Shown: positions 1-64,000, numbered from the stretch's first letter. The stretch is 64,000 bases of DNA from Methylotenera sp. RIFCSPLOWO2_02_FULL_45_14 (GCA_001803395.1 MHBU01000031.1:62001-126000); one strand, 5' to 3'. Made by a program: numbers and translations. Notes: generated from the sequence alone by a model not told the origin.

Positions 1-463
1 AGTATTCTTTGCCAAGTACAACGCCGCCAGGTCCGGCGGAGGGCCAAGTGCCTATGAAGTCTTTATAAGGTGTAAATAATGGGTCAAATGCAGCTAAATC
101 TGGCACGGAAATAATGCGCATATAAAACAGTGCACCAAAGAAGGCGGCAAAAAACGCGATCTCAGAGCAGATGAATACAATCATGCCGATGCGGAAAGAT
201 TGATCTTCCCATTTTTTGTACTGACCAGTCACGCTTTCGGTCACAACCGCACCCAGCCACTTAAAGGTCATGAACAGAATAAGAGCCGCCCCAATATACA
301 TCATCCACTTACCAGGGGTTTGCAGATAAGCTAAATCTTTGTTCTTATCTGTAGCCAGGCTAAAAATAAAACCAGAAGCAAGGCTCAACAACCCCGCTGA
401 AATGACCACTGGGTATAAGCTCCCGTGAGGAACATAATAATGATTACTTGAATGTGTTTCCAT
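1..463 (-). CDS. ctaE: cytochrome c oxidase subunit III, partial (runs off window start)
   Basis: Minus-strand reading from ATG at 463: METHSSNHYYVPHGSLYPVVISAGLLSLASGF...WPSAGPGGVVLGKEY; COX3-like helices, next to COX1/COX2/COX11. Confidence 0.9.
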   Translation of the reverse strand, partial: METHSSNHYYVPHGSLYPVVISAGLLSLASGFIFSLATDKNKDLAYLQTPGKWMMYIGAALILFMTFKWLGAVVTESVTGQYKKWEDQSFRIGMIVFICSEIAFFAAFFGALFYMRIISVPDLAAFDPLFTPYKDFIGTWPSAGPGGVVLGKEY

Positions 464-576
464 GCATTGCTCCTATTGCATTATGTTTAACTAATCTACT
501 TCAACTAATCCGCGGTTGAGCGGCGCTTATTTGTTACACACTCTTTGCATTCTTATAAAAAATATAAGCTGAATCT

Positions 577-1143
577 TTATGGTTTATCTGCACTAAAAAA
601 CGCATACGACAAGGTCATTTCACTGACATCACTGGGCAGCTCTGGACTCACAAAAAACCTTAGAGGCATGACTTTGGTCTCTCCTGGTTGCAGTTCTTGT
701 CGCATAAAACAGAAGCATTCTATTTTTTTAAAATAGATAGAGGCCACTCCTGGTGTAACGCTCGGAACCGCTTGTCCTGCAACTACTTGACTCGTAATGT
801 TTTTAGCCTCAAACAACACTGTTTCTACTTGTCCTGGGTGCAATTTAATGCTGGTTTGTTTAGGATAGAAATTCCATCCTAACCCAGGCATTACACTCGA
901 TGTAAATTGAACCGTAACCCATCTTGATTCATCAACTTTTGTGTTTGAAATCTCAGAAGCAGTAGTTTTTGTTTTACCATTGAGCCCCGTTAAAGTACAC
1001 AGCACATTATATAAAGGCACCAGTGCAATCGCAAAAGCAATGGATCCCGCAACGACCCAGAGCAGCTTAAAGCCTAGCTTCTTGTTCGCCAATTTTCTTT
1101 GCTGATCTGGGCTAGTGCTGTTATTTTCAACTTTTATTTCCAT
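577..1143 (-). CDS. ctaG: cytochrome c oxidase assembly protein CtaG/Cox11
   Basis: ORF with Cox11 features (LVPLYNVLCTLTGLNGKT, KKIECFCFMRQELQPGE); likely start MEIKVENN at 1143. Confidence 0.93.
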   Translation of the reverse strand: MEIKVENNSTSPDQQRKLANKKLGFKLLWVVAGSIAFAIALVPLYNVLCTLTGLNGKTKTTASEISNTKVDESRWVTVQFTSSVMPGLGWNFYPKQTSIKLHPGQVETVLFEAKNITSQVVAGQAVPSVTPGVASIYFKKIECFCFMRQELQPGETKVMPLRFFVSPELPSDVSEMTLSYAFFSADKP

Positions 1144-1241
1144 AACGTAAACATGGAAGCTAGATACCATGCCAATGCAATCGCACCTAAAATTAAAGCA
1201 ACGATTTTATTTTTTTTTGATAATTGTTTTTTTTCCATCAT
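1134..1241 (-). CDS. cytochrome oxidase small assembly protein (35 aa, single TM)
   Basis: Manual minus-strand translation MMEKKQLSKKNKIVALILGAIALAWYLASMFTLWK*; lies between COX1 and COX11, absent from supplied ORF list. Confidence 0.7.
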   Translation of the reverse strand: MMEKKQLSKKNKIVALILGAIALAWYLASMFTLWK

Positions 1242-1302
1242 AGTGTCGAAGGCTCATCTAAATCAACAAGCCTTCATTTTTACCTTAATTTAACTTTTCA
1301 AT

Positions 1303-2895
1303 TTACTTGATAACCGGCTGCTCTGTAAAGCTATGATATGGAGGAGGTGAGGGCAATGTCCACTCTAAGCCTTCAGCACCTTCCCATACCTGATCGGTTG
1401 CTTTTTTACCGCCACGTACACAAGTAATGATGATGTAAACAAATAGTAACTGAGACAAGCCTAAAACAAACGCTGAGATCGATGAAATCATATTAAATTC
1501 AGCAAACTGTAACGCGTAGTCAGGAATACGACGTGGCATGCCAGCAAGGCCTAAGAAGAATTGTGGGATAAAGGTCATATTAAATGAAATCGCAGTCAGC
1601 CAGAAGTGTGTTTTACCTAACTTTTCGCTATACATGTGCCCGGTCATTTTTGGTAACCAGTAGTAAACACCCGCCATAATGCCCATGATGCCACCAGCAA
1701 ACAATGTGTAATGGAAGTGCGCCACTACAAAGTAGCTATTGTGATATTGAGCATCCGCCGCAACGTCAGCTAATACCAGACCTGTTAAACCACCAATACC
1801 AAACAGAATGATCCAGCCTACGGTAAATAGCATGGGTGTTTCAAAACTCATTGAGCCTTTCCACATCGTTTTAATCCAGCAGAAGAATAAAACCGCAAGT
1901 GGTAGAGAAATTGCCATGGTGCTGTACATAAAGTAGAGCAGTGCAGGTACAGGCAGACCTGCAGTAAAGAAGTGATGAGCCCAAACAACTACTGATAAGG
2001 CACCAATACCCCAGAAAGCATAGACCTGTGCTTTGTAGCCGTACATTGGTTTACGAGAGAATGTTTGCAAGATTTGTGGAATAAAACCCCAAACTGGCAA
2101 TAGTAGAATATACACTTCAGGGTGACCAAAGAACCAAAATAAATGTTGGAACATAATGGGGTCGCCACCGCCTGCCGCATCAAAGAAGTGTGTGCCAAAA
2201 TGACGATCTGTGAGCAACATAGTGACCGCACCTGCTAATACTGGAATGGTGGCAATCAATAAGAATGCAGTAATCAACCAGCCCCACGCAAACAATGGCA
2301 TTTTCATTAAAGTCATACCAGGTGCGCGCATATTAAATAGCGTAACAATGATGTTGATAGAACCTAGTACAGAGGATATGCCGAGTAAATGTACCGCAAA
2401 GATTGCAAAGTCAACACCAATGCCGCCTTGTACTGAGAGTGGCGGATAAAACGTCCAGCCAGTCGCCAGGGCGCCATCACCTATGCCAAACAGCGCCAAT
2501 GTGAATGGTAACGTTAATAGAATAGCTGAAGGCGGCAACAACCAGAACCCCCAGTTGTTTAAGCGTGGTAGCGCCATGTCTGGGGCGCCGATTTGCAATG
2601 GAATCATCCAGTTGGCAAAGCCGGTTGCAGCGGGCATTAGCGCAGCAAAAATCATAATTAAAGCATGCACACCGATGAGTTGGTTAAAAAAATCAGGATT
2701 CATCAGTTGCAATCCAGGTTCAAATAACTCGGCACGAATGCCTAAGATCATACAGCCGCCAACCAAAAACATGATGAGCGAAAAGGTCAGGTACATCGTA
2801 CCAATATCTTTATGGTTTGTGGTCGTTAGCCAACGCATAATACCTGTTGGGTGGTCAGCATGTTCGTCATGGTGCGCTACCGTTGTTGTACTCAT
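1303..2895 (-). CDS. ctaD: cytochrome c oxidase subunit I
   Basis: HHDEHADHPTGIMRWLTTTNHKDIGTMYL..., WFFGHPEVYIL, HFHYTLFAGG heme/Cu ligand motifs. Confidence 0.97.
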   Translation of the reverse strand: MSTTTVAHHDEHADHPTGIMRWLTTTNHKDIGTMYLTFSLIMFLVGGCMILGIRAELFEPGLQLMNPDFFNQLIGVHALIMIFAALMPAATGFANWMIPLQIGAPDMALPRLNNWGFWLLPPSAILLTLPFTLALFGIGDGALATGWTFYPPLSVQGGIGVDFAIFAVHLLGISSVLGSINIIVTLFNMRAPGMTLMKMPLFAWGWLITAFLLIATIPVLAGAVTMLLTDRHFGTHFFDAAGGGDPIMFQHLFWFFGHPEVYILLLPVWGFIPQILQTFSRKPMYGYKAQVYAFWGIGALSVVVWAHHFFTAGLPVPALLYFMYSTMAISLPLAVLFFCWIKTMWKGSMSFETPMLFTVGWIILFGIGGLTGLVLADVAADAQYHNSYFVVAHFHYTLFAGGIMGIMAGVYYWLPKMTGHMYSEKLGKTHFWLTAISFNMTFIPQFFLGLAGMPRRIPDYALQFAEFNMISSISAFVLGLSQLLFVYIIITCVRGGKKATDQVWEGAEGLEWTLPSPPPYHSFTEQPVIK

Positions 2896-2920
2896 TACTA
2901 TCTCCTGTGCCTAAACTTGA

Positions 2921-4093
2921 CTATTGACGTGCAGCTTTTACTTGTGAGGGCTGTACAAAATCGCCCACGCTATTGCCTAGTGCATTGCGCTCATAACTGA
3001 TAACAGCGGCGATTTCAGTATCATTTAATAAGGCTTTCCACGCGGGCATTATATTTTTACCGTTGAGTACGCGATCCAAATGGCTATCAGGTAAATATTT
3101 TCCATCTGCGCCGAAAATTGGTGCAGTGGTAATTTTGCCACCAGTCAAGGCTGGGAACGCTGGAGGTAAGCCGGCACCTGTCACTTGGTGACAAACTGCG
3201 CAGTTTTTCTCATAAACTTCTTTACCTTTAGCAACCAGATCTTCTTTTGTCCATTCTTTATCGGCGCCAGCGTCAGCTTTAGCTAACTCATCTTTCTTGG
3301 CAAGTACCCATGCTTTGTATTCTTCTTTAGAGACGGCATTAACAACCACAGGCATGTAGCCATGACCTTTACCACAAAGTTCTTTACACTGCCCGCGATA
3401 CACACCAGGCTTAGTCACCTGCACCCATGTTTCACGGATAAAGCCAGGCACTGCCACGCGTGAAGAACCAAACTGCGGTACCCACCAGTTGTGCAACACA
3501 TCAGTTGCCGTCATTAGCACACGTACTTTTGTATCGACTGGTAATACCAATGGGTTATCTACCTCTAACAGGTAGTTTTGACCTTTTTCTTCTTCGTTAT
3601 GCATTTGCTTATTATTAGTTGTCAAATTACTGACAAATTTAATGCCTTCTGCATCACCGCTCATATATTCGTACTGCCAGCGCCATTGTGAACCAGTGAC
3701 TTTGATCACCATTTCAGAGCCGTTACGTGTGTCTTCCATCATAATGACGCTGTGATAGGCGGGAATGCCCATGATCACGAAGTCAATTAACAGCAGTATG
3801 GCAAATGGAATCAAGGTCCAGAAAATTTCTATTGCGGTTGAGGGGACTTTGTCAGCAACAGGTTTGAAACCCTTGCTTTTACGATGTGCAACAATAGAAT
3901 AAATCATGATGGCAAGCACTACGACAAAAATCGCCATAGTAATCAGCATAAATTTATTATGGACGTGCAGCGTGTCTAAGGCCATTGGTGTTACTGGTTC
4001 AGGAAAGTTCCAGCTGTAATCCGCATGTGCAACCATGCTTACCAAAGCTAAAAGCAAGACGGCACCAATTTTTTTAAGTCCTTGCATTAACAT
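2921..4093 (-). CDS. ctaC: cytochrome c oxidase subunit II with C-terminal cytochrome c domain
   Basis: CuA region GVYRGQCKELCGKGHGYMPV and a C-terminal CAVCH heme c motif. Confidence 0.96.
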   Translation of the reverse strand: MLMQGLKKIGAVLLLALVSMVAHADYSWNFPEPVTPMALDTLHVHNKFMLITMAIFVVVLAIMIYSIVAHRKSKGFKPVADKVPSTAIEIFWTLIPFAILLLIDFVIMGIPAYHSVIMMEDTRNGSEMVIKVTGSQWRWQYEYMSGDAEGIKFVSNLTTNNKQMHNEEEKGQNYLLEVDNPLVLPVDTKVRVLMTATDVLHNWWVPQFGSSRVAVPGFIRETWVQVTKPGVYRGQCKELCGKGHGYMPVVVNAVSKEEYKAWVLAKKDELAKADAGADKEWTKEDLVAKGKEVYEKNCAVCHQVTGAGLPPAFPALTGGKITTAPIFGADGKYLPDSHLDRVLNGKNIMPAWKALLNDTEIAAVISYERNALGNSVGDFVQPSQVKAARQ

Positions 4094-4140
4094 ACACGCT
4101 CCAAATTAATAATTAAAACCAAGTTAAGCATTAGGCCAAA

Positions 4141-4605
4141 TTATTCAAATTTAGCTAACTGTACCTTGAGTTGTTTTGCGAGTTCAATGCGTTGCATATC
4201 ATCCATAAAACGTTTACCAAATTCCACTTGCTTGCCATGTGAGCCTATAAAAAGGCCAACTGTTCCATCTAGCATGTCACGCAACGTTACTTTGACCCAG
4301 TAGCGTTGAAAGGTGATTTTCTCTGTACTTTTGTGAGCATGTTTTTCAATAACAACACTGTCACCTTCTAGTGAAATGCTTTCATAGTCATTGTAATGAA
4401 CATGCACTTGGTAAAACGCAGCAGCAAATGCTAATACTTCAAGCCCAGCAAAAGGTAATACAAACCAAGCACCAATCTGCGACACACCAATGGCAACGAT
4501 CATCACAATCAAGACAATGCTGGTGAAAAGCCATACAAAGCCCTTAGGAGACAGTGAGTTGCTTGGCTTAGCGATAATTTTGTAGCCTAAAGGATAGGAT
4601 GCCAT
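4141..4605 (-). CDS. DUF2244 domain-containing membrane protein
   Basis: Two N-terminal TM helices; length, composition and position beside cox genes fit DUF2244. Confidence 0.7.
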   Translation of the reverse strand: MASYPLGYKIIAKPSNSLSPKGFVWLFTSIVLIVMIVAIGVSQIGAWFVLPFAGLEVLAFAAAFYQVHVHYNDYESISLEGDSVVIEKHAHKSTEKITFQRYWVKVTLRDMLDGTVGLFIGSHGKQVEFGKRFMDDMQRIELAKQLKVQLAKFE

Positions 4606-5015
4606 ACATCACTCGCAATTTAATACGGTTGACCTGCCTATTACTTTTTTCGGTGTGACACTTTGACGCAGGTCAAAAAATAACACAAAGTAATTGCTGA
4701 CTCAAGCAAAAGTTACATTATTGTAACAATTGTGAAATTGATAGTTACATTTAGTAAAAAAAGAGGTGGTGATTTTTGATATTGAATATTGGGCGCCTCT
4801 AATAATTCAACTTTGCAAGCATCCGTTTTGCGGCTTGCCTGCCTTCTCTACGATTAGCCTCAAACTCACCAGACTTTTGGGAGCTTCCATCTACGAGTCG
4901 AGCACAGTCTTTGATTGATGTATACAATAGTATTGCTGGCAAATACCTTATTATTCACTTAAATATTGATGTTGATTGAATAAATGATTCAAAATAACAC
5001 CTTGAAAGGAGCGCT

Positions 5016-6710
5016 ATGCTTGAGAAATTCACCCATTCGCCACGTGTAGCCTATTTCTCCATGGAGATTGCTTTGCGTAATGAGATTCCAACTTACGCAG
5101 GCGGTTTAGGTGTGTTAGCTGGTGACATGGTGCGTTCTGCCGCAGATTTAATGTTGCCCATGGTTGCGATTAGCTTGGTAAGCCGTGCTGGTTACTTTCG
5201 CCAAAAAATTGATGAGCAAGGCCATCAGGTTGAGCTCCCTGATTTTTGGCAGCCTGAACTCTGGGCGAAGCCACTGGATGCCAAAGTGGCCGTCACCATT
5301 GAAGGTCGTCTTGTTTGGATAGGTGCATGGCTGTATTTAGTAGAGGGGCTCAGCGGCGGCAAGCAGCCTGTGCTTCTGCTAGATACTGACCTTAACGAGA
5401 ATAGCCCTGAAGACCGTGAACTCACACACTATTTGTACGGTGGCGATTCGACCTACCGCCTGAAGCAAGAAATTGTGCTTGGCATCGGCGGGGTACGGTT
5501 ACTGCAGGCGCTGGGCTTTACTATTTTTCATTACCATATGAATGAAGGCCACTCTGCCCTGCTAGGTGTGGAACTGTTACACCGTTATGCTTACCCTCTG
5601 GAGGAGTTGAGGGCGGGAGAGCCGCATTACGACATTCCCCGTGTACGTGAGATGTGCAGTTTTACAACCCACACCCCCGTAGAAGCAGGACATGACCGCT
5701 TTGATTATGCGTTAGTGAATCGAGTGTTTGATAATACTTTTGACCTACTCACAATTAGGCATCTGGCTGGGGAAGATTCACTGAATATGACGTGCCTGGC
5801 TTTAAATTTGAGTGAGTATGTGAATGGTGTTGCAAAAAGCCATGCGGATATTTCCAATAAAATGTTCCCCGGCTATCAAGTGCATGCCATTACCAACGGC
5901 GTACATCCTTTGACTTGGGCTGCAGACAGTTTCCGCGAACTTTATAACACGCGTATTCCAGGTTGGCACCATGAGCCTGAACTGCTCATACGCGCAGAGT
6001 GCTGTATCTCTGATGAAGCTATTTGGCAGGCGCACCAGCAAGCAAAAACAGCGCTTATTGAGCAGATATTTGATTTAACTGGGGCTAGGTTCGATCTCAA
6101 TATTCCAATCTTGTCGTTTGCAAGGCGCATGACGGCCTACAAACGCCCGGATATGCTATTTACCGATATGGAGAGATTAAAACGAATTGCCCGGCAATAT
6201 CCATTTCAGATAGTCATGAGTGGTAAAGCACACCCCAGTGACGAAGGCGGCAAAGCACTGATTGCTGAGTTGCATGGCTACGCCAATCAGCTGGCAGGCA
6301 TCATTCCTACGGTGTACTTACCCAATTACAATCTTGATATTGCACATGGCGTGGTGGCTGGCAGTGATGTTTGGCTTAATACGCCGCTTCGCCCGTATGA
6401 GGCTTCTGGCACCAGCGGTATGAAGGCTGCAATCAATGGCGTACCCAGCCTGTCGGTACTTGATGGCTGGTGGATTGAAGGCTGTATTGAAGGTATCACC
6501 GGTTGGGCCATTGGTAACATGATCAGCAGTAATGGCAGTGATGCCATTGCCCTATATGACAAGCTGGAACAAGTGGTGCTGCCACTTTATTATCATCAGG
6601 ATGCAAGCCGCTGGATTAAGGTCATGAAATATGCCATCAGCAAAAATGCATCTTACTTCAACAGCCATCGCATGATGCGCCGCTACTTGATAGAAGCCTA
6701 CACTAGATGA
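5016..6710 (+). CDS. alpha-glucan family phosphorylase
   Basis: MLEKFTHSPRVAYFSMEIALRNEIPTYAGGLGVLAGD...; RPYEASGTSGMKAAINGVPSLSVLDGWW GT35/PLP region; RBS aaggag upstream. Confidence 0.9.
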   Translation: MLEKFTHSPRVAYFSMEIALRNEIPTYAGGLGVLAGDMVRSAADLMLPMVAISLVSRAGYFRQKIDEQGHQVELPDFWQPELWAKPLDAKVAVTIEGRLVWIGAWLYLVEGLSGGKQPVLLLDTDLNENSPEDRELTHYLYGGDSTYRLKQEIVLGIGGVRLLQALGFTIFHYHMNEGHSALLGVELLHRYAYPLEELRAGEPHYDIPRVREMCSFTTHTPVEAGHDRFDYALVNRVFDNTFDLLTIRHLAGEDSLNMTCLALNLSEYVNGVAKSHADISNKMFPGYQVHAITNGVHPLTWAADSFRELYNTRIPGWHHEPELLIRAECCISDEAIWQAHQQAKTALIEQIFDLTGARFDLNIPILSFARRMTAYKRPDMLFTDMERLKRIARQYPFQIVMSGKAHPSDEGGKALIAELHGYANQLAGIIPTVYLPNYNLDIAHGVVAGSDVWLNTPLRPYEASGTSGMKAAINGVPSLSVLDGWWIEGCIEGITGWAIGNMISSNGSDAIALYDKLEQVVLPLYYHQDASRWIKVMKYAISKNASYFNSHRMMRRYLIEAYTR

Positions 6711-6808
6711 GTTAGGCTGAAAGTTTCAAAACTGCTAATCAGCATAGACGGCTGAAACCGAAATTAGACATAAAACTCTTTGCGCGCAGCCATTCAATAT
6801 CGTCGCAC

Positions 6809-7717
6809 TCATGGTGATTGTTTACAGAAGGCGATAAGGCTCGGTAGCGCTACCTCCACTGCGCGTTCGCCCTCCTCAATCGCCTCCTTGGCGCGATGAA
6901 AATCAAGCAAGCCGAGGTGTGTCAGGCGTGGCGCTACAATCACATCGGGCGGCTCGCCCGCCATGCGGCTACGGCTAATGCGTACCTGCATAATATTGAT
7001 ACTGGAGGTTACCACGTCGAGCACGGAGGGAAGCTTAGGCTCATTGTCCCGTTGCGCTGGAATAAATGCGCTAATACTCTCTTGCAGTTTGCGTTTCCAT
7101 TCGCTGACCTCTGCGCGCGGCACTTCAAGCTCATATTCCTCACGCAAGTTACGGCCTATAATGTCAGAACTAAGATCGACCGCAATCACGACATCGGCGC
7201 CCATCGCGCGTGCTAGCGATACCGGTACCGGGTTCACAAGGCCACCGTCCACCAGCAACCGGCCTTCATGTAGCACCGGCGCAAACAACGCGGGAAGTGC
7301 GATGGAGGCACGTACTGCTTCGACGGTCGAACCCTCGCGTAACCAGACCTCCGCCCCGGTATGTAACGCAGTGGCTACAGCTGCATAAGGCATGGCTAAG
7401 TCCTTGATCGGGCGGTCGATGAAATTAGAGCGAAAGAACTCTATTAACCGATCACCCTTGATCAACCCGCCATTCATACTTACATCCAGAAACGAGAACA
7501 CGTTAGTAATGCCCAGCCCGAGTAGCCATTGCTCGAAATGTTCCAGCTCGCCCGCGGCGTAGGCCGCTCCCACTAGTGCGCCAATTGATGTGCCGCACAC
7601 CAAGTGTGGCCGAATGCCGGCTTGTTCCAAGGCCCGAATAACGCCCACATGCGCCCAACCGCGAGCCGCACCGCCGCCTAGCGCGAGTCCCACTCGCGGC
7701 TCGCGAGGTATATTCAT
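6809..7717 (-). CDS. patatin-like phospholipase family protein
   Basis: GGGAARGWAHVGVIRALE, GTSIGALVGA nucleophile motif, DGGLVNPVP; start MNIPREP. Confidence 0.92.
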   Translation of the reverse strand: MNIPREPRVGLALGGGAARGWAHVGVIRALEQAGIRPHLVCGTSIGALVGAAYAAGELEHFEQWLLGLGITNVFSFLDVSMNGGLIKGDRLIEFFRSNFIDRPIKDLAMPYAAVATALHTGAEVWLREGSTVEAVRASIALPALFAPVLHEGRLLVDGGLVNPVPVSLARAMGADVVIAVDLSSDIIGRNLREEYELEVPRAEVSEWKRKLQESISAFIPAQRDNEPKLPSVLDVVTSSINIMQVRISRSRMAGEPPDVIVAPRLTHLGLLDFHRAKEAIEEGERAVEVALPSLIAFCKQSP

Positions 7718-7944
7718 ATGCGGTCTCTCCATACAACGCTGCTGAATTCACACTGACACATCACGGTATAGCCTTTCATCCCTAACAGTTATAAGCGGAC
7801 ACCTACGTCCGTGTGCTATTGAATAGCATGTACGATAGTATGTACAGATGCAAATACTTTATCTAAGTCTAAGCATCAATTTTAGCGTAATAATTTTTTT
7901 AAATTTATAGAAGCTATGCTGGCTGCTTTTTTGGGTGATGGTCG

Positions 7945-8241
7945 CTACCCGATAATCTCGAAGCCGTTGTAACTGCCATCATCGATTTCGATTTCGATTT
8001 CGACTCGCTCCACATGCGCAAGCTCCGGGCCGCGCTGGGTCCAGCACACAAGGGCATCTACGGCAACTGAATCACCATGCACTGCAGCCTCTACCGAGCC
8101 ATCGCTGCAGTTCCTCACCCAACCGCTGACCCTCAATCTTTGCGCTTCGCGACGCATCGAGTTGCGGAAGAACACACCCTGTACACGGCCATGAATCATG
8201 AGGCGTAGCTTCTTCTGTGGTTGAACTGGAGGAGTGGTCAT
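7945..8241 (-). CDS. acylphosphatase
   Basis: LRLMIHGRVQGVFFRNSMRREAQRLRVSGWVRNCSDGSVEAAVHG matches acylphosphatase signature; start MTTPPVQ at 8241. Confidence 0.92.
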   Translation of the reverse strand: MTTPPVQPQKKLRLMIHGRVQGVFFRNSMRREAQRLRVSGWVRNCSDGSVEAAVHGDSVAVDALVCWTQRGPELAHVERVEIEIEIDDGSYNGFEIIG

Positions 8242-8412
8242 TCTTGTTCTCCTGTAATCATTTGCGTGCGGAATAGCATCCTGTCCGGAATGACAGTCAC
8301 GTTGATTCGGCATCATCGAAACAGCCAGTCAATCTTCTCCGAAGCAAACATTCAACGTGTGACATGAGCAGCATGTCCGTAGCTTACCTCGAGGTTATCA
8401 TCTAGATGGAGA

Positions 8413-8793
8413 TTAGGCATCTCTTACGCTCCCAACACGCCGACGAAAAAAGAGCCAACCATAGATCGCGATATTGACGATGACGACCACACCAGCTAGT
8501 GCGAACTGAATCTCTCGTGTGAGGCCGGAAGGGTAGATGATATCCAGTAGATAGTGCTCAACGAAGCTTTCCGTGTAGCCAGATTGTCCCGCTTTAATAC
8601 GCAAGTAGTTCTCCAGGTACGTGAGTGGACAGACGCGACTAGTGAGTTCAACAAAGAATCCCCAAGCAGCTGCTGGAAGATGGACAAAAGGAATCCAGCG
8701 CCGCCATACTGTCATTGTGCCACCCAGGAGGGCAAACAGAATGAAAGCTAGATGGAGCAAGAGCACGCTGTCAGCAGCTAAACGAAAGTACAC
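8413..8793 (-). CDS. DUF2784 domain-containing protein
   Basis: MYFRLAADSVLLLHLAFILFALLGG...PLTYLENYLRIKAG..FVEHYLLDIIYP family signature. Confidence 0.85.
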   Translation of the reverse strand: MYFRLAADSVLLLHLAFILFALLGGTMTVWRRWIPFVHLPAAAWGFFVELTSRVCPLTYLENYLRIKAGQSGYTESFVEHYLLDIIYPSGLTREIQFALAGVVVIVNIAIYGWLFFRRRVGSVRDA

Positions 8794-8893
8794 AACCGTT
8801 AAGATGCAGGCTGGATTGACCTACATTATGCATTTTGTAATGACCTATTAAACTTGTAATTTACTAAGCATTATACTAAGTTAACGTTAAAAA

Positions 8894-9514
8894 ATGGGGC
8901 CATATAAAATGCAAATTGCTGAGAACGATGGATCAACTTTGGGTGCATATCTACATGGAATGCAAATAAAAAATTCAAGTGTAGCGCGCGTGTTTTTTGC
9001 CCTGTGGCCAGAAGCATTGGCACGGCGGGCATTGCATACGTTAACAATGGAATATCAGTCACGGTGTGAGGCGCGCGCCATGGGTGCAGATACCCTGCAT
9101 ATGACCTTGCTGTTTCTGGGGGAGATAGAACGTGCATGTCTGCCGCGGTTAATACAAACCGCGGACAAGGTGTCGGCACCAGCTTTTGGATTTATATTGG
9201 AGAGACTTTCATTCTGGCAGCATAACCGAATTGCTTATGCGGCACCTCTGGAAAAAATACCCGCACTGTGTCAACTGGTCACGGCGCTACAGCAGGAACT
9301 GATAGCAGCGGGTTTCTGGTTTGATAACCATGAGTTCAATCCACATGTCACATTGTTACGTCGCGTCGGGCATGTTTTGGAGTCGCAGGCCATTACGCCC
9401 ATTATGTGGTGGGTAGACTCATTCGTGTTGGTAGAATCAGTCATGACTGACCGAGGGGTGCACTACCAGATACTCCAGAAGTGGCCGTTATCCCCTATGA
9501 TCGCTCAATGCTGA
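8894..9514 (+). CDS. thpR: RNA 2',3'-cyclic phosphodiesterase
   Basis: Paired 2H motifs LHMTLLFLG and PHVTLLRR with FFALWPEALARRAL N-term. Confidence 0.9.
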   Translation: MGPYKMQIAENDGSTLGAYLHGMQIKNSSVARVFFALWPEALARRALHTLTMEYQSRCEARAMGADTLHMTLLFLGEIERACLPRLIQTADKVSAPAFGFILERLSFWQHNRIAYAAPLEKIPALCQLVTALQQELIAAGFWFDNHEFNPHVTLLRRVGHVLESQAITPIMWWVDSFVLVESVMTDRGVHYQILQKWPLSPMIAQC

Positions 9515-9655
9515 CAAGCGCGTCGCTGTTAAGGTATATGCTGGATTAGTCAGCTTTAAGTTATTTTGTAATGACACTCCATAAATAACATCAAACTTGG
9601 CTGCACGGCTATATTCTATAGAATGGATCAATGCTAATGAATTTACCGAATGAAT

Positions 9656-9793
9656 TCAATCGTCTTCTAAAATACGCTTACCTTCATCCTCAATGTCTTC
9701 AAATTGACCGCGATAAACTGCCCACCAAAGACCACCGAGTACGATAAGCGCCATAACGACGGAGAGTGGAATGAGTATAAATAGTATATCCAT
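9656..9793 (-). CDS. ccoS: cbb3-type cytochrome oxidase assembly protein CcoS
   Basis: Manual translation MDILFILIPLSVVMALIVLGGLWWAVYRGQFEDIEDEGKRILEDD*; directly downstream of ccoI. Confidence 0.9.
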   Translation of the reverse strand: MDILFILIPLSVVMALIVLGGLWWAVYRGQFEDIEDEGKRILEDD

Positions 9794-9831
9794 GATTAAG
9801 TCCTTTAGTTTAGACCTTTGGGTTTAGATCT

Positions 9832-12216
9832 TTAGTTATCGTGTTGGGTGGCATTTGTAATGCTGGTTGAGAATTTGGTTAAGCGCAAGGCGTTTGCGAC
9901 CACAATCAATGAACTCACCGCCATGCCCAGCCCCGCTAACCAAGCGGATAACACACCAGAAAATGCCAGAGGGATGCTGATGAGGTTGTAAGCAATCGCC
10001 CATGCGATATTTTGTTTAATGATTTGCATGGTGTGTTGTGCATGGCGAATCAGGTATGGGATTTGACTAATGTCACCATTAAGAAAAACATAATCAGCAT
10101 GGGCTTGCGTTAACGGCACACCTTTACCCATGGCGATTGAAACATGCGCACTGGCTAAAATTGGACCATCATTAAGACCATCCCCCACCATCAGCACTTT
10201 TTTGTGTTGCGCTTTGAGTGTTTGCAAGCGTAACAGTTTGTCATGCGGGCTACAGGCCGATTGATAGTGTGAAATGCCAATTTCTTTTGCGGTATTTTCA
10301 ACGGCATTGGATTTATCACCAGATAAAAGTTCAATATCGAGGTTTGCTTGTTTTAGCAATTGTATGGTGAGTGCGGCCTGCTGTTTAATGGCTTCTTGTA
10401 GTGTGAATGTGGCTAACCAGCCGTTGGCATCGGCTAAAAACACCTGCTGACTATGCTGATTTATTTCAATGGCGCCACAAAATTGTGCAGCGCCTAATTT
10501 TAGTTCTCCAGTAACCAGTTTGGAGTCGTTGAGTAGGGCATTAGCCGTCAGGTTTTTTATAGAGGCGCTGATGCCGGCCCCAACCACTTCTTGAATGTTG
10601 TCCAGTTCGATAGCCAGTGCCAATTGCGGATTATTTTTACATGCGTTGAATAATGCACGGGAAATCGGGTGTAAAGAGTGTTTGGCAATGGCGCCAGCCA
10701 AGGCTAGGGCGAGTGATTCTGACAGGCCATCTTTGTGTTGAATCGCTTTAATTTGAATGTGATCTTCAGTCAGCGTGCCAGTTTTATCAAAAATGATGGT
10801 GTCAATATCGGCAATGTTTTCAATGGCTTGTAGCCGTTTGATTAAAATGCCGCGCTTAACAAAGGCGCTGGCACTGGATAGCATGGCGGCAGGCGTGGCT
10901 AAAGACAGCGCACATGGGCAGGTGACGATGAGCACGGCGGCGGCCGTCATTAGTGCGCGCCCATGATCAATATCCCACAATAGTGCAGCAGCCAGCGCTG
11001 CGCTTAATATCACAAATAGCAAAAATGGTCGCGCAACACGATCTGCCAACTGCGAAAGTCTGGGTTTTTCAATGGCAGCTTGGTTAATCAGGTTGACAAT
11101 TTGGCCATATTTGGTGGATTCACCAATGGTTTCAAGCGTCATGGTCACCGATTGGCGTAGATTGTAGCTACCAGCAATCACGGTGTCGTGCAGGTTTTTT
11201 GTAATTGGGGTTGATTCTCCAGTTAGTAGTGACTCATCAACGCTGGTGCTGCCAGAAACCAGTGTGCCATCGGCAGGAAAAGCTTCACCAATGTTGACAC
11301 GAACTGTGTCGCCAATTTTAAGTTGCGAATTAAGTACACGCGTAAAGGTGCCATCTGCATTTTGGCGCTCAGTGTTTTCAGGGATGCGGCTTACCAGGTT
11401 TTCTAGCGCACCTAAGGTTTTGCGATGCAGTTTGACTTCAATTAAACGTGCAGACAGTAAAAAGAACACGAACATGGTCAGTGAATCAAAATAGACGGTA
11501 TGCCCCCACCAGCCATTAGGTTCAAAAGTTGCGGCTGAACTCACAATAAATGTGATGATGATGCCCAATGCAACTGGCAGATCCATGCTGATTTGCCGTC
11601 GCTTTAAATCACGCAGTGCGTTGCTGAAAAACGTGTTGCTGGAAAATAACAACACAGGCAGGCTAAGTAGCCATGATGCCCAATTAAGTAGATGAAGAAT
11701 GTCGGGTGAAATTTCACCTGGCTCTGTGAAGTATGTCGGGCTTGCGTACATCATCACCTGCATCATGCAGAAGCCTGCGACCATCCAACGCCAAAATGCG
11801 GCACGTTGTTTTTTGAGCGACTCTTGGTCGCTCATCAGCTCGGATGCAGGGCTGGCGCTATAACCCAAGGCTTGAATCGTAGCGAGAATTTTTGAGGGTA
11901 GCGTGATTGCAGGTGACCACACCACAACCGCACGTCTTTTAGACATACTCACGCGCGCACTCACCACGCCAGGAGACGCCTGCAAGCCTTGCTCAATAAT
12001 GCCAGAACAAGCAGCGCAACGCAGACCATCTAGTAATAAGTTAGATTGCACCAGCGATTTTGAGGCATCATGATCAAATGGCTGGCTAAACGCTTGCCAT
12101 TGATCTTCGGTATCTAAAATGGTCCAGGCTGGGTTTGGTGAAACGTCTTCAGCAGTGAGGGTGTTGGTTAGCAAAAACTTACTCCATGCAAGGTGTTGAT
12201 GATGGGGGGTAGCCAA
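9832..12216 (-). CDS. ccoI: heavy-metal translocating P-type ATPase (CcoI/FixI-like copper ATPase)
   Basis: HMA GLRCAACSGII, CPCALSLATPAAM, DKTGTLTED, GDGLNDGPIL; adjacent to ccoS. Confidence 0.92.
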   Translation of the reverse strand: MATPHHQHLAWSKFLLTNTLTAEDVSPNPAWTILDTEDQWQAFSQPFDHDASKSLVQSNLLLDGLRCAACSGIIEQGLQASPGVVSARVSMSKRRAVVVWSPAITLPSKILATIQALGYSASPASELMSDQESLKKQRAAFWRWMVAGFCMMQVMMYASPTYFTEPGEISPDILHLLNWASWLLSLPVLLFSSNTFFSNALRDLKRRQISMDLPVALGIIITFIVSSAATFEPNGWWGHTVYFDSLTMFVFFLLSARLIEVKLHRKTLGALENLVSRIPENTERQNADGTFTRVLNSQLKIGDTVRVNIGEAFPADGTLVSGSTSVDESLLTGESTPITKNLHDTVIAGSYNLRQSVTMTLETIGESTKYGQIVNLINQAAIEKPRLSQLADRVARPFLLFVILSAALAAALLWDIDHGRALMTAAAVLIVTCPCALSLATPAAMLSSASAFVKRGILIKRLQAIENIADIDTIIFDKTGTLTEDHIQIKAIQHKDGLSESLALALAGAIAKHSLHPISRALFNACKNNPQLALAIELDNIQEVVGAGISASIKNLTANALLNDSKLVTGELKLGAAQFCGAIEINQHSQQVFLADANGWLATFTLQEAIKQQAALTIQLLKQANLDIELLSGDKSNAVENTAKEIGISHYQSACSPHDKLLRLQTLKAQHKKVLMVGDGLNDGPILASAHVSIAMGKGVPLTQAHADYVFLNGDISQIPYLIRHAQHTMQIIKQNIAWAIAYNLISIPLAFSGVLSAWLAGLGMAVSSLIVVANALRLTKFSTSITNATQHDN

Positions 12217-12326
12217 ATTTAGGAAAGAGGTTTTTAATGCTCTTTGGAAGTGTAATTATATATTGAAAAACAAGGTTTCAACCCCATATCGAGTCTAGGT
12301 TAACCTTATAAACACAGGAGTGAAAC

Positions 12327-14921
12327 ATGCGCTTTGATAAATTAACGACTAAATTTCAACAAGCACTGAATGATGCACAAAGTTTGGCGGTGGCGAGTGA
12401 TTGCCCCACGATAGAGGCTTTGCATTTGTTGTCAGCGTTGCTTAATCAGGATGATGGTGGAACCAGTTCGTTATTAGCGCATGCCGGGGTGCATTTGGCA
12501 CCACTTAAAACCGGGCTAACTCATGCGATTGAGAATTTACCAAAATCATCGGCTAGTTCTGGCGAGGTGTCGCTGTCACGTGACCTTAATAACCTGCTTA
12601 ACGTGACAGATAAGCTGGCGTTAAAGCGTGGTGATGGTTTTATTGCCAGCGAGATGTTTTTGTTGGCATTGGCGGACGATAAAGGCGCTGCTGGTAAATT
12701 ACTCAAGACGCATGGCTTGTCTAAAACGGCTTTGGAACAGGCGATTGATGCCGTGCGTGGCGGTGAACAGGTAAATGAGTCTGATGCTGAATCTAATCGC
12801 GAGGCACTCAAAAAATATACGGTTGATTTAACTGAACGAGCCAGATTGGGCAAGTTAGACCCAGTGATTGGGCGTGATGATGAGATTCGCCGCGCTATTC
12901 AAATTCTCGGACGCCGTACAAAAAATAACCCGGTGCTGATTGGTGAACCTGGCGTGGGTAAAACCGCGATTGTCGAAGGCTTGGCACAGCGTATTGTTAA
13001 CGGTGAAGTGCCAGATTCACTCAAGGGTAAAAAAGTCTTGTCTTTGGATATGGCGGCTTTGCTGGCAGGTGCCAAATACCGTGGTGATTTTGAAGAGCGG
13101 CTGAAATCTGTGCTAAAAGAATTGGCGCAGGATGAAGGTCAAACCATCGTGTTTATTGATGAAATTCATACCATGGTGGGGGCAGGCAAGGCGGAAGGTG
13201 CGATGGATGCCGGCAATATGCTTAAACCTGCTTTGGCGCGTGGTGAGTTGCATTGTGTGGGCGCAACCACTTTAGATGAATACCGCAAATATATTGAAAA
13301 AGATGCCGCATTAGAGCGCCGCTTTCAAAAAGTGTTGGTCGATGAGCCGACAGTTGAGGCGACTATTGCTATTTTGCGCGGGCTGCAAGAAAAATATGAG
13401 TTGCATCACGGCGTAGAAATTACCGATCCTGCTATTGTGGCAGCGGCAGAGCTTTCACATCGTTATATTACTGACCGTTTTTTGCCAGATAAAGCGATTG
13501 ATTTGATTGATGAAGCGGCAAGCCGCATCAAGATGGAGATTGACTCCAAGCCTGAGGTGATGGATAAATTAGAGCGTCGTTTAATTCAGCTAAAAATAGA
13601 GCGCGAAGCGGTGCGCCGCGAAAAAGACGAAGGCAGCAGAAAGCGCTTTGAGCTGATTGAAGAAGAAATTACCAAGCTTGAAAAAGAATACGCTGACCTG
13701 GAAGAAATTTGGAAAGCTGAAAAAGCGCAAGTGCAAGGCTCTGCGCACATTAAAGAAGCGATAGAGAAAGTTAAATTTGAGATGGAAGAAGCCACGCGTA
13801 AAGGCGAGTGGCAGAAAGTCTCTGAGCTGCAATACGGCAAACTGCCACAACTTGAAACGCAATTAAAACAAGCCTCCAGTGCTGAATCTACTTCAGCACA
13901 AAGCAAACATAGAATGTTACGCACTGAAGTAGGCGCGGATGAAATTGCCGAAGTGGTGAGCCGTGCCACGGGCATTCCCGTGAGCAAAATGATGACGGGC
14001 GAACGTGAAAAACTGCTGACCATGGAGGCTAAGTTGCATGAGCGCGTGGTTGGGCAGGATGAAGCGGTGCGTTTAGTGTCCGATGCGATTCGGCGTTCGC
14101 GTTCAGGTTTAGGTGACCCTGGTCGTCCTTATGGCAGCTTTCTATTCTTGGGGCCAACCGGCGTGGGTAAAACCGAGCTATGTAAATCATTAGCTAACTT
14201 TTTATTTGACTCTGAAGATCACTTGATTCGTATCGACATGAGTGAATTTATGGAGAAGCATTCAGTGGCACGCATGATTGGTGCGCCTCCTGGCTATGTG
14301 GGTTACGAAGAAGGCGGTACGCTGACGGAAGCGGTGCGTCGCAAACCTTACAGCGTGATCTTGCTGGATGAAGTGGAAAAAGCACACCCTGATGTATTTA
14401 ATGTGCTGCTACAAGTGTTGGATGATGGTCGCTTGACCGATGGTCAAGGGCGTACTGTTGATTTTAAAAACACCGTGATTATCATGACGTCTAATTTAGG
14501 TAGCCAGATGATACAGAGTATGGCTGACCAAGATTACCAAGTGGTGAAGTTAGCGGTAATGGGTGAGGTGAAAACGCATTTCAGACCTGAATTTGTCAAC
14601 CGTATTGATGAAGTGGTGGTGTTTCATGCGCTTGGTGAAGCTAACATTAAATCAATTGCGGCTATTCAGTTGCAGACTTTAGCTAAACGCTTGAACGCAA
14701 TGGATATGCAATTGGAGCTGACAGAAGCTGCCATTACAGAAATTGCCAATGCCGGCTTTGACCCAGTGTATGGTGCGCGCCCTCTTAAACGTGCGATACA
14801 GAGTGAGATTGAAAACCCATTAGCGCGTGAAATTTTAGCGGGGAATTTTGTGGCTAAAGATACGATCAAAGTGGATGTGAAGGCGGGTAAGCTTGTGTTT
14901 TCAAAATCTAATGCCTCATGA
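12327..14921 (+). CDS. clpB: ATP-dependent chaperone ClpB
   Basis: Two AAA modules ([33 protein letters not shown]), middle coiled-coil domain, 864 aa. Confidence 0.98.
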
Positions 14922-14988
14922 TTTTACAGCGTGATTTAAAAGCGTTTGAAGGTCTTTGCACGACTGAAACTCTGTAGCGTTAACATTA

Positions 14989-15041
14989 TTCGTCATTTTC
15001 TCTGTTCCCTGAGCTTGTCGAAGGGTGGTGAAAATGACGAA
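14989..15041. repeat. Nested palindromic repeat (12-bp outer inverted repeat) downstream of clpB
   Basis: ttcgtcattttc ... gaaaatgacgaa perfect 12-bp arms around ccctgagcttgtcgaaggg. Confidence 0.75.
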
Positions 15042-15119
15042 GCTGTTTAAAGCGTTTAGTGAGTTAATAAGGTTGTGCCTTCACCCCAATGCCCTATGAT
15101 TGATGTTGAAAGGCGTGGA

Positions 15120-15704
15120 ATGATGCGTAAATGCATTTATTTTTTTAGAAGCTTCTTAAAGTTTAGCTTTTTATTAGCTGGTTTCTTATTTGTGCTTACA
15201 GGGTGCAGTACATCAAGTCAGCAGCAAAATATGAAGCCGCCGCAGATAGATCGTATTTCAGAAGCTGAGTTGGCGCGAATCATACCAACGCCAGTGGCCG
15301 AACTCAGTTTGGATGATGTTGTTAGATTAAGTAAAGCAGGTAGCAGTGCCGACCAAATCATTGAAAAAATTAAAACCAGCAACTCTTTATACGATTTAAC
15401 GCCCAGCCAAAGTATTGCATTAAGTCAGCAGGGCGTTGATTCCCAAGTGTTAGATTATATGCACACCAGTCGAGAACTTGCCTTAAGAAACAGCATCGCC
15501 GATGAAATCAATAAGCGTGAGAAAGAAAAACGTGACGAGGTGGAACGGCTAAAACGCCAACAGTTGCAGCAACAACGTTTTTACGACCCTTTTTGCCGAG
15601 GCTTTTATGGGTTTTATCCTTATGGATACGGGGCTTATGGCTCAAGATTTGGCTCTCACTTTGGCCTAGGCGCCGGCTATGCAAGGCCATGGGATTGCTG
15701 GTAA
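15120..15704 (+). CDS. hypothetical lipoprotein with Gly/Tyr-rich C-terminus
   Basis: Signal peptide with lipobox FLFVLTGCSTSS; C-term FYGFYPYGYGAYGSRFG. Confidence 0.7.
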   Translation: MMRKCIYFFRSFLKFSFLLAGFLFVLTGCSTSSQQQNMKPPQIDRISEAELARIIPTPVAELSLDDVVRLSKAGSSADQIIEKIKTSNSLYDLTPSQSIALSQQGVDSQVLDYMHTSRELALRNSIADEINKREKEKRDEVERLKRQQLQQQRFYDPFCRGFYGFYPYGYGAYGSRFGSHFGLGAGYARPWDCW

Positions 15705-15868
15705 TCTAAATCGACACTGTTTAGGTTATTGACAGCACAATGTATCATGACGATTAAACCGATAATTTCGGCTGCCGGGATTAGATAACTTTTGTTCGCC
15801 TGTCTATCAGATAAAAAGTCTTTTTTGTATTGTCGATAGAGGGCTCTGGTAATCCGTCAACTAATTCA

Positions 15869-16018
15869 TATATGGGCATCTCTAAAAATTCAAGTTTCTA
15901 TGCTAAGCAAGACGCGAGCAAAAAATTATGACGCTGCATATGCTTGATATGTAAGGAGTAATTTTTTGTGAATAACGCCGCATAGCAACGGAAATTGGAT
16001 TTTTAGAGGTGCCATATA
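15869..16018. mobile_element. MITE-like element with terminal inverted repeats
   Basis: Ends tatatgggcatctctaaaaattcaa and (rev. comp.) tatatggcacctctaaaaatccaa; about 150 bp, no ORF. Confidence 0.65.
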
Positions 16019-16020
16019 AG

Positions 16021-16938
16021 CTACTGAGCCACCTGCTGCCGCAGATACTCTTTACGTTTCATTGCGAGGTAATCAACCCGTTCTACTTCATGCAGCTGGC
16101 GGGCGTACTGATCGGTGCCGTCATACCATTTCTGCAACCTTTTCTCTAACTGATCCTTGGTTGGTGCGGTCAACGCGGCAAGATAAGCATCGATAGCCAG
16201 GTAATAGCGCATGGTATTGCGTTCCACCACGCCACGTACCCCTTTAATATAGGTAGGTTGGCCATTGGGTAGTTTGCCGGTGACAGTAAACCCGACCTTA
16301 TCCCTGCCGATTGTTGCCAGGTAGCCTTGCATGGTGAGGCTACCAGTTAAACCAAAGGTATAGGCATAGGTGAAATGCAGAAAGGTGCGCCCATATTTAA
16401 CCGGTGTAGCTTCAACCCAGATGCGATAGTCACGGGTGCTCAAGGGCCCGTTCTCAGCATTGAGTTCCAAGGCGAAATAATCCGGTGTCGTGATTATCCC
16501 GCGATAGTTGAATTCGACACGATAGGCATCCGCCAGCGGCTGAAAGTATTTCTTACCGAGATCTACAGTGAGGACAGTGTCAGCTTTGCTGCTGGAAGCA
16601 TGACAGTATTTGATATTAACGTGCAGTATCAGCACATCACACCAATGCGCCGGGTTGTTGAGCGCCTCGTTAACGGTGGCAAACGGATAATCGACTACGG
16701 CATAGATTTCGCCCTTCAGATCGTGCGAAGATTCTGCCGAATTAAGATAGAGCGCACGTTGAAACTGATTGTTGCGTAGCTGCTTGCCCAATTCCGTGTA
16801 CTTGGCGCGCAGCGGTATGTTGGACACATCTGGCTCTGCGGCAAAAGATTTCCCGCAAACAAGCCATACGCAGCAGATAAGCACAAAAACTGGCATCCAT
16901 CGCAACGACCTTGCCTTGAGCCGCTGGCTAATATACAT
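16021..16938 (-). CDS. hypothetical secreted protein
   Basis: Long ORF with N-terminal hydrophobic signal; adjacent and co-oriented with PLD gene. Confidence 0.6.
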   Translation of the reverse strand: MYISQRLKARSLRWMPVFVLICCVWLVCGKSFAAEPDVSNIPLRAKYTELGKQLRNNQFQRALYLNSAESSHDLKGEIYAVVDYPFATVNEALNNPAHWCDVLILHVNIKYCHASSSKADTVLTVDLGKKYFQPLADAYRVEFNYRGIITTPDYFALELNAENGPLSTRDYRIWVEATPVKYGRTFLHFTYAYTFGLTGSLTMQGYLATIGRDKVGFTVTGKLPNGQPTYIKGVRGVVERNTMRYYLAIDAYLAALTAPTKDQLEKRLQKWYDGTDQYARQLHEVERVDYLAMKRKEYLRQQVAQ

Positions 16939-17009
16939 ATACTTTAATTCTCATTTGAAAAATTTACTGTATTGTAAAAAGTCGGTTTGAATCGGTGCAT
17001 ATTGGTGAT

Positions 17010-18404
17010 TTACAACCAGCGCGCCCACAAGCGCGCAGTCCTTTCTTTGATGCGGGCGACGATTGAACGTTTTCTCCATGCTTCGAGCGTAATAAGTTTG
17101 GACGATTCCAGGTCTTTCTCAAACAGGGCCTGCATTTGTGCACCGAAATCCTGGCCCAGCATGACGGCGTTGATCTCCTGATTATTGACGAAACTACGCC
17201 AGTCGAGGTTGGTTGAGCCTATGGTGGACCACACGCCGTCTATGAGCGCGGTTTTGGCATGCAGCAATGCATCCTGTCTTTCATAAATCTTGACATTAGC
17301 GCTCAGCAGCTCGTCGTAATAAGAACGCGAAGCATAAAACACCATGGCCGAATCGGTTGTTTCAGGTAGCAATAGTCGCACATCTACGCCGCGCTGCACC
17401 GCTTCCTTCAGTGCAGCAAGCAGTTGCGGATCTGGAACAAAATAGGCATTGGTCAGAAAAATCTGGGTTTCTGCGCTATTAATGGCGGAGAGCAAGGTTA
17501 CATACATCTGGCTGTAAGGCTCCTCGGGCGAACTGCCGATGGCACGCACGACTTCATTGCCCTTGTTCCCAGGCTCAGGAAAATAAGCTTTGTCAGCTAA
17601 TGGATCGCCTTTTTGCTGATTCCATGTCGCTATAAATAATTTCTGGAATTCGCTAACCACTGGCCCCGCCATACGCAAATGAGTATCACGCCATTGCTGT
17701 TTGTTTTTGGTTGCTTTTGATTTGCCAAATGACCCGCTGGAATAGACACTGCTGATATTGATACCGCCCACAAAGGCGACCTGCCCATCCACAATCAATA
17801 GCTTACGGTGATCACGCTGATTGACTTGCCAACCCTTACGTGTGATGAGCGGATTGATCGGATTATATTCCAACACATTGATACCGCTTTCTTTCAGCGG
17901 TTTGAAAAACTCTTTCGGTGTGCTGATTGAGCCTACGCTGTCGTAGATAAGGTTTACCTGCACGCCACTACTTTGCTTGCTGATTAATTGCTTGGCAAAT
18001 CGTTGCCCAATTTCATCATCTTCGATGATGAAGGTCTCCATATTGATATGGTCTTTTGCATTTTCGATGGCTGCGAACATGGCGTCATAGGTTGTCGGGC
18101 CATCGACCAGAAGTTCTACCTTATTGCCTACTACCAGCGGGCTACCAACAATTTCCGTCTCCAGTGCCAGATGTTTATCGAAGATATTGGTCTCGTCACC
18201 ATTTTTTTTAAGTTTGGCGAGAACCGCCTTGCTCTGCTGGGCAGTCAGCGGTCCATGCGCACCATCTAACTGTACCGGATGCGATGGCTGCATTGCCATG
18301 TCGGGCACCATGGTGGGTATTGACGAACAGCCTGTGAGCACTGTCAGGCAAAGCGCTGCTACCAATTGTGTAGTGCTGACATACTTAAATTTTTTTATAT
18401 GCAT
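17010..18404 (-). CDS. phospholipase D-family / cardiolipin synthase-like lipoprotein
   Basis: Two HKD motifs (DHRKLLIVDGQVAFVGG; LLHAKTALIDGVWSTIGSTNLD) and lipobox VLTGCSS. Confidence 0.9.
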   Translation of the reverse strand: MHIKKFKYVSTTQLVAALCLTVLTGCSSIPTMVPDMAMQPSHPVQLDGAHGPLTAQQSKAVLAKLKKNGDETNIFDKHLALETEIVGSPLVVGNKVELLVDGPTTYDAMFAAIENAKDHINMETFIIEDDEIGQRFAKQLISKQSSGVQVNLIYDSVGSISTPKEFFKPLKESGINVLEYNPINPLITRKGWQVNQRDHRKLLIVDGQVAFVGGINISSVYSSGSFGKSKATKNKQQWRDTHLRMAGPVVSEFQKLFIATWNQQKGDPLADKAYFPEPGNKGNEVVRAIGSSPEEPYSQMYVTLLSAINSAETQIFLTNAYFVPDPQLLAALKEAVQRGVDVRLLLPETTDSAMVFYASRSYYDELLSANVKIYERQDALLHAKTALIDGVWSTIGSTNLDWRSFVNNQEINAVMLGQDFGAQMQALFEKDLESSKLITLEAWRKRSIVARIKERTARLWARWL

Positions 18405-18782
18405 CAGTATTACCCTCAAACAGTCATTCCACTCTGTATTCACAATGAAGGAAGACCACAAGCAGCACAAAACCTTCCCTCGGTGAGGTCAATTCCCATG
18501 TCGGAAGTTGCCAGAGAGAATGGTTCCCTAAGTCAGGAAGTTAAATTACCGTGTAATTTTACTGCCGTCTGTACGTTAGCGCACGTATATTCGGCCATTA
18601 AAATATAGCTCAATGATCGGTTGACGAGCTTAACGGGTCATTGCATATTTTTACTTTTTATGTGCGATACCGAACGGAAGTGCCTAGGTTTGGTCCAGTA
18701 ATATATGACAAGTTAGAGTTAATGTCGCATTTCGTTGACAATCATGACTCCGACCTTTAGTTATAGAGCTGGAGGTGACAAA

Positions 18783-20012
18783 ATGTTTAAAATTCGCTAT
18801 GTATTCATTGTGTTAGGGATGTTGTTCTGCTCGGCAGCTTCTGCTGCTGTTCAGGTGAGTATCGGTATTGGGCTTCCAAACGTAAGCATCGGGATCAACG
18901 TACCAGCCTATCCAGAGTTTGTCATCGTGCCGGGTTACCCGGTCTACTACGCACCACAAATGGAAGCAAACTTCTTCTTTTATGATGGCTTGTACTGGGT
19001 TTACCAAGATGATAACTGGTACGAAAGTTCTTGGTACAACGGCCCTTGGTGGCTTGTAGATCCAGAGTATGTGCCGTTATTTGTACTGCGAATTCCTGTG
19101 CGCTACTATCGCCTACCGCCTGCTTACTTTATTGGATGGCAGTTTGATGCATCGCCGCGTTGGGGTGATCACTGGGGTCATGATTGGAATCAGCGTAGAA
19201 GTGGGTGGGATAGATGGAACCGTAGCTCTGCCCCAGCACCGGCGCCGTTGCCTGCTTATCAACGGCAATATTCAGGAGATCGGTATCCTCGACAAGTGGA
19301 ACAGCAGCATGAGCTTCATCAACAGAATTATCGTTATCAGCCACGCGATCCTGTAGTTCGTCAACACCAGCAGGAGCAATTGAAACAAAGAACACCTACT
19401 CAGCAGGAAAAACAAAGAATGCCTGAAGAGAGAGGTTCTAAGCAGCAGGATAACCAACAATCTATACCACGTCAGCAAGATAGACCAGAAACCCCACGCT
19501 CACAATCACCGCAAAAGGGCGGTGTAGATGTTCAGCGGTCAACCCCAGCCTCTCCACAACAGGAACGCCCGGAAGTTCAAGATTCTAGGCAGCAACCACA
19601 GCCGAGGCTAGACCAGCGTGAACAGCAGATGCCAGGGGCGCCTGCTCAGCAGGTAAAACCTCAGCAAGAAAGACAGAGAGCTCCTGAGGATAGAGGTGTT
19701 AAGCAGCAAGATATCCAGCGTTCTACGCCACCTCAGCAGGCTACACCACCTCAGCAGGATAGCCCGGCCGCCACGCGCTCACAGCCACCGCAAAAGGGAG
19801 GCATAGAAGTTCAGAGGTCAACTCCCTCATCTCCGCAACAGGGACGCCCTGAAGTTCAAGATCGCAGCCAGCAATCACAGCAAGGGCCAGGCCAGCCTGA
19901 GCAGCAGAAACCAAAGTCATCGGGACAGAAAGAGAAGCAGCAAGGGAAGGACACTACGAGTGAGCCAAAACGGGAGCAAGAACAGGAGCAAGGTCGAGGT
20001 CGCAATGAATGA
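18783..20012 (+). CDS. secreted Gln/Pro-rich repeat protein
   Basis: Signal peptide, aromatic-rich N-domain (FFYDGLYWVYQDDNWYESSWYNGPWW), then low-complexity Q/P/R tail with internal duplication. Confidence 0.7.
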   Translation: MFKIRYVFIVLGMLFCSAASAAVQVSIGIGLPNVSIGINVPAYPEFVIVPGYPVYYAPQMEANFFFYDGLYWVYQDDNWYESSWYNGPWWLVDPEYVPLFVLRIPVRYYRLPPAYFIGWQFDASPRWGDHWGHDWNQRRSGWDRWNRSSAPAPAPLPAYQRQYSGDRYPRQVEQQHELHQQNYRYQPRDPVVRQHQQEQLKQRTPTQQEKQRMPEERGSKQQDNQQSIPRQQDRPETPRSQSPQKGGVDVQRSTPASPQQERPEVQDSRQQPQPRLDQREQQMPGAPAQQVKPQQERQRAPEDRGVKQQDIQRSTPPQQATPPQQDSPAATRSQPPQKGGIEVQRSTPSSPQQGRPEVQDRSQQSQQGPGQPEQQKPKSSGQKEKQQGKDTTSEPKREQEQEQGRGRNE

Positions 20013-20417
20013 TACAGGTTGAGCTGATCTTTAGTGAACTTACATCGCGTAACAACAGGAAAGTTATTGGCTCACTTTGTTTTAAAGTAATCAAGCGCGA
20101 CTAGGATATTCAACATGAAACGTTTCTTGATCGCACTGGCAGCGGTCTTTGCCAACCTTATCACCCTAGCGTGGATGGAATAAATAAGTAGTAATAATCT
20201 CAACGTACGCCTCTGCAGATTGCGGAGGCATGCGTGTCTATACACCATGTATTTGCTGGTGGTGATCATAAAAATTATGCGCAATGTGTACGTTGCCGCA
20301 CAGAGTGATTTTTAAAAGAAGAGCATCATAAACCTACTGGAGTGAGTAGCAGTAAGTTACACAGCTTGAAATTTAGTATCACTCTTTTTTATTTAAACTT
20401 ATATGGAGAATACAATC

Positions 20418-20759
20418 ATGAAACAACTTAAATACATTCCTACGATTATCCTTGCTGGCATGTTGGTGGTCACGGTGGGTTGTACCTCAACGCCCAAGAA
20501 AGAAGATACATCAATGTCCAAGAAGGAAAGGGCAGGAGAATACATTGATGACAGTGTAATTACGACGAGGGTAAAAGCAGCGGTATTCAATGAATCTTCG
20601 TTAAAATCTTTTGAAATAAACGTCGAAACCTACAAAGGTGTAGTGCAGTTGAGTGGTTTTGTTAATTCAGAAGCCGATATTGCAAAAGCTGTAGAAGTTG
20701 CACGTAACGTTAAGGGTGTGACATCAGTTAAAAATGACATGCGACTTAAGGTTAAGTAG
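20418..20759 (+). CDS. BON domain-containing lipoprotein
   Basis: Lipobox VVTVGCTST; IDDSVITTRVKAAVFNESSLKSFEINVETYKGVVQLSGFVNSE BON pattern. Confidence 0.92.
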   Translation: MKQLKYIPTIILAGMLVVTVGCTSTPKKEDTSMSKKERAGEYIDDSVITTRVKAAVFNESSLKSFEINVETYKGVVQLSGFVNSEADIAKAVEVARNVKGVTSVKNDMRLKVK

Positions 20760-20791
20760 TAAATCTGCACGTCTAATAAGGAGTATAAAAA

Positions 20792-20929
20792 ATGCTTGAA
20801 ACTATTGCGATTATATTGATTATTCTTTGGGTACTTGGCTTAGTCTCAGCGTACACCATGGGCGGATTTATTCATATTCTCCTGGTTATCGCGATTGTGA
20901 TGGTGTTAGTGCGTGTCATTGGAAGATAG
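20792..20929 (+). CDS. lmo0937-family small membrane protein
   Basis: Manual translation MLETIAIILIILWVLGLVSAYTMGGFIHILLVIAIVMVLVRVIGR*; RBS taaggag upstream. Confidence 0.85.
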   Translation: MLETIAIILIILWVLGLVSAYTMGGFIHILLVIAIVMVLVRVIGR

Positions 20930-21017
20930 GCGTCTATAACGATCTTAGGTTTTTCGAAGCACAAGGTGTCTAGTAAAACAACTATATTGGATTACTAGAC
21001 TTTCCCACTACCAAAAC

Positions 21018-21254
21018 ATGTATCTATTAAGAGAAAATAAAACGAATGCAGTCAAAATGTTAGCAGTCGTGCTGATTGTAGCTGGTGCCCTAGGGTTGGT
21101 GTATGGTGGTTTCACTTATACCAAAGAGACGCATCAAACCAAGATAGGCCCGATAGAATTGTCGGTTAAAGATACGGAAACAGTAAACGTTCCGGTCTGG
21201 GTAGGTGTAGCGGCAATGGTTGCAGGCGCAGTTTTTCTTTTTGCGCGCAAGTAA
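21018..21254 (+). CDS. small membrane protein (DUF3185-like)
   Basis: Two TM helices; KMLAVVLIVAGALGLVYGGFTYTKETHQTKIGPIELSVKDTETVNVPVWVGV pattern. Confidence 0.7.
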   Translation: MYLLRENKTNAVKMLAVVLIVAGALGLVYGGFTYTKETHQTKIGPIELSVKDTETVNVPVWVGVAAMVAGAVFLFARK

Positions 21255-21320
21255 AAATTTACCCTTTTTTAAGGTCTAATTAACATATGTAATATTTGTC
21301 GTCAAAATAGTTAGTTAACA

Positions 21321-21645
21321 ATGGAGAACAGCATGGAAAAAGCCCATGATGAAATCAATAAAGACCAATTAATCAATGACTTTAAGGTAGTCGTTGCAGA
21401 TGCAGAGGTCTTACTCAAAGCCACGGCAAACACTGGTGGTGAGAAACTGGCCGAGGTGCGCGCCAAAGCTGAGGACGCTCAATATAGCAAAAGCTGCGCT
21501 TGGCGATGCGCAAGCCGCAATGCTGGCCAAAACTAAAGCAGCAACCAAAGCCACCGATGTTTATGTCCACGAAAATCCATGGCGTTCTGTTGGTATGGCC
21601 GCCAGTATTGGTGTTGTGGTTGGTTTACTTATCGGTCGCCGCTAG
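21321..21645 (+). pseudogene. DUF883/ElaB-YqjD family gene, frameshifted
   Basis: N-term MEKAHDEINKDQLINDFKVVVADAEVLLKATANTGGEKLAEVRAKAED in one frame; LNIAKAALGDAQAAMLAKTKAATKATDVYVHENPWRSVGMAASIGVVVGLLIGRR in another; break near 21478. Confidence 0.85.
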
Positions 21646-22078
21646 TGCCTGACCATGCCTGAAAACATCCCTAAGTAAAGCCAGGGACTGATGGAGTCGC
21701 TATCTGACTCGCAAGCACATTAGTTGCCATTGTCCATACGCGGTTCGATCTATTGTCTACAGATCTTGAAGAGGGTAAAGAGCAATAAGCCCGTACATTT
21801 CCTTATCAGTACCCTTATAACGACTACAAAACTCCGCTTCATAAACCAGCGATGCTAAATACATCGTTAAGCATCAGTTTTACTGGCCTTTTATCGTCTG
21901 TCGTTAGCGCACGCATGTTTTTATAGGTAATGTGCGTTAACAGACGGATGATGAATGTAAATTCTCTTAATCTTCAAATTATGAGGCAAATAGTTAACAA
22001 GTTAATTGGATTGGTAATTTTTTGTCCGTCATTGTGATGATTTTTGACTGTCATACAACCAACCGCAAAGGAATACAA

Positions 22079-22315
22079 ATGAACTGGGATCAAATCGAAG
22101 GTAATTGGAAACAATTAAAAGGTAGCGCTAAACAGCAGTGGGGAAAACTCACTGATGATCAGTTAGACGTAATTGCAGGTAAACGTGATCATCTTGCTGG
22201 CAAGATTCAGGAAATATACGGGATCACCAAAAACGATGTAGAGAAACAACTTTCCGATTGGCAGAATATGCAGAAGGACGCCAGTTGCTGTAGTAAAGAA
22301 ACAAAAAATCATTAA
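22079..22315 (+). CDS. CsbD family protein
   Basis: MNWDQIEGNWKQLKGSAKQQWGKLTDDQLDVIAGKRDHLAGKIQEIYGI. Confidence 0.95.
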   Translation: MNWDQIEGNWKQLKGSAKQQWGKLTDDQLDVIAGKRDHLAGKIQEIYGITKNDVEKQLSDWQNMQKDASCCSKETKNH

Positions 22316-22318
22316 TTC

Positions 22319-22708
22319 ATGAATAACCTGACTTTTACTGCAATTGCACCAGCGGTTGGTTTTACCTTCAGCATTGCCACTGCAGTGCTTGCTGTCGGCT
22401 TAACCTTCAGCATGACCGCTATGGCGAAAAGTATGTCAGATGATGAATATAAGGTTCTTGACAAAAATATTGAAGCTGAATATTTGATAGCTATGCAGAA
22501 GTGCAACAGCAAAGCTGGTAGCTATAAAGTGCTATGCGATAAAAATGCAAAAGTCGCTAGAGATAAAAATATTGAGAACTCCAGTGCGCAGATGCAGATG
22601 AAAATGCCCAAGGCTGATTTGTTGAAAAATAAGAAGCCAATTTTTTCAAACTCAATGAAGGTGATTGATGAACTTCCAGCTAATCTCAAAAAATCACGCT
22701 TAATGTAG
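22319..22708 (+). CDS. hypothetical exported protein
   Basis: ORF with hydrophobic N-terminus and paired Cys (CNSKAGSYKVLCDKNAKVARDKN). Confidence 0.5.
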   Translation: MNNLTFTAIAPAVGFTFSIATAVLAVGLTFSMTAMAKSMSDDEYKVLDKNIEAEYLIAMQKCNSKAGSYKVLCDKNAKVARDKNIENSSAQMQMKMPKADLLKNKKPIFSNSMKVIDELPANLKKSRLM

Positions 22709-22997
22709 AAATGTAAAAGTCATGTGTGTTTGCAGACGGAACAAAAATGTAAATTACCCAGCTTCTTTGAAATAATCAGAAAGGTAATTTAGATCGAGTC
22801 TGTTACCCTCGGTTAGCCTACTATCTAAAAAAAGCAATTAATTTATCATTCGGCTTATGTGTGACAGCGTACAGAACTATGTAATACATACGTTTAACCT
22901 GAGTAGGTACCAAATGCGATGATTCAAATCACATTGGTTTGTTAACGAATGTTTCAAATGCGTTCGTACCACTATTTTTTTATTCAAAGGATTTATT

Positions 22998-23258
22998 ATG
23001 AACCGTTCAATATTGATATCAGCCCTGTTTGCGGCACTAAGCCTTGCTGCGTGTGATAAACCTACTGTAGTTAACGTTCCCGCCCCTGCCGTGGTTCCTG
23101 GACCTGCTGGCCCAGCGGGCGAGCCGGGAGTTCAGGGCAATACCGGCAACCAAGGCGACCCTGGAGTTCAAGGCAACACTGGCAACCAAGGTGAAACTGG
23201 AAGGACTGGTGAAAGTACTACCGTGATTATCACGCCGCCTGCAGAAGCAGCAAACTAA
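22998..23258 (+). CDS. collagen-like repeat lipoprotein
   Basis: Lipobox LSLAACDKP and G-X-Y repeats GPAGPAGEPGVQGNTGNQGDPGVQGNTGNQGETGRTGES. Confidence 0.8.
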   Translation: MNRSILISALFAALSLAACDKPTVVNVPAPAVVPGPAGPAGEPGVQGNTGNQGDPGVQGNTGNQGETGRTGESTTVIITPPAEAAN

Positions 23259-23290
23259 ATCTACACATTGATAACCTTAAGGAGGGCGGC

Positions 23291-23439
23291 ATGAGCTTAG
23301 GAACCATCTTATTGATTATTTTGCTTTTAATGCTTTTCCAAGCTGGCCACACAGTAAAAGCTGAGGCTATGGCCCTAGCGGTGGGTTGGGGTTAGTGGTT
23401 ATCATTCTTATTGTGCTGGTATTATTGGGCAGAATATAA
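23291..23439 (+). pseudogene. DUF3309 family gene, degraded (frameshift plus internal TGA)
   Basis: MSLGTILLIILLLMLF in frame 1; SWPHSKS*GYGPSGGLGLVVIILIVLVLLGRI* in another frame. Confidence 0.8.
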
Positions 23440-23586
23440 CGGTACAGATGGCATGGGTAGTTTTTGTTGCACAATAAAGCTGACCCAACAGCGCTTAAAC
23501 GCACTGTTGACTACTTTTGTATTTTTAGCATTAGCTGCTTGGAGTATGGCGACTATAATATCTGACACAGCCGGTATAGGGTCAAA

Positions 23587-23741
23587 CCTTCTGGTATGCG
23601 TGACTGGATTTCTCAGTAAAAAAGGTAGTGCATCGGACGGCCCAGTGGGTATGGCGCTAGATAAGCAGGGCACGTTGTTAGTAGCGTGACGCAGGTAATA
23701 TAGTCTGGCGCGTGACGGCAAAAAAAAGATATAAGCCTTAA
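23587..23741 (+). pseudogene. C-terminal remnant of PQQ-dependent sugar (sorbosone-type) dehydrogenase
   Basis: TGFLSKKGSASDGPVGMALDKQGTLLVA then, frame-shifted, DAGNIVWRVTAKKRYKP*. Confidence 0.65.
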
Positions 23742-23761
23742 GTTTAAAAATTGGAAATAAA

Positions 23762-24304
23762 TTGAAGTATTTTTTTACAGTATTGGCCCTGATGGCATCA
23801 ACTATTTCGTTTGCAGAAGAGCCCGTTAAATTAGGTGTGTGGTCTCGTGTGCAGGACTCTCTATCTCAAACATGGGAATCAAAAAACTATGAGCTGTATA
23901 TCCCAGTTAACACCTGGCATAACCGCAACTACTATACTTCAGAAAAAATTGATTCATATAATGAGCAACCTTGGGGTTTAGGCATAGGTAAATATCGATT
24001 CGATGATGATGGCGATTGGCATGCTTTATACGTAATGACATTTCAGGATTCGCATAATGACGTGGAGCCTGTTGCGGGCTATGCTTTTCAAAACATATGG
24101 CGTCCTGCTGATGATTTCCGTTTAGGTGTCGGCTACACTGTTGGGGTGACAATGCGTCAAGACATGCATTATTTGCCTACCCCGGTGATTGCTCCGCTTA
24201 TGTCCGTAGCATATAAGAAAATAGCAGTGCAATCCACTTACATTCTAGGTGGTGAAGGCCATGGTAACATTCTGTTTACTTGGTTGCGTTGGCAGCTTCA
24301 GTAG
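23762..24304 (+). CDS. pagP: lipid A palmitoyltransferase PagP
   Basis: NYELYIPVNTWHNRNYYTSEKIDSYNEQPWGLGIGKYRFDDDGDWHALYVMTFQDSHNDVEPVAGY; probable TTG start. Confidence 0.92.
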   Translation: MKYFFTVLALMASTISFAEEPVKLGVWSRVQDSLSQTWESKNYELYIPVNTWHNRNYYTSEKIDSYNEQPWGLGIGKYRFDDDGDWHALYVMTFQDSHNDVEPVAGYAFQNIWRPADDFRLGVGYTVGVTMRQDMHYLPTPVIAPLMSVAYKKIAVQSTYILGGEGHGNILFTWLRWQLQ

Positions 24305-24375
24305 TTTGGTACAGTTTTTTTTAATGATTCATTCGCTGTTTTTTTAATTGATTAATGATGCCGAGTTGTTAGCTT

Positions 24376-24906
24376 TTGTTACCTAATCTGATCATCACGC
24401 CGCCAATGAGCAAGTCTGCTCAGAGCTTAGCTCTGCAAACGAGTCAGCCCCATGCGCTACGCGCTATCGTATTATTCGAAACGGTCAAAGGCATTGCTGC
24501 AATCATCGTAAGTCTGGGCTTGCTAAGCCTGGCGAATCAAAATGTGCGAGATTTAACTTATTTGCTGATTTACTATTTTCATCTTGACTCGGATGCACAT
24601 TACTTCAAAACGCTGTTCGACTACTCCGATTTGCTAAGTAATGACAATTTGCGCACGGTGGTTTTAATGGCTTGGGCTTACGCAGCAATACGTTTCATCG
24701 AAAGCTATGGATTGTGGAAAAACCGTGTTTGGGCAGAGTGGCTGGCGGCGGTTTCAGGAGCCATTTATTTACCAGTTGAGATTAGACATCTCATACTGCA
24801 TACCAACGCAATTAATACTGCGGTGTTGGTGACCAATTCGGCAATAGTAGCCTTCATGGTGTACCGTCTTTGGTGGCGACGCGCTGCAGCCTTGCAACAT
24901 AGGTAA
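24376..24906 (+). CDS. DUF2127 domain-containing protein
   Basis: HALRAIVLFETVKGIAAII...FIESYGLWKNRVWAEWLAAVSGAIYLPVEI family pattern. Confidence 0.85.
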   Translation: MLPNLIITPPMSKSAQSLALQTSQPHALRAIVLFETVKGIAAIIVSLGLLSLANQNVRDLTYLLIYYFHLDSDAHYFKTLFDYSDLLSNDNLRTVVLMAWAYAAIRFIESYGLWKNRVWAEWLAAVSGAIYLPVEIRHLILHTNAINTAVLVTNSAIVAFMVYRLWWRRAAALQHR

Positions 24907-25013
24907 TGGCCGTCATTACTTTCAATTATTCAGGCGTTGATTGGCAGGCAAAGTTTGGTCTGACGGTTTTGCTGATCTAAGCTATTAGTCAGCACTTGTT
25001 AGATTGCAATAGC

Positions 25014-25742
25014 TTAAGTATTTTGGCGATACTGAACATCAGACAGCAGGCGATTCATTTCATTTTTGACCACGGCGTAGCACTCGCAGGCATGGGTCTC
25101 TAATCCAGACCGATCAAGCACAGAAATGTGACCACGGCGGTAATTAATCAAGCCAGCGCGCTGCAAATTGCCAGCGGCTTCCGTAATGCCTTCGCGGCGC
25201 ACACCGAGCATGCCAGCCACTAACTCTTGTGTAATGATTAAATCATTCGTCGGCATGCGATCCAGGGTCAACAAAAGCCAACGGCACAGTTGCTGCTCAA
25301 CTGAGTGGTGTCGATTACAGGCCGCGGTTTGCGACATCTGTGTCATCAGGGCTTGGGTATAGCGTAACAATAAACGCTGCAATAAGCCGCCTCGATCGAA
25401 CTCCCGTTTTAATATGCGCCGATCCAGTCGGTACGCATGCCCGGCAGTTTGTACCACCGCCGAGCTTGAGGTGGTGTCTCCACCCATAAATAGCGCAATG
25501 CCGACCATACCTTCATTGCCTACCCCCGCAGATTCAGCCGATGAACCAGACTCCATCATATAATGCAGTGACACAATCGAGGTGGTAGGGAAATAGGCGT
25601 GCTGCAACTGCATGCCAGGTTCGTAGAGTATTTCACCGAGTGGCATCAAAACCAGTTCTAGATGCGGCGCTAAAAACTCGAATTCCGCCGTTGGCAGCGC
25701 GGCGAGAAGATGGTTTTGATTCGGACTATGAGGTAATGGCAT
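25014..25742 (-). CDS. Crp/Fnr family transcriptional regulator
   Basis: cNMP-binding fold and C-terminal HTH ITQELVAGMLGVRREGITEAAGNLQRAGLINYRRGHI. Confidence 0.92.
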   Translation of the reverse strand: MPLPHSPNQNHLLAALPTAEFEFLAPHLELVLMPLGEILYEPGMQLQHAYFPTTSIVSLHYMMESGSSAESAGVGNEGMVGIALFMGGDTTSSSAVVQTAGHAYRLDRRILKREFDRGGLLQRLLLRYTQALMTQMSQTAACNRHHSVEQQLCRWLLLTLDRMPTNDLIITQELVAGMLGVRREGITEAAGNLQRAGLINYRRGHISVLDRSGLETHACECYAVVKNEMNRLLSDVQYRQNT

Positions 25743-25795
25743 CTTTAACCTTTGAGCTATTACACACTATTATGCACTATTATGCACTTATGCAC

Positions 25796-26623
25796 TTATG
25801 CACTATTTTTTTCGATGAGTTCTACGCCGATTCCGCGGTAACCGATAAATCGGCATGACGGGTCAAACATCGGCTCTCCGCTCACTTTGAACTTTTGTTG
25901 CAAGCCATCGGCATTAATCCGGTTGAAAATAAAATCCAGAAATGGCTTTCGGGCGGCAATTTTTGCTTGCAGTACATTCTGCTCCATCTCATTCCAGCCA
26001 GTTACCTTACCATCACTAGTTTCTCCCATCAATGAGTTGACCTGAATTCCGAGCATCTCTCGCACTGGGCCTGAAACCTTGGTGAAGTTCATATTTTCAT
26101 CCTGCTCCCAGTACCAGTCTGAGGCCAGTTCGGTCAGACTGCGATAACGCGCTTCGCTTTCGCGCAGTTCGGCAGTGCGTTCCAATACGGTTTGTTCTAG
26201 CACTTTGTTGTAATTTTCAAGTTTTTTGTACAACAGCCGCACTTCCAGCATGTTGTGAATACGCGTTTTCACTTCAACTAAGTCAAACGGTTTGCTGATA
26301 AAGTCCTTTGCGCCTGCTTGCAAGGCGCGCAGCTTGTGACTCGGTTGGGCAGTGAGCACGAGCACCGGAAGGTATGCATCTTTCTCATTTGTCTTAAGTG
26401 CTTTCATCACTTGGAATCCATCCATTTCCGGCATCTGCAGGTCTAGCAGAATCAAGTCGTAATGGTGTTTATGGTGCAGTATGCAGACTTCCTGCGGAGT
26501 CATCGTGGAGGTAACAGATGTGTAACCTGACTCACTCAGCAATTGCTCAAGCAGACTGATATTGGACTCCTGATCATCTACAATCAAGATGCTGGCATTA
26601 AGAATTTCTGCTTCAGTAATCAT
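25796..26623 (-). CDS. response regulator receiver-PAS protein
   Basis: Receiver (ILIVDDQESN, DLILLDLQMPEMDG, VLTAQ, KPF) followed by one PAS domain and a short stop. Confidence 0.9.
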   Translation of the reverse strand: MITEAEILNASILIVDDQESNISLLEQLLSESGYTSVTSTMTPQEVCILHHKHHYDLILLDLQMPEMDGFQVMKALKTNEKDAYLPVLVLTAQPSHKLRALQAGAKDFISKPFDLVEVKTRIHNMLEVRLLYKKLENYNKVLEQTVLERTAELRESEARYRSLTELASDWYWEQDENMNFTKVSGPVREMLGIQVNSLMGETSDGKVTGWNEMEQNVLQAKIAARKPFLDFIFNRINADGLQQKFKVSGEPMFDPSCRFIGYRGIGVELIEKNSA

Positions 26624-26628
26624 GATGC

Positions 26629-29600
26629 TTATTCCTTTTCGGCTACTAGAGCTGCTGCTGTTTCCGCAAATTTTAGTGCCAGGTCCAGTGTTTCCATGAA
26701 TTCGTTGACCTTGATCGGTTTGGTGAGATAACGGAAAAATCCAGCCTCCAGCCCTTTTTCAATATCGCGTGGCATTGCATTAGCACTGAGCGCAACCACT
26801 GGAATGTGCGCTGTTACGGGGTCGTCAACCAACATTTTAAGCGCATCAATACCGCTGATGCCAGGCAGATTGATGTCCATCAGGATGACATCCGGCAGGG
26901 TGGCGCGCGCAAGTTTGACACCTTGCCTACCATTTCTCGCACTCAATAGGCGGATATCGGGTCGTCGCGCAATAATATCTTCGACCAGCATTAGATTTGC
27001 AGGATTGTCCTCAACGTAGAGCAGAGTGCGCAAATGTGCATCGCTCTGCGCTTGCGCTTGGATGACAGCGTTATGTTCATTTTCCTGGTCAGTAGCTTGT
27101 GACTCAGTCACCAGATTTAGATCAGCCCAGTCCTGTTCAGCAACATGCAGTTCAGCTAAGTCCAGTTCAATCCAGAACACACTACCCTTGCCGACAGTGC
27201 TTTCAACGCCTATCTTCCCCTTCATTAAATCGATCAACCGCTTGCATACCACTAAGCCGATGCCTGTGCCTTCTTCGGACTTTGCCTTCTGTCCAAGTCG
27301 ATTGAATGGCTGGAAAAGCTGCATAAGCTGTTCTGAAGTCAGTCCAGCACCAGTATCACAGACGCTGATGCGAACCGAATCAAAGGGGGTCAGGGTGCAT
27401 TCTACGGTAACCGTTCCGTTTACCTTGTTGTATTTAATCGCGTTGGATAAAAGGTTGATAAGAACCTGCTTCACACGTGTCCGATCGCCTTTGACGCAAT
27501 AGGGGGTTTCGGGAAAAGTCACGTTGATACCACGTTTTTGCGCCTGCGGCTCTATCATGGCCTCGCATTCATGCAAGATATCTGCCAGCAATACTGGTTC
27601 TAGCGACAGTGTCAGTTTGCCGGACTCAATCAGCGCGAGATCGAGGACTTCATTGATCAATTCCAATAAGTACCAGCCAGCCTTAAGAATCTGATCGACG
27701 CTTTTCTTTTGAGCAGGCGTCGGTGGCGGTGTTCCAGATTCTATGAGTTGGGCAAAGCCGAGTATCGCACCGAGCGGTGTGCGCAGTTCATGACTCATGC
27801 TGGAAAGAAAGTCTGATTTTGCGAGGTTGGCTTTTTCCGCCACGAACGTAGCGCGTTCAAGCTCAGCATTTTTATCCTGCAATGCCTGATCGAGTAGCGT
27901 TCGCTCTGCTTCCACCTGTTTGCGCGCAGTATTATCCGTACCGATTAGCAGGTAACCGATAATAGCGTTCTGCGCATCACGCAAGGCAGTGACCGACACC
28001 ACCGCTGGAAAACGACTGCCATCTTTACGAATATAGGTCAGCTCGTAAATATCCTCAATACCGCGTGAGGCTTTGAACACCAACGCCTCAAAACCTGGTG
28101 TAATGGTGGTATCAAGCTCGACGCTCAAGGTCTTGGCACGGGCGATTACTTCTTCCGGATCAGAAATTTCAGCTGGCGTGATCTTGTTCATAACCTCTGC
28201 GGCTGTGTAGCCCAGCATGCGTTCTGCGCCGACATTAAAAATCTGAATAACACCCTTGGCATCGGTAGCAATACTGGAAAAATTGGCGCTGTTAAAAATC
28301 GCACTCTGCAAAGCGCCAGCCTTGAGTAGCGCTTCTTCCGCCTGTCTGCGCGCGGTGATGTCGCGCAATATGCAAGTAAAATAACGCTCGCCACCCAGCC
28401 ACATTTCGCTTACTGCTATTTCCAACGGGAAAGGGCTGTTATCCTTGCGCCAGCCGATAACTTCGCGTCCGAGGCCGACGGCGCGGGCCTCATCGCTTGC
28501 ACTGTAATGCTGGAGTGAACCATTGCGCTGTTCTTGATCAAGTTCGGGGATGAGTGTACTAAAGTTTAATCCAGTGAGTTCTGTGGCGCTGAAGCCAAAC
28601 ATGCGCTGGGCAGTTGGGTTAACGGTTTCAATAATGCCGTCACGAGCATGTAGCGTGATGATGCCGTCAGCCACGGTATTAAGAATCGTCTGAATCAGTG
28701 CGGCGTTGTCGCGCAAAGCCTGCTGCACAGCATATTCCTCGCTGACATTACGGAATACCAATACGGCACCGACTACCTGACCATCACGGTCGCGAATCGG
28801 TGCGCAGCTGTCGGCGATATCGCACTCGCTACCATTGCGCGCAATGAGTACGGTGTGGTTAGCCAAGCCTTGTATCGTGCCGTGCGCCAAAGTTGCTATC
28901 ACTGGGATAGTGGCCGCTAAACGAGTTTCTTTGTTGATAATGGGAAAAATTTCGCCTATTGGACGACCAGCGGCTTCTGCTTGCGTCCAGCCGGTGAGCT
29001 TTTCGGCAAGCGGATTCAAGAGTGTCACATGCGCTTCGGCATTGGTAGTTATCACTGCATCGCCAATGGAATTGAGCGTCACTGCGAGCTTTTCTTCGCT
29101 GTCCTGCAGGGTGAGGTTGACCTGCTGTAGTCGTTTATTAGTCTCTTCTTGAATTTTGAGCAAATGCTGTGTTTCGAGAAGCACTAAATTCTTGAGCTGC
29201 TGCTGTGATTGCCGATAGATCAAATAAATGAATGCAACTGCAAACAGCGTCCATAGTAAGCCAGCGAGAATAATGACGTTAAACATACGACTCATGTTCG
29301 ATTGTAGCGCTGCATCCTTCTGCGCCAGCGCGCTTTGCTGAATCTGCGTAAAGTCAAACATCTCAGCCCGAATCGAATCCATCAATCGTTTGCCATGACC
29401 TTCGCGCACTTCTGTGGTTACGGAAGTTATTTTATTATCGCGGCGTAACTCAATGAGACGTGCCATTTCCGCCATTTTGACATCAACCAATGGCACCAGA
29501 GCGTCTAGGTGTTTATTAGCAGCGCTGATTGTGGTTAGTTTGCGCAATTTATTTAGATCGTCACCAATACTATTGCGTACCGCTAAATATGGTTGCAGAA

Positions 29601-29847
29601 AGGTCTCGTCACCAGTCAACAAATAACCGCGCTCACCAGTCTCGGCATCTTTTAATGCGGATAGTAATCCGTCAGCTTTACTTAATACAAGAGAGGCATG
29701 TTTTCGTGCATCTGCTGCTTGCTGAATCTGATTGAAAGACCATATCGATATTGCCACCGCCATTGCTACAAGCAGGACAGCTACCGCAATAAAAGTAGAA
29801 ATTTTATGAGTGGTTTTCAAGAGAAAAGGACCTTCCACCCAAAGCAA
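26629..29847 (-). CDS. hybrid sensor histidine kinase/response regulator (CHASE3, PAS, HisKA, HATPase, REC)
   Basis: CHASE3-like N-term GERGYLLTGDETFLQPY, several PAS, SHELRTPLGAILGFAQL, GTGIGLVVCKRLI, REC MDINLPGISG. Confidence 0.94.
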   Translation of the reverse strand: MLWVEGPFLLKTTHKISTFIAVAVLLVAMAVAISIWSFNQIQQAADARKHASLVLSKADGLLSALKDAETGERGYLLTGDETFLQPYLAVRNSIGDDLNKLRKLTTISAANKHLDALVPLVDVKMAEMARLIELRRDNKITSVTTEVREGHGKRLMDSIRAEMFDFTQIQQSALAQKDAALQSNMSRMFNVIILAGLLWTLFAVAFIYLIYRQSQQQLKNLVLLETQHLLKIQEETNKRLQQVNLTLQDSEEKLAVTLNSIGDAVITTNAEAHVTLLNPLAEKLTGWTQAEAAGRPIGEIFPIINKETRLAATIPVIATLAHGTIQGLANHTVLIARNGSECDIADSCAPIRDRDGQVVGAVLVFRNVSEEYAVQQALRDNAALIQTILNTVADGIITLHARDGIIETVNPTAQRMFGFSATELTGLNFSTLIPELDQEQRNGSLQHYSASDEARAVGLGREVIGWRKDNSPFPLEIAVSEMWLGGERYFTCILRDITARRQAEEALLKAGALQSAIFNSANFSSIATDAKGVIQIFNVGAERMLGYTAAEVMNKITPAEISDPEEVIARAKTLSVELDTTITPGFEALVFKASRGIEDIYELTYIRKDGSRFPAVVSVTALRDAQNAIIGYLLIGTDNTARKQVEAERTLLDQALQDKNAELERATFVAEKANLAKSDFLSSMSHELRTPLGAILGFAQLIESGTPPPTPAQKKSVDQILKAGWYLLELINEVLDLALIESGKLTLSLEPVLLADILHECEAMIEPQAQKRGINVTFPETPYCVKGDRTRVKQVLINLLSNAIKYNKVNGTVTVECTLTPFDSVRISVCDTGAGLTSEQLMQLFQPFNRLGQKAKSEEGTGIGLVVCKRLIDLMKGKIGVESTVGKGSVFWIELDLAELHVAEQDWADLNLVTESQATDQENEHNAVIQAQAQSDAHLRTLLYVEDNPANLMLVEDIIARRPDIRLLSARNGRQGVKLARATLPDVILMDINLPGISGIDALKMLVDDPVTAHIPVVALSANAMPRDIEKGLEAGFFRYLTKPIKVNEFMETLDLALKFAETAAALVAEKE

Positions 29848-30172
29848 AATTCCTTAATAAGTGATAGTCGAGGTATTATCTGTGGCGCCTGAATTTTTGT
29901 GGAAAATGGCAGAATTGAAGTTATTTTGGGCATGACCGACCTTAGTTTAAAAGTATTTAAGTGTGTTTAGGTGTTAATTTAGTCTGATTGGTTGTGCAAC
30001 CAAAGCTGTGAAAAGTCTCCAACATAGTTATACACGCATAACGCACAATAAAATGGATTCATTTGAGTGGTTGCCAATAAGGTTTAATTGAGCTCGCATA
30101 TTTTTTTAACCATACCGGCTAATTATGGCGATTAAGCTTACGGATTTATGTACGCTATCCCACATAAGACCG

Positions 30173-31399
30173 TTATTTTTTTAAAACACGGTGCAGGTCT
30201 GGCCGCAAAATGAGGAATGCCACAATCGCGAAAAAGGCAAGGCAGGCAGCCATAATGAAAGGACTAGCTGGATGCAGTAACCACAAACCTCCCGCAATCA
30301 GTGATGCAGGCAGGTAGATGATGCCTGTCACGAAGTTATATATGCCAATTGCGGATGCGCGTCTTTCTAATTCCATGTCTGCGATGAAGGCTTTGCTTTG
30401 TGCTTCGTCAATGGCGTAGAACACGCCGTAGATAATAAACAATACAATTACCTGCCATTGCGTGGTCGTGAATGCGAAGCCAAGGCTCATTATTAGATAG
30501 GTCAGATAGCCTAGTATTATCATATTAGCTTTTCCCACTCTATCACTGAGTTTTCCTATCAGCGGGGCTGCAATTACGCACGCGATGTTGAATAACGCAT
30601 AGAGCAACACAATATCCTTTACCGAGAAACCGACGTTGTGGGCGCGCAACAGTAGAAAGCCGAAACTAAAATAGGCCAGTGAAAAGATGCCTGCAGAAAT
30701 AAGGAAATGTTTGAATTCAGGGCTGAGCATTCCCCATGTATCAAACATGCTCTCTCGTTGGTGCTGGATTGCGGGTTGGTCTTTGATAAGGCTCAGCGCG
30801 ACGATGCTGAGCAAAGCAGGTACCAGTGCGACCCAGAATAGCATATGGTAAGCTGAGGCCCCATCTCCCAGCCAAGACAGTAGGCCATAGGCTATCAGTG
30901 GGCCGAAAATGGCTCCAGTCTTATCAAGTGCCTTGTGCACACCGAACGAGTAACCTCTATTTGCTTTATCGGCGACTGCCGAAAGCCAAGCATCGCGCGG
31001 AGGTCCTCGAAAACCCTTTCCCAGTCGTTCGATAACGCGAAAAGCCCCCAGTCCAACCACAGAACTGGAGACTAGTAGAATAATCTTGGCCAGCGTGGAG
31101 AAGCCATATCCTGCCAGAGCGAAAATCTTGCGCTTCCCAGTTCGGTCCGATAACCAACCTGAGAGGTAGTTCAATGAGGATGCGGAAAGGTCGGCAAAAC
31201 CTTCGACCAGCCCCAGCAATGCAGTCGAAGCTCCAGCAACGGTGGTGAAGAAAATCGCGAAGACTGAAAAAATCATCTCAGAGCTAAGGTCAGTCAGCAA
31301 ACTTACAAAACCTAGCTTGATTACGTCAGGATGTATGCCGAATTTACTTTCAGCAGGTTCAGGTGAAATTTGTTCGTGACTATCGCGGTTGCTTATCAT
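30173..31399 (-). CDS. MFS transporter
   Basis: About 12 hydrophobic segments; GFVSLLTDLSSEMIFSVFAIFF...GFADLSASSLNYLSGWLSDRTGKRK. Confidence 0.9.
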   Translation of the reverse strand: MISNRDSHEQISPEPAESKFGIHPDVIKLGFVSLLTDLSSEMIFSVFAIFFTTVAGASTALLGLVEGFADLSASSLNYLSGWLSDRTGKRKIFALAGYGFSTLAKIILLVSSSVVGLGAFRVIERLGKGFRGPPRDAWLSAVADKANRGYSFGVHKALDKTGAIFGPLIAYGLLSWLGDGASAYHMLFWVALVPALLSIVALSLIKDQPAIQHQRESMFDTWGMLSPEFKHFLISAGIFSLAYFSFGFLLLRAHNVGFSVKDIVLLYALFNIACVIAAPLIGKLSDRVGKANMIILGYLTYLIMSLGFAFTTTQWQVIVLFIIYGVFYAIDEAQSKAFIADMELERRASAIGIYNFVTGIIYLPASLIAGGLWLLHPASPFIMAACLAFFAIVAFLILRPDLHRVLKK

Positions 31400-31821
31400 A
31401 ATCAGGGCTCCAACAAATGATAGAACAATTTATGGGCCTGATCGAATGTAATTGACTAGGGCCATGTTGCCATTTGTCGCAGATTTGTGCAGTGGCAGAA
31501 AGTTTCTTCATTATGTGCTTAATTGGTGTGTCCGTGGAAGACGGGTTAGTTCATACGTAAATATTTGAAGCAAAGAAACCGATGTTAAATCACCTAGGTA
31601 CTTTTTAGCTAAAATAAGTTTTTTAAAGGCTTGCTTGGTGTAGGTTTTAATTCAAAAAAATAGCTGTATTGAGACCTTTGTATGAAATTTTTAAAATAGA
31701 CGGAATCTTGTTGCAGATAATTAAAGTTAAGTTAAAATAACGAAATAAATATTTGTCTCATAAGCCATTGAATATAAATCAATGGCTATCAATTTTTTAA
31801 TCAAAGAAAAAGGAAAATACA

Positions 31822-32085
31822 ATGTCAGTTTTATTACGTTCTTTATCAGTATTAGGTGTTGCAAGTTTATTGATGGTTGGCTGCGGTGAAAAAGAAGCTG
31901 CTGCACCTGCAGAAGTGGCTCCAGTTGCTGCGCCTGTGGAAGCCGCATCTGTGGAAGCTGCGCCAGTTGCAGGTGGCTATGAGCCAACCGCAGAAGAGCG
32001 CGTTCCTGGCATCACTATTGACCCGGCAACTTTAGCTGCTCAAGCGGCAGCGGCAGCTGAGCCAGCTGAAGCAGTTGCAGAGTAA
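31822..32085 (+). CDS. Ala/Pro/Glu-rich small lipoprotein
   Basis: SLLMVGCGEK lipobox and low-complexity A/P/E region; RBS aaaggaaaa. Confidence 0.65.
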   Translation: MSVLLRSLSVLGVASLLMVGCGEKEAAAPAEVAPVAAPVEAASVEAAPVAGGYEPTAEERVPGITIDPATLAAQAAAAAEPAEAVAE

Positions 32086-32136
32086 GTGACCCGGCACACG
32101 CTACTTACGACGTAATTCGTAAGTAATTTCAGCAAA

Positions 32137-32167
32137 ATAAAAAAGCACGCGCTAAGCGTGCTTTTTT
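32137..32167 (+). terminator. rho-independent terminator
   Basis: aaaaaagcacgc-gctaa-gcgtgcttttttt stem-loop with T tract. Confidence 0.85.
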
Positions 32168-32220
32168 ATGGCTTGGATTTTATGGCTTGATTTTATAATT
32201 TGGCATTAGGGTTTTGTTAT

Positions 32221-33480
32221 CTAATTCAAGCGACTCCAACTCAGCGGGTCAAAAGGTCGGCTTTGCAGCCGCAATTCATAATAAACCCCGTTAGCTTCGT
32301 TGCCACCGCTGTTGCCAACGGATGCGATGGCATCGCCACTACGTACTATTTCACCCGCTTGTTTTAACATGGCTTGATTATTTCCGTATAAGCTCATATA
32401 GCCATCGCCATGGTCCACAATCACTAAATTGCCAAAGCCACGTAACCAGTCAGCAAAAACGACGCGACCACTGGCAACAGACTTTACCTCTGCGCCTTCA
32501 TTGGCCTTAATGAACAGCCCTTTCCATGAAACGCCGCTGTCTTCGCGGCTGGCGCCAAAACGGTTGGTGACTTCACCGCGTACTGGTAGCCGCAATTTGC
32601 CTTTAAGTGCCGCAAAGTTGGCGCCAGCAAACTCGTCGCTAGGTAATGCATTATTGTTTGCGATAATTTGGTTTGTTTGTTTGTTACCTGCAATATTATT
32701 GGGTGCACTATTTTTCATACGTTTGGGTTTAGGTTTGGCTGGAATGATTTTGGCTAAACGTTCTACTAATTGTGAGAGTCGTTTTTCATCGCGTTTCAGT
32801 TTTTTGATTTCACCACGTTGCGTTGCAATTTGTTGTGAAAGTGATTTAACGACTTTAGATTTTTCTTGTTTTTGGCGTTCTAAAGTACGGCGTTCATCCA
32901 CCTGTTTTTGTTTGAGTTCTGCGACTTCTTTCAACGCGGCTGCGGTTTCTTCATTGAGTTTGGTTAATTTGGCAAGGTTGCCTTGCATTTTTTGAATTAG
33001 CTCAGCCCGTGCTTTTGCAATGTATGAAAAAAAATGAATATCGCGCGCAATTTCACTTGGGCGTTCATTTTGCAAAATCATCTGCAGGTAGCTAGGTTGG
33101 CCGTGACTATATTGCTGATAAAGTTGCCGGCTTAAGAGGTTTTGTTGTTGCAACAGTAGTTGATTGGTTGATGCTGACTCCACATCAAGCCGTGTGAGGG
33201 TTTTTTTATTTTGCTGCTGACGTTGATTGATTTTATATAGTTTTTTGTTAGCTTCGCTAATCGCTTGTTCACTTTCTTTCAGTGCATCGGCAGCGTCTTT
33301 GTGCGCTTCTTGCGAGTTATCCAGCTCTTTTTTGAGTGATTCTAAACGTTGGTGCAAATCGCTCAACGCCTGTTTGGGCTGCGCTGGTTTTTTTTCAGCC
33401 AACACTAACGGCGCGTGTAATAACAATGCGGCCATCAAGGCCGCCATTGAAGCTAAACGAAGGGGTTGATAATGTGACAT
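32221..33480 (-). CDS. envC: murein hydrolase activator EnvC / M23 peptidase family
   Basis: Coiled-coil N-terminal half, then LytM/M23 C-terminal domain NRFGASREDSGVSWKGLFIKANEGAEVKSVASGRVVFADWLRGFGNLVIVDHGDGYMSLYG. Confidence 0.92.
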   Translation of the reverse strand: MSHYQPLRLASMAALMAALLLHAPLVLAEKKPAQPKQALSDLHQRLESLKKELDNSQEAHKDAADALKESEQAISEANKKLYKINQRQQQNKKTLTRLDVESASTNQLLLQQQNLLSRQLYQQYSHGQPSYLQMILQNERPSEIARDIHFFSYIAKARAELIQKMQGNLAKLTKLNEETAAALKEVAELKQKQVDERRTLERQKQEKSKVVKSLSQQIATQRGEIKKLKRDEKRLSQLVERLAKIIPAKPKPKRMKNSAPNNIAGNKQTNQIIANNNALPSDEFAGANFAALKGKLRLPVRGEVTNRFGASREDSGVSWKGLFIKANEGAEVKSVASGRVVFADWLRGFGNLVIVDHGDGYMSLYGNNQAMLKQAGEIVRSGDAIASVGNSGGNEANGVYYELRLQSRPFDPLSWSRLN

Positions 33481-33507
33481 TAGACTAAAATAGCTTAAGC
33501 TTTAATA

Positions 33508-35073
33508 TCACACTTTAACTTGCACTAAATTTTTACCCGTCATTTCGCTAGGTTGTGTCAAACCCATCATGCGCAACAACGTAGGCGCTAAATCAGACAA
33601 TGCACCACCGTTGTTTAGTGTTGCTTCTCGGCCTATGTAAATTAGCGGTACCAAGTTGGTGGTGTGTTGCGTATGTGGTTGTTGATTTTTAATGTCGTAC
33701 ATGAGTTCTGCATTGCCGTGGTCTGCAGTAATCAGCACTTCACCGCCTATACTTTGCATGGCATTGATTACACGCCCAATGCAAGCATCTAAAGTTTCTA
33801 CTGCAGTGATGGCCGCAGTTAGATTGCCGGAGTGGCCGACCATGTCACAATTGGCATAATTGCAAATGATGGCATTGTATTTTTGACTGAGAATGGCTTT
33901 TTCAAGTCTTTCAGTGACTTCATAAGCGCTCATTTCAGGTTGTAAATCATAAGTTTCTACTTGCGGAGAAGGCACTAAAATCCTATCTTCACCTGCAAAC
34001 ACAGTTTCTTCACCACCGTTAAAAAAGAAAGTCACATGCGGGTATTTTTCAGTTTCGGCAATTCTTAGTTGCGTTAAACCAAGGTTAGATAGGTATTCTC
34101 CAAATGTGTTGCGTACTTCTTGTGGTGGAAAGAGGGCGGTGGCTTTTGTTTCTTTTTTGTCGTACATGGTGAGCGTGAAGTAGCCAGCCAACTTAGGTAC
34201 GTGACGGCGATGAAAGCCGTCAAACTCTTCAGCCAGTATGGCGTGCGTGAGTTGTCGTGCGCGGTCCGAGCGAAAGTTCATGAACACGACTAAATCGCCA
34301 TCTTCTAAATGCACTGGCGCATCACCTGCTTTGCGAATAGCGGTGGTTTTGACAAATTCATCATTTTCGCCACGTGTGTAGGCATCTTGTAAGCCAATTG
34401 CGGCAGTTTCGGCCACAAATTCGCCTACGCCTTCGGTAAACAGTTTGTAGGCGGCTTCTACGCGTGGCCAACGTTTATCTCTATCCATGCCGTAAAAGCG
34501 GCCACTAATTGAGGCGATTTTGCCTGCACCCAGTGTTTTACATTGTTGTTCTAGCGCCTCAATAAAAGGCGCGGCGCTCACAGGAGGAGTATCACGGCCG
34601 TCTAAAAATGCATGAATATACACTTTACTTAAACCATGTTTGGCGGCCATTTTAATCATGGCGTGAATATGGTCTTGATGGCTGTGTACGCCACCATCTG
34701 AAAGCAGTCCGAAAATATGCAAGGCTTTGTGATTGTTTTTGATATTGAGTAATGCAGGTTTTAATTCGGCATGTTCAAAGAACTCGCCGTTGGCAATACT
34801 GTTGTTGATGCGTTCAAAGTCTTGAAACACTACACGCCCGGCACCAATGTTAAGATGTCCCACCTCTGAATTGCCCATTTGGCCATCAGGTAAGCCCACA
34901 TAATGCTCTGAGGCATTGATAAGCGTATGCGGAAAGCTCTTCCACAGCGCGTCCCAGTTGGGTTTTTTGGCTTGTGCAATTGCGTTATCGCTCATTTCTT
35001 CACGATAGCCAAAGCCATCTAAAATTAGCAGGCATACTGGTGTGATGTTTGTGGTAGTAGTGGACATTGACAT
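33508..35073 (-). CDS. gpmI: 2,3-bisphosphoglycerate-independent phosphoglycerate mutase
   Basis: LLILDGFGYREE, QMGNSEVGHLNIGAGR, FLDGRDTPP, ITADHGNAE. Confidence 0.97.
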   Translation of the reverse strand: MSMSTTTTNITPVCLLILDGFGYREEMSDNAIAQAKKPNWDALWKSFPHTLINASEHYVGLPDGQMGNSEVGHLNIGAGRVVFQDFERINNSIANGEFFEHAELKPALLNIKNNHKALHIFGLLSDGGVHSHQDHIHAMIKMAAKHGLSKVYIHAFLDGRDTPPVSAAPFIEALEQQCKTLGAGKIASISGRFYGMDRDKRWPRVEAAYKLFTEGVGEFVAETAAIGLQDAYTRGENDEFVKTTAIRKAGDAPVHLEDGDLVVFMNFRSDRARQLTHAILAEEFDGFHRRHVPKLAGYFTLTMYDKKETKATALFPPQEVRNTFGEYLSNLGLTQLRIAETEKYPHVTFFFNGGEETVFAGEDRILVPSPQVETYDLQPEMSAYEVTERLEKAILSQKYNAIICNYANCDMVGHSGNLTAAITAVETLDACIGRVINAMQSIGGEVLITADHGNAELMYDIKNQQPHTQHTTNLVPLIYIGREATLNNGGALSDLAPTLLRMMGLTQPSEMTGKNLVQVKV

Positions 35074-35292
35074 GATGTTCCGCCTTAAATATATGCATAA
35101 ATTTATGGGTGTAGTTTTACTATTTTAGCTTAATTACACGTAAAATCGGACTGTAAATTTAATGGTACTGCTATAGATTCAATTTTTATTCGCGCTTTGC
35201 CTGACATATCGCACCAACCTTGCTGCTTTAGCGGATTAGGTTGGTGGGGGTGCCATTTACGGGTAGAAACTTGAATTTATAGAAGTATCCTA

Positions 35293-35733
35293 ATGTGGCT
35301 TAATTCTGAAGGGAAATACGTGGAATTTATTAAAAACAATGCGTTGCTGATAGGGTTGGTTTTAGGTTCAGGCATCATGTTGTTGCTGCCTACTTTTAAA
35401 AAGGGCGCGGGTGGTGTGTCAAATTTAACCACCACAGAGGCTATTACCTTAATCAATCGTAGCCATGCGATTGTGCTGGATGTGCGCAGTGACGCTGAGT
35501 TCGCAAGTGGTCATATTGTGGACGCAAAGCATATTCCGTTAGATCAATTGGCAGAACGTTTGAATGAGTTGAAAAAATATCAAGATAAACCTATTTTGGT
35601 TAGTTGTCAGAGTGGAATGCGCACAACTAAAGCGTGTGATATTTTGCGTAAGGCAGCATTCACGCAAGTCTATAATCTACAGGGCGGCTTGAATGCTTGG
35701 TTGACGGCCAAATTGCCAGTTGTAAAGGAGTAG
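35293..35733 (+). CDS. rhodanese-like domain protein, membrane anchored
   Basis: VLDVRSDAEFASGHI and active loop SCQSGMRT. Confidence 0.92.
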   Translation: MWLNSEGKYVEFIKNNALLIGLVLGSGIMLLLPTFKKGAGGVSNLTTTEAITLINRSHAIVLDVRSDAEFASGHIVDAKHIPLDQLAERLNELKKYQDKPILVSCQSGMRTTKACDILRKAAFTQVYNLQGGLNAWLTAKLPVVKE

Positions 35734-35736
35734 CTG

Positions 35737-35994
35737 ATGGCCAATGTTTTGATGTACACCACGGCGGTATGCCCTTATTGTATCAATGCCGAGCGCTTAC
35801 TGATGAGTAAAGGCGTGAAAGAAATCAATAAAATTCGCATTGATTTACAGCCGGAAAAACGCGATGAAATGATGCGAAAAACAGGCCGGCGTACCGTGCC
35901 GCAAATTTATATTGATGAGCGACACATTGGCGGTTTTGATGATTTGCGCGCGCTGGATTTGGCGGGCGGGCTAGACCCGCTACTGGCAGTGTAA
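35737..35994 (+). CDS. grxC: glutaredoxin 3
   Basis: TTAVCPYCINAE CPYC motif, GRRTVPQIYIDERHIGGFDDL. Confidence 0.95.
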   Translation: MANVLMYTTAVCPYCINAERLLMSKGVKEINKIRIDLQPEKRDEMMRKTGRRTVPQIYIDERHIGGFDDLRALDLAGGLDPLLAV

Positions 35995-36068
35995 AGTCTG
36001 CTAAAATAGCCGCTGATTTTTAGCATTGTCATTAACCCATTCAATTAACATTTTTTAAGTAGAGAATC

Positions 36069-36566
36069 ATGGCACAAGAAGATAACAACGCAGCACCAGT
36101 CGCTAACAATGAAGAGCAAGCGCAACAACCAGGCTTTAGTATCGAAAAAATTTACGTTAAAGACGCTTCATTAGAGATTCCTAATGCACCGCAAATTTTT
36201 ACAGATCGCACCCAACCGCAAGTGGCTATTGAGTTAAGCAATTTTGCGCAGCAAATTGAAGCAAACGTGTTTGAAGTGGCCATTAAAGTGACTGTAACGT
36301 CAAAAATTGAAGACAAAACAGTATTTTTGGTTGAAGTGACGCAAGCGGGTATTTTCCATATTCGTAATGTGCCTGAAGAAAATATTGAAATGATTGTTGG
36401 CATCACTTGCCCTAACATTTTGTTCCCTTATGCGCGTGAAAGCATCTCAGATTTAGTAGTACGTGGTGGTTTCCAACCTGTGTTGCTCAACCCAATTAAC
36501 TTTGAGGCCTTATTTGCGCAACAAAAACAGCAACAAGCTGAGCCAGCAGACACCGCAACACACTAA
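36069..36566 (+). CDS. secB: protein-export chaperone SecB
   Basis: FSIEKIYVKDASLEIPNAPQIF, CPNILFPYARESISDLVVRGGFQPVLLNPINFEALF. Confidence 0.97.
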   Translation: MAQEDNNAAPVANNEEQAQQPGFSIEKIYVKDASLEIPNAPQIFTDRTQPQVAIELSNFAQQIEANVFEVAIKVTVTSKIEDKTVFLVEVTQAGIFHIRNVPEENIEMIVGITCPNILFPYARESISDLVVRGGFQPVLLNPINFEALFAQQKQQQAEPADTATH

Positions 36567-36571
36567 GTTTG

Positions 36572-37024
36572 ATGTCTCAATTTAGCAAAGTTTTAATCGT
36601 GTTATCTTTAGTGTTGATGCCTGTTGCGGCATCAGCGCTAGAGTTTAAATCGGTGTCAGTGCCTAAAGCAGTGCTTTACGACGCGCCTTCGAGTTCTGCA
36701 AAAAAAATCTTACTCCTTAGTAAATATTACCCCGTTGAAGTTATTGTTAACCTGGGTGATTGGCTGAAAGTGCGTGATGCAGAGGGTAGCATTAGCTGGG
36801 TAGAAACCAAGCAGTTGTCTGATAAACGCACGGTGATGATTATCATCAATCAGGCAGAAATAAGGCAAGCCGCTGATGCCAGTGCCAGCTTAGTTGCCAC
36901 GTTAGAAAAAGGCGTGCTATTAGAAGTGGTGGATATAAAACTAAACAACGGTTGGCTTAAGGTGCGGCATCGCGACGGAGCCACTGGTTTTATTTTAATT
37001 TCATCGACTTGGGGTTTTAATTAA
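36572..37024 (+). CDS. SH3 domain-containing exported protein
   Basis: Signal peptide and two SH3b-like repeats. Confidence 0.8.
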   Translation: MSQFSKVLIVLSLVLMPVAASALEFKSVSVPKAVLYDAPSSSAKKILLLSKYYPVEVIVNLGDWLKVRDAEGSISWVETKQLSDKRTVMIIINQAEIRQAADASASLVATLEKGVLLEVVDIKLNNGWLKVRHRDGATGFILISSTWGFN

Positions 37025-38029
37025 ATGACAAAAATAGCTGTTCTTGGTGCTGGTGCCTGGGGTACCGCATTGGCAATGAACATTAGTCAGCGCCATCAAG
37101 TTTCACTTTGGGCGCGCAATGCGGGCCATGTATCGGGTATGCGTAAAGCGCGCGCCAATCCTATGTACTTAGGTGACTTTAAATTTAATGACCAATTACA
37201 AATCGAAGACGATTTGCAAACCGCGCTTGATGGTGCGGACCTGATTTTATCTGTAGTGCCCACGGCAGGTTTTCGAGGTATCTTGAAAGACATCAAGCAA
37301 CTTGGCTGTCAATTACCGATTATTTGGGCACATAAGGGCTTGGAGCCGCAAACTGCAAAGTTACCGTATGAAGTGGCGCTTGAAGAGTTGGGAGCCTCGG
37401 ATAGCTCTGGGCAAAAATGGGGCGCATTGTCAGGGCCTAGTTTTGCGGCTGAATTGGTGCGTGGTTTACCAACCGCAGTCACATTGGCTGCGAATGATGA
37501 AGCTTTTGCAAATGAGGCGGCTTTATTGATACATGGCGCCAATTTGCGCGTTTACCACACCACCGATGTGATTGGTGTTTCAGTCGGCGGTGCGGTTAAA
37601 AACGTAATGGCGATAGCGGCAGGTATCTCGGATGGTATGGGTTTTGGCAACAATGCGCGTGCCGCCATGATTACACGCGGCCTTGCTGAAATGACCCGTT
37701 TTGGCGTGGCACTAGGCGCTAAAACTGAAACTTTTATGGGCTTGGCTGGCGTGGGGGATTTAATTTTAACCTGCACCGGACAATACTCCAGAAACAGAGA
37801 AGTTGGCTTGCAACTCGCCAGCGGTAAAAGCCTGAGTGATATTCTGCAAGGGCTCGGCCATGTGGCAGAAGGTGTGAACACCGCGCGTGAAGTGATGCGC
37901 CGCGCTGAAACTATTGGCGTGGATATGCCCATTACCTATGAAGTGAATCAAGTTTTATCACACGGTAAAAGCGCAAAAGAAGCGGTGATGGATCTGCTAG
38001 GGCGTGATCAAAAACCAGAGGGCGTTTAG
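37025..38029 (+). CDS. gpsA: NAD(P)H-dependent glycerol-3-phosphate dehydrogenase
   Basis: IAVLGAGAWGTALAMNIS, LSGPSFAAELVRGLPTA, GLAGVGDLILTCTGQYSRNREVG. Confidence 0.97.
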   Translation: MTKIAVLGAGAWGTALAMNISQRHQVSLWARNAGHVSGMRKARANPMYLGDFKFNDQLQIEDDLQTALDGADLILSVVPTAGFRGILKDIKQLGCQLPIIWAHKGLEPQTAKLPYEVALEELGASDSSGQKWGALSGPSFAAELVRGLPTAVTLAANDEAFANEAALLIHGANLRVYHTTDVIGVSVGGAVKNVMAIAAGISDGMGFGNNARAAMITRGLAEMTRFGVALGAKTETFMGLAGVGDLILTCTGQYSRNREVGLQLASGKSLSDILQGLGHVAEGVNTAREVMRRAETIGVDMPITYEVNQVLSHGKSAKEAVMDLLGRDQKPEGV

Positions 38030-38034
38030 TTTTT

Positions 38035-38301
38035 ATAGTTACCGCCAAGCTTTGTATAACAACACTGTGGCAGAGTTGGATAAATTTAAACTGCGGCTAT
38101 TAGCTAGCATCGGCAAACGTACACGGTGTTCTGCCGTAAACTCCTCACGTATTTCTTCAGGTAAGCCGCGAGCTTCTGGGTCAAACACAAAACAATCACC
38201 CGCTTAAATTGAGTATCGCCATGTCGAAAATTGCCTTTAGTGGTGATTGCGAATAGGCGTTTGACACCAGTTGCTTTGCAGTTTGTCCAATTTTCATGCA
38301 C
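38035..38301 (-). pseudogene. remnant of trmL-like tRNA (cytidine-34-2'-O)-methyltransferase, 5'-truncated and frameshifted
   Basis: Minus strand RLFAITTKGNFRHGDTQFK / frameshift / AGDCFVFDPEARGLPEEIREEFTAEHRVRLPMLANSRSLNLSNSATVLLYKAWR*. Confidence 0.88.
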
Positions 38302-38386
38302 TTACAGGTTTGCGTCAATACTAACAATTTTTGATGCTAATATAGTTAAAAATCTAAATCATACCTAAAGAAATACTCCAAAATAC

Positions 38387-38851
38387 ATGTTTAATATTGC
38401 ACTTTATGAGCCAAACATTCCTCAAAATACAGGAAATATTATTAGACTTATTGCTAATAATGGTTGCCATCTTCACTTAATAGAGCCACTTGGCTTTGAC
38501 TTGGAAGATAAGAATTTACGCAGATCAGGATTGGATTATTTTGATCTAGCCAACGTTAGCGTATATCCAAATTATGAAGCTTTTTTAATGGCAATGAGCG
38601 GACATAGAATATTTGCCATTACGACAAAAGGAATGCATTCATACAAAAGTATTCAATACATACCAGGTGATGTTTTTTTGTTTGGTTCTGAAACAGCAGG
38701 CTTACCTGAAGACGTTCGCAAAAATATTCCTTTGGATCATCATCTGAGAATACCAATGAAACCAAACAATCGTAGCATGAACCTCTCTAATGCAGTAGCA
38801 ATTCTGAGTTACGAGGCGTGGGGTCAATTTGGATTTGAAGGTGGAGAGTAA
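38387..38851 (+). CDS. trmL: tRNA (cytidine(34)-2'-O)-methyltransferase TrmL
   Basis: [37 protein letters not shown]...[12 protein letters not shown]...[23 protein letters not shown] knot motifs. Confidence 0.95.
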
Positions 38852-39123
38852 TTTTTGTTTAGATCATGACTGTTATTTTATTAACGGTATCCGTATTCAG
38901 TGCGCTGGGCAATGGTAGTGGGAGCATTTACCAATTCCAGCCTGTTTCTCCTGATGGCAATATTTCCAGTTCTAGATAATCCGACAGCACAGCCACCGCA
39001 GTTCTTCCAGATATACTTGCTTGCCAGCATCATAACTACCAGCTATGGGTTTGGTAAAGCCTCAGTTATCGTTCTGCGCTCGACATTTAAGAGTACGCCT
39101 GCCTGAGTAAAAGGCGAAAAACT

Positions 39124-39678
39124 TTAAATAGAAGCACGTATGAGCGTTATAGCTGCATTTTTTGCACGTTTTGCGGCACCTACGCCTGGGCTTAATCTTT
39201 CGACTAAAGCTGCGCCTTCAAAAAGCATGGTGAGTTGCTGCCCAAGCGCGTCAGGATCTTTAGCGCCTGCAGTTGCTGCAATTTTAGATAAGTAGCCTTG
39301 CAACTCTACCGCTAACACCGCTGAATATTGGTTAATTGGATGCGCTGGGTCAGGAAACTCCACAGAGGCGATGTGAAATGGCAGGCCGTGAAACTCTGGT
39401 GTCATTATCCACTGCTCAACGAGTTCGCATAACGATATGAGTATATCAAGCGAATTTTCTTTTTTAGAGATGAGTCTTGAGTTCAACCATTCGTAAAATC
39501 TATCTGACTTATCTCTAAGATAAGCGGTAATCAATAGATTTTTACTCGGGAAATGTTTGTAAAGTGTAGCTTTGGCAATTCCCGCCTCTGCAATGATGGT
39601 ATCAACCCCAGACGCTTGAATGCCTCTGGACTCAAAAAGACTGGTTGCTGTTGCTAGTATTCTTTCATACATCTTCAT
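39124..39678 (-). CDS. TetR/AcrR family transcriptional regulator
   Basis: N-terminal HTH ERILATATSLFESRGIQASGVDTIIAEAGIAKATLYKHFPSKNLL. Confidence 0.93.
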   Translation of the reverse strand: MKMYERILATATSLFESRGIQASGVDTIIAEAGIAKATLYKHFPSKNLLITAYLRDKSDRFYEWLNSRLISKKENSLDILISLCELVEQWIMTPEFHGLPFHIASVEFPDPAHPINQYSAVLAVELQGYLSKIAATAGAKDPDALGQQLTMLFEGAALVERLSPGVGAAKRAKNAAITLIRASI

Positions 39679-39731
39679 AGGATTTCCTTCTCAAAGCTAT
39701 TCTGGATAAAGCGGTTTGAGCTTTTTCAATT

Positions 39732-40493
39732 TCACGGAATTGGGTGCATTAACTCTTGCGGATATAGGCAATTGACATATCCCAGCGCTAGTCTTAGATT
39801 TTCCACATGTTGTACTTCAACTACACCTTTGTTAACAAACATTAAAAAGGCTTGCCTTTGCTCGGGTGGCAACATGGCTGCCTGTGGTAGTTGGCAGGTG
39901 CCATTTTTCATTTTGTTATATGTGAGTAGCAGTGTACTAATGGTAACCGGGTCGGTAGCACCTGCTATTGATTCAATTGGTGAGTGTTGCAAAGTATTGT
40001 TAATGGCGTGCATTTTAGAGTTTGTCATTGTCATCGCACTGAGGCATATAACGAAAGCTGTAGTGACCAGGCCTAATATCAATACCCGTTTCTCTTTTTG
40101 CGAGTTTAAAAAGCTTTGTATTGATTGATTGACTAACTTCCATGCTTGATCAGAACCAGTTTGAGACTGGACTTGTATTGCACCGATTGTCAAAAAAAGA
40201 AGCTGATCAGATATGACCTCAGGGTATTTTACTGAGGCTTTGTTAATTGCAGCATGGATCATTTCTTTTAGTAAATGCACATCTTCGATAGATAAATTCT
40301 GTGGATGTCCATTAGCACTTTTCCTGGAAATTCTTTCAATATTCCAGTGGCTCAGTTGGCTGGAAAGCCCTAATAGGTGAGCATTAGAGGTTTTTTTATA
40401 GGAGTTGATATTTTGCAGAAAACCTAATGAACCCAGATGACTGCTGATCATGTACTTAAGACTGCCAGTTTGAAAACTATGAGCTTGGTTCAA
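39732..40493 (-). CDS. hypothetical membrane protein
   Basis: 253-aa ORF with one central TM; no family recognised; divergent from mxaR. Confidence 0.55.
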   Translation of the reverse strand: MNQAHSFQTGSLKYMISSHLGSLGFLQNINSYKKTSNAHLLGLSSQLSHWNIERISRKSANGHPQNLSIEDVHLLKEMIHAAINKASVKYPEVISDQLLFLTIGAIQVQSQTGSDQAWKLVNQSIQSFLNSQKEKRVLILGLVTTAFVICLSAMTMTNSKMHAINNTLQHSPIESIAGATDPVTISTLLLTYNKMKNGTCQLPQAAMLPPEQRQAFLMFVNKGVVEVQHVENLRLALGYVNCLYPQELMHPIP

Positions 40494-40643
40494 TGTAAAT
40501 TACCCCTAAAAAATTACTTGCCTATTTAAGAACTCTTCAAGTAGACTGTAAATAAGTGAACAGACCTGTCTGGATATTACCTTAAAAATTAGCAAAATGC
40601 AATCGACCGCACCCTTTAAACTTTTATTTTATATAGGATTATT

Positions 40644-41705
40644 ATGCATATTGCAACTACCGATGTTCAGTTAGCTGACTGGCGCAGCCACGCATTGAAG
40701 CTGGAAAACGAAGTGAAAAAGGTGATTGTAGGTCAGGATAAAGCCATTCGACTGATGAATATTGCCATTTTCGCACGTGGCCATGTGTTGCTGGAAGGTG
40801 GCGTTGGCGTTGGCAAGACCACCTTATTGCAATCTATTGCCCGCTGTATCGGCGGTGCGTATGAGCGTATTGAAGGCACGGTGGATTTAATGCCGAACGA
40901 TCTTATTTACCATACGTATTTAGCTGAAGATGGCCGTCCGAAGATTGATGAGGGTCCGCTGTTGCGCGCAGGTGAAAACTTATCAGTCTTCTTCTTTAAT
41001 GAAATCAATCGGGCAAGACCGCAAGTGCATGCGCTGATGTTGCGTGTGATGGCTGAGCGCCATATCAGTGCTTTCAAAAAAGAATACCGTCTGCCGCACA
41101 TGGTGGTATTTGCTGACCGTAACCAGGTCGAAAAAAATGAAACCTTCGAAATTCCATCAGCGGCACGCGATCGCTTTATGATGGAAATTCCAATTGATAT
41201 TCCTGCTGACCGCGAATTAAGAAAATCTTTAATGTTCGATGTTAAGTACCAACATGCAGAAAATCTCACTAAACAAGTGGAATCAAACGTATTGCAGTTT
41301 GATCAACTGAATGACTTTTCTGACATTTTGCAGACTCACATTAAATCGAGCAATGCCCTTGAAGAGTACGCGCTGGACCTATGGGAATCTACCCAAAATC
41401 CAGAGAAATTTGGCATCAAACTAGATAGCGTTGATGTAAATCGCCTGATACACACGGGTGCTAGTCCGCGTGGCATGGGCATGTTGCTCAAAGCAGCGCG
41501 TGTAAATGCGTGGCTGATGAATCGCGACAGTTTGTATCCAGAAGACATTCATGCCGTGTTCCATGAACTGATTGCTCACCGCTTAGTGTTTAACTCTATG
41601 TACGAAAATCGCAGAACGGTATTGGCACGCGAATTAACCACACAAATTCTGAGTACCGTGGCTGTGCCTTCTCAATCAAACTCAGCACAAGCCAAAGCCG
41701 CATGA
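40644..41705 (+). CDS. mxaR: MoxR-family AAA ATPase (MxaR-like)
   Basis: Walker A GGVGVGKTTLLQSIA, FFFNEINRARPQVHALML; first gene of RSACKL-ordered operon. Confidence 0.88.
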   Translation: MHIATTDVQLADWRSHALKLENEVKKVIVGQDKAIRLMNIAIFARGHVLLEGGVGVGKTTLLQSIARCIGGAYERIEGTVDLMPNDLIYHTYLAEDGRPKIDEGPLLRAGENLSVFFFNEINRARPQVHALMLRVMAERHISAFKKEYRLPHMVVFADRNQVEKNETFEIPSAARDRFMMEIPIDIPADRELRKSLMFDVKYQHAENLTKQVESNVLQFDQLNDFSDILQTHIKSSNALEEYALDLWESTQNPEKFGIKLDSVDVNRLIHTGASPRGMGMLLKAARVNAWLMNRDSLYPEDIHAVFHELIAHRLVFNSMYENRRTVLARELTTQILSTVAVPSQSNSAQAKAA

Positions 41706-42574
41706 TTCCGAGCTACGCCAAACCATTCACCTATCAAATACCCTGGAAGTCCAGCAGTCTCCATTTTGGTGGGCATAGAGGTACGCAACGCGGCTTAGGT
41801 TTTGAATACAGGGGCAACGTGCCGCTGATTGACTACCCTGACGCTAGGCGTATGGACTTGCGCCAAACGTTGCGCGACCCTTACGAGCAAATACAGGTCA
41901 AGCTGTTCAATCAGGACAACACCACACCCATATTTGCGGTATGCGATCTATCAAGCTCCATGCAGTTTAAGGGGCAGGGTAAGGGGTCGCCCAGAAAGCT
42001 GGATCAAGTCAAGGAGATCGCTGCTTCAATCGCTTATTCAGCCTCTGAAACAGGGGATGTGTTTAGCTTTATTGGCTACAACCAGCAGGTAATAGAAGAA
42101 TTAACCCTGCCTTTAAGCCATCACTTACATCAGTCATTCGAGATCATTGAACAACTTAGTGATTACAGAAAAATGCGCGTTGGCTCTGAAGGAATATTGG
42201 AAGTACCACAATATTTAAGCCAGCACAAAGGCTTGATATTCTGGATTTCAGACTTCCACATGCCAATTACCTTGATAGTGCAGGCCTTCAATGCGATGTC
42301 CGTGCATCAAGTGGTGCCCGTTGTGCTGTGGGATGACCAAGAGTACAAAAAGCTGCCTAGGTTTGGTTTTGGCAACATGATAGATCCTGAAACTGGCTTG
42401 AACAGAACGATATTCTTTCGGGATTCAGTCCGAGCACAGTTTGAAGAAGCTTTTGCGGCCAGGAAACAGGCGCTTGAAAACGAGTTTGCTCGCTTTGACA
42501 GCCAAGCGATCTATCTAAGCGGTAAGTTTGATCCTGAAGATATGTCGCATTATTTTGAACAGTTTATAAGTTAG
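41702..42574 (+). CDS. mxaS: DUF58 protein (MxaS-like)
   Basis: GLGFEYRGNVPLIDYPDARRMDLRQTLRDPYEQ, DLSSSM; 4-bp overlap with mxaR. Confidence 0.85.
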   Translation: MIPSYAKPFTYQIPWKSSSLHFGGHRGTQRGLGFEYRGNVPLIDYPDARRMDLRQTLRDPYEQIQVKLFNQDNTTPIFAVCDLSSSMQFKGQGKGSPRKLDQVKEIAASIAYSASETGDVFSFIGYNQQVIEELTLPLSHHLHQSFEIIEQLSDYRKMRVGSEGILEVPQYLSQHKGLIFWISDFHMPITLIVQAFNAMSVHQVVPVVLWDDQEYKKLPRFGFGNMIDPETGLNRTIFFRDSVRAQFEEAFAARKQALENEFARFDSQAIYLSGKFDPEDMSHYFEQFIS

Positions 42575-42617
42575 TAAAAACTTAAAGAGATCACTTAAAA
42601 AGACAACTGAACAAACT

Positions 42618-43538
42618 ATGAAAAACTTAATCATTAAATTAATCGCATTGGTGAGCCTATTTGGCAGCTTGGCAATTGATATGCCTAGCGCTATGGCGCA
42701 AGAATCTGATGCTAATATTTTAAATATCATCAATCCAACTGTCAGCAATGGCATCCAAATCGGTGATGTGCTGAATCGCACCATCGTCATTGAAGTCAAT
42801 ACACCTTATCAAATATCCAAGACTGCTTTACCGATGAAAGGTGAAGTGAGAAACGGCATTGAGCTGACAGATATCACCGTTAATTCATCGGATAAAACTA
42901 AAAAGAATATTGTCTCGATAGCGCTCCGTTATCAAGTGTTTGCCAGCGCGGCTAAGCCTGTCGTCATGCAATTGCCAAAAGAGGAGTTTACACTCACCGG
43001 TGGCGATAAAGCCTTATCGATTAAAGTACCGGCTTGGAATTTCTGGTTCTCGCCGTTAGTTGCGGAGGGCATTACTAATGCCAAAGAAAATCTTCAGCCG
43101 CAATACAAGCCAACACTGATCGATGTTAGTGCGCATCACGCCAGGTTTTGGGTGTCACTGGCTCTGTTTATCACAGGCTTACTTGGTCTTGTTTATATCA
43201 ATGCGGATAAGCGCTGGTTACCCTTTATGAATGGCGCATTTGCCCAAGCACATCGTAGTCTCAAGAAGCTACCTAGCAATCAAACGAGTGAGAAGAAAGC
43301 CTTGGCTCACATGCATCATGCATTCAATAACCTTCATGGTAAAAACCTGTTTGCCAATGATGTTGAACAATTTTTAGCCGCACATCCTAAATTCTCAATA
43401 TTAAAAACTGACATTACAACCTTTTTTGCGCAATCAAATGCGTCTTTATTTGGTAATAAGCATAAAGAGAGCGAGCAGTTTATGAGCGGTCTCATTGCAT
43501 TAAGCAAACGCTTAAGAGATTGCGAGCGAGGTGTATAA
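42618..43538 (+). CDS. mxaA: MxaA-like methanol dehydrogenase accessory protein
   Basis: Signal peptide, single TM, position between mxaS and mxaC. Confidence 0.75.
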   Translation: MKNLIIKLIALVSLFGSLAIDMPSAMAQESDANILNIINPTVSNGIQIGDVLNRTIVIEVNTPYQISKTALPMKGEVRNGIELTDITVNSSDKTKKNIVSIALRYQVFASAAKPVVMQLPKEEFTLTGGDKALSIKVPAWNFWFSPLVAEGITNAKENLQPQYKPTLIDVSAHHARFWVSLALFITGLLGLVYINADKRWLPFMNGAFAQAHRSLKKLPSNQTSEKKALAHMHHAFNNLHGKNLFANDVEQFLAAHPKFSILKTDITTFFAQSNASLFGNKHKESEQFMSGLIALSKRLRDCERGV

Positions 43539-44510
43539 ATGACACTCTTACAGCCATGGGCGCTATTATTGTTGCCATTAGCCGCCGCGCCATTTTTGTT
43601 TAAAAGCTACCAAGGTCAAATGTACTCCTGGCTGGAAATCATGCCGGCAGACCGGGTTTCCGACATTGCCAACATGGTGGTCAAAGCAATTACGGCCATT
43701 ATTCTGGCGAGCATCGTTCTGGCACTGGCTTCACCGCAAGGCGCCAACAAAAAAGTGCAAAAAGTAGGCAAAGGCGCACAAACGGTTTTAGTGATTGATC
43801 GTAGCGTGAGTATGGATCACCCATTCGCGGGCGATTCATCGAGCGGACGTGCTGCGGAAATTAAATCGGCCGCCGCGCGAAGACTTATTACCAAGTTCAT
43901 CGACTCGCGTCCTGACGATATGATGGGTGTGGTTGGGTTTACCAACTCGGCCCTATATGGCATGAAAATCACCACCAATCGTGATGCGATTCATTCGGCA
44001 ATCAATGCTGCCACGGGTGCCGCACTGAATCAAACTAACATCGGTGCTGGCGTTACTGAGGGAGCTTCTCTTTTTGATCAGATCCAAAGCTCAGGCTCAC
44101 GGGCCATTATTTTGTTGTCGGATGGTGCTGGCAAGCTTAGCCCGCATGTTAAATGGATGGTTTCTAAACAATTAGCAAGTAAAAAATTGAATCTTTACTG
44201 GATAGTATTGCGAGAACCTGACGACATCAGTATTTTTTCTAAAGAAATCTATCCAGTAGATGGCGTACCAGATGCTATTGCGCTGCATCAGTATTTCAAG
44301 TCACTTAAAATCAAGTACAAGGCTTTTGAGGCAGACAATCCGACTACTTTGCAGACTGCACTGCAATTTATTGATTCCAAAGAAAAGAATATTATTCAAT
44401 ACGCTGTGAACATCCCTGGTCACGATTATTCCAAGGATTTTATTATTCTGGCGCTGGTGTTGAGTCTGGTTATATTATGCATCAAGAATTTAAGGGTACA
44501 TTCATGGTAA
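43539..44510 (+). CDS. mxaC: vWA-domain protein (MxaC-like)
   Basis: MIDAS VLVIDRSVSMDHPF; TM at both ends; operon position. Confidence 0.82.
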   Translation: MTLLQPWALLLLPLAAAPFLFKSYQGQMYSWLEIMPADRVSDIANMVVKAITAIILASIVLALASPQGANKKVQKVGKGAQTVLVIDRSVSMDHPFAGDSSSGRAAEIKSAAARRLITKFIDSRPDDMMGVVGFTNSALYGMKITTNRDAIHSAINAATGAALNQTNIGAGVTEGASLFDQIQSSGSRAIILLSDGAGKLSPHVKWMVSKQLASKKLNLYWIVLREPDDISIFSKEIYPVDGVPDAIALHQYFKSLKIKYKAFEADNPTTLQTALQFIDSKEKNIIQYAVNIPGHDYSKDFIILALVLSLVILCIKNLRVHSW

Positions 44511-45040
44511 ATCGCGTAAATAGAAGCAATATTATCTTTGGATTGTTACTGTTGTCGGGATTGACTGGCATGCTGTATGAGGCGTATCAGAGCAATAAAA
44601 TAGACAAAGTTAACCATGCAATTTCTGTTGGGCAGCTGATTGAAGATGATGCTTATCCGCACCTGCAGAAGTTCGCAGCTGCCTACGACCAAGGCAATAA
44701 AAAAGATTATAAGCATGCGGTACAGACGTACGGACAATTGTTGGAGACAACCCCTACATTAAGTGAACAAGCAAAAATACAGTTCAACATTGCGAACAAC
44801 CTGTTTGTTTTTGGCTTGATTCGCAGAATCAATGATGATGGTACATTGAATGATGAGGCGCGACATGCTTATGCTCAAGCCAAAATGGCGTATGAGCAAT
44901 CGTTAAGGTTGGCTCCTCTGGAACGCACAGCAAAATTCAATTTGAGCTTGTTATATTCTGTGATGTCCAACAAAATGAAGCCAGCGCCTAAAGAGCAATC
45001 TACAATGGAATTGAGTAATTTACCGATTGGCTTGCCATGA
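44504..45040 (+). CDS. mxaK: MxaK-like accessory protein
   Basis: N-terminal TM and TPR-like C-terminus; operon position between two vWA genes. Confidence 0.75.
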   Translation: MVNRVNRSNIIFGLLLLSGLTGMLYEAYQSNKIDKVNHAISVGQLIEDDAYPHLQKFAAAYDQGNKKDYKHAVQTYGQLLETTPTLSEQAKIQFNIANNLFVFGLIRRINDDGTLNDEARHAYAQAKMAYEQSLRLAPLERTAKFNLSLLYSVMSNKMKPAPKEQSTMELSNLPIGLP

Positions 45041-46044
45041 GACATATTCTTGCGTTTCTCAAAGAGAACCATGAAACGGCGCTCTACTTAGCCGCTGCCA
45101 TATTGCTGCTGTTAGCACTCATTAAGCCTGAGATTCAATTGAAGCAGGTTGTGCAGAACTATTTACTTGTGGCAGATGTGTCACAAAGCATGAATGCTGA
45201 AGATGTGAAACTAAACAATCAAAATGTCAGCCGATTAGCCTACACCCGGCATCTGATGAAAAAAGTCGTTGAAACCTCGCCCTGCGGTACTTACATTAGT
45301 ATTGGTATTTTTGCTTCTGATAATGTTGCATTACTAATTACGCCTTTAGAAGTTTGTGCAAATTATGATGTGATTACCGATTCAATCGCACATCTGGAAT
45401 GGCGTATGGCCTGGAAAGGTAATAGCCGCTTGAGTTTTGGCGTTAGAGCCGCCGCAAATACCTTTGATTCACTCAATGTGCCAGCCCAGATGCTATTTTT
45501 TACCGATGGAGATGAAGCGCCTAGGGTTAATGTAACCATCAAGCAGGATCTTAGTGGAATTCAAATAGGTAAGAATTTTGTTTTTGTTGGCGTTGGTGGA
45601 CATACAAAGGTAGGCGTACCGAGATTGAACTCAGCTAATAAACGGGTGGGGTTTTGGCCGATTAGCGGTAATAACAATGCGGGCGCAGTTAGTGTAACTT
45701 ACGCAGATCCCAGTGTAGATGAACCAGATCCATCAGTGGCTTCTGCCGAGTATGATCGATTTTTATCGCAGCTTGAGGGTGAGTATTTGAAAACACTTGC
45801 GGGTGAAATAAAGGCGAAATATATTGAAGGACAGGACACCCCGGCCTTTTATGAGTTTGTACAACAACAAAAGCCTGCTGCGAGTTTTGTGACAGCATAT
45901 TCAATACGCTGGTTGTATTTATTGTTAGCAGCACTTTTAATTCTGGCTACTTATGTTCCACATATCTTGTTTAGGCTAATCTCAACACCAATGCTGCTAT
46001 CTAAAAAGTTAAAAAACGGTAATAAAACAGCCCTTGAAAAATGA
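45037..46044 (+). CDS. mxaL: vWA-domain protein (MxaL-like)
   Basis: MIDAS LLVADVSQSMNAEDV, FFTDGDEAP; 4-bp overlap with mxaK. Confidence 0.82.
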   Translation: MRHILAFLKENHETALYLAAAILLLLALIKPEIQLKQVVQNYLLVADVSQSMNAEDVKLNNQNVSRLAYTRHLMKKVVETSPCGTYISIGIFASDNVALLITPLEVCANYDVITDSIAHLEWRMAWKGNSRLSFGVRAAANTFDSLNVPAQMLFFTDGDEAPRVNVTIKQDLSGIQIGKNFVFVGVGGHTKVGVPRLNSANKRVGFWPISGNNNAGAVSVTYADPSVDEPDPSVASAEYDRFLSQLEGEYLKTLAGEIKAKYIEGQDTPAFYEFVQQQKPAASFVTAYSIRWLYLLLAALLILATYVPHILFRLISTPMLLSKKLKNGNKTALEK

Positions 46045-46131
46045 GATATAGATAAATTAATGTCTGTATAGGACAACCTTTTACATTTTAAACACCACAA
46101 GACAAACCACTAAGGTTAAGGAGAGAAGGAA

Positions 46132-48264
46132 ATGGGAAAACCAACTGACACTTCGATTAAAACATTTCACGGCGGCTGTCCGCATGATTGTCCAGACACA
46201 TGTAGCATGGTCTATACCGTTAAGGATGAAAAGCTTATTTCAGTGACAGGTAACAAAGAGCACCCGATGACGCGCGGTGGCCTATGTGTCAAATTAAAAG
46301 ATTACGAAAAGCGCCATTATCACCCAGACCGTTTGCTCTACCCACTAAAAAGAACAGGCCCCAAAGGCAGTAAACAGTTTAAAAGAATCAGTTGGGATGA
46401 GGCGCTGGATGAAATTACCGCTAAATGGAAAGCCATTATTGCAGAACATGGGCCACGTGCAATTATGCCCAATAGCTATCTTGGCAACCAAGGTTTAGTG
46501 CATGGATTAAACGGTGGTGATGCCTTTTTTAATCGTATGGGCGCTACTGTAACTGAGCGCACATTCTGTGGTGAAGGTTCATGTACCGCGTGGTTACTCA
46601 CCGTCGGCCCTACTGCTGGCGTCGATCCAGAAAGCTTCATCCATTCTAAATATATTGTCATCTGGGCATGTAATTCTGTCAGTACTAATCTGCATCATTG
46701 GCATATTGTTAAAGAGGCGCAAAAAAAAGGTACGAAAGTGGTCGTGATTGATTCGTATGCTTCAAAAACCGCGAAAGAAGCGGATTGGCATATCGCACCA
46801 AAACCAGGCACAGATGGGGCATTAGCCATGGCAATGATCCATACCATCATTAAAGAAGGTTTAGTGGATCAAGATTATGTCGATAATCACACGGTTGGCT
46901 ATGCCGATTTGGCAGAACGTGCCAAAGATAGAACCCCAGAATGGGCTGAGAAAATTACAGGCATTCCCGCAGATGATATACGTAAGTTTGCGAGAGAGTA
47001 TGCAACAACGCCGCCAGCAGCGATTCGCCTTGGCGTCGCGCTAGAAAGAACCTATGGCGGTGGCCAAGCAATACGTGCGGTGGCATGCCTACCTGCGCTA
47101 ATTGGTGCTTGGCGCCATGTGGGTGGTGGTGCACTGCAGTTTCCGGTATGGGAACATCCTTATAAATTTGACGTGATTTGCCGCCCGGATTTAATTCCTG
47201 AAGGTACGCCTGTGGTGAATAACCTGCAACTCGGCAGGGTGCTTACAGGTGAAATCAAGCTGGATGTGCCGATTAAATCCATGATGTGCTGGAACACCAA
47301 CCCCGTCACGCAAGCGCCAGAAACTGATAAGATTATTGAAGGACTTAAACGCGAAGATTTGTTTATGGTGTCCGCCGAACATTTTATTTCGGATACCGCT
47401 GCATATGCCGATATTGTGTTGCCTGCATCCATGGGTGCTGAAATGGAAGACATGATTTTGTCATGGGGACATCTCTATCTGACCTATAACGCCAAATGCA
47501 TCGAATCCCCCGGTGAAGCCATTCCAAATAATGAGATTTTTAGACGCTTGGCAAAACGCATGGGTTTTGAAGAAGATAATTTCAAATGGTCAGATAGTGA
47601 ATGCTTGCAACACTATGTTGACTGGGATTCTCCGACTTGTGAAGGTATTGATTTAAACTACATGCGCGAGCATGGCTTTGCCCGATTAAAAGCCTTTGGC
47701 TCTAAAGATGTTCGTGCACGCCACAAAGAAGGCAATTTCCCTACGCCATCAGGCAAGTGCCAGTTTTCTGTTCATGGCGCAACTAACTTTGTCGCTGGGC
47801 CATTCCGTCAGATGTATGACGGCTTTCAACCTGGCGAAACATTAGATAGCTTACCTGACTATGTGGCATCAAAAGAGACGGCTGAAGCCAACCCGGCACT
47901 CGCAGCAAGATTTCCACTCAGTATTATTTCACCCAAAAGCCATGGTTTTTTAAACTCTTGCTATGCCAATGTGGAACAAAAAATCAAAGGCCAAGGAGAT
48001 CAATTCGTTTTAATCAATTTTGCTGATGCAAGTGCACGTGGTATTCAAGAGGGAAATAAAGTACGTGTATTTAACGACAGAGGCACATTTGAGGCAGAAG
48101 CAAAAGTCACTAAAGATGTAAATCCTGGCATTGTGGTCGCAACATTAGGATATTGGAGACAGCTCAATAACGGCACGGTGAACTGTATTAGTTCTGCGGA
48201 GTTTGTGGATATGGGGCATGCACCGACATTCTCAGATAACCTGGTGCAGGTGGAGCTGGGGTAA
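46132..48264 (+). CDS. molybdopterin-dependent oxidoreductase (DMSO reductase superfamily)
   Basis: 4Fe-4S motif GGCPHDCPDTCSMVYTV...TRGGLCVK; HPDRLLYPLKRTGPKG; C-terminal molydopterin-dinucleotide-binding domain. Confidence 0.93.
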   Translation: MGKPTDTSIKTFHGGCPHDCPDTCSMVYTVKDEKLISVTGNKEHPMTRGGLCVKLKDYEKRHYHPDRLLYPLKRTGPKGSKQFKRISWDEALDEITAKWKAIIAEHGPRAIMPNSYLGNQGLVHGLNGGDAFFNRMGATVTERTFCGEGSCTAWLLTVGPTAGVDPESFIHSKYIVIWACNSVSTNLHHWHIVKEAQKKGTKVVVIDSYASKTAKEADWHIAPKPGTDGALAMAMIHTIIKEGLVDQDYVDNHTVGYADLAERAKDRTPEWAEKITGIPADDIRKFAREYATTPPAAIRLGVALERTYGGGQAIRAVACLPALIGAWRHVGGGALQFPVWEHPYKFDVICRPDLIPEGTPVVNNLQLGRVLTGEIKLDVPIKSMMCWNTNPVTQAPETDKIIEGLKREDLFMVSAEHFISDTAAYADIVLPASMGAEMEDMILSWGHLYLTYNAKCIESPGEAIPNNEIFRRLAKRMGFEEDNFKWSDSECLQHYVDWDSPTCEGIDLNYMREHGFARLKAFGSKDVRARHKEGNFPTPSGKCQFSVHGATNFVAGPFRQMYDGFQPGETLDSLPDYVASKETAEANPALAARFPLSIISPKSHGFLNSCYANVEQKIKGQGDQFVLINFADASARGIQEGNKVRVFNDRGTFEAEAKVTKDVNPGIVVATLGYWRQLNNGTVNCISSAEFVDMGHAPTFSDNLVQVELG

Positions 48265-48281
48265 GTGTAGCTGTTTGACAC

Positions 48282-49031
48282 TTATGAGTAAGGTTTAGGC
48301 AATGTTCTTGCAATGACCCAGCATTCTACATGGACGGCGCCGGCTTGTTTTAACGTTTTGGCTAACTCGTTCAAACTGGCACCTGTGGTCATCACGTCAT
48401 CTACAAGCGCAATGTTTAAGCCTTGCAAACTTTGCGAGCAGTTGAACACGCCGTGTATGCTCTTGATACGTTCTTTAAGTGACAAGCTGGTTTGTGGCGG
48501 CGTATATTTGATGCGCTGGCAAGATTGATAATCCAGCTTAATTTGCATGTTGTTACCCATCAGCCGTGCAACTTCTAATGCCTGATTAAAGCCGCGCTGT
48601 TTAAGGCGCGTAACATGCATAGGCATGGGGATGATGCGGTCCATTTTATGGATGTGTGTGCTCGCTAGTATTTTATTCGCCAGTAACGAGGCAAAAGTAT
48701 TGGCTAAATGTAAGGTTTCTTTGTATTTATAGTGATGCAGCAGTTTATCCACGGGGTAGTTGTAAGTGAATAGTGTATGGGTTGCATCAAAACTGGGTGG
48801 CGCTTTTAAACAGCTGCCACAGATTGAGCCATCCGAGATGAGCCCGCATTGCGGGCATTGTGGCGAGCTGTGCCATGATAAGTCGCTTAAGCATGGCTTG
48901 CAGATGCCTAACTCGCCACCATCATGACTGGCGCAGAGTATGCAAATTTGCTTCAACAGCGGAAGAATTTGCTTAAAATTTAATCTACTGTTCAAAGTTT
49001 GCAGGCTGTTTTGTTGACAAGGTATAATCAC
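48282..49031 (-). CDS. ComF family phosphoribosyltransferase-like protein
   Basis: Zn-ribbon [18 protein letters not shown] and PRPP motif [23 protein letters not shown]. Confidence 0.93.
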
Positions 49032-49092
49032 ACCTAAATTCTATCTCAAATTTCAGCGAATACTGATTTCGTTGAATATAAAGGAACTAACA

Positions 49093-50157
49093 ATGCTTGG
49101 ACTATCAACAGATTCACGCGCGACAACTCCCTGTACAACAGCTTCTGGCGCAGAGGCCATTATCAATACTGAAAATATGAAAGCTGGCTTAAATAAGTCA
49201 TGTCATTCTCATGAAGAAAAAACCGTTAATCGCTGGAGTGTGGACGAGATTGTTACCTTATTCGAGTTGCCATTCAGTGACTTAATGTACCGCGCGCAAA
49301 CCGTGCATCGCGAGAATTTTGACCCGAATGCAGTGCAAGTGAGCACTTTGCTCTCGATTAAAACAGGCGGTTGTTCTGAAGATTGTGGTTACTGCCCACA
49401 AGCGGCACGCTACCATACCGAGGTTGAAAATGAGCCGCTGATGGCTTTGGATGATGTAATCGCAGCAGCGCAAGAGGCAAAAGACAACGGTGCCAGCCGT
49501 TTTTGTATGGGTGCGGCATGGCGTGGCCCAAAACAGCGCGATTTAGAGCCGGTGCTCAAGATGATTGCAGAAGTAAAAGCCATGGGCTTGGAAACCTGTG
49601 CGACTTTAGGGATGTTGAAAGAAGGCCAAGCTGAACAGTTAAAAGATGCGGGCTTGGATTACTATAACCATAACTTGGACACCGCCCCAGAGTTTTACGG
49701 TGAAGTGATTACCACGCGTACTTATCAAGACCGGCTGGAAACATTAGACCGCGTACGCAGCGTTGATATTAACGTGTGCAGTGGTGGCATTATCGGCATG
49801 GGCGAATCACGTAATCAACGTGCGGGTTTATTGGCGCAATTGGCTAATATGGAGCGCCCACCTGAAAGCGTGCCGATTAATTTGCTGACCCAAGTGGAAG
49901 GCACGCCTTTACACGGCACAGAAGAGTTGGATCCGTTAGAGTTTGTGCGTACCATTGCTGCGGCACGTATCACCATGCCAACCAGCTATGTGCGCTTATC
50001 AGCAGGTCGCCAAAGTATGTCTGACGGCATACAAGCGTTATGCTTTTTAGCGGGTGCAAATAGTATTTTTTACGGTGAAAAATTGCTGACTACAGGTAAC
50101 CCTGAGACTGATAGCGATAAAAAGCTATTTGCCAAGCTTGGTATTAACAAAATTTAA
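49093..50157 (+). CDS. bioB: biotin synthase
   Basis: Radical [39 protein letters not shown]. Confidence 0.98.
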
Positions 50158-50166
50158 TTAGTCGCC

Positions 50167-51324
50167 ATGTTAGCTTCTTTACAAAAAGAACTTGAGCAAC
50201 GCAAAGTTGATGGCCTGCTACGCCAGCGGCGGCTATTAGATTCGCCACAAGCCGAGCATATTGTTGCCAACAACAAGCCGTATTTATCGTTTTGCAGTAA
50301 CGATTATTTAGGTTTAGCTAATCATCCAACATTGATTGCAGCTATGCAGCAAGCAGCGGGTGATGCTGGCGTGGGTAGCGGTGCATCTGGTCTGGTTACC
50401 GGGCACCATCGTTACCACGATGATTTAGAAAAGCAGCTGGCTAAATTTGTTAATTTACCCGCCACACTATTATTTTCTACGGGCTACATGGCGAACATCG
50501 GCGTGCTAGGCGCACTGGCAGGGCGTGGGGATGCAATTTTTGCTGATAAGTTAAACCATGCTTGTTTAAACGATGGTAGCTATTATTCACTGGCAGAATT
50601 TAACCGCTTTGCGCATAACGATGTTATCGCGCTTGAAAATTTGCTTAAAGCCAGCACGGCAAAGCACAAGTTAATAGCGGTAGATGCGGTATTCAGCATG
50701 GACGGTGACATTGCGCCGATACCTGAATACCTAGCACTTTGCGAAAAGTATGATGCCTACTTGTATATGGATGACGCACATGGCTTTGGTGTGCTGGGTG
50801 AGCATGGTAAAGGTAGTCTGAGTCACTTCAATTTAAAGTCGCCGCGCATTATTATGATGGCAACATTAGGTAAGGCAGCAGGCGTGGCAGGCGCTTTCGT
50901 AGCAGGTGAGCAAGTGGTGATTGATTACCTGATTCAAAAAGCCAAGAGTTATGTGTATTCAACCCCTGCGCCGCCAGCGTTGTCAGCAACGTTGGCCGCG
51001 TCGGTCAAGTTAATTGAGCAGGGCGACGATTTACGTGCAAACCTGAATAGCCTAATTGCGTATTTGAAAGATAATCTCAAGCTTAAGTTATGGCATTTGT
51101 TACCTTCAGACACACCGATACAGCCGTTGATCGTAGGCGGCAATAAAGAAGCGTTGGCACTCAGTGAGTATTTACAAACCTGCGGCATTTTAGTGCCGGT
51201 GATACGCCCGCCAACCGTGCCTGTTGGCACGGCGCGCTTACGTATTTCACTTTCGGCAGCGCATACTTTAGAAGATGTTAAAAAGTTAGTGGTAGCCATT
51301 CATCAAGCGGAAAGTGTTTTATGA
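50167..51324 (+). CDS. bioF: 8-amino-7-oxononanoate synthase
   Basis: FCSNDYLGLANHP, GSGASGLVTGHH, DDAHGFGVLGEHG. Confidence 0.97.
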   Translation: MLASLQKELEQRKVDGLLRQRRLLDSPQAEHIVANNKPYLSFCSNDYLGLANHPTLIAAMQQAAGDAGVGSGASGLVTGHHRYHDDLEKQLAKFVNLPATLLFSTGYMANIGVLGALAGRGDAIFADKLNHACLNDGSYYSLAEFNRFAHNDVIALENLLKASTAKHKLIAVDAVFSMDGDIAPIPEYLALCEKYDAYLYMDDAHGFGVLGEHGKGSLSHFNLKSPRIIMMATLGKAAGVAGAFVAGEQVVIDYLIQKAKSYVYSTPAPPALSATLAASVKLIEQGDDLRANLNSLIAYLKDNLKLKLWHLLPSDTPIQPLIVGGNKEALALSEYLQTCGILVPVIRPPTVPVGTARLRISLSAAHTLEDVKKLVVAIHQAESVL

Positions 51325-52139
51325 GCATGACACCCAATAATCTTCATGTTGAAATTATCGGCACAGGGCCTAACCTGGTATTACTTCACGGCTGGGGCAT
51401 GAATGGCGCCGTGTGGCAGCCTTTGGTTAAGCGATTGAGCAAGCTGTTTACACTGCATATTGTAGATTTACCTGGCATGGGTTTGAGCCGCCCGATCGAG
51501 CCGTTTCATTTGCATGCGGTTGCAGAAAAGGTGGCAGAAATATTACCTGCAAACGCAGACATTGTAGGTTGGTCCTTAGGTGCGCAAGTCGCTATGCGTA
51601 TTGCGCTAGATTACCCAGATTTGGTGCGCAGACTGGTGCTGGTAGGTGCAACGCCTTGTTTTGTGAATAGAAGTTTTGATCAGATAAGTGTTGAATACAA
51701 ATCCACATGGGATGTTGGCATTGAACCAGAGGTGTTTGGTAACTTTGCTGATAATGTGAACGAGGATTATCACAAAACCATGACGCAGTTTTTAACGCTG
51801 CAATGCATGGGTGCAAATGATGCAAGAAGTACCGTCAAGTTATTGCGTAATAAATTTGCGGAGCGGCCAACACCTACATCGCAAACTTTGTATCGTGCGC
51901 TTGACATATTATTAGAAACAGACTTGCGTGCTGAAATTGAGCATATAAGAAAACCCACATTGCTGGTTCATGGTGATAGAGATACGCTGGCGCCAGTGCA
52001 GGCAGCGCATTGGATGATGAAGACGCTCCCAGTCGGTTTTTTACGTGTAATGTCAGGCGCGTCGCATGCGCCGTTTTTATCGCATCAAGAGCAGTTTATT
52101 GATGCGATTGTGCAATTCTTAGAACCTCCACCGCTGTAA
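51321..52139 (+). CDS. bioH: pimeloyl-ACP methyl ester carboxylesterase
   Basis: alpha/beta hydrolase LLHGWGMNGAVW, GWSLGAQVA nucleophile elbow; within bio operon. Confidence 0.95.
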   Translation: MSMTPNNLHVEIIGTGPNLVLLHGWGMNGAVWQPLVKRLSKLFTLHIVDLPGMGLSRPIEPFHLHAVAEKVAEILPANADIVGWSLGAQVAMRIALDYPDLVRRLVLVGATPCFVNRSFDQISVEYKSTWDVGIEPEVFGNFADNVNEDYHKTMTQFLTLQCMGANDARSTVKLLRNKFAERPTPTSQTLYRALDILLETDLRAEIEHIRKPTLLVHGDRDTLAPVQAAHWMMKTLPVGFLRVMSGASHAPFLSHQEQFIDAIVQFLEPPPL

Positions 52140-52143
52140 ATTC

Positions 52144-53064
52144 ATGATGACAGACGATATTTATCGCATCGATAAAGCCCGTGCGCGTGCCTCTTTTGGC
52201 CGAGCGGCGGAAACTTACGATGCTGCGGCTATATTGCAAAAGCAAGTGCGGACAGAAATGCTGAGTCGCTTAGATTTAGTTAAACTCAATCCCAAAGTGA
52301 TACTGGATGCAGGTTGTGGAACGGGAATGGCTAGTCATGCACTGCAAAAAAGGTACGAAAAATCGCAGGTGGTATCCCTCGATTTTGCCTACCCTATGCT
52401 GCAAAAAACGCGACAAATATGCACGAATATAGGTTTTGGTTCTGGTTTTCTCAGGCAGCTTAAATCGTTGCTGGGCGGTGCAAAGCAGAACTTATTATGT
52501 GCAGATATTGAAGCACTGCCGCTAGCGAGTGCAAGTACAGGTTTGATATGGTCTAACTTAGCCATTCAGTGGTGTAATGATTTGGATGCCGCGTTACAAG
52601 AGTTTCATCGTGTGTTGCAGCCTGAAGGCTTGCTGATGTTCAGTACTTTTGGCCCAGATACCTTGCGTGAGTTAAGAATTGCCACCAGTGCAGCAAGTGG
52701 CAATGAATATACCAGTGTGAGTCGCTTTATTGATATGCATGACATTGGCGATGCACTGGTGCGGGCGGGCTTTAGTGCACCGGTGTTGGATGTGGAAAGA
52801 TTTACGCTCACCTATGATGATGTGAAAAGTGTGATGCGTGACCTTAAAAGCATTGGTGCGCACAATGCGACCGATGGCCGTGCGCGCGGCTTGCTAGGAC
52901 GCGGCTTTTTTGAAAAACTAGAACAAAGTTATGAGCAGTTCCGTATAGGCGGCAAATTGCCAGCTACGTTTGAAGTGGTATATGGCCATGCTTGGCGTGG
53001 GCAAGATAAGCCCAGGTTTGACGATGGTGTGTCGCCAGTGACTTTTAAACCTAGAAACAAATAA
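52144..53064 (+). CDS. bioC: malonyl-ACP O-methyltransferase
   Basis: ARASFGRAAETYDAAAILQKQV, VILDAGCGTGMAS SAM motif; within bio operon. Confidence 0.96.
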   Translation: MMTDDIYRIDKARARASFGRAAETYDAAAILQKQVRTEMLSRLDLVKLNPKVILDAGCGTGMASHALQKRYEKSQVVSLDFAYPMLQKTRQICTNIGFGSGFLRQLKSLLGGAKQNLLCADIEALPLASASTGLIWSNLAIQWCNDLDAALQEFHRVLQPEGLLMFSTFGPDTLRELRIATSAASGNEYTSVSRFIDMHDIGDALVRAGFSAPVLDVERFTLTYDDVKSVMRDLKSIGAHNATDGRARGLLGRGFFEKLEQSYEQFRIGGKLPATFEVVYGHAWRGQDKPRFDDGVSPVTFKPRNK

Positions 53065-53070
53065 AGCGAT

Positions 53071-53727
53071 ATGGCGCAGTCTTATTTTGTTATCGGCACG
53101 GATACCAACGTAGGTAAAACCTATGTTGCAAGTCGCCTGGTGCAACATTTTGCGCAGTTAGGCTTAAAAGCCATAGGTATGAAGCCGATTGCTTCAGGTT
53201 GCGAACCGGGCGAGCAAGGCGAGCTGCAAAATGAAGATGTCATTGCACTCAGCAATGCCAGTAACGTAGCTGCACCAAAAAATTTAATCAACCCATATTA
53301 CTTTGCACCAGCCATTGCACCACATATCGCGGCAGAGCAAGCGGCTGTTGTGATTAGTTTAGATGCCATTGTTAACGCTTATCAGCAACTAACTACTTTG
53401 GCAGAGGTGGTGATTGTGGAAGGTGCTGGCGGGTTTTTTGTACCGCTCAATCAAACGCAAACGTTAGCTGACTTAGCCGTTCAGCTTAATATTCCCATTA
53501 TTTTAGTGGTAGGCATACGCTTAGGTTGCATCAATCATGCGCTACTGACGGTTGAAGCGATAAAAGCCCGTGGACTAACCCTTGCAGGTTGGGTCGCGAA
53601 CGAAATTGATCCAAACTCACGTATGTTTGAAGAAAATTTAACCAGCTTACAGCAGCGCATTGCTGCACCGTGTTTGAGTGTGGTGCGTTGGCAGGGTACA
53701 GCGCTTTTTGACTTTGCCAGTTTGTAG
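53071..53727 (+). CDS. bioD: dethiobiotin synthase
   Basis: YFVIGTDTNVGKTYVASRL, KPIASGCE, VEGAGGFFVPL. Confidence 0.97.
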   Translation: MAQSYFVIGTDTNVGKTYVASRLVQHFAQLGLKAIGMKPIASGCEPGEQGELQNEDVIALSNASNVAAPKNLINPYYFAPAIAPHIAAEQAAVVISLDAIVNAYQQLTTLAEVVIVEGAGGFFVPLNQTQTLADLAVQLNIPIILVVGIRLGCINHALLTVEAIKARGLTLAGWVANEIDPNSRMFEENLTSLQQRIAAPCLSVVRWQGTALFDFASL

Positions 53728-53798
53728 TCAATCCGCTAAACAAGCGGTCGCCGCTCCTTGGTAAAGTTCAATTAACTCAGCTTGTTCTAGCATTAAGC

Positions 53799-55376
53799 TT
53801 ACTGTGCGACTTCCGCAGATTCAACCACCACTTTATATAACTTTGCTTCTTGTGCTGTCGCCACTTTTGCCCCCACTGCAATTTGGTTGCGTTTACCTGG
53901 CGCTATGCCGTTAATCTGCATAGGTGCGCTTTGTGTGACTGCACGGCCTGTTTTTGCATCATATTTCACCACGCGCACTTGCACGCGACCAATAGGTGTA
54001 GAAGTGATATTTTGCACGACTGCAAATAAGTTGCCTGCATTATCAGCCTGTGCGCCTGCCTTAATATACTTCGCTGGATTGCGTGGTAAATCCAAGCGAA
54101 TGCCACGGGCTGAGGCTTCTTTACCAATATCGGAGTTAGAGTCAGCCGCTACTTGGTAATGTTGTAGTGCGACATCGGTTTGACCACGATCTTCAGCTAT
54201 TTGGCCAAGCAAGGCATGTCCAGGTGCTGTAGGTAATAGCTCATTGGCGCGTTTTAGATAAGGCTCCGCTTCAGTTTTTTTCCCCATATTAAATAGCGCA
54301 ATGCCGCTTTGGATATGAGGTTTAAAGTAGTCAGGCTGCATTTTGATGGCTTTGTCGTAAAAGGCTAAAGCTTCTTGCGGTTTCTTTTGCGTTAAGGCGA
54401 TATCACCGAGCAGCTCTTGAAAGCGCGCTTCACGCGGTTCACCGGCGATAGCTTGTTTGGCCAAGACGGTTGCTTTAACTGTGTCTTTTGCTGCCAGTGC
54501 TTTTACGCCTTCATCATAGGCTTTGTAAGCGGCTTGAGTCGATCTAAGTTTGGCAGTTTTTTGAGCATAAACCTCTTTACCCCACTCCCCGCCAGCACCT
54601 ACTTGGGTTAGTGTTACTTTGTTCGCATCAACGCGCGCCTGAGAGGGAGGGTGGCTAGCAAATAAACCCTCAATGAAGTTACTTTTACGGTCAGCACTTA
54701 ACTTCACAAAAGTTTCTTGTAACGTCACCGCTGCCGCTGGGTCGTAACCTGCTTTTTTCATGTATTGCATGCCGTATAAATCAGACTCACTCTCAGCATC
54801 ACGGCCGTATTTACTACTCACCAGTTGCGACCCCACTTGCGCACCGCCAACAATCAAATTGGCGTAGTCGGTATTTTGTGCGCCTATACCAACGGCGATC
54901 ATCGCACCTTGCATAAATATACCGCGTTCCATCCCTTGAGCGCCATGGCGAGCGGCAGCGTGCACCATTTCGTGCCCCATTACAGCCGCTAATTCAGCTT
55001 CACTATTCAATTCATAAAGCAGGCCACGATTGAATGCAATTTTTCCGCCCGGCATTGCCCATGCATTGGGTACGGAGTCATTGATCACAGTATATTCATA
55101 AGGAAGCTTACGGTCTGACACTGCCGCCAGCTTGTCACCGACACTTTTTACATAAGCAGTAAGCTCAGGGTCGAGAACGTAATCCCCGCCTTGAGATTGG
55201 CGCGTCGGTGAGTAATTTTTCTGGCCAATCGAGATTTCCTGTGCTTCGGACACCAGCTGAAACTCACGTTTCTTAGTCACGGGGTTGGTGCCACATGCGC
55301 TGGGTAAAAGCGTCAGGGCTACTAAAAAAGTGACTGATAATTTTTTGCTGATGTTTAGGGATAGCTTATGTTGCAT
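53799..55376 (-). CDS. M48 family metalloprotease with TPR repeats (BepA/YfgC-like)
   Basis: GHEMVHAAARHGAQ HExxH motif, lipobox LPSACGTN, C-terminal TPRs. Confidence 0.92.
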   Translation of the reverse strand: MQHKLSLNISKKLSVTFLVALTLLPSACGTNPVTKKREFQLVSEAQEISIGQKNYSPTRQSQGGDYVLDPELTAYVKSVGDKLAAVSDRKLPYEYTVINDSVPNAWAMPGGKIAFNRGLLYELNSEAELAAVMGHEMVHAAARHGAQGMERGIFMQGAMIAVGIGAQNTDYANLIVGGAQVGSQLVSSKYGRDAESESDLYGMQYMKKAGYDPAAAVTLQETFVKLSADRKSNFIEGLFASHPPSQARVDANKVTLTQVGAGGEWGKEVYAQKTAKLRSTQAAYKAYDEGVKALAAKDTVKATVLAKQAIAGEPREARFQELLGDIALTQKKPQEALAFYDKAIKMQPDYFKPHIQSGIALFNMGKKTEAEPYLKRANELLPTAPGHALLGQIAEDRGQTDVALQHYQVAADSNSDIGKEASARGIRLDLPRNPAKYIKAGAQADNAGNLFAVVQNITSTPIGRVQVRVVKYDAKTGRAVTQSAPMQINGIAPGKRNQIAVGAKVATAQEAKLYKVVVESAEVAQ

Positions 55377-55509
55377 GATGATGCACTCGACTGTTTGATA
55401 TAAAAACGAATTAAAAGCATAGCGCAAAAATGTTGATGCGCTAATAGTTTTTGATGCGCCAATCGTAAAGTTTCGTAAAGCTCAGCCTGAATATTAGGCG
55501 CTAATTTAG

Positions 55510-56184
55510 CTATTTGTAGAGGTTATGCGCGTGAATATATTCAATCACACTGTCTGGCATTAGGTAGCGCGCAGAATAGCCGTGCTTAAATGCTTCACGA
55601 ATCGCCGTAGATGAAATATCCAGTGCTGTGACTGGGCGCATGGTGACAAATCCCGCAGGTGATGTATGTAAATCATCACCATTTTCAGAGTAGTGATTAT
55701 GCAGAAAAGTTTCCAGTAATTTCGGCAGTTTATTTGCCTCTGTTTGCGCCGTAGGTCTTTGTACTAGCACAATATGGCAGAGTGGAATGATTTCCTGCCA
55801 GCGGTGCCATGTATCAAATTTGGTAAAAGCGTCACTTCCCATGAATAGTGTAATGCTGGTTTGAGAGCCGAGTTCTTCACGCAGACTTAGCAGCGTGTCT
55901 ATGGTGTAAGAAGCGCCAGTTCTGCGTAACTCACAATCGTCAAAGGTAAAAACAGGGTTATTTGCAATTCCCAGACGTACCATGGCAGCACGATGTTCTG
56001 CGCTGATAGAGGGGGTGTTTTTGTGCGGTGGATTGGCGGCGGGGATAAAGCGTACTTCATCAAAATTTAAGGTATCCGCAAGCTCTTGCGCCATGCGTAA
56101 ATGCCCAAAATGAATCGGGTTGAATGTGCCGCCCAAAATACCGATTGAAGGTATTTGAATTGTAGGATCTCCGATAGCTTTCAA
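55510..56184 (-). CDS. nadD: nicotinate-nucleotide adenylyltransferase
   Basis: GILGGTFNPIHFGHLRMAQEL, GSDAFTKFDTWHRWQEI, SSTAIREA. Confidence 0.96.
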   Translation of the reverse strand: MKAIGDPTIQIPSIGILGGTFNPIHFGHLRMAQELADTLNFDEVRFIPAANPPHKNTPSISAEHRAAMVRLGIANNPVFTFDDCELRRTGASYTIDTLLSLREELGSQTSITLFMGSDAFTKFDTWHRWQEIIPLCHIVLVQRPTAQTEANKLPKLLETFLHNHYSENGDDLHTSPAGFVTMRPVTALDISSTAIREAFKHGYSARYLMPDSVIEYIHAHNLYK

Positions 56185-56200
56185 ACTTGCGTCCGTTTAG

Positions 56201-57457
56201 TCAAGCGCGAACGTGTCCATCGCCCAATACCACATATTTAAGCGAGGTTAAGCCCTCTAAGCCGACTGGGCCGCGTGCATGTAACTTGTCTGTTGAAATG
56301 CCGATTTCAGCACCTAAGCCATATTCAAAGCCATCGGCAAAACGTGTGGATGCATTTACCATGACGCTACTGGAATCTACTTCACGTAAGAATCTACGAG
56401 CCTTAGTGTAGTTTTCCGTCACAATCGCCTCGGTATGTTGCGATGAGTGTTGGTTGATATGGGCAATCGCTTCATCTAAACCACTCACCACTTTGCAGGA
56501 AATAATCGCCGCGAGGTATTCCGTGTAATAATCTTCCTCAGTCGCTGGTTTTGCCTGTTTCACTAAGCGACAAGTTTCCGCGCAGCCACGAATTTCAATG
56601 CCGTGTGCAGTCAGCATGTCTGCCAGTTTAGGTAGCATCGTAGCAGCAACTGAGCGTGCAATCAGTAGCGATTCCGCAGTGTTGCAAGTGCCGAGCCGTT
56701 GTGTTTTGCTGTTTTCTAAAATCCGCAAAGCTTTATCAAAATCTGCATCATCATCTACATATACATGGCAATTGCCATCTAGATGCTTAATGACAGGAAT
56801 ACGTGCATCGTTAGAAATGCGCTCGATCAGCCCCTTGCCGCCGCGAGGCACAATCACATCTATGTATTGTTTCATGGTAATTAACTCACCTACGGCGGCG
56901 CGGTCTGTGGTTTCCACCACCTGTACTGCTGTAGTTGGCAAGCCAGCGGCAGCAAGGCCTTCATGCACCAGTTTTGCCAGTGCCTGATTGCAATGTATCG
57001 CTTCACTTCCGCCGCGCAAAATGGCAGCGTTGCCAGACTTGATGCACAAGCCGGCAGCGTCAACCGTTACATTGGGGCGTGCTTCATAAATAATGCCAAT
57101 CACGCCCAGTGGTACGCGCATTTGCCCAATTTGAATGCCGCTTGGGCGATATTTGAAATTGCTCATCTCGCCAATTGGGTCAGCAAGGCTCGCAATTTGT
57201 GTCAGACCCTCTGCCATGCTGTTAATAGACTTTTCAGTCAAGGAGAGTCGGTCTAACATCGCCGCATCTAATCCGTTAGCACGTGCGGCGTCTAAATCCA
57301 GTTTGTTTGCAGTAAGTAGCGCGGCTTTTTCACGCAAGATTGCTGTAGCAATCGCATGCAACGCGATATTTTTTTGGTTAGTTTCGGCGCTCGCCATCAA
57401 GCGAGAGGCTTTGCGTGCCTCAATACCCATTTGTTGCATGTAATTTTTAATGTCCAT
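56201..57457 (-). CDS. proA: gamma-glutamyl phosphate reductase
   Basis: [79 protein letters not shown]. Confidence 0.98.
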
Positions 57458-57535
57458 AGTGCATTATACTTTTTTCGTGAGAGTGATGTTTGTTTTGGTC
57501 AAGCTCCATTCCCTCCATAAAAGGGAGGGGAATAA

Positions 57536-58549
57536 TTACCGCCCGCGTACTTTAGCTAAGCCGAAACAAAGCCGTGAAATCTCCAGCCAAGCATCTCCCA
57601 GCATGACGCCTTTGGCAGTTTTATCAATATCTGCCAATTTTTGGAGCGTGGCTTCTAATTGGCGCAGGCTAAGGCGGGTCAGTGCACGTTTAACTAAAGC
57701 TTGTTTGTCACCATAAATACGTGCATTGGTCATGGCACTAGTCAGGTTTTCGCCGCGCATTTCTGCTTGTTTAATACGTAGCAAAGGTCGTAATACCCAC
57801 AGCAGCGGGTTCATTACGGCAACCGCATTTTCGCCCTCATCTTGCAAGCCTTGCAAAATACGCACGGTGCGCTCGGCATCGCCCGCGAGTACGGCTTCAC
57901 CTAACTGAAAAGCATCGTAACGTGAAACATTAAGCACGGCTTCACGCACGGTGGCATCGCTTAGTTCACCTTGTGGGTATAAAAGCCCTAGCTTTTGCAC
58001 TTCCTGGTTCGCTGCCAGCAGGTTGCCCTCTACCTGATGTGCTAAAAACTCTAGCGTTTGCACACTGGTATGCTGACCTTGCAGGGCTAGCCGGTTGGCA
58101 ATCCATTTGGGTAAATTGGCCGCGTCAATTTCATTGAGGGTAATCGTCTGTGATTGCGCTTCTAACGCTGAAAACCATGCACTATTTTTAGCATCTCGTT
58201 CTAAGGCGGGCAAGATAATCACAACCGTGGTATCTGGCAGCGATTTTGCCGCCAACGCTTGCAGTGCTTTACTGCCTTCAACACCTGGTTTACCGCTTGG
58301 AATGTTAAGCTCTAATAAACGACGGCTTGAAAAAAGAGAAATAGACTGGCCGAAACTCTGAATTTGCTGCCAGTCAAAATTGCGCTCTACGGTTAAAATG
58401 TTGCGCTCATCAAAACCTTGGCTACGTGCGGCAGCACGAATCGCATCCAAACATTCGCGTTGCGCTAGGGGTTCATCACCCACTAATACGTAAAGCGGTT
58501 GTAAACCTTGCTTGAGATGTGCTTCGAGTTGAGTTTGAGCTAAGCGCAT
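57536..58549 (-). CDS. holA: DNA polymerase III subunit delta
   Basis: LQPLYVLVGDEPLAQRECLDAIRAAA N-terminal pattern; leuS-lptE-holA order. Confidence 0.95.
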   Translation of the reverse strand: MRLAQTQLEAHLKQGLQPLYVLVGDEPLAQRECLDAIRAAARSQGFDERNILTVERNFDWQQIQSFGQSISLFSSRRLLELNIPSGKPGVEGSKALQALAAKSLPDTTVVIILPALERDAKNSAWFSALEAQSQTITLNEIDAANLPKWIANRLALQGQHTSVQTLEFLAHQVEGNLLAANQEVQKLGLLYPQGELSDATVREAVLNVSRYDAFQLGEAVLAGDAERTVRILQGLQDEGENAVAVMNPLLWVLRPLLRIKQAEMRGENLTSAMTNARIYGDKQALVKRALTRLSLRQLEATLQKLADIDKTAKGVMLGDAWLEISRLCFGLAKVRGR

Positions 58550-58560
58550 GGTTAAATGAG

Positions 58561-59061
58561 CTATTTAGTCGTTAGTTTAATGGCAGTTAAACGACGTAAA
58601 ACTTCGCGCACAGCGTCCTGTCGCATGTCCGCGTTCAGCCTTGATTCTTCATCAGCTTTGCCGAGTAAGGCATTGTCGTTATATGAAAAATCACGGCGTG
58701 CTTGCACGGTTTGCACTTTGCTCCATATAGGGTTAGCTGGTTCACGTGTTCTAAAGTTCGCACGATAATTCAGCTCAAACTCGCGCACTAAACCACCGCC
58801 GCTTAACGACAAAATGCGTTTTTCATAGGTTTCGTTCAGTAATTCCAATAATAGCTCTGCGCCCTCGGCATTTTCTACCACTTGCACGCCATTGGTTTTT
58901 AGTGTCTGTTTCAGATCACGCGAGATACTTAGTGGGGCACCTTGAATATATAAGTTTTTGAATGAAAGCTCAGTCATGCCACGAAGTTGAAATCCGCAAG
59001 CGGAAAGGGCCAGCGTGAATAATACGAATAGACTGATATGGCGCATGATGGTTTTTTGCAT
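58561..59061 (-). CDS. lptE: LPS-assembly lipoprotein LptE
   Basis: LALSACGFQLRGMTELSFKNLYI; between leuS and holA. Confidence 0.93.
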   Translation of the reverse strand: MQKTIMRHISLFVLFTLALSACGFQLRGMTELSFKNLYIQGAPLSISRDLKQTLKTNGVQVVENAEGAELLLELLNETYEKRILSLSGGGLVREFELNYRANFRTREPANPIWSKVQTVQARRDFSYNDNALLGKADEESRLNADMRQDAVREVLRRLTAIKLTTK

Positions 59062-59080
59062 GGTAATTTCTTTCATAGAC

Positions 59081-61543
<2,463 letters not shown>

Positions 61544-61670
61544 TTAGCTATTCTTGAGGTTTGAATGAGTAGCGAAATTATACCGTGAAGCGTGGGTTAC
61601 GTCATAGATTGTCATTCTGAACGTAGTGAAGAATCTAGTCTGGTTGAGGCTTTAGTTTAGTTGAAAGTTG

Positions 61671-61975
61671 TCGGGGTTGCCCGACGGCAAGGTACTTTAT
61701 TTTTCTTGTCCAAAATAAAGTACCCAAACAAAACGACACCCCCTGTCGCTTGCTTCCTGCGTTGCTCGTCTTAATGGGTGGCAATCGGAAACTCGCCCAA
61801 TAAAATCATTTGGGCTCAAACAGCCGATTGCCGAAAGCTCCCTGTGCTACTCGGCACGACAGCAGGGGATTTGTGGGAGTGCAGCTAACTTGTAGCCGCG
61901 ATGAAGCGTAGCGAAATCGAGGTTAACTTCCCCTCGATTTCGCCTATGGCTGCATCACGGCTACGTGATGTGGTC
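61671..61975. repeat. structured intergenic repeat region with consecutive perfect hairpins
   Basis: ggtactttatttt/aaaataaagtacc (13 bp), ggcaatcgg/ccgattgcc (9 bp), gcgaaatcgagg/cctcgatttcgc (12 bp), catcacg/cgtgatg (7 bp). Confidence 0.75.
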
Positions 61976-61985
61976 AAAATAGCAA

Positions 61986-62648
<663 letters not shown>

Positions 62649-62824
62649 CTAACTTTGATGGATTGGAGTTTATTTTGGTAATAATTATATCAGCTCAAAC
62701 CCGCCTGTGAGATTCATATCTCAACCTTTTCAACTGACTTGTTGGGCGGGATGTTGTGTGAATGAGGCGTGATGCCTCGTCGTTAACTTGTGGTGAAAAG
62801 TGGCAGGGTGTTTAAAGGGGAGCT

Positions 62825-64000
62825 TTACAAGTTAATATCTTCTAAATTTTTACCCGATAGTGCACGGCTAACGCTCGCATTCATACGCGCGGCTGCAAAT
62901 GCTTCAGTGGCATGGTTGAGTGCATCTACCGCTTGGTGTATAGCTGTGGCATCTTCAGTGGCGGTGAGTGATTGCAGGCGTTGTATTTCTGATTCAATCG
63001 TCTGTTTTTCTGTGTCGCTAATTAAGTTGCCATCAACGGTTAATGCTGCTGTAACTGAGCTGATAATGGCGCCAGCACTTACCCGTGCTTCAGCCAGCAT
63101 ACGCGCTTTTTTATCTGCTTCTGCACTATTGAACGAGGCTTTGAGCATATCGGTAATTTCATCTTCGCTCAAACCATAAGAAGGTTTAACGGCAATATGT
63201 GCCTCTATGCCTGTGCTTTGTTCACGGGCCGAAACGGATAATAAGCCATCCGCATCTACGGTAAATGTAACGCGGATACGCGCAGCCCCTGCGGCCATCG
63301 GTGGAATGCCGCGAAGCTCAAAGCGTGCAAGCGAGCGGCAATCGCTCACTAACTCACGCTCACCTTGCACCACGTGAATGCTCATGGCGGTTTGGCCATC
63401 TTTATAAGTGGTAAATTCCTGCGCGCGCGCAATTGGTAAGGTGCTGTTACGATGGATGACTTTTTCTACCAAGCCGCCCATGGTCTCCAGACCTAAAGAT
63501 AGTGGAGTGACATCAAGCAGTAATAAGTCATCATCACTTTTGTTGCCAGCTAGAATATTAGCTTGTATGGCTGCACCCAAGGCGACTACTTTGTCAGGGT
63601 CTAAATTGGTGAGCGGCTCTTGCTTAAAGTAAGTTTGTACCGCATACCTAAGATGCGGCATGCGGGTGGCACCGCCCACCAGCACGACGCCGTCAATATT
63701 TTCAATGGTCAGGTTAGCATCGCGCATGGCTTTGCGTGTGGGTGATAGTGTTTTGGTGACAAGATGTTGCGTAATTTCTACTAATTGCGGCGCGGTGAGT
63801 GCGACATCAACCAGCGTACCATTGCTTAAACGGCAAACAATCTGTGCTTCGAAGTTATCGGTGAGCCATTCTTTAGCTTGGCGGGCTTTGGTGAGTAAAA
63901 GCCGTGTATCTTCTTCGCTTAATGGTGCAAAATTGCTGCTGCTTTCGCGCACTTTGTCTAATATCCAGCAGTAGATACGGTGGTCAAAATCATCGCCGCC
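62825..64000 (-). CDS. hscA: Hsp70-family Fe-S assembly chaperone HscA, partial (runs off window end)
   Basis: [48 protein letters not shown]..., [39 protein letters not shown]. Confidence 0.92.

Follow-up and report, generated by a model that had tools for sequence, protein, structure and literature searches.

A TetR-linked mxaRSACKL operon, a candidate chaperone system for XoxF-type dehydrogenases, in a Methylotenera genome without mxaF and mxaI

Introduction

Systems that couple a MoxR-type AAA+ ATPase to proteins with a von Willebrand factor A (vWA) domain serve many clients, and the pairs of the NorQ-NorD or RavA-ViaA type have a single vWA partner each. XoxF, the lanthanide-type methanol dehydrogenase, is often presented as self-sufficient with regard to the mxa calcium-insertion genes. 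In Paracoccus methylovorus those accessory genes stand in one operon with the genes of the calcium enzyme, in the order mxaFJGIRSACKLD. The mxaRSACKL products drop with lanthanides in Methylorubrum, Methylosinus and Methylocella, which speaks against a XoxF client, but the copies concerned are those of the mxaF operon.

Copies outside that operon are also on record. According to PMC4109929, MxaRSACKL together with XoxFJG belongs to the core of the Methylophilaceae, and the strains JLW8 and 301 have two mxaRSACKL copies each and no mxaFI. On that source orphan clusters are the rule in this family and already published, so that the oddity implied for such a cluster by an earlier note on the present DNA falls away.

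Here we describe one of these clusters, found in a window of 64,000 nucleotides (the whole stretch of DNA that was analysed) from Methylotenera sp. RIFCSPLOWO2_02_FULL_45_14. On balance we incline to the reading that the operon, under the control of TetR, encodes a set of AAA+/vWA chaperones for dehydrogenases of the XoxF type, with the partner enzyme inferred. What is added to the published picture is the separation of the clusters into clades, a conserved TetR operator and a wider association with XoxF-only genomes.

The mxaRSACKL Genes of the Window

The earlier note had read positions 40644-46044 as a six-gene mxaRSACKL set, and this stands: six intact open reading frames lie there on the plus strand, each where it had been placed, and Pfam matches and Paracoccus orthology agree with the assignment. 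The first gene, mxaR (40644-41705), encodes a MoxR-family AAA+ ATPase with the Walker A motif GGVGVGKT and a Pfam AAA_3 match (2.9e-26) plus lid, and mxaS (41702-42574) encodes a DUF58 protein (Pfam, 2.6e-19) with a MIDAS-like DLSSS motif and an orthologue in Paracoccus MxaS (~1.5e-21). The product of mxaA (42618-43538), which gave no match in the Pfam search and matches Paracoccus MxaA at 8e-20, is membrane-anchored, with hydrophobic stretches at 1-23 and 175-197 and an exported N-terminal half. Two membrane vWA proteins, MxaC (43539-44510; Pfam VWA_2 1.5e-10; MIDAS DRSVS) and MxaL (45037-46044; Pfam VWA_2 4.8e-10; MIDAS DVSQS), are encoded on either side of mxaK (44477-45040), whose small, N-terminally anchored product is TPR-like (weak Pfam TPR match). 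The coupling by ATGA overlaps that had been described holds at the R/S and K/L junctions only; mxaS and mxaA are separated by a 43-bp gap, mxaA and mxaC abut, and mxaC and mxaK overlap by 34 bp. Immediately 3′ of mxaL is a molybdopterin oxidoreductase-like gene (46132-48264, plus strand), a linkage to type A (see below) that is not conserved among the relatives' loci.

The genes look functional. Compared with locus L022 by the NG86 method, mxaR, mxaS, mxaC, mxaK and mxaL have a dN of 0.035-0.08 at a dS of 1.2-1.7, and mxaA has a dN of 0.20; the dN/dS of ~0.02-0.05 for mxaR, mxaS, mxaC and mxaL is approximate, dS being near saturation. On these estimates the cluster is under purifying selection and the constraint is clear, which, together with the conserved operator described below, bears out the earlier view that function has been retained.

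Across the Methylophilaceae, mxaS occurs in 118/120 genomes and MxaI in 38/120. The window cluster is of type A, a class defined by an MxaS identity >50% and counted by hand, which is present in ~52/120 genomes of the family and in 17 of the 18 sampled from its own genus (6 with MxaI, 11 without); the loci nearest to it come from Methylotenera/Methylophilaceae MAGs. Type B, a second class, is near-universal in the family and present even in streamlined genomes of 1.2-1.4 Mb.

The TetR-hypX Pair and Its Operator

The hypothetical gene and the TetR gene that had been noticed upstream are both there, on the minus strand and divergent from mxaR. The former, hypX (39732-40493), encodes a 253-aa single-pass membrane protein (transmembrane segment 135-157) with a conserved C-terminal domain that contains two Cys; its sequence had no match in Pfam, NCBIfam or the PDB, and its AlphaFold model was weak (pLDDT 64), with no PDB structure match below E 0.001. 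The latter, tetR (39124-39678), has a Pfam TetR_N match (6e-13), is co-conserved with hypX and the operator, and encodes a predicted repressor.

A predicted sigma-70 promoter (40518-40547, plus strand; TTGCCT-N18-TAGACT), conserved in aligned homologous intergenic regions, is followed by the palindrome GAACAGACCTGTCTG (40558-40572, plus strand), a predicted TetR site with an inverted CAGAC-CT-GTCTG core. This operator begins 10 nt after the -10 box TAGACT, and bound TetR would therefore cover the start site. Most type A clusters have as divergent neighbour either TetR-hypX or a MocR-type GntR/aminotransferase protein, and hypX is linked to type A in 24 loci. Between hypX and mxaR, GAACAGACCTGTCT occurs in 24/24 TetR-hypX loci (window included) and in 0/21 MocR-linked loci; the operator 14-mer is likewise in all 24 of the former and missing from every one of the latter. 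Operator sites number one per genome in 8/9 genomes with a match and, in the window's own genus, one per genome apart from a single extra site in G038. A divergent TetR gene and a conserved palindrome at the promoter together point to regulation by TetR.

Several loci depart from this arrangement. L038 has only distant relatives of TetR and hypX and no operator site; in L031 the pair has been relocated behind mxaL, and an operator with two mismatches still stands ahead of mxaR; L039 and L032 have a second site, ahead of a small membrane-protein gene that adjoins the TetR module. In relatives a small gene of this kind belongs to the module, and the window retains a 5′-truncated remnant of a related gene (38888-39094, plus strand; 75% identity, 69/144 aa of the L116 protein; upstream stops). 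At L116 itself (G116:C9, ~45.7-48.7 kb) a TetR-hypX operator stands ahead of a gene for a small membrane protein and of an mxaL without its usual partners, beside a full type A cluster; this looks like a second copy that has been deleted in part.

The search for operator sites found no extension of the TetR regulon to a dehydrogenase gene. Judged by its travelling with the type A cluster and by the conserved operator that marks it, the TetR-hypX pair is not incidental. The regulation of the operon appears to be unreported, in that a search of the open-access literature found no account of the TetR-hypX-operator module.

The Host Genome and Its Dehydrogenases

The host, a freshwater, methanol-using member of the Methylophilaceae, has a genome of 2.13 Mb that is 98.2% complete. 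The earlier note was right that mxaFJGI is not upstream, for these genes are absent nearby, and the genome search that it had proposed returned neither mxaF nor mxaI: PF02315, the MxaI family, had 0 matches genome-wide, and the sole MDH-type large subunit in the host is one XoxF4. Its motif DEWDYD includes the extra Ln-coordinating Asp, where MxaF of M. mobilis 13 has DEWDFA, and a host with such a XoxF and no MxaFI suits a cluster that serves XoxF.

The xoxF4 cluster lies on a different contig from the window mxaRSACKL, and its layout agrees with the xoxFJGG plus NADH-dehydrogenase arrangement published in PMC4109929. Two more PQQ alcohol dehydrogenases (PQQ-ADHs) are encoded, one at L016:9821-11524 and the other apparently split over the end of contig C24 (L019:5986-6666) and the start of C11 (L018:3-896) of the host, G000, with the active-site motif HDVWGYD rather than HDxWDxD. 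A second mxaRSACKL cluster, diverged and of type B (MxaR 63%, MxaS 43%), is found on contig C30, flanked by fabA- and ygfZ-like genes. At a distance of ~7.5 kb from type B, L020:1806-2186 encodes an exported protein whose two EF-hands lack the proline typical of lanmodulin. The 169-kb contig of the xoxF4 cluster also carries a seemingly complete Calvin-cycle operon (L016, G000 C7:88000-107000, positions 228-6852: rbcL, rbcS, cbbX, fbp, prk, phosphatase, fba), which adjoins a PQQ alcohol dehydrogenase, a cytochrome c and a LysR gene; that Methylotenera from lake water (LW2) has RuBisCO is already published (PMC11978286).

The Partner Enzyme

In relatives, type A lies directly downstream of a Ln-type xoxF4 on the same strand at L041, L056 and L104 (L041 and L104, whose contigs are both 300,031 bases long, are possibly one record), and at L041 and L104 a divergent MocR gene stands ahead of xoxF4. 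Beyond the family, 14/14 other Burkholderiales genomes with such clusters (cluster-bearing genomes alone counted) have a XoxF-like enzyme and no MxaI. The neighbour of the cluster is xoxF in L119 and L121 and xoxJ in L126 and L129; in L122 it is a partial xoxF, accompanied by xoxJ, where the contig ends. At L126 and L129, which belong to small-genome Burkholderiales (family f17), the conserved order is mxaRSACKL, cytochrome c, xoxJ, a YVTN-type propeller protein and an mxaD-like gene, and neither xoxF nor mxaF is near the cluster. Because of the linkage to xoxF in relatives and the co-occurrence in the Burkholderiales, gene context favours XoxF as the client, and among the options that the earlier note had listed the maturation of XoxF is the best supported.

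The association has its exceptions. XoxF4 is present and no mxaRSACKL of any type was detected in G113 (L108; 98% complete) and G082 (87%), and G004, G049 and G070 have a cluster and no XoxF match at threshold; assembly gaps may be the cause. Family-wide, type A tracks MxaI (35/38 MxaI-positive vs 17/82 MxaI-negative genomes, by hand count), which counts against a XoxF client, but the correlation is confounded by streamlined genomes that lack both, and 11/12 of the MxaI-negative genomes of the window's own genus retain type A. It could also be that type B alone serves XoxF4.

On a reading that takes up this last point, type A matures another periplasmic PQQ dehydrogenase, namely one of the two further PQQ-ADHs of the host, and leaves XoxF4 to type B. 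We regard this as unlikely, although the host has two mxaRSACKL clusters for one XoxF4 and two such enzymes, dehydrogenases tend toward a paralogous cluster of their own (C with mxaF, D with distant xoxF), and operator-bearing type A never adjoins xoxF among the loci seen; at some of those loci type A does adjoin xoxF4, and at none of them these ADHs.

It is less likely still that the operon works for an unrelated metalloenzyme of the periplasm, or in envelope stress, and owes its mxa name to descent alone. The many clients of MoxR/vWA systems (PMC3893208) would allow it, as would the orphan mxaRSACKL of the Caballeronia Lep1P3 plasmid, which adjoins metal-efflux genes with no dehydrogenase near, and several Burkholderiales copies without a PQQ enzyme within ~6-8 kb. 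The XoxF-like enzyme in every one of the 14 Burkholderiales genomes tested nevertheless argues otherwise, as do the several clusters that adjoin xox genes and a core status in the family that parallels that of XoxF. The Caballeronia sp. Lep1P3 plasmid in question, p3, is mobilizable; its cluster (L162) sits beside heavy-metal efflux genes and integrases, and no annotated PQQ dehydrogenase lies within 9 kb.

Origin and Identity of the Operon

In a tree, the MxaR+MxaC sequences of 77 clusters fall into four clades (support A 0.95, B 0.98, C 1.0, D 1.0, and A+B 1.0). All members of clade C adjoin mxaFJGI, those of clade D lie beside, or share an island with, a distant xoxF-like gene, and the window cluster belongs to type A, in the A+B clade. 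Because the tree places A+B apart from the mxaFJGI-linked clade C, the window cluster is not a broken mxaF operon. The accessory genes here are not downstream of mxaFJGI, and we do not file them under the mxaF operon because the genome has no mxaF/mxaI and types A and B are never in an mxaFJGI operon at the loci examined.

That the operon is a relic of mxaFJGIRSACKL, on its way out after the loss of mxaFJGI, had been offered as an option and is now very improbable. The host genome does lack mxaFJGI, a gene remnant lies nearby at 38888-39094, and such a history has been proposed for Sphaerotilus (PMC13300288); the window cluster nonetheless belongs to another clade than the mxaFJGI-linked copies, M. 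mobilis 13 and other genomes contain both kinds of cluster, all reading frames are intact, and the operator is kept across genera. We reject the relic on the tree and the purifying selection.

The gene order (MoxR, DUF58, MxaA, vWA, MxaK, vWA) is that of the mxaRSACKL module, and the proteins resemble characterised Mxa proteins more closely than those of Bat-type and further MoxR operons, MxaK weakly and by profile. MxaR scores 326-387 bits at 48-55% identity with its counterparts in mxa-bearing Methylobacterium, Paracoccus, Methylocystis, Azospirillum and Caballeronia, and, among the matches listed, other MoxR proteins score <=145 bits at 30-34% (plasmid-borne records in both cases). The matches to Paracoccus methylovorus are one-to-one (R 5e-126, S ~1e-21, A 8e-20, C 2e-39, L 3e-38), with a weak match of MxaK, by profile only, at 1.3e-9; for MxaC the match to Paracoccus MxaC (2e-39) compares with one of 1e-10 to Leptospira BatA. 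A Bat-type operon (BatABCDE) misread as mxa is hardly credible and is rejected, since the shared MoxR, DUF58, vWA and TPR parts and a weak NCBIfam BatA match (42 bits vs a 380-bit cut-off) are outweighed by the gap in MxaR scores, by MxaA and MxaL matching Paracoccus and not Leptospira Bat, and by a different order of genes. Neither of the two outcomes that the earlier note had set against its own reading, mxaFJGI elsewhere in the genome or best matches of the Bat type, was found.

A Possible Mode of Action

The cluster in the window is best explained as a functional type A paralogue among the mxaRSACKL accessory operons. Cytoplasmic MxaR, the AAA+ ATPase, and MxaS, the DUF58 protein, would drive, across the membrane, MxaC and MxaL with MxaA and MxaK, and the whole would act as a chaperone complex for a PQQ methanol dehydrogenase of the periplasm, either by supplying its metal or by activating it; in a host without MxaFI the client would most likely be the lanthanide-type XoxF4. 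Transcription would proceed from the conserved promoter. The palindrome, to which the divergent TetR is predicted to bind, spans the start region of this promoter, and TetR may thereby exert a ligand-controlled repression of the operon as well as autoregulation of hypX-tetR. A more speculative extension, possible but doubtful, is that two XoxF-maturation operons, A and B, evolved in the Methylophilaceae apart from the calcium-enzyme operon, and that type A is made switchable by a TetR sensor and a hypX membrane partner responding to lanthanide, calcium or substrate state.

If this extension holds, the lanthanide enzymes of this lineage would depend on an AAA+/vWA machine for their activation, at odds with the picture of XoxF maturing without the mxa calcium-insertion genes. 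A whole family of lanthanide-dependent methylotrophs retains mxaRSACKL operons, one or two of them, in the absence of the calcium enzyme, and the clade split, with a named operator and regulator, makes the need of XoxF for such a machine testable in laboratory strains.

Comparison with Known Systems

The orphan copies of M. mobilis JLW8 and M. versatilis 301 are alike in being extra clusters whose host has XoxF but no mxaFI; the part of PMC4109929 that was consulted mentions, for these copies, neither a split into clades nor a TetR-hypX-operator module. The mxaFJGIRSACKLD operons of Paracoccus methylovorus and Methylotenera mobilis 13 share all six genes with the window cluster, every one of them orthologous (MxaK by profile), and agree with it in gene order, whereas the window cluster has no mxaFJGI upstream and no mxaD downstream, falls in a separate clade (A+B vs C), and has a promoter of its own, with a TetR operator and the TetR-hypX pair. 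Leptospira BatABCDE has a similar list of parts (MoxR, DUF58, two vWA proteins and TPR) but differs in that its two vWA genes are adjacent and followed by TPR and then BatD, and MxaA and MxaL are unmatched there. NorQ-NorD and RavA-ViaA also have an AAA+ MoxR protein and vWA partners that mature a metalloenzyme, and among PDB entries NorQ matches MxaR weakly; the window operon, by contrast, has three MIDAS proteins together with MxaA and MxaK, and most of these proteins are anchored in the membrane.
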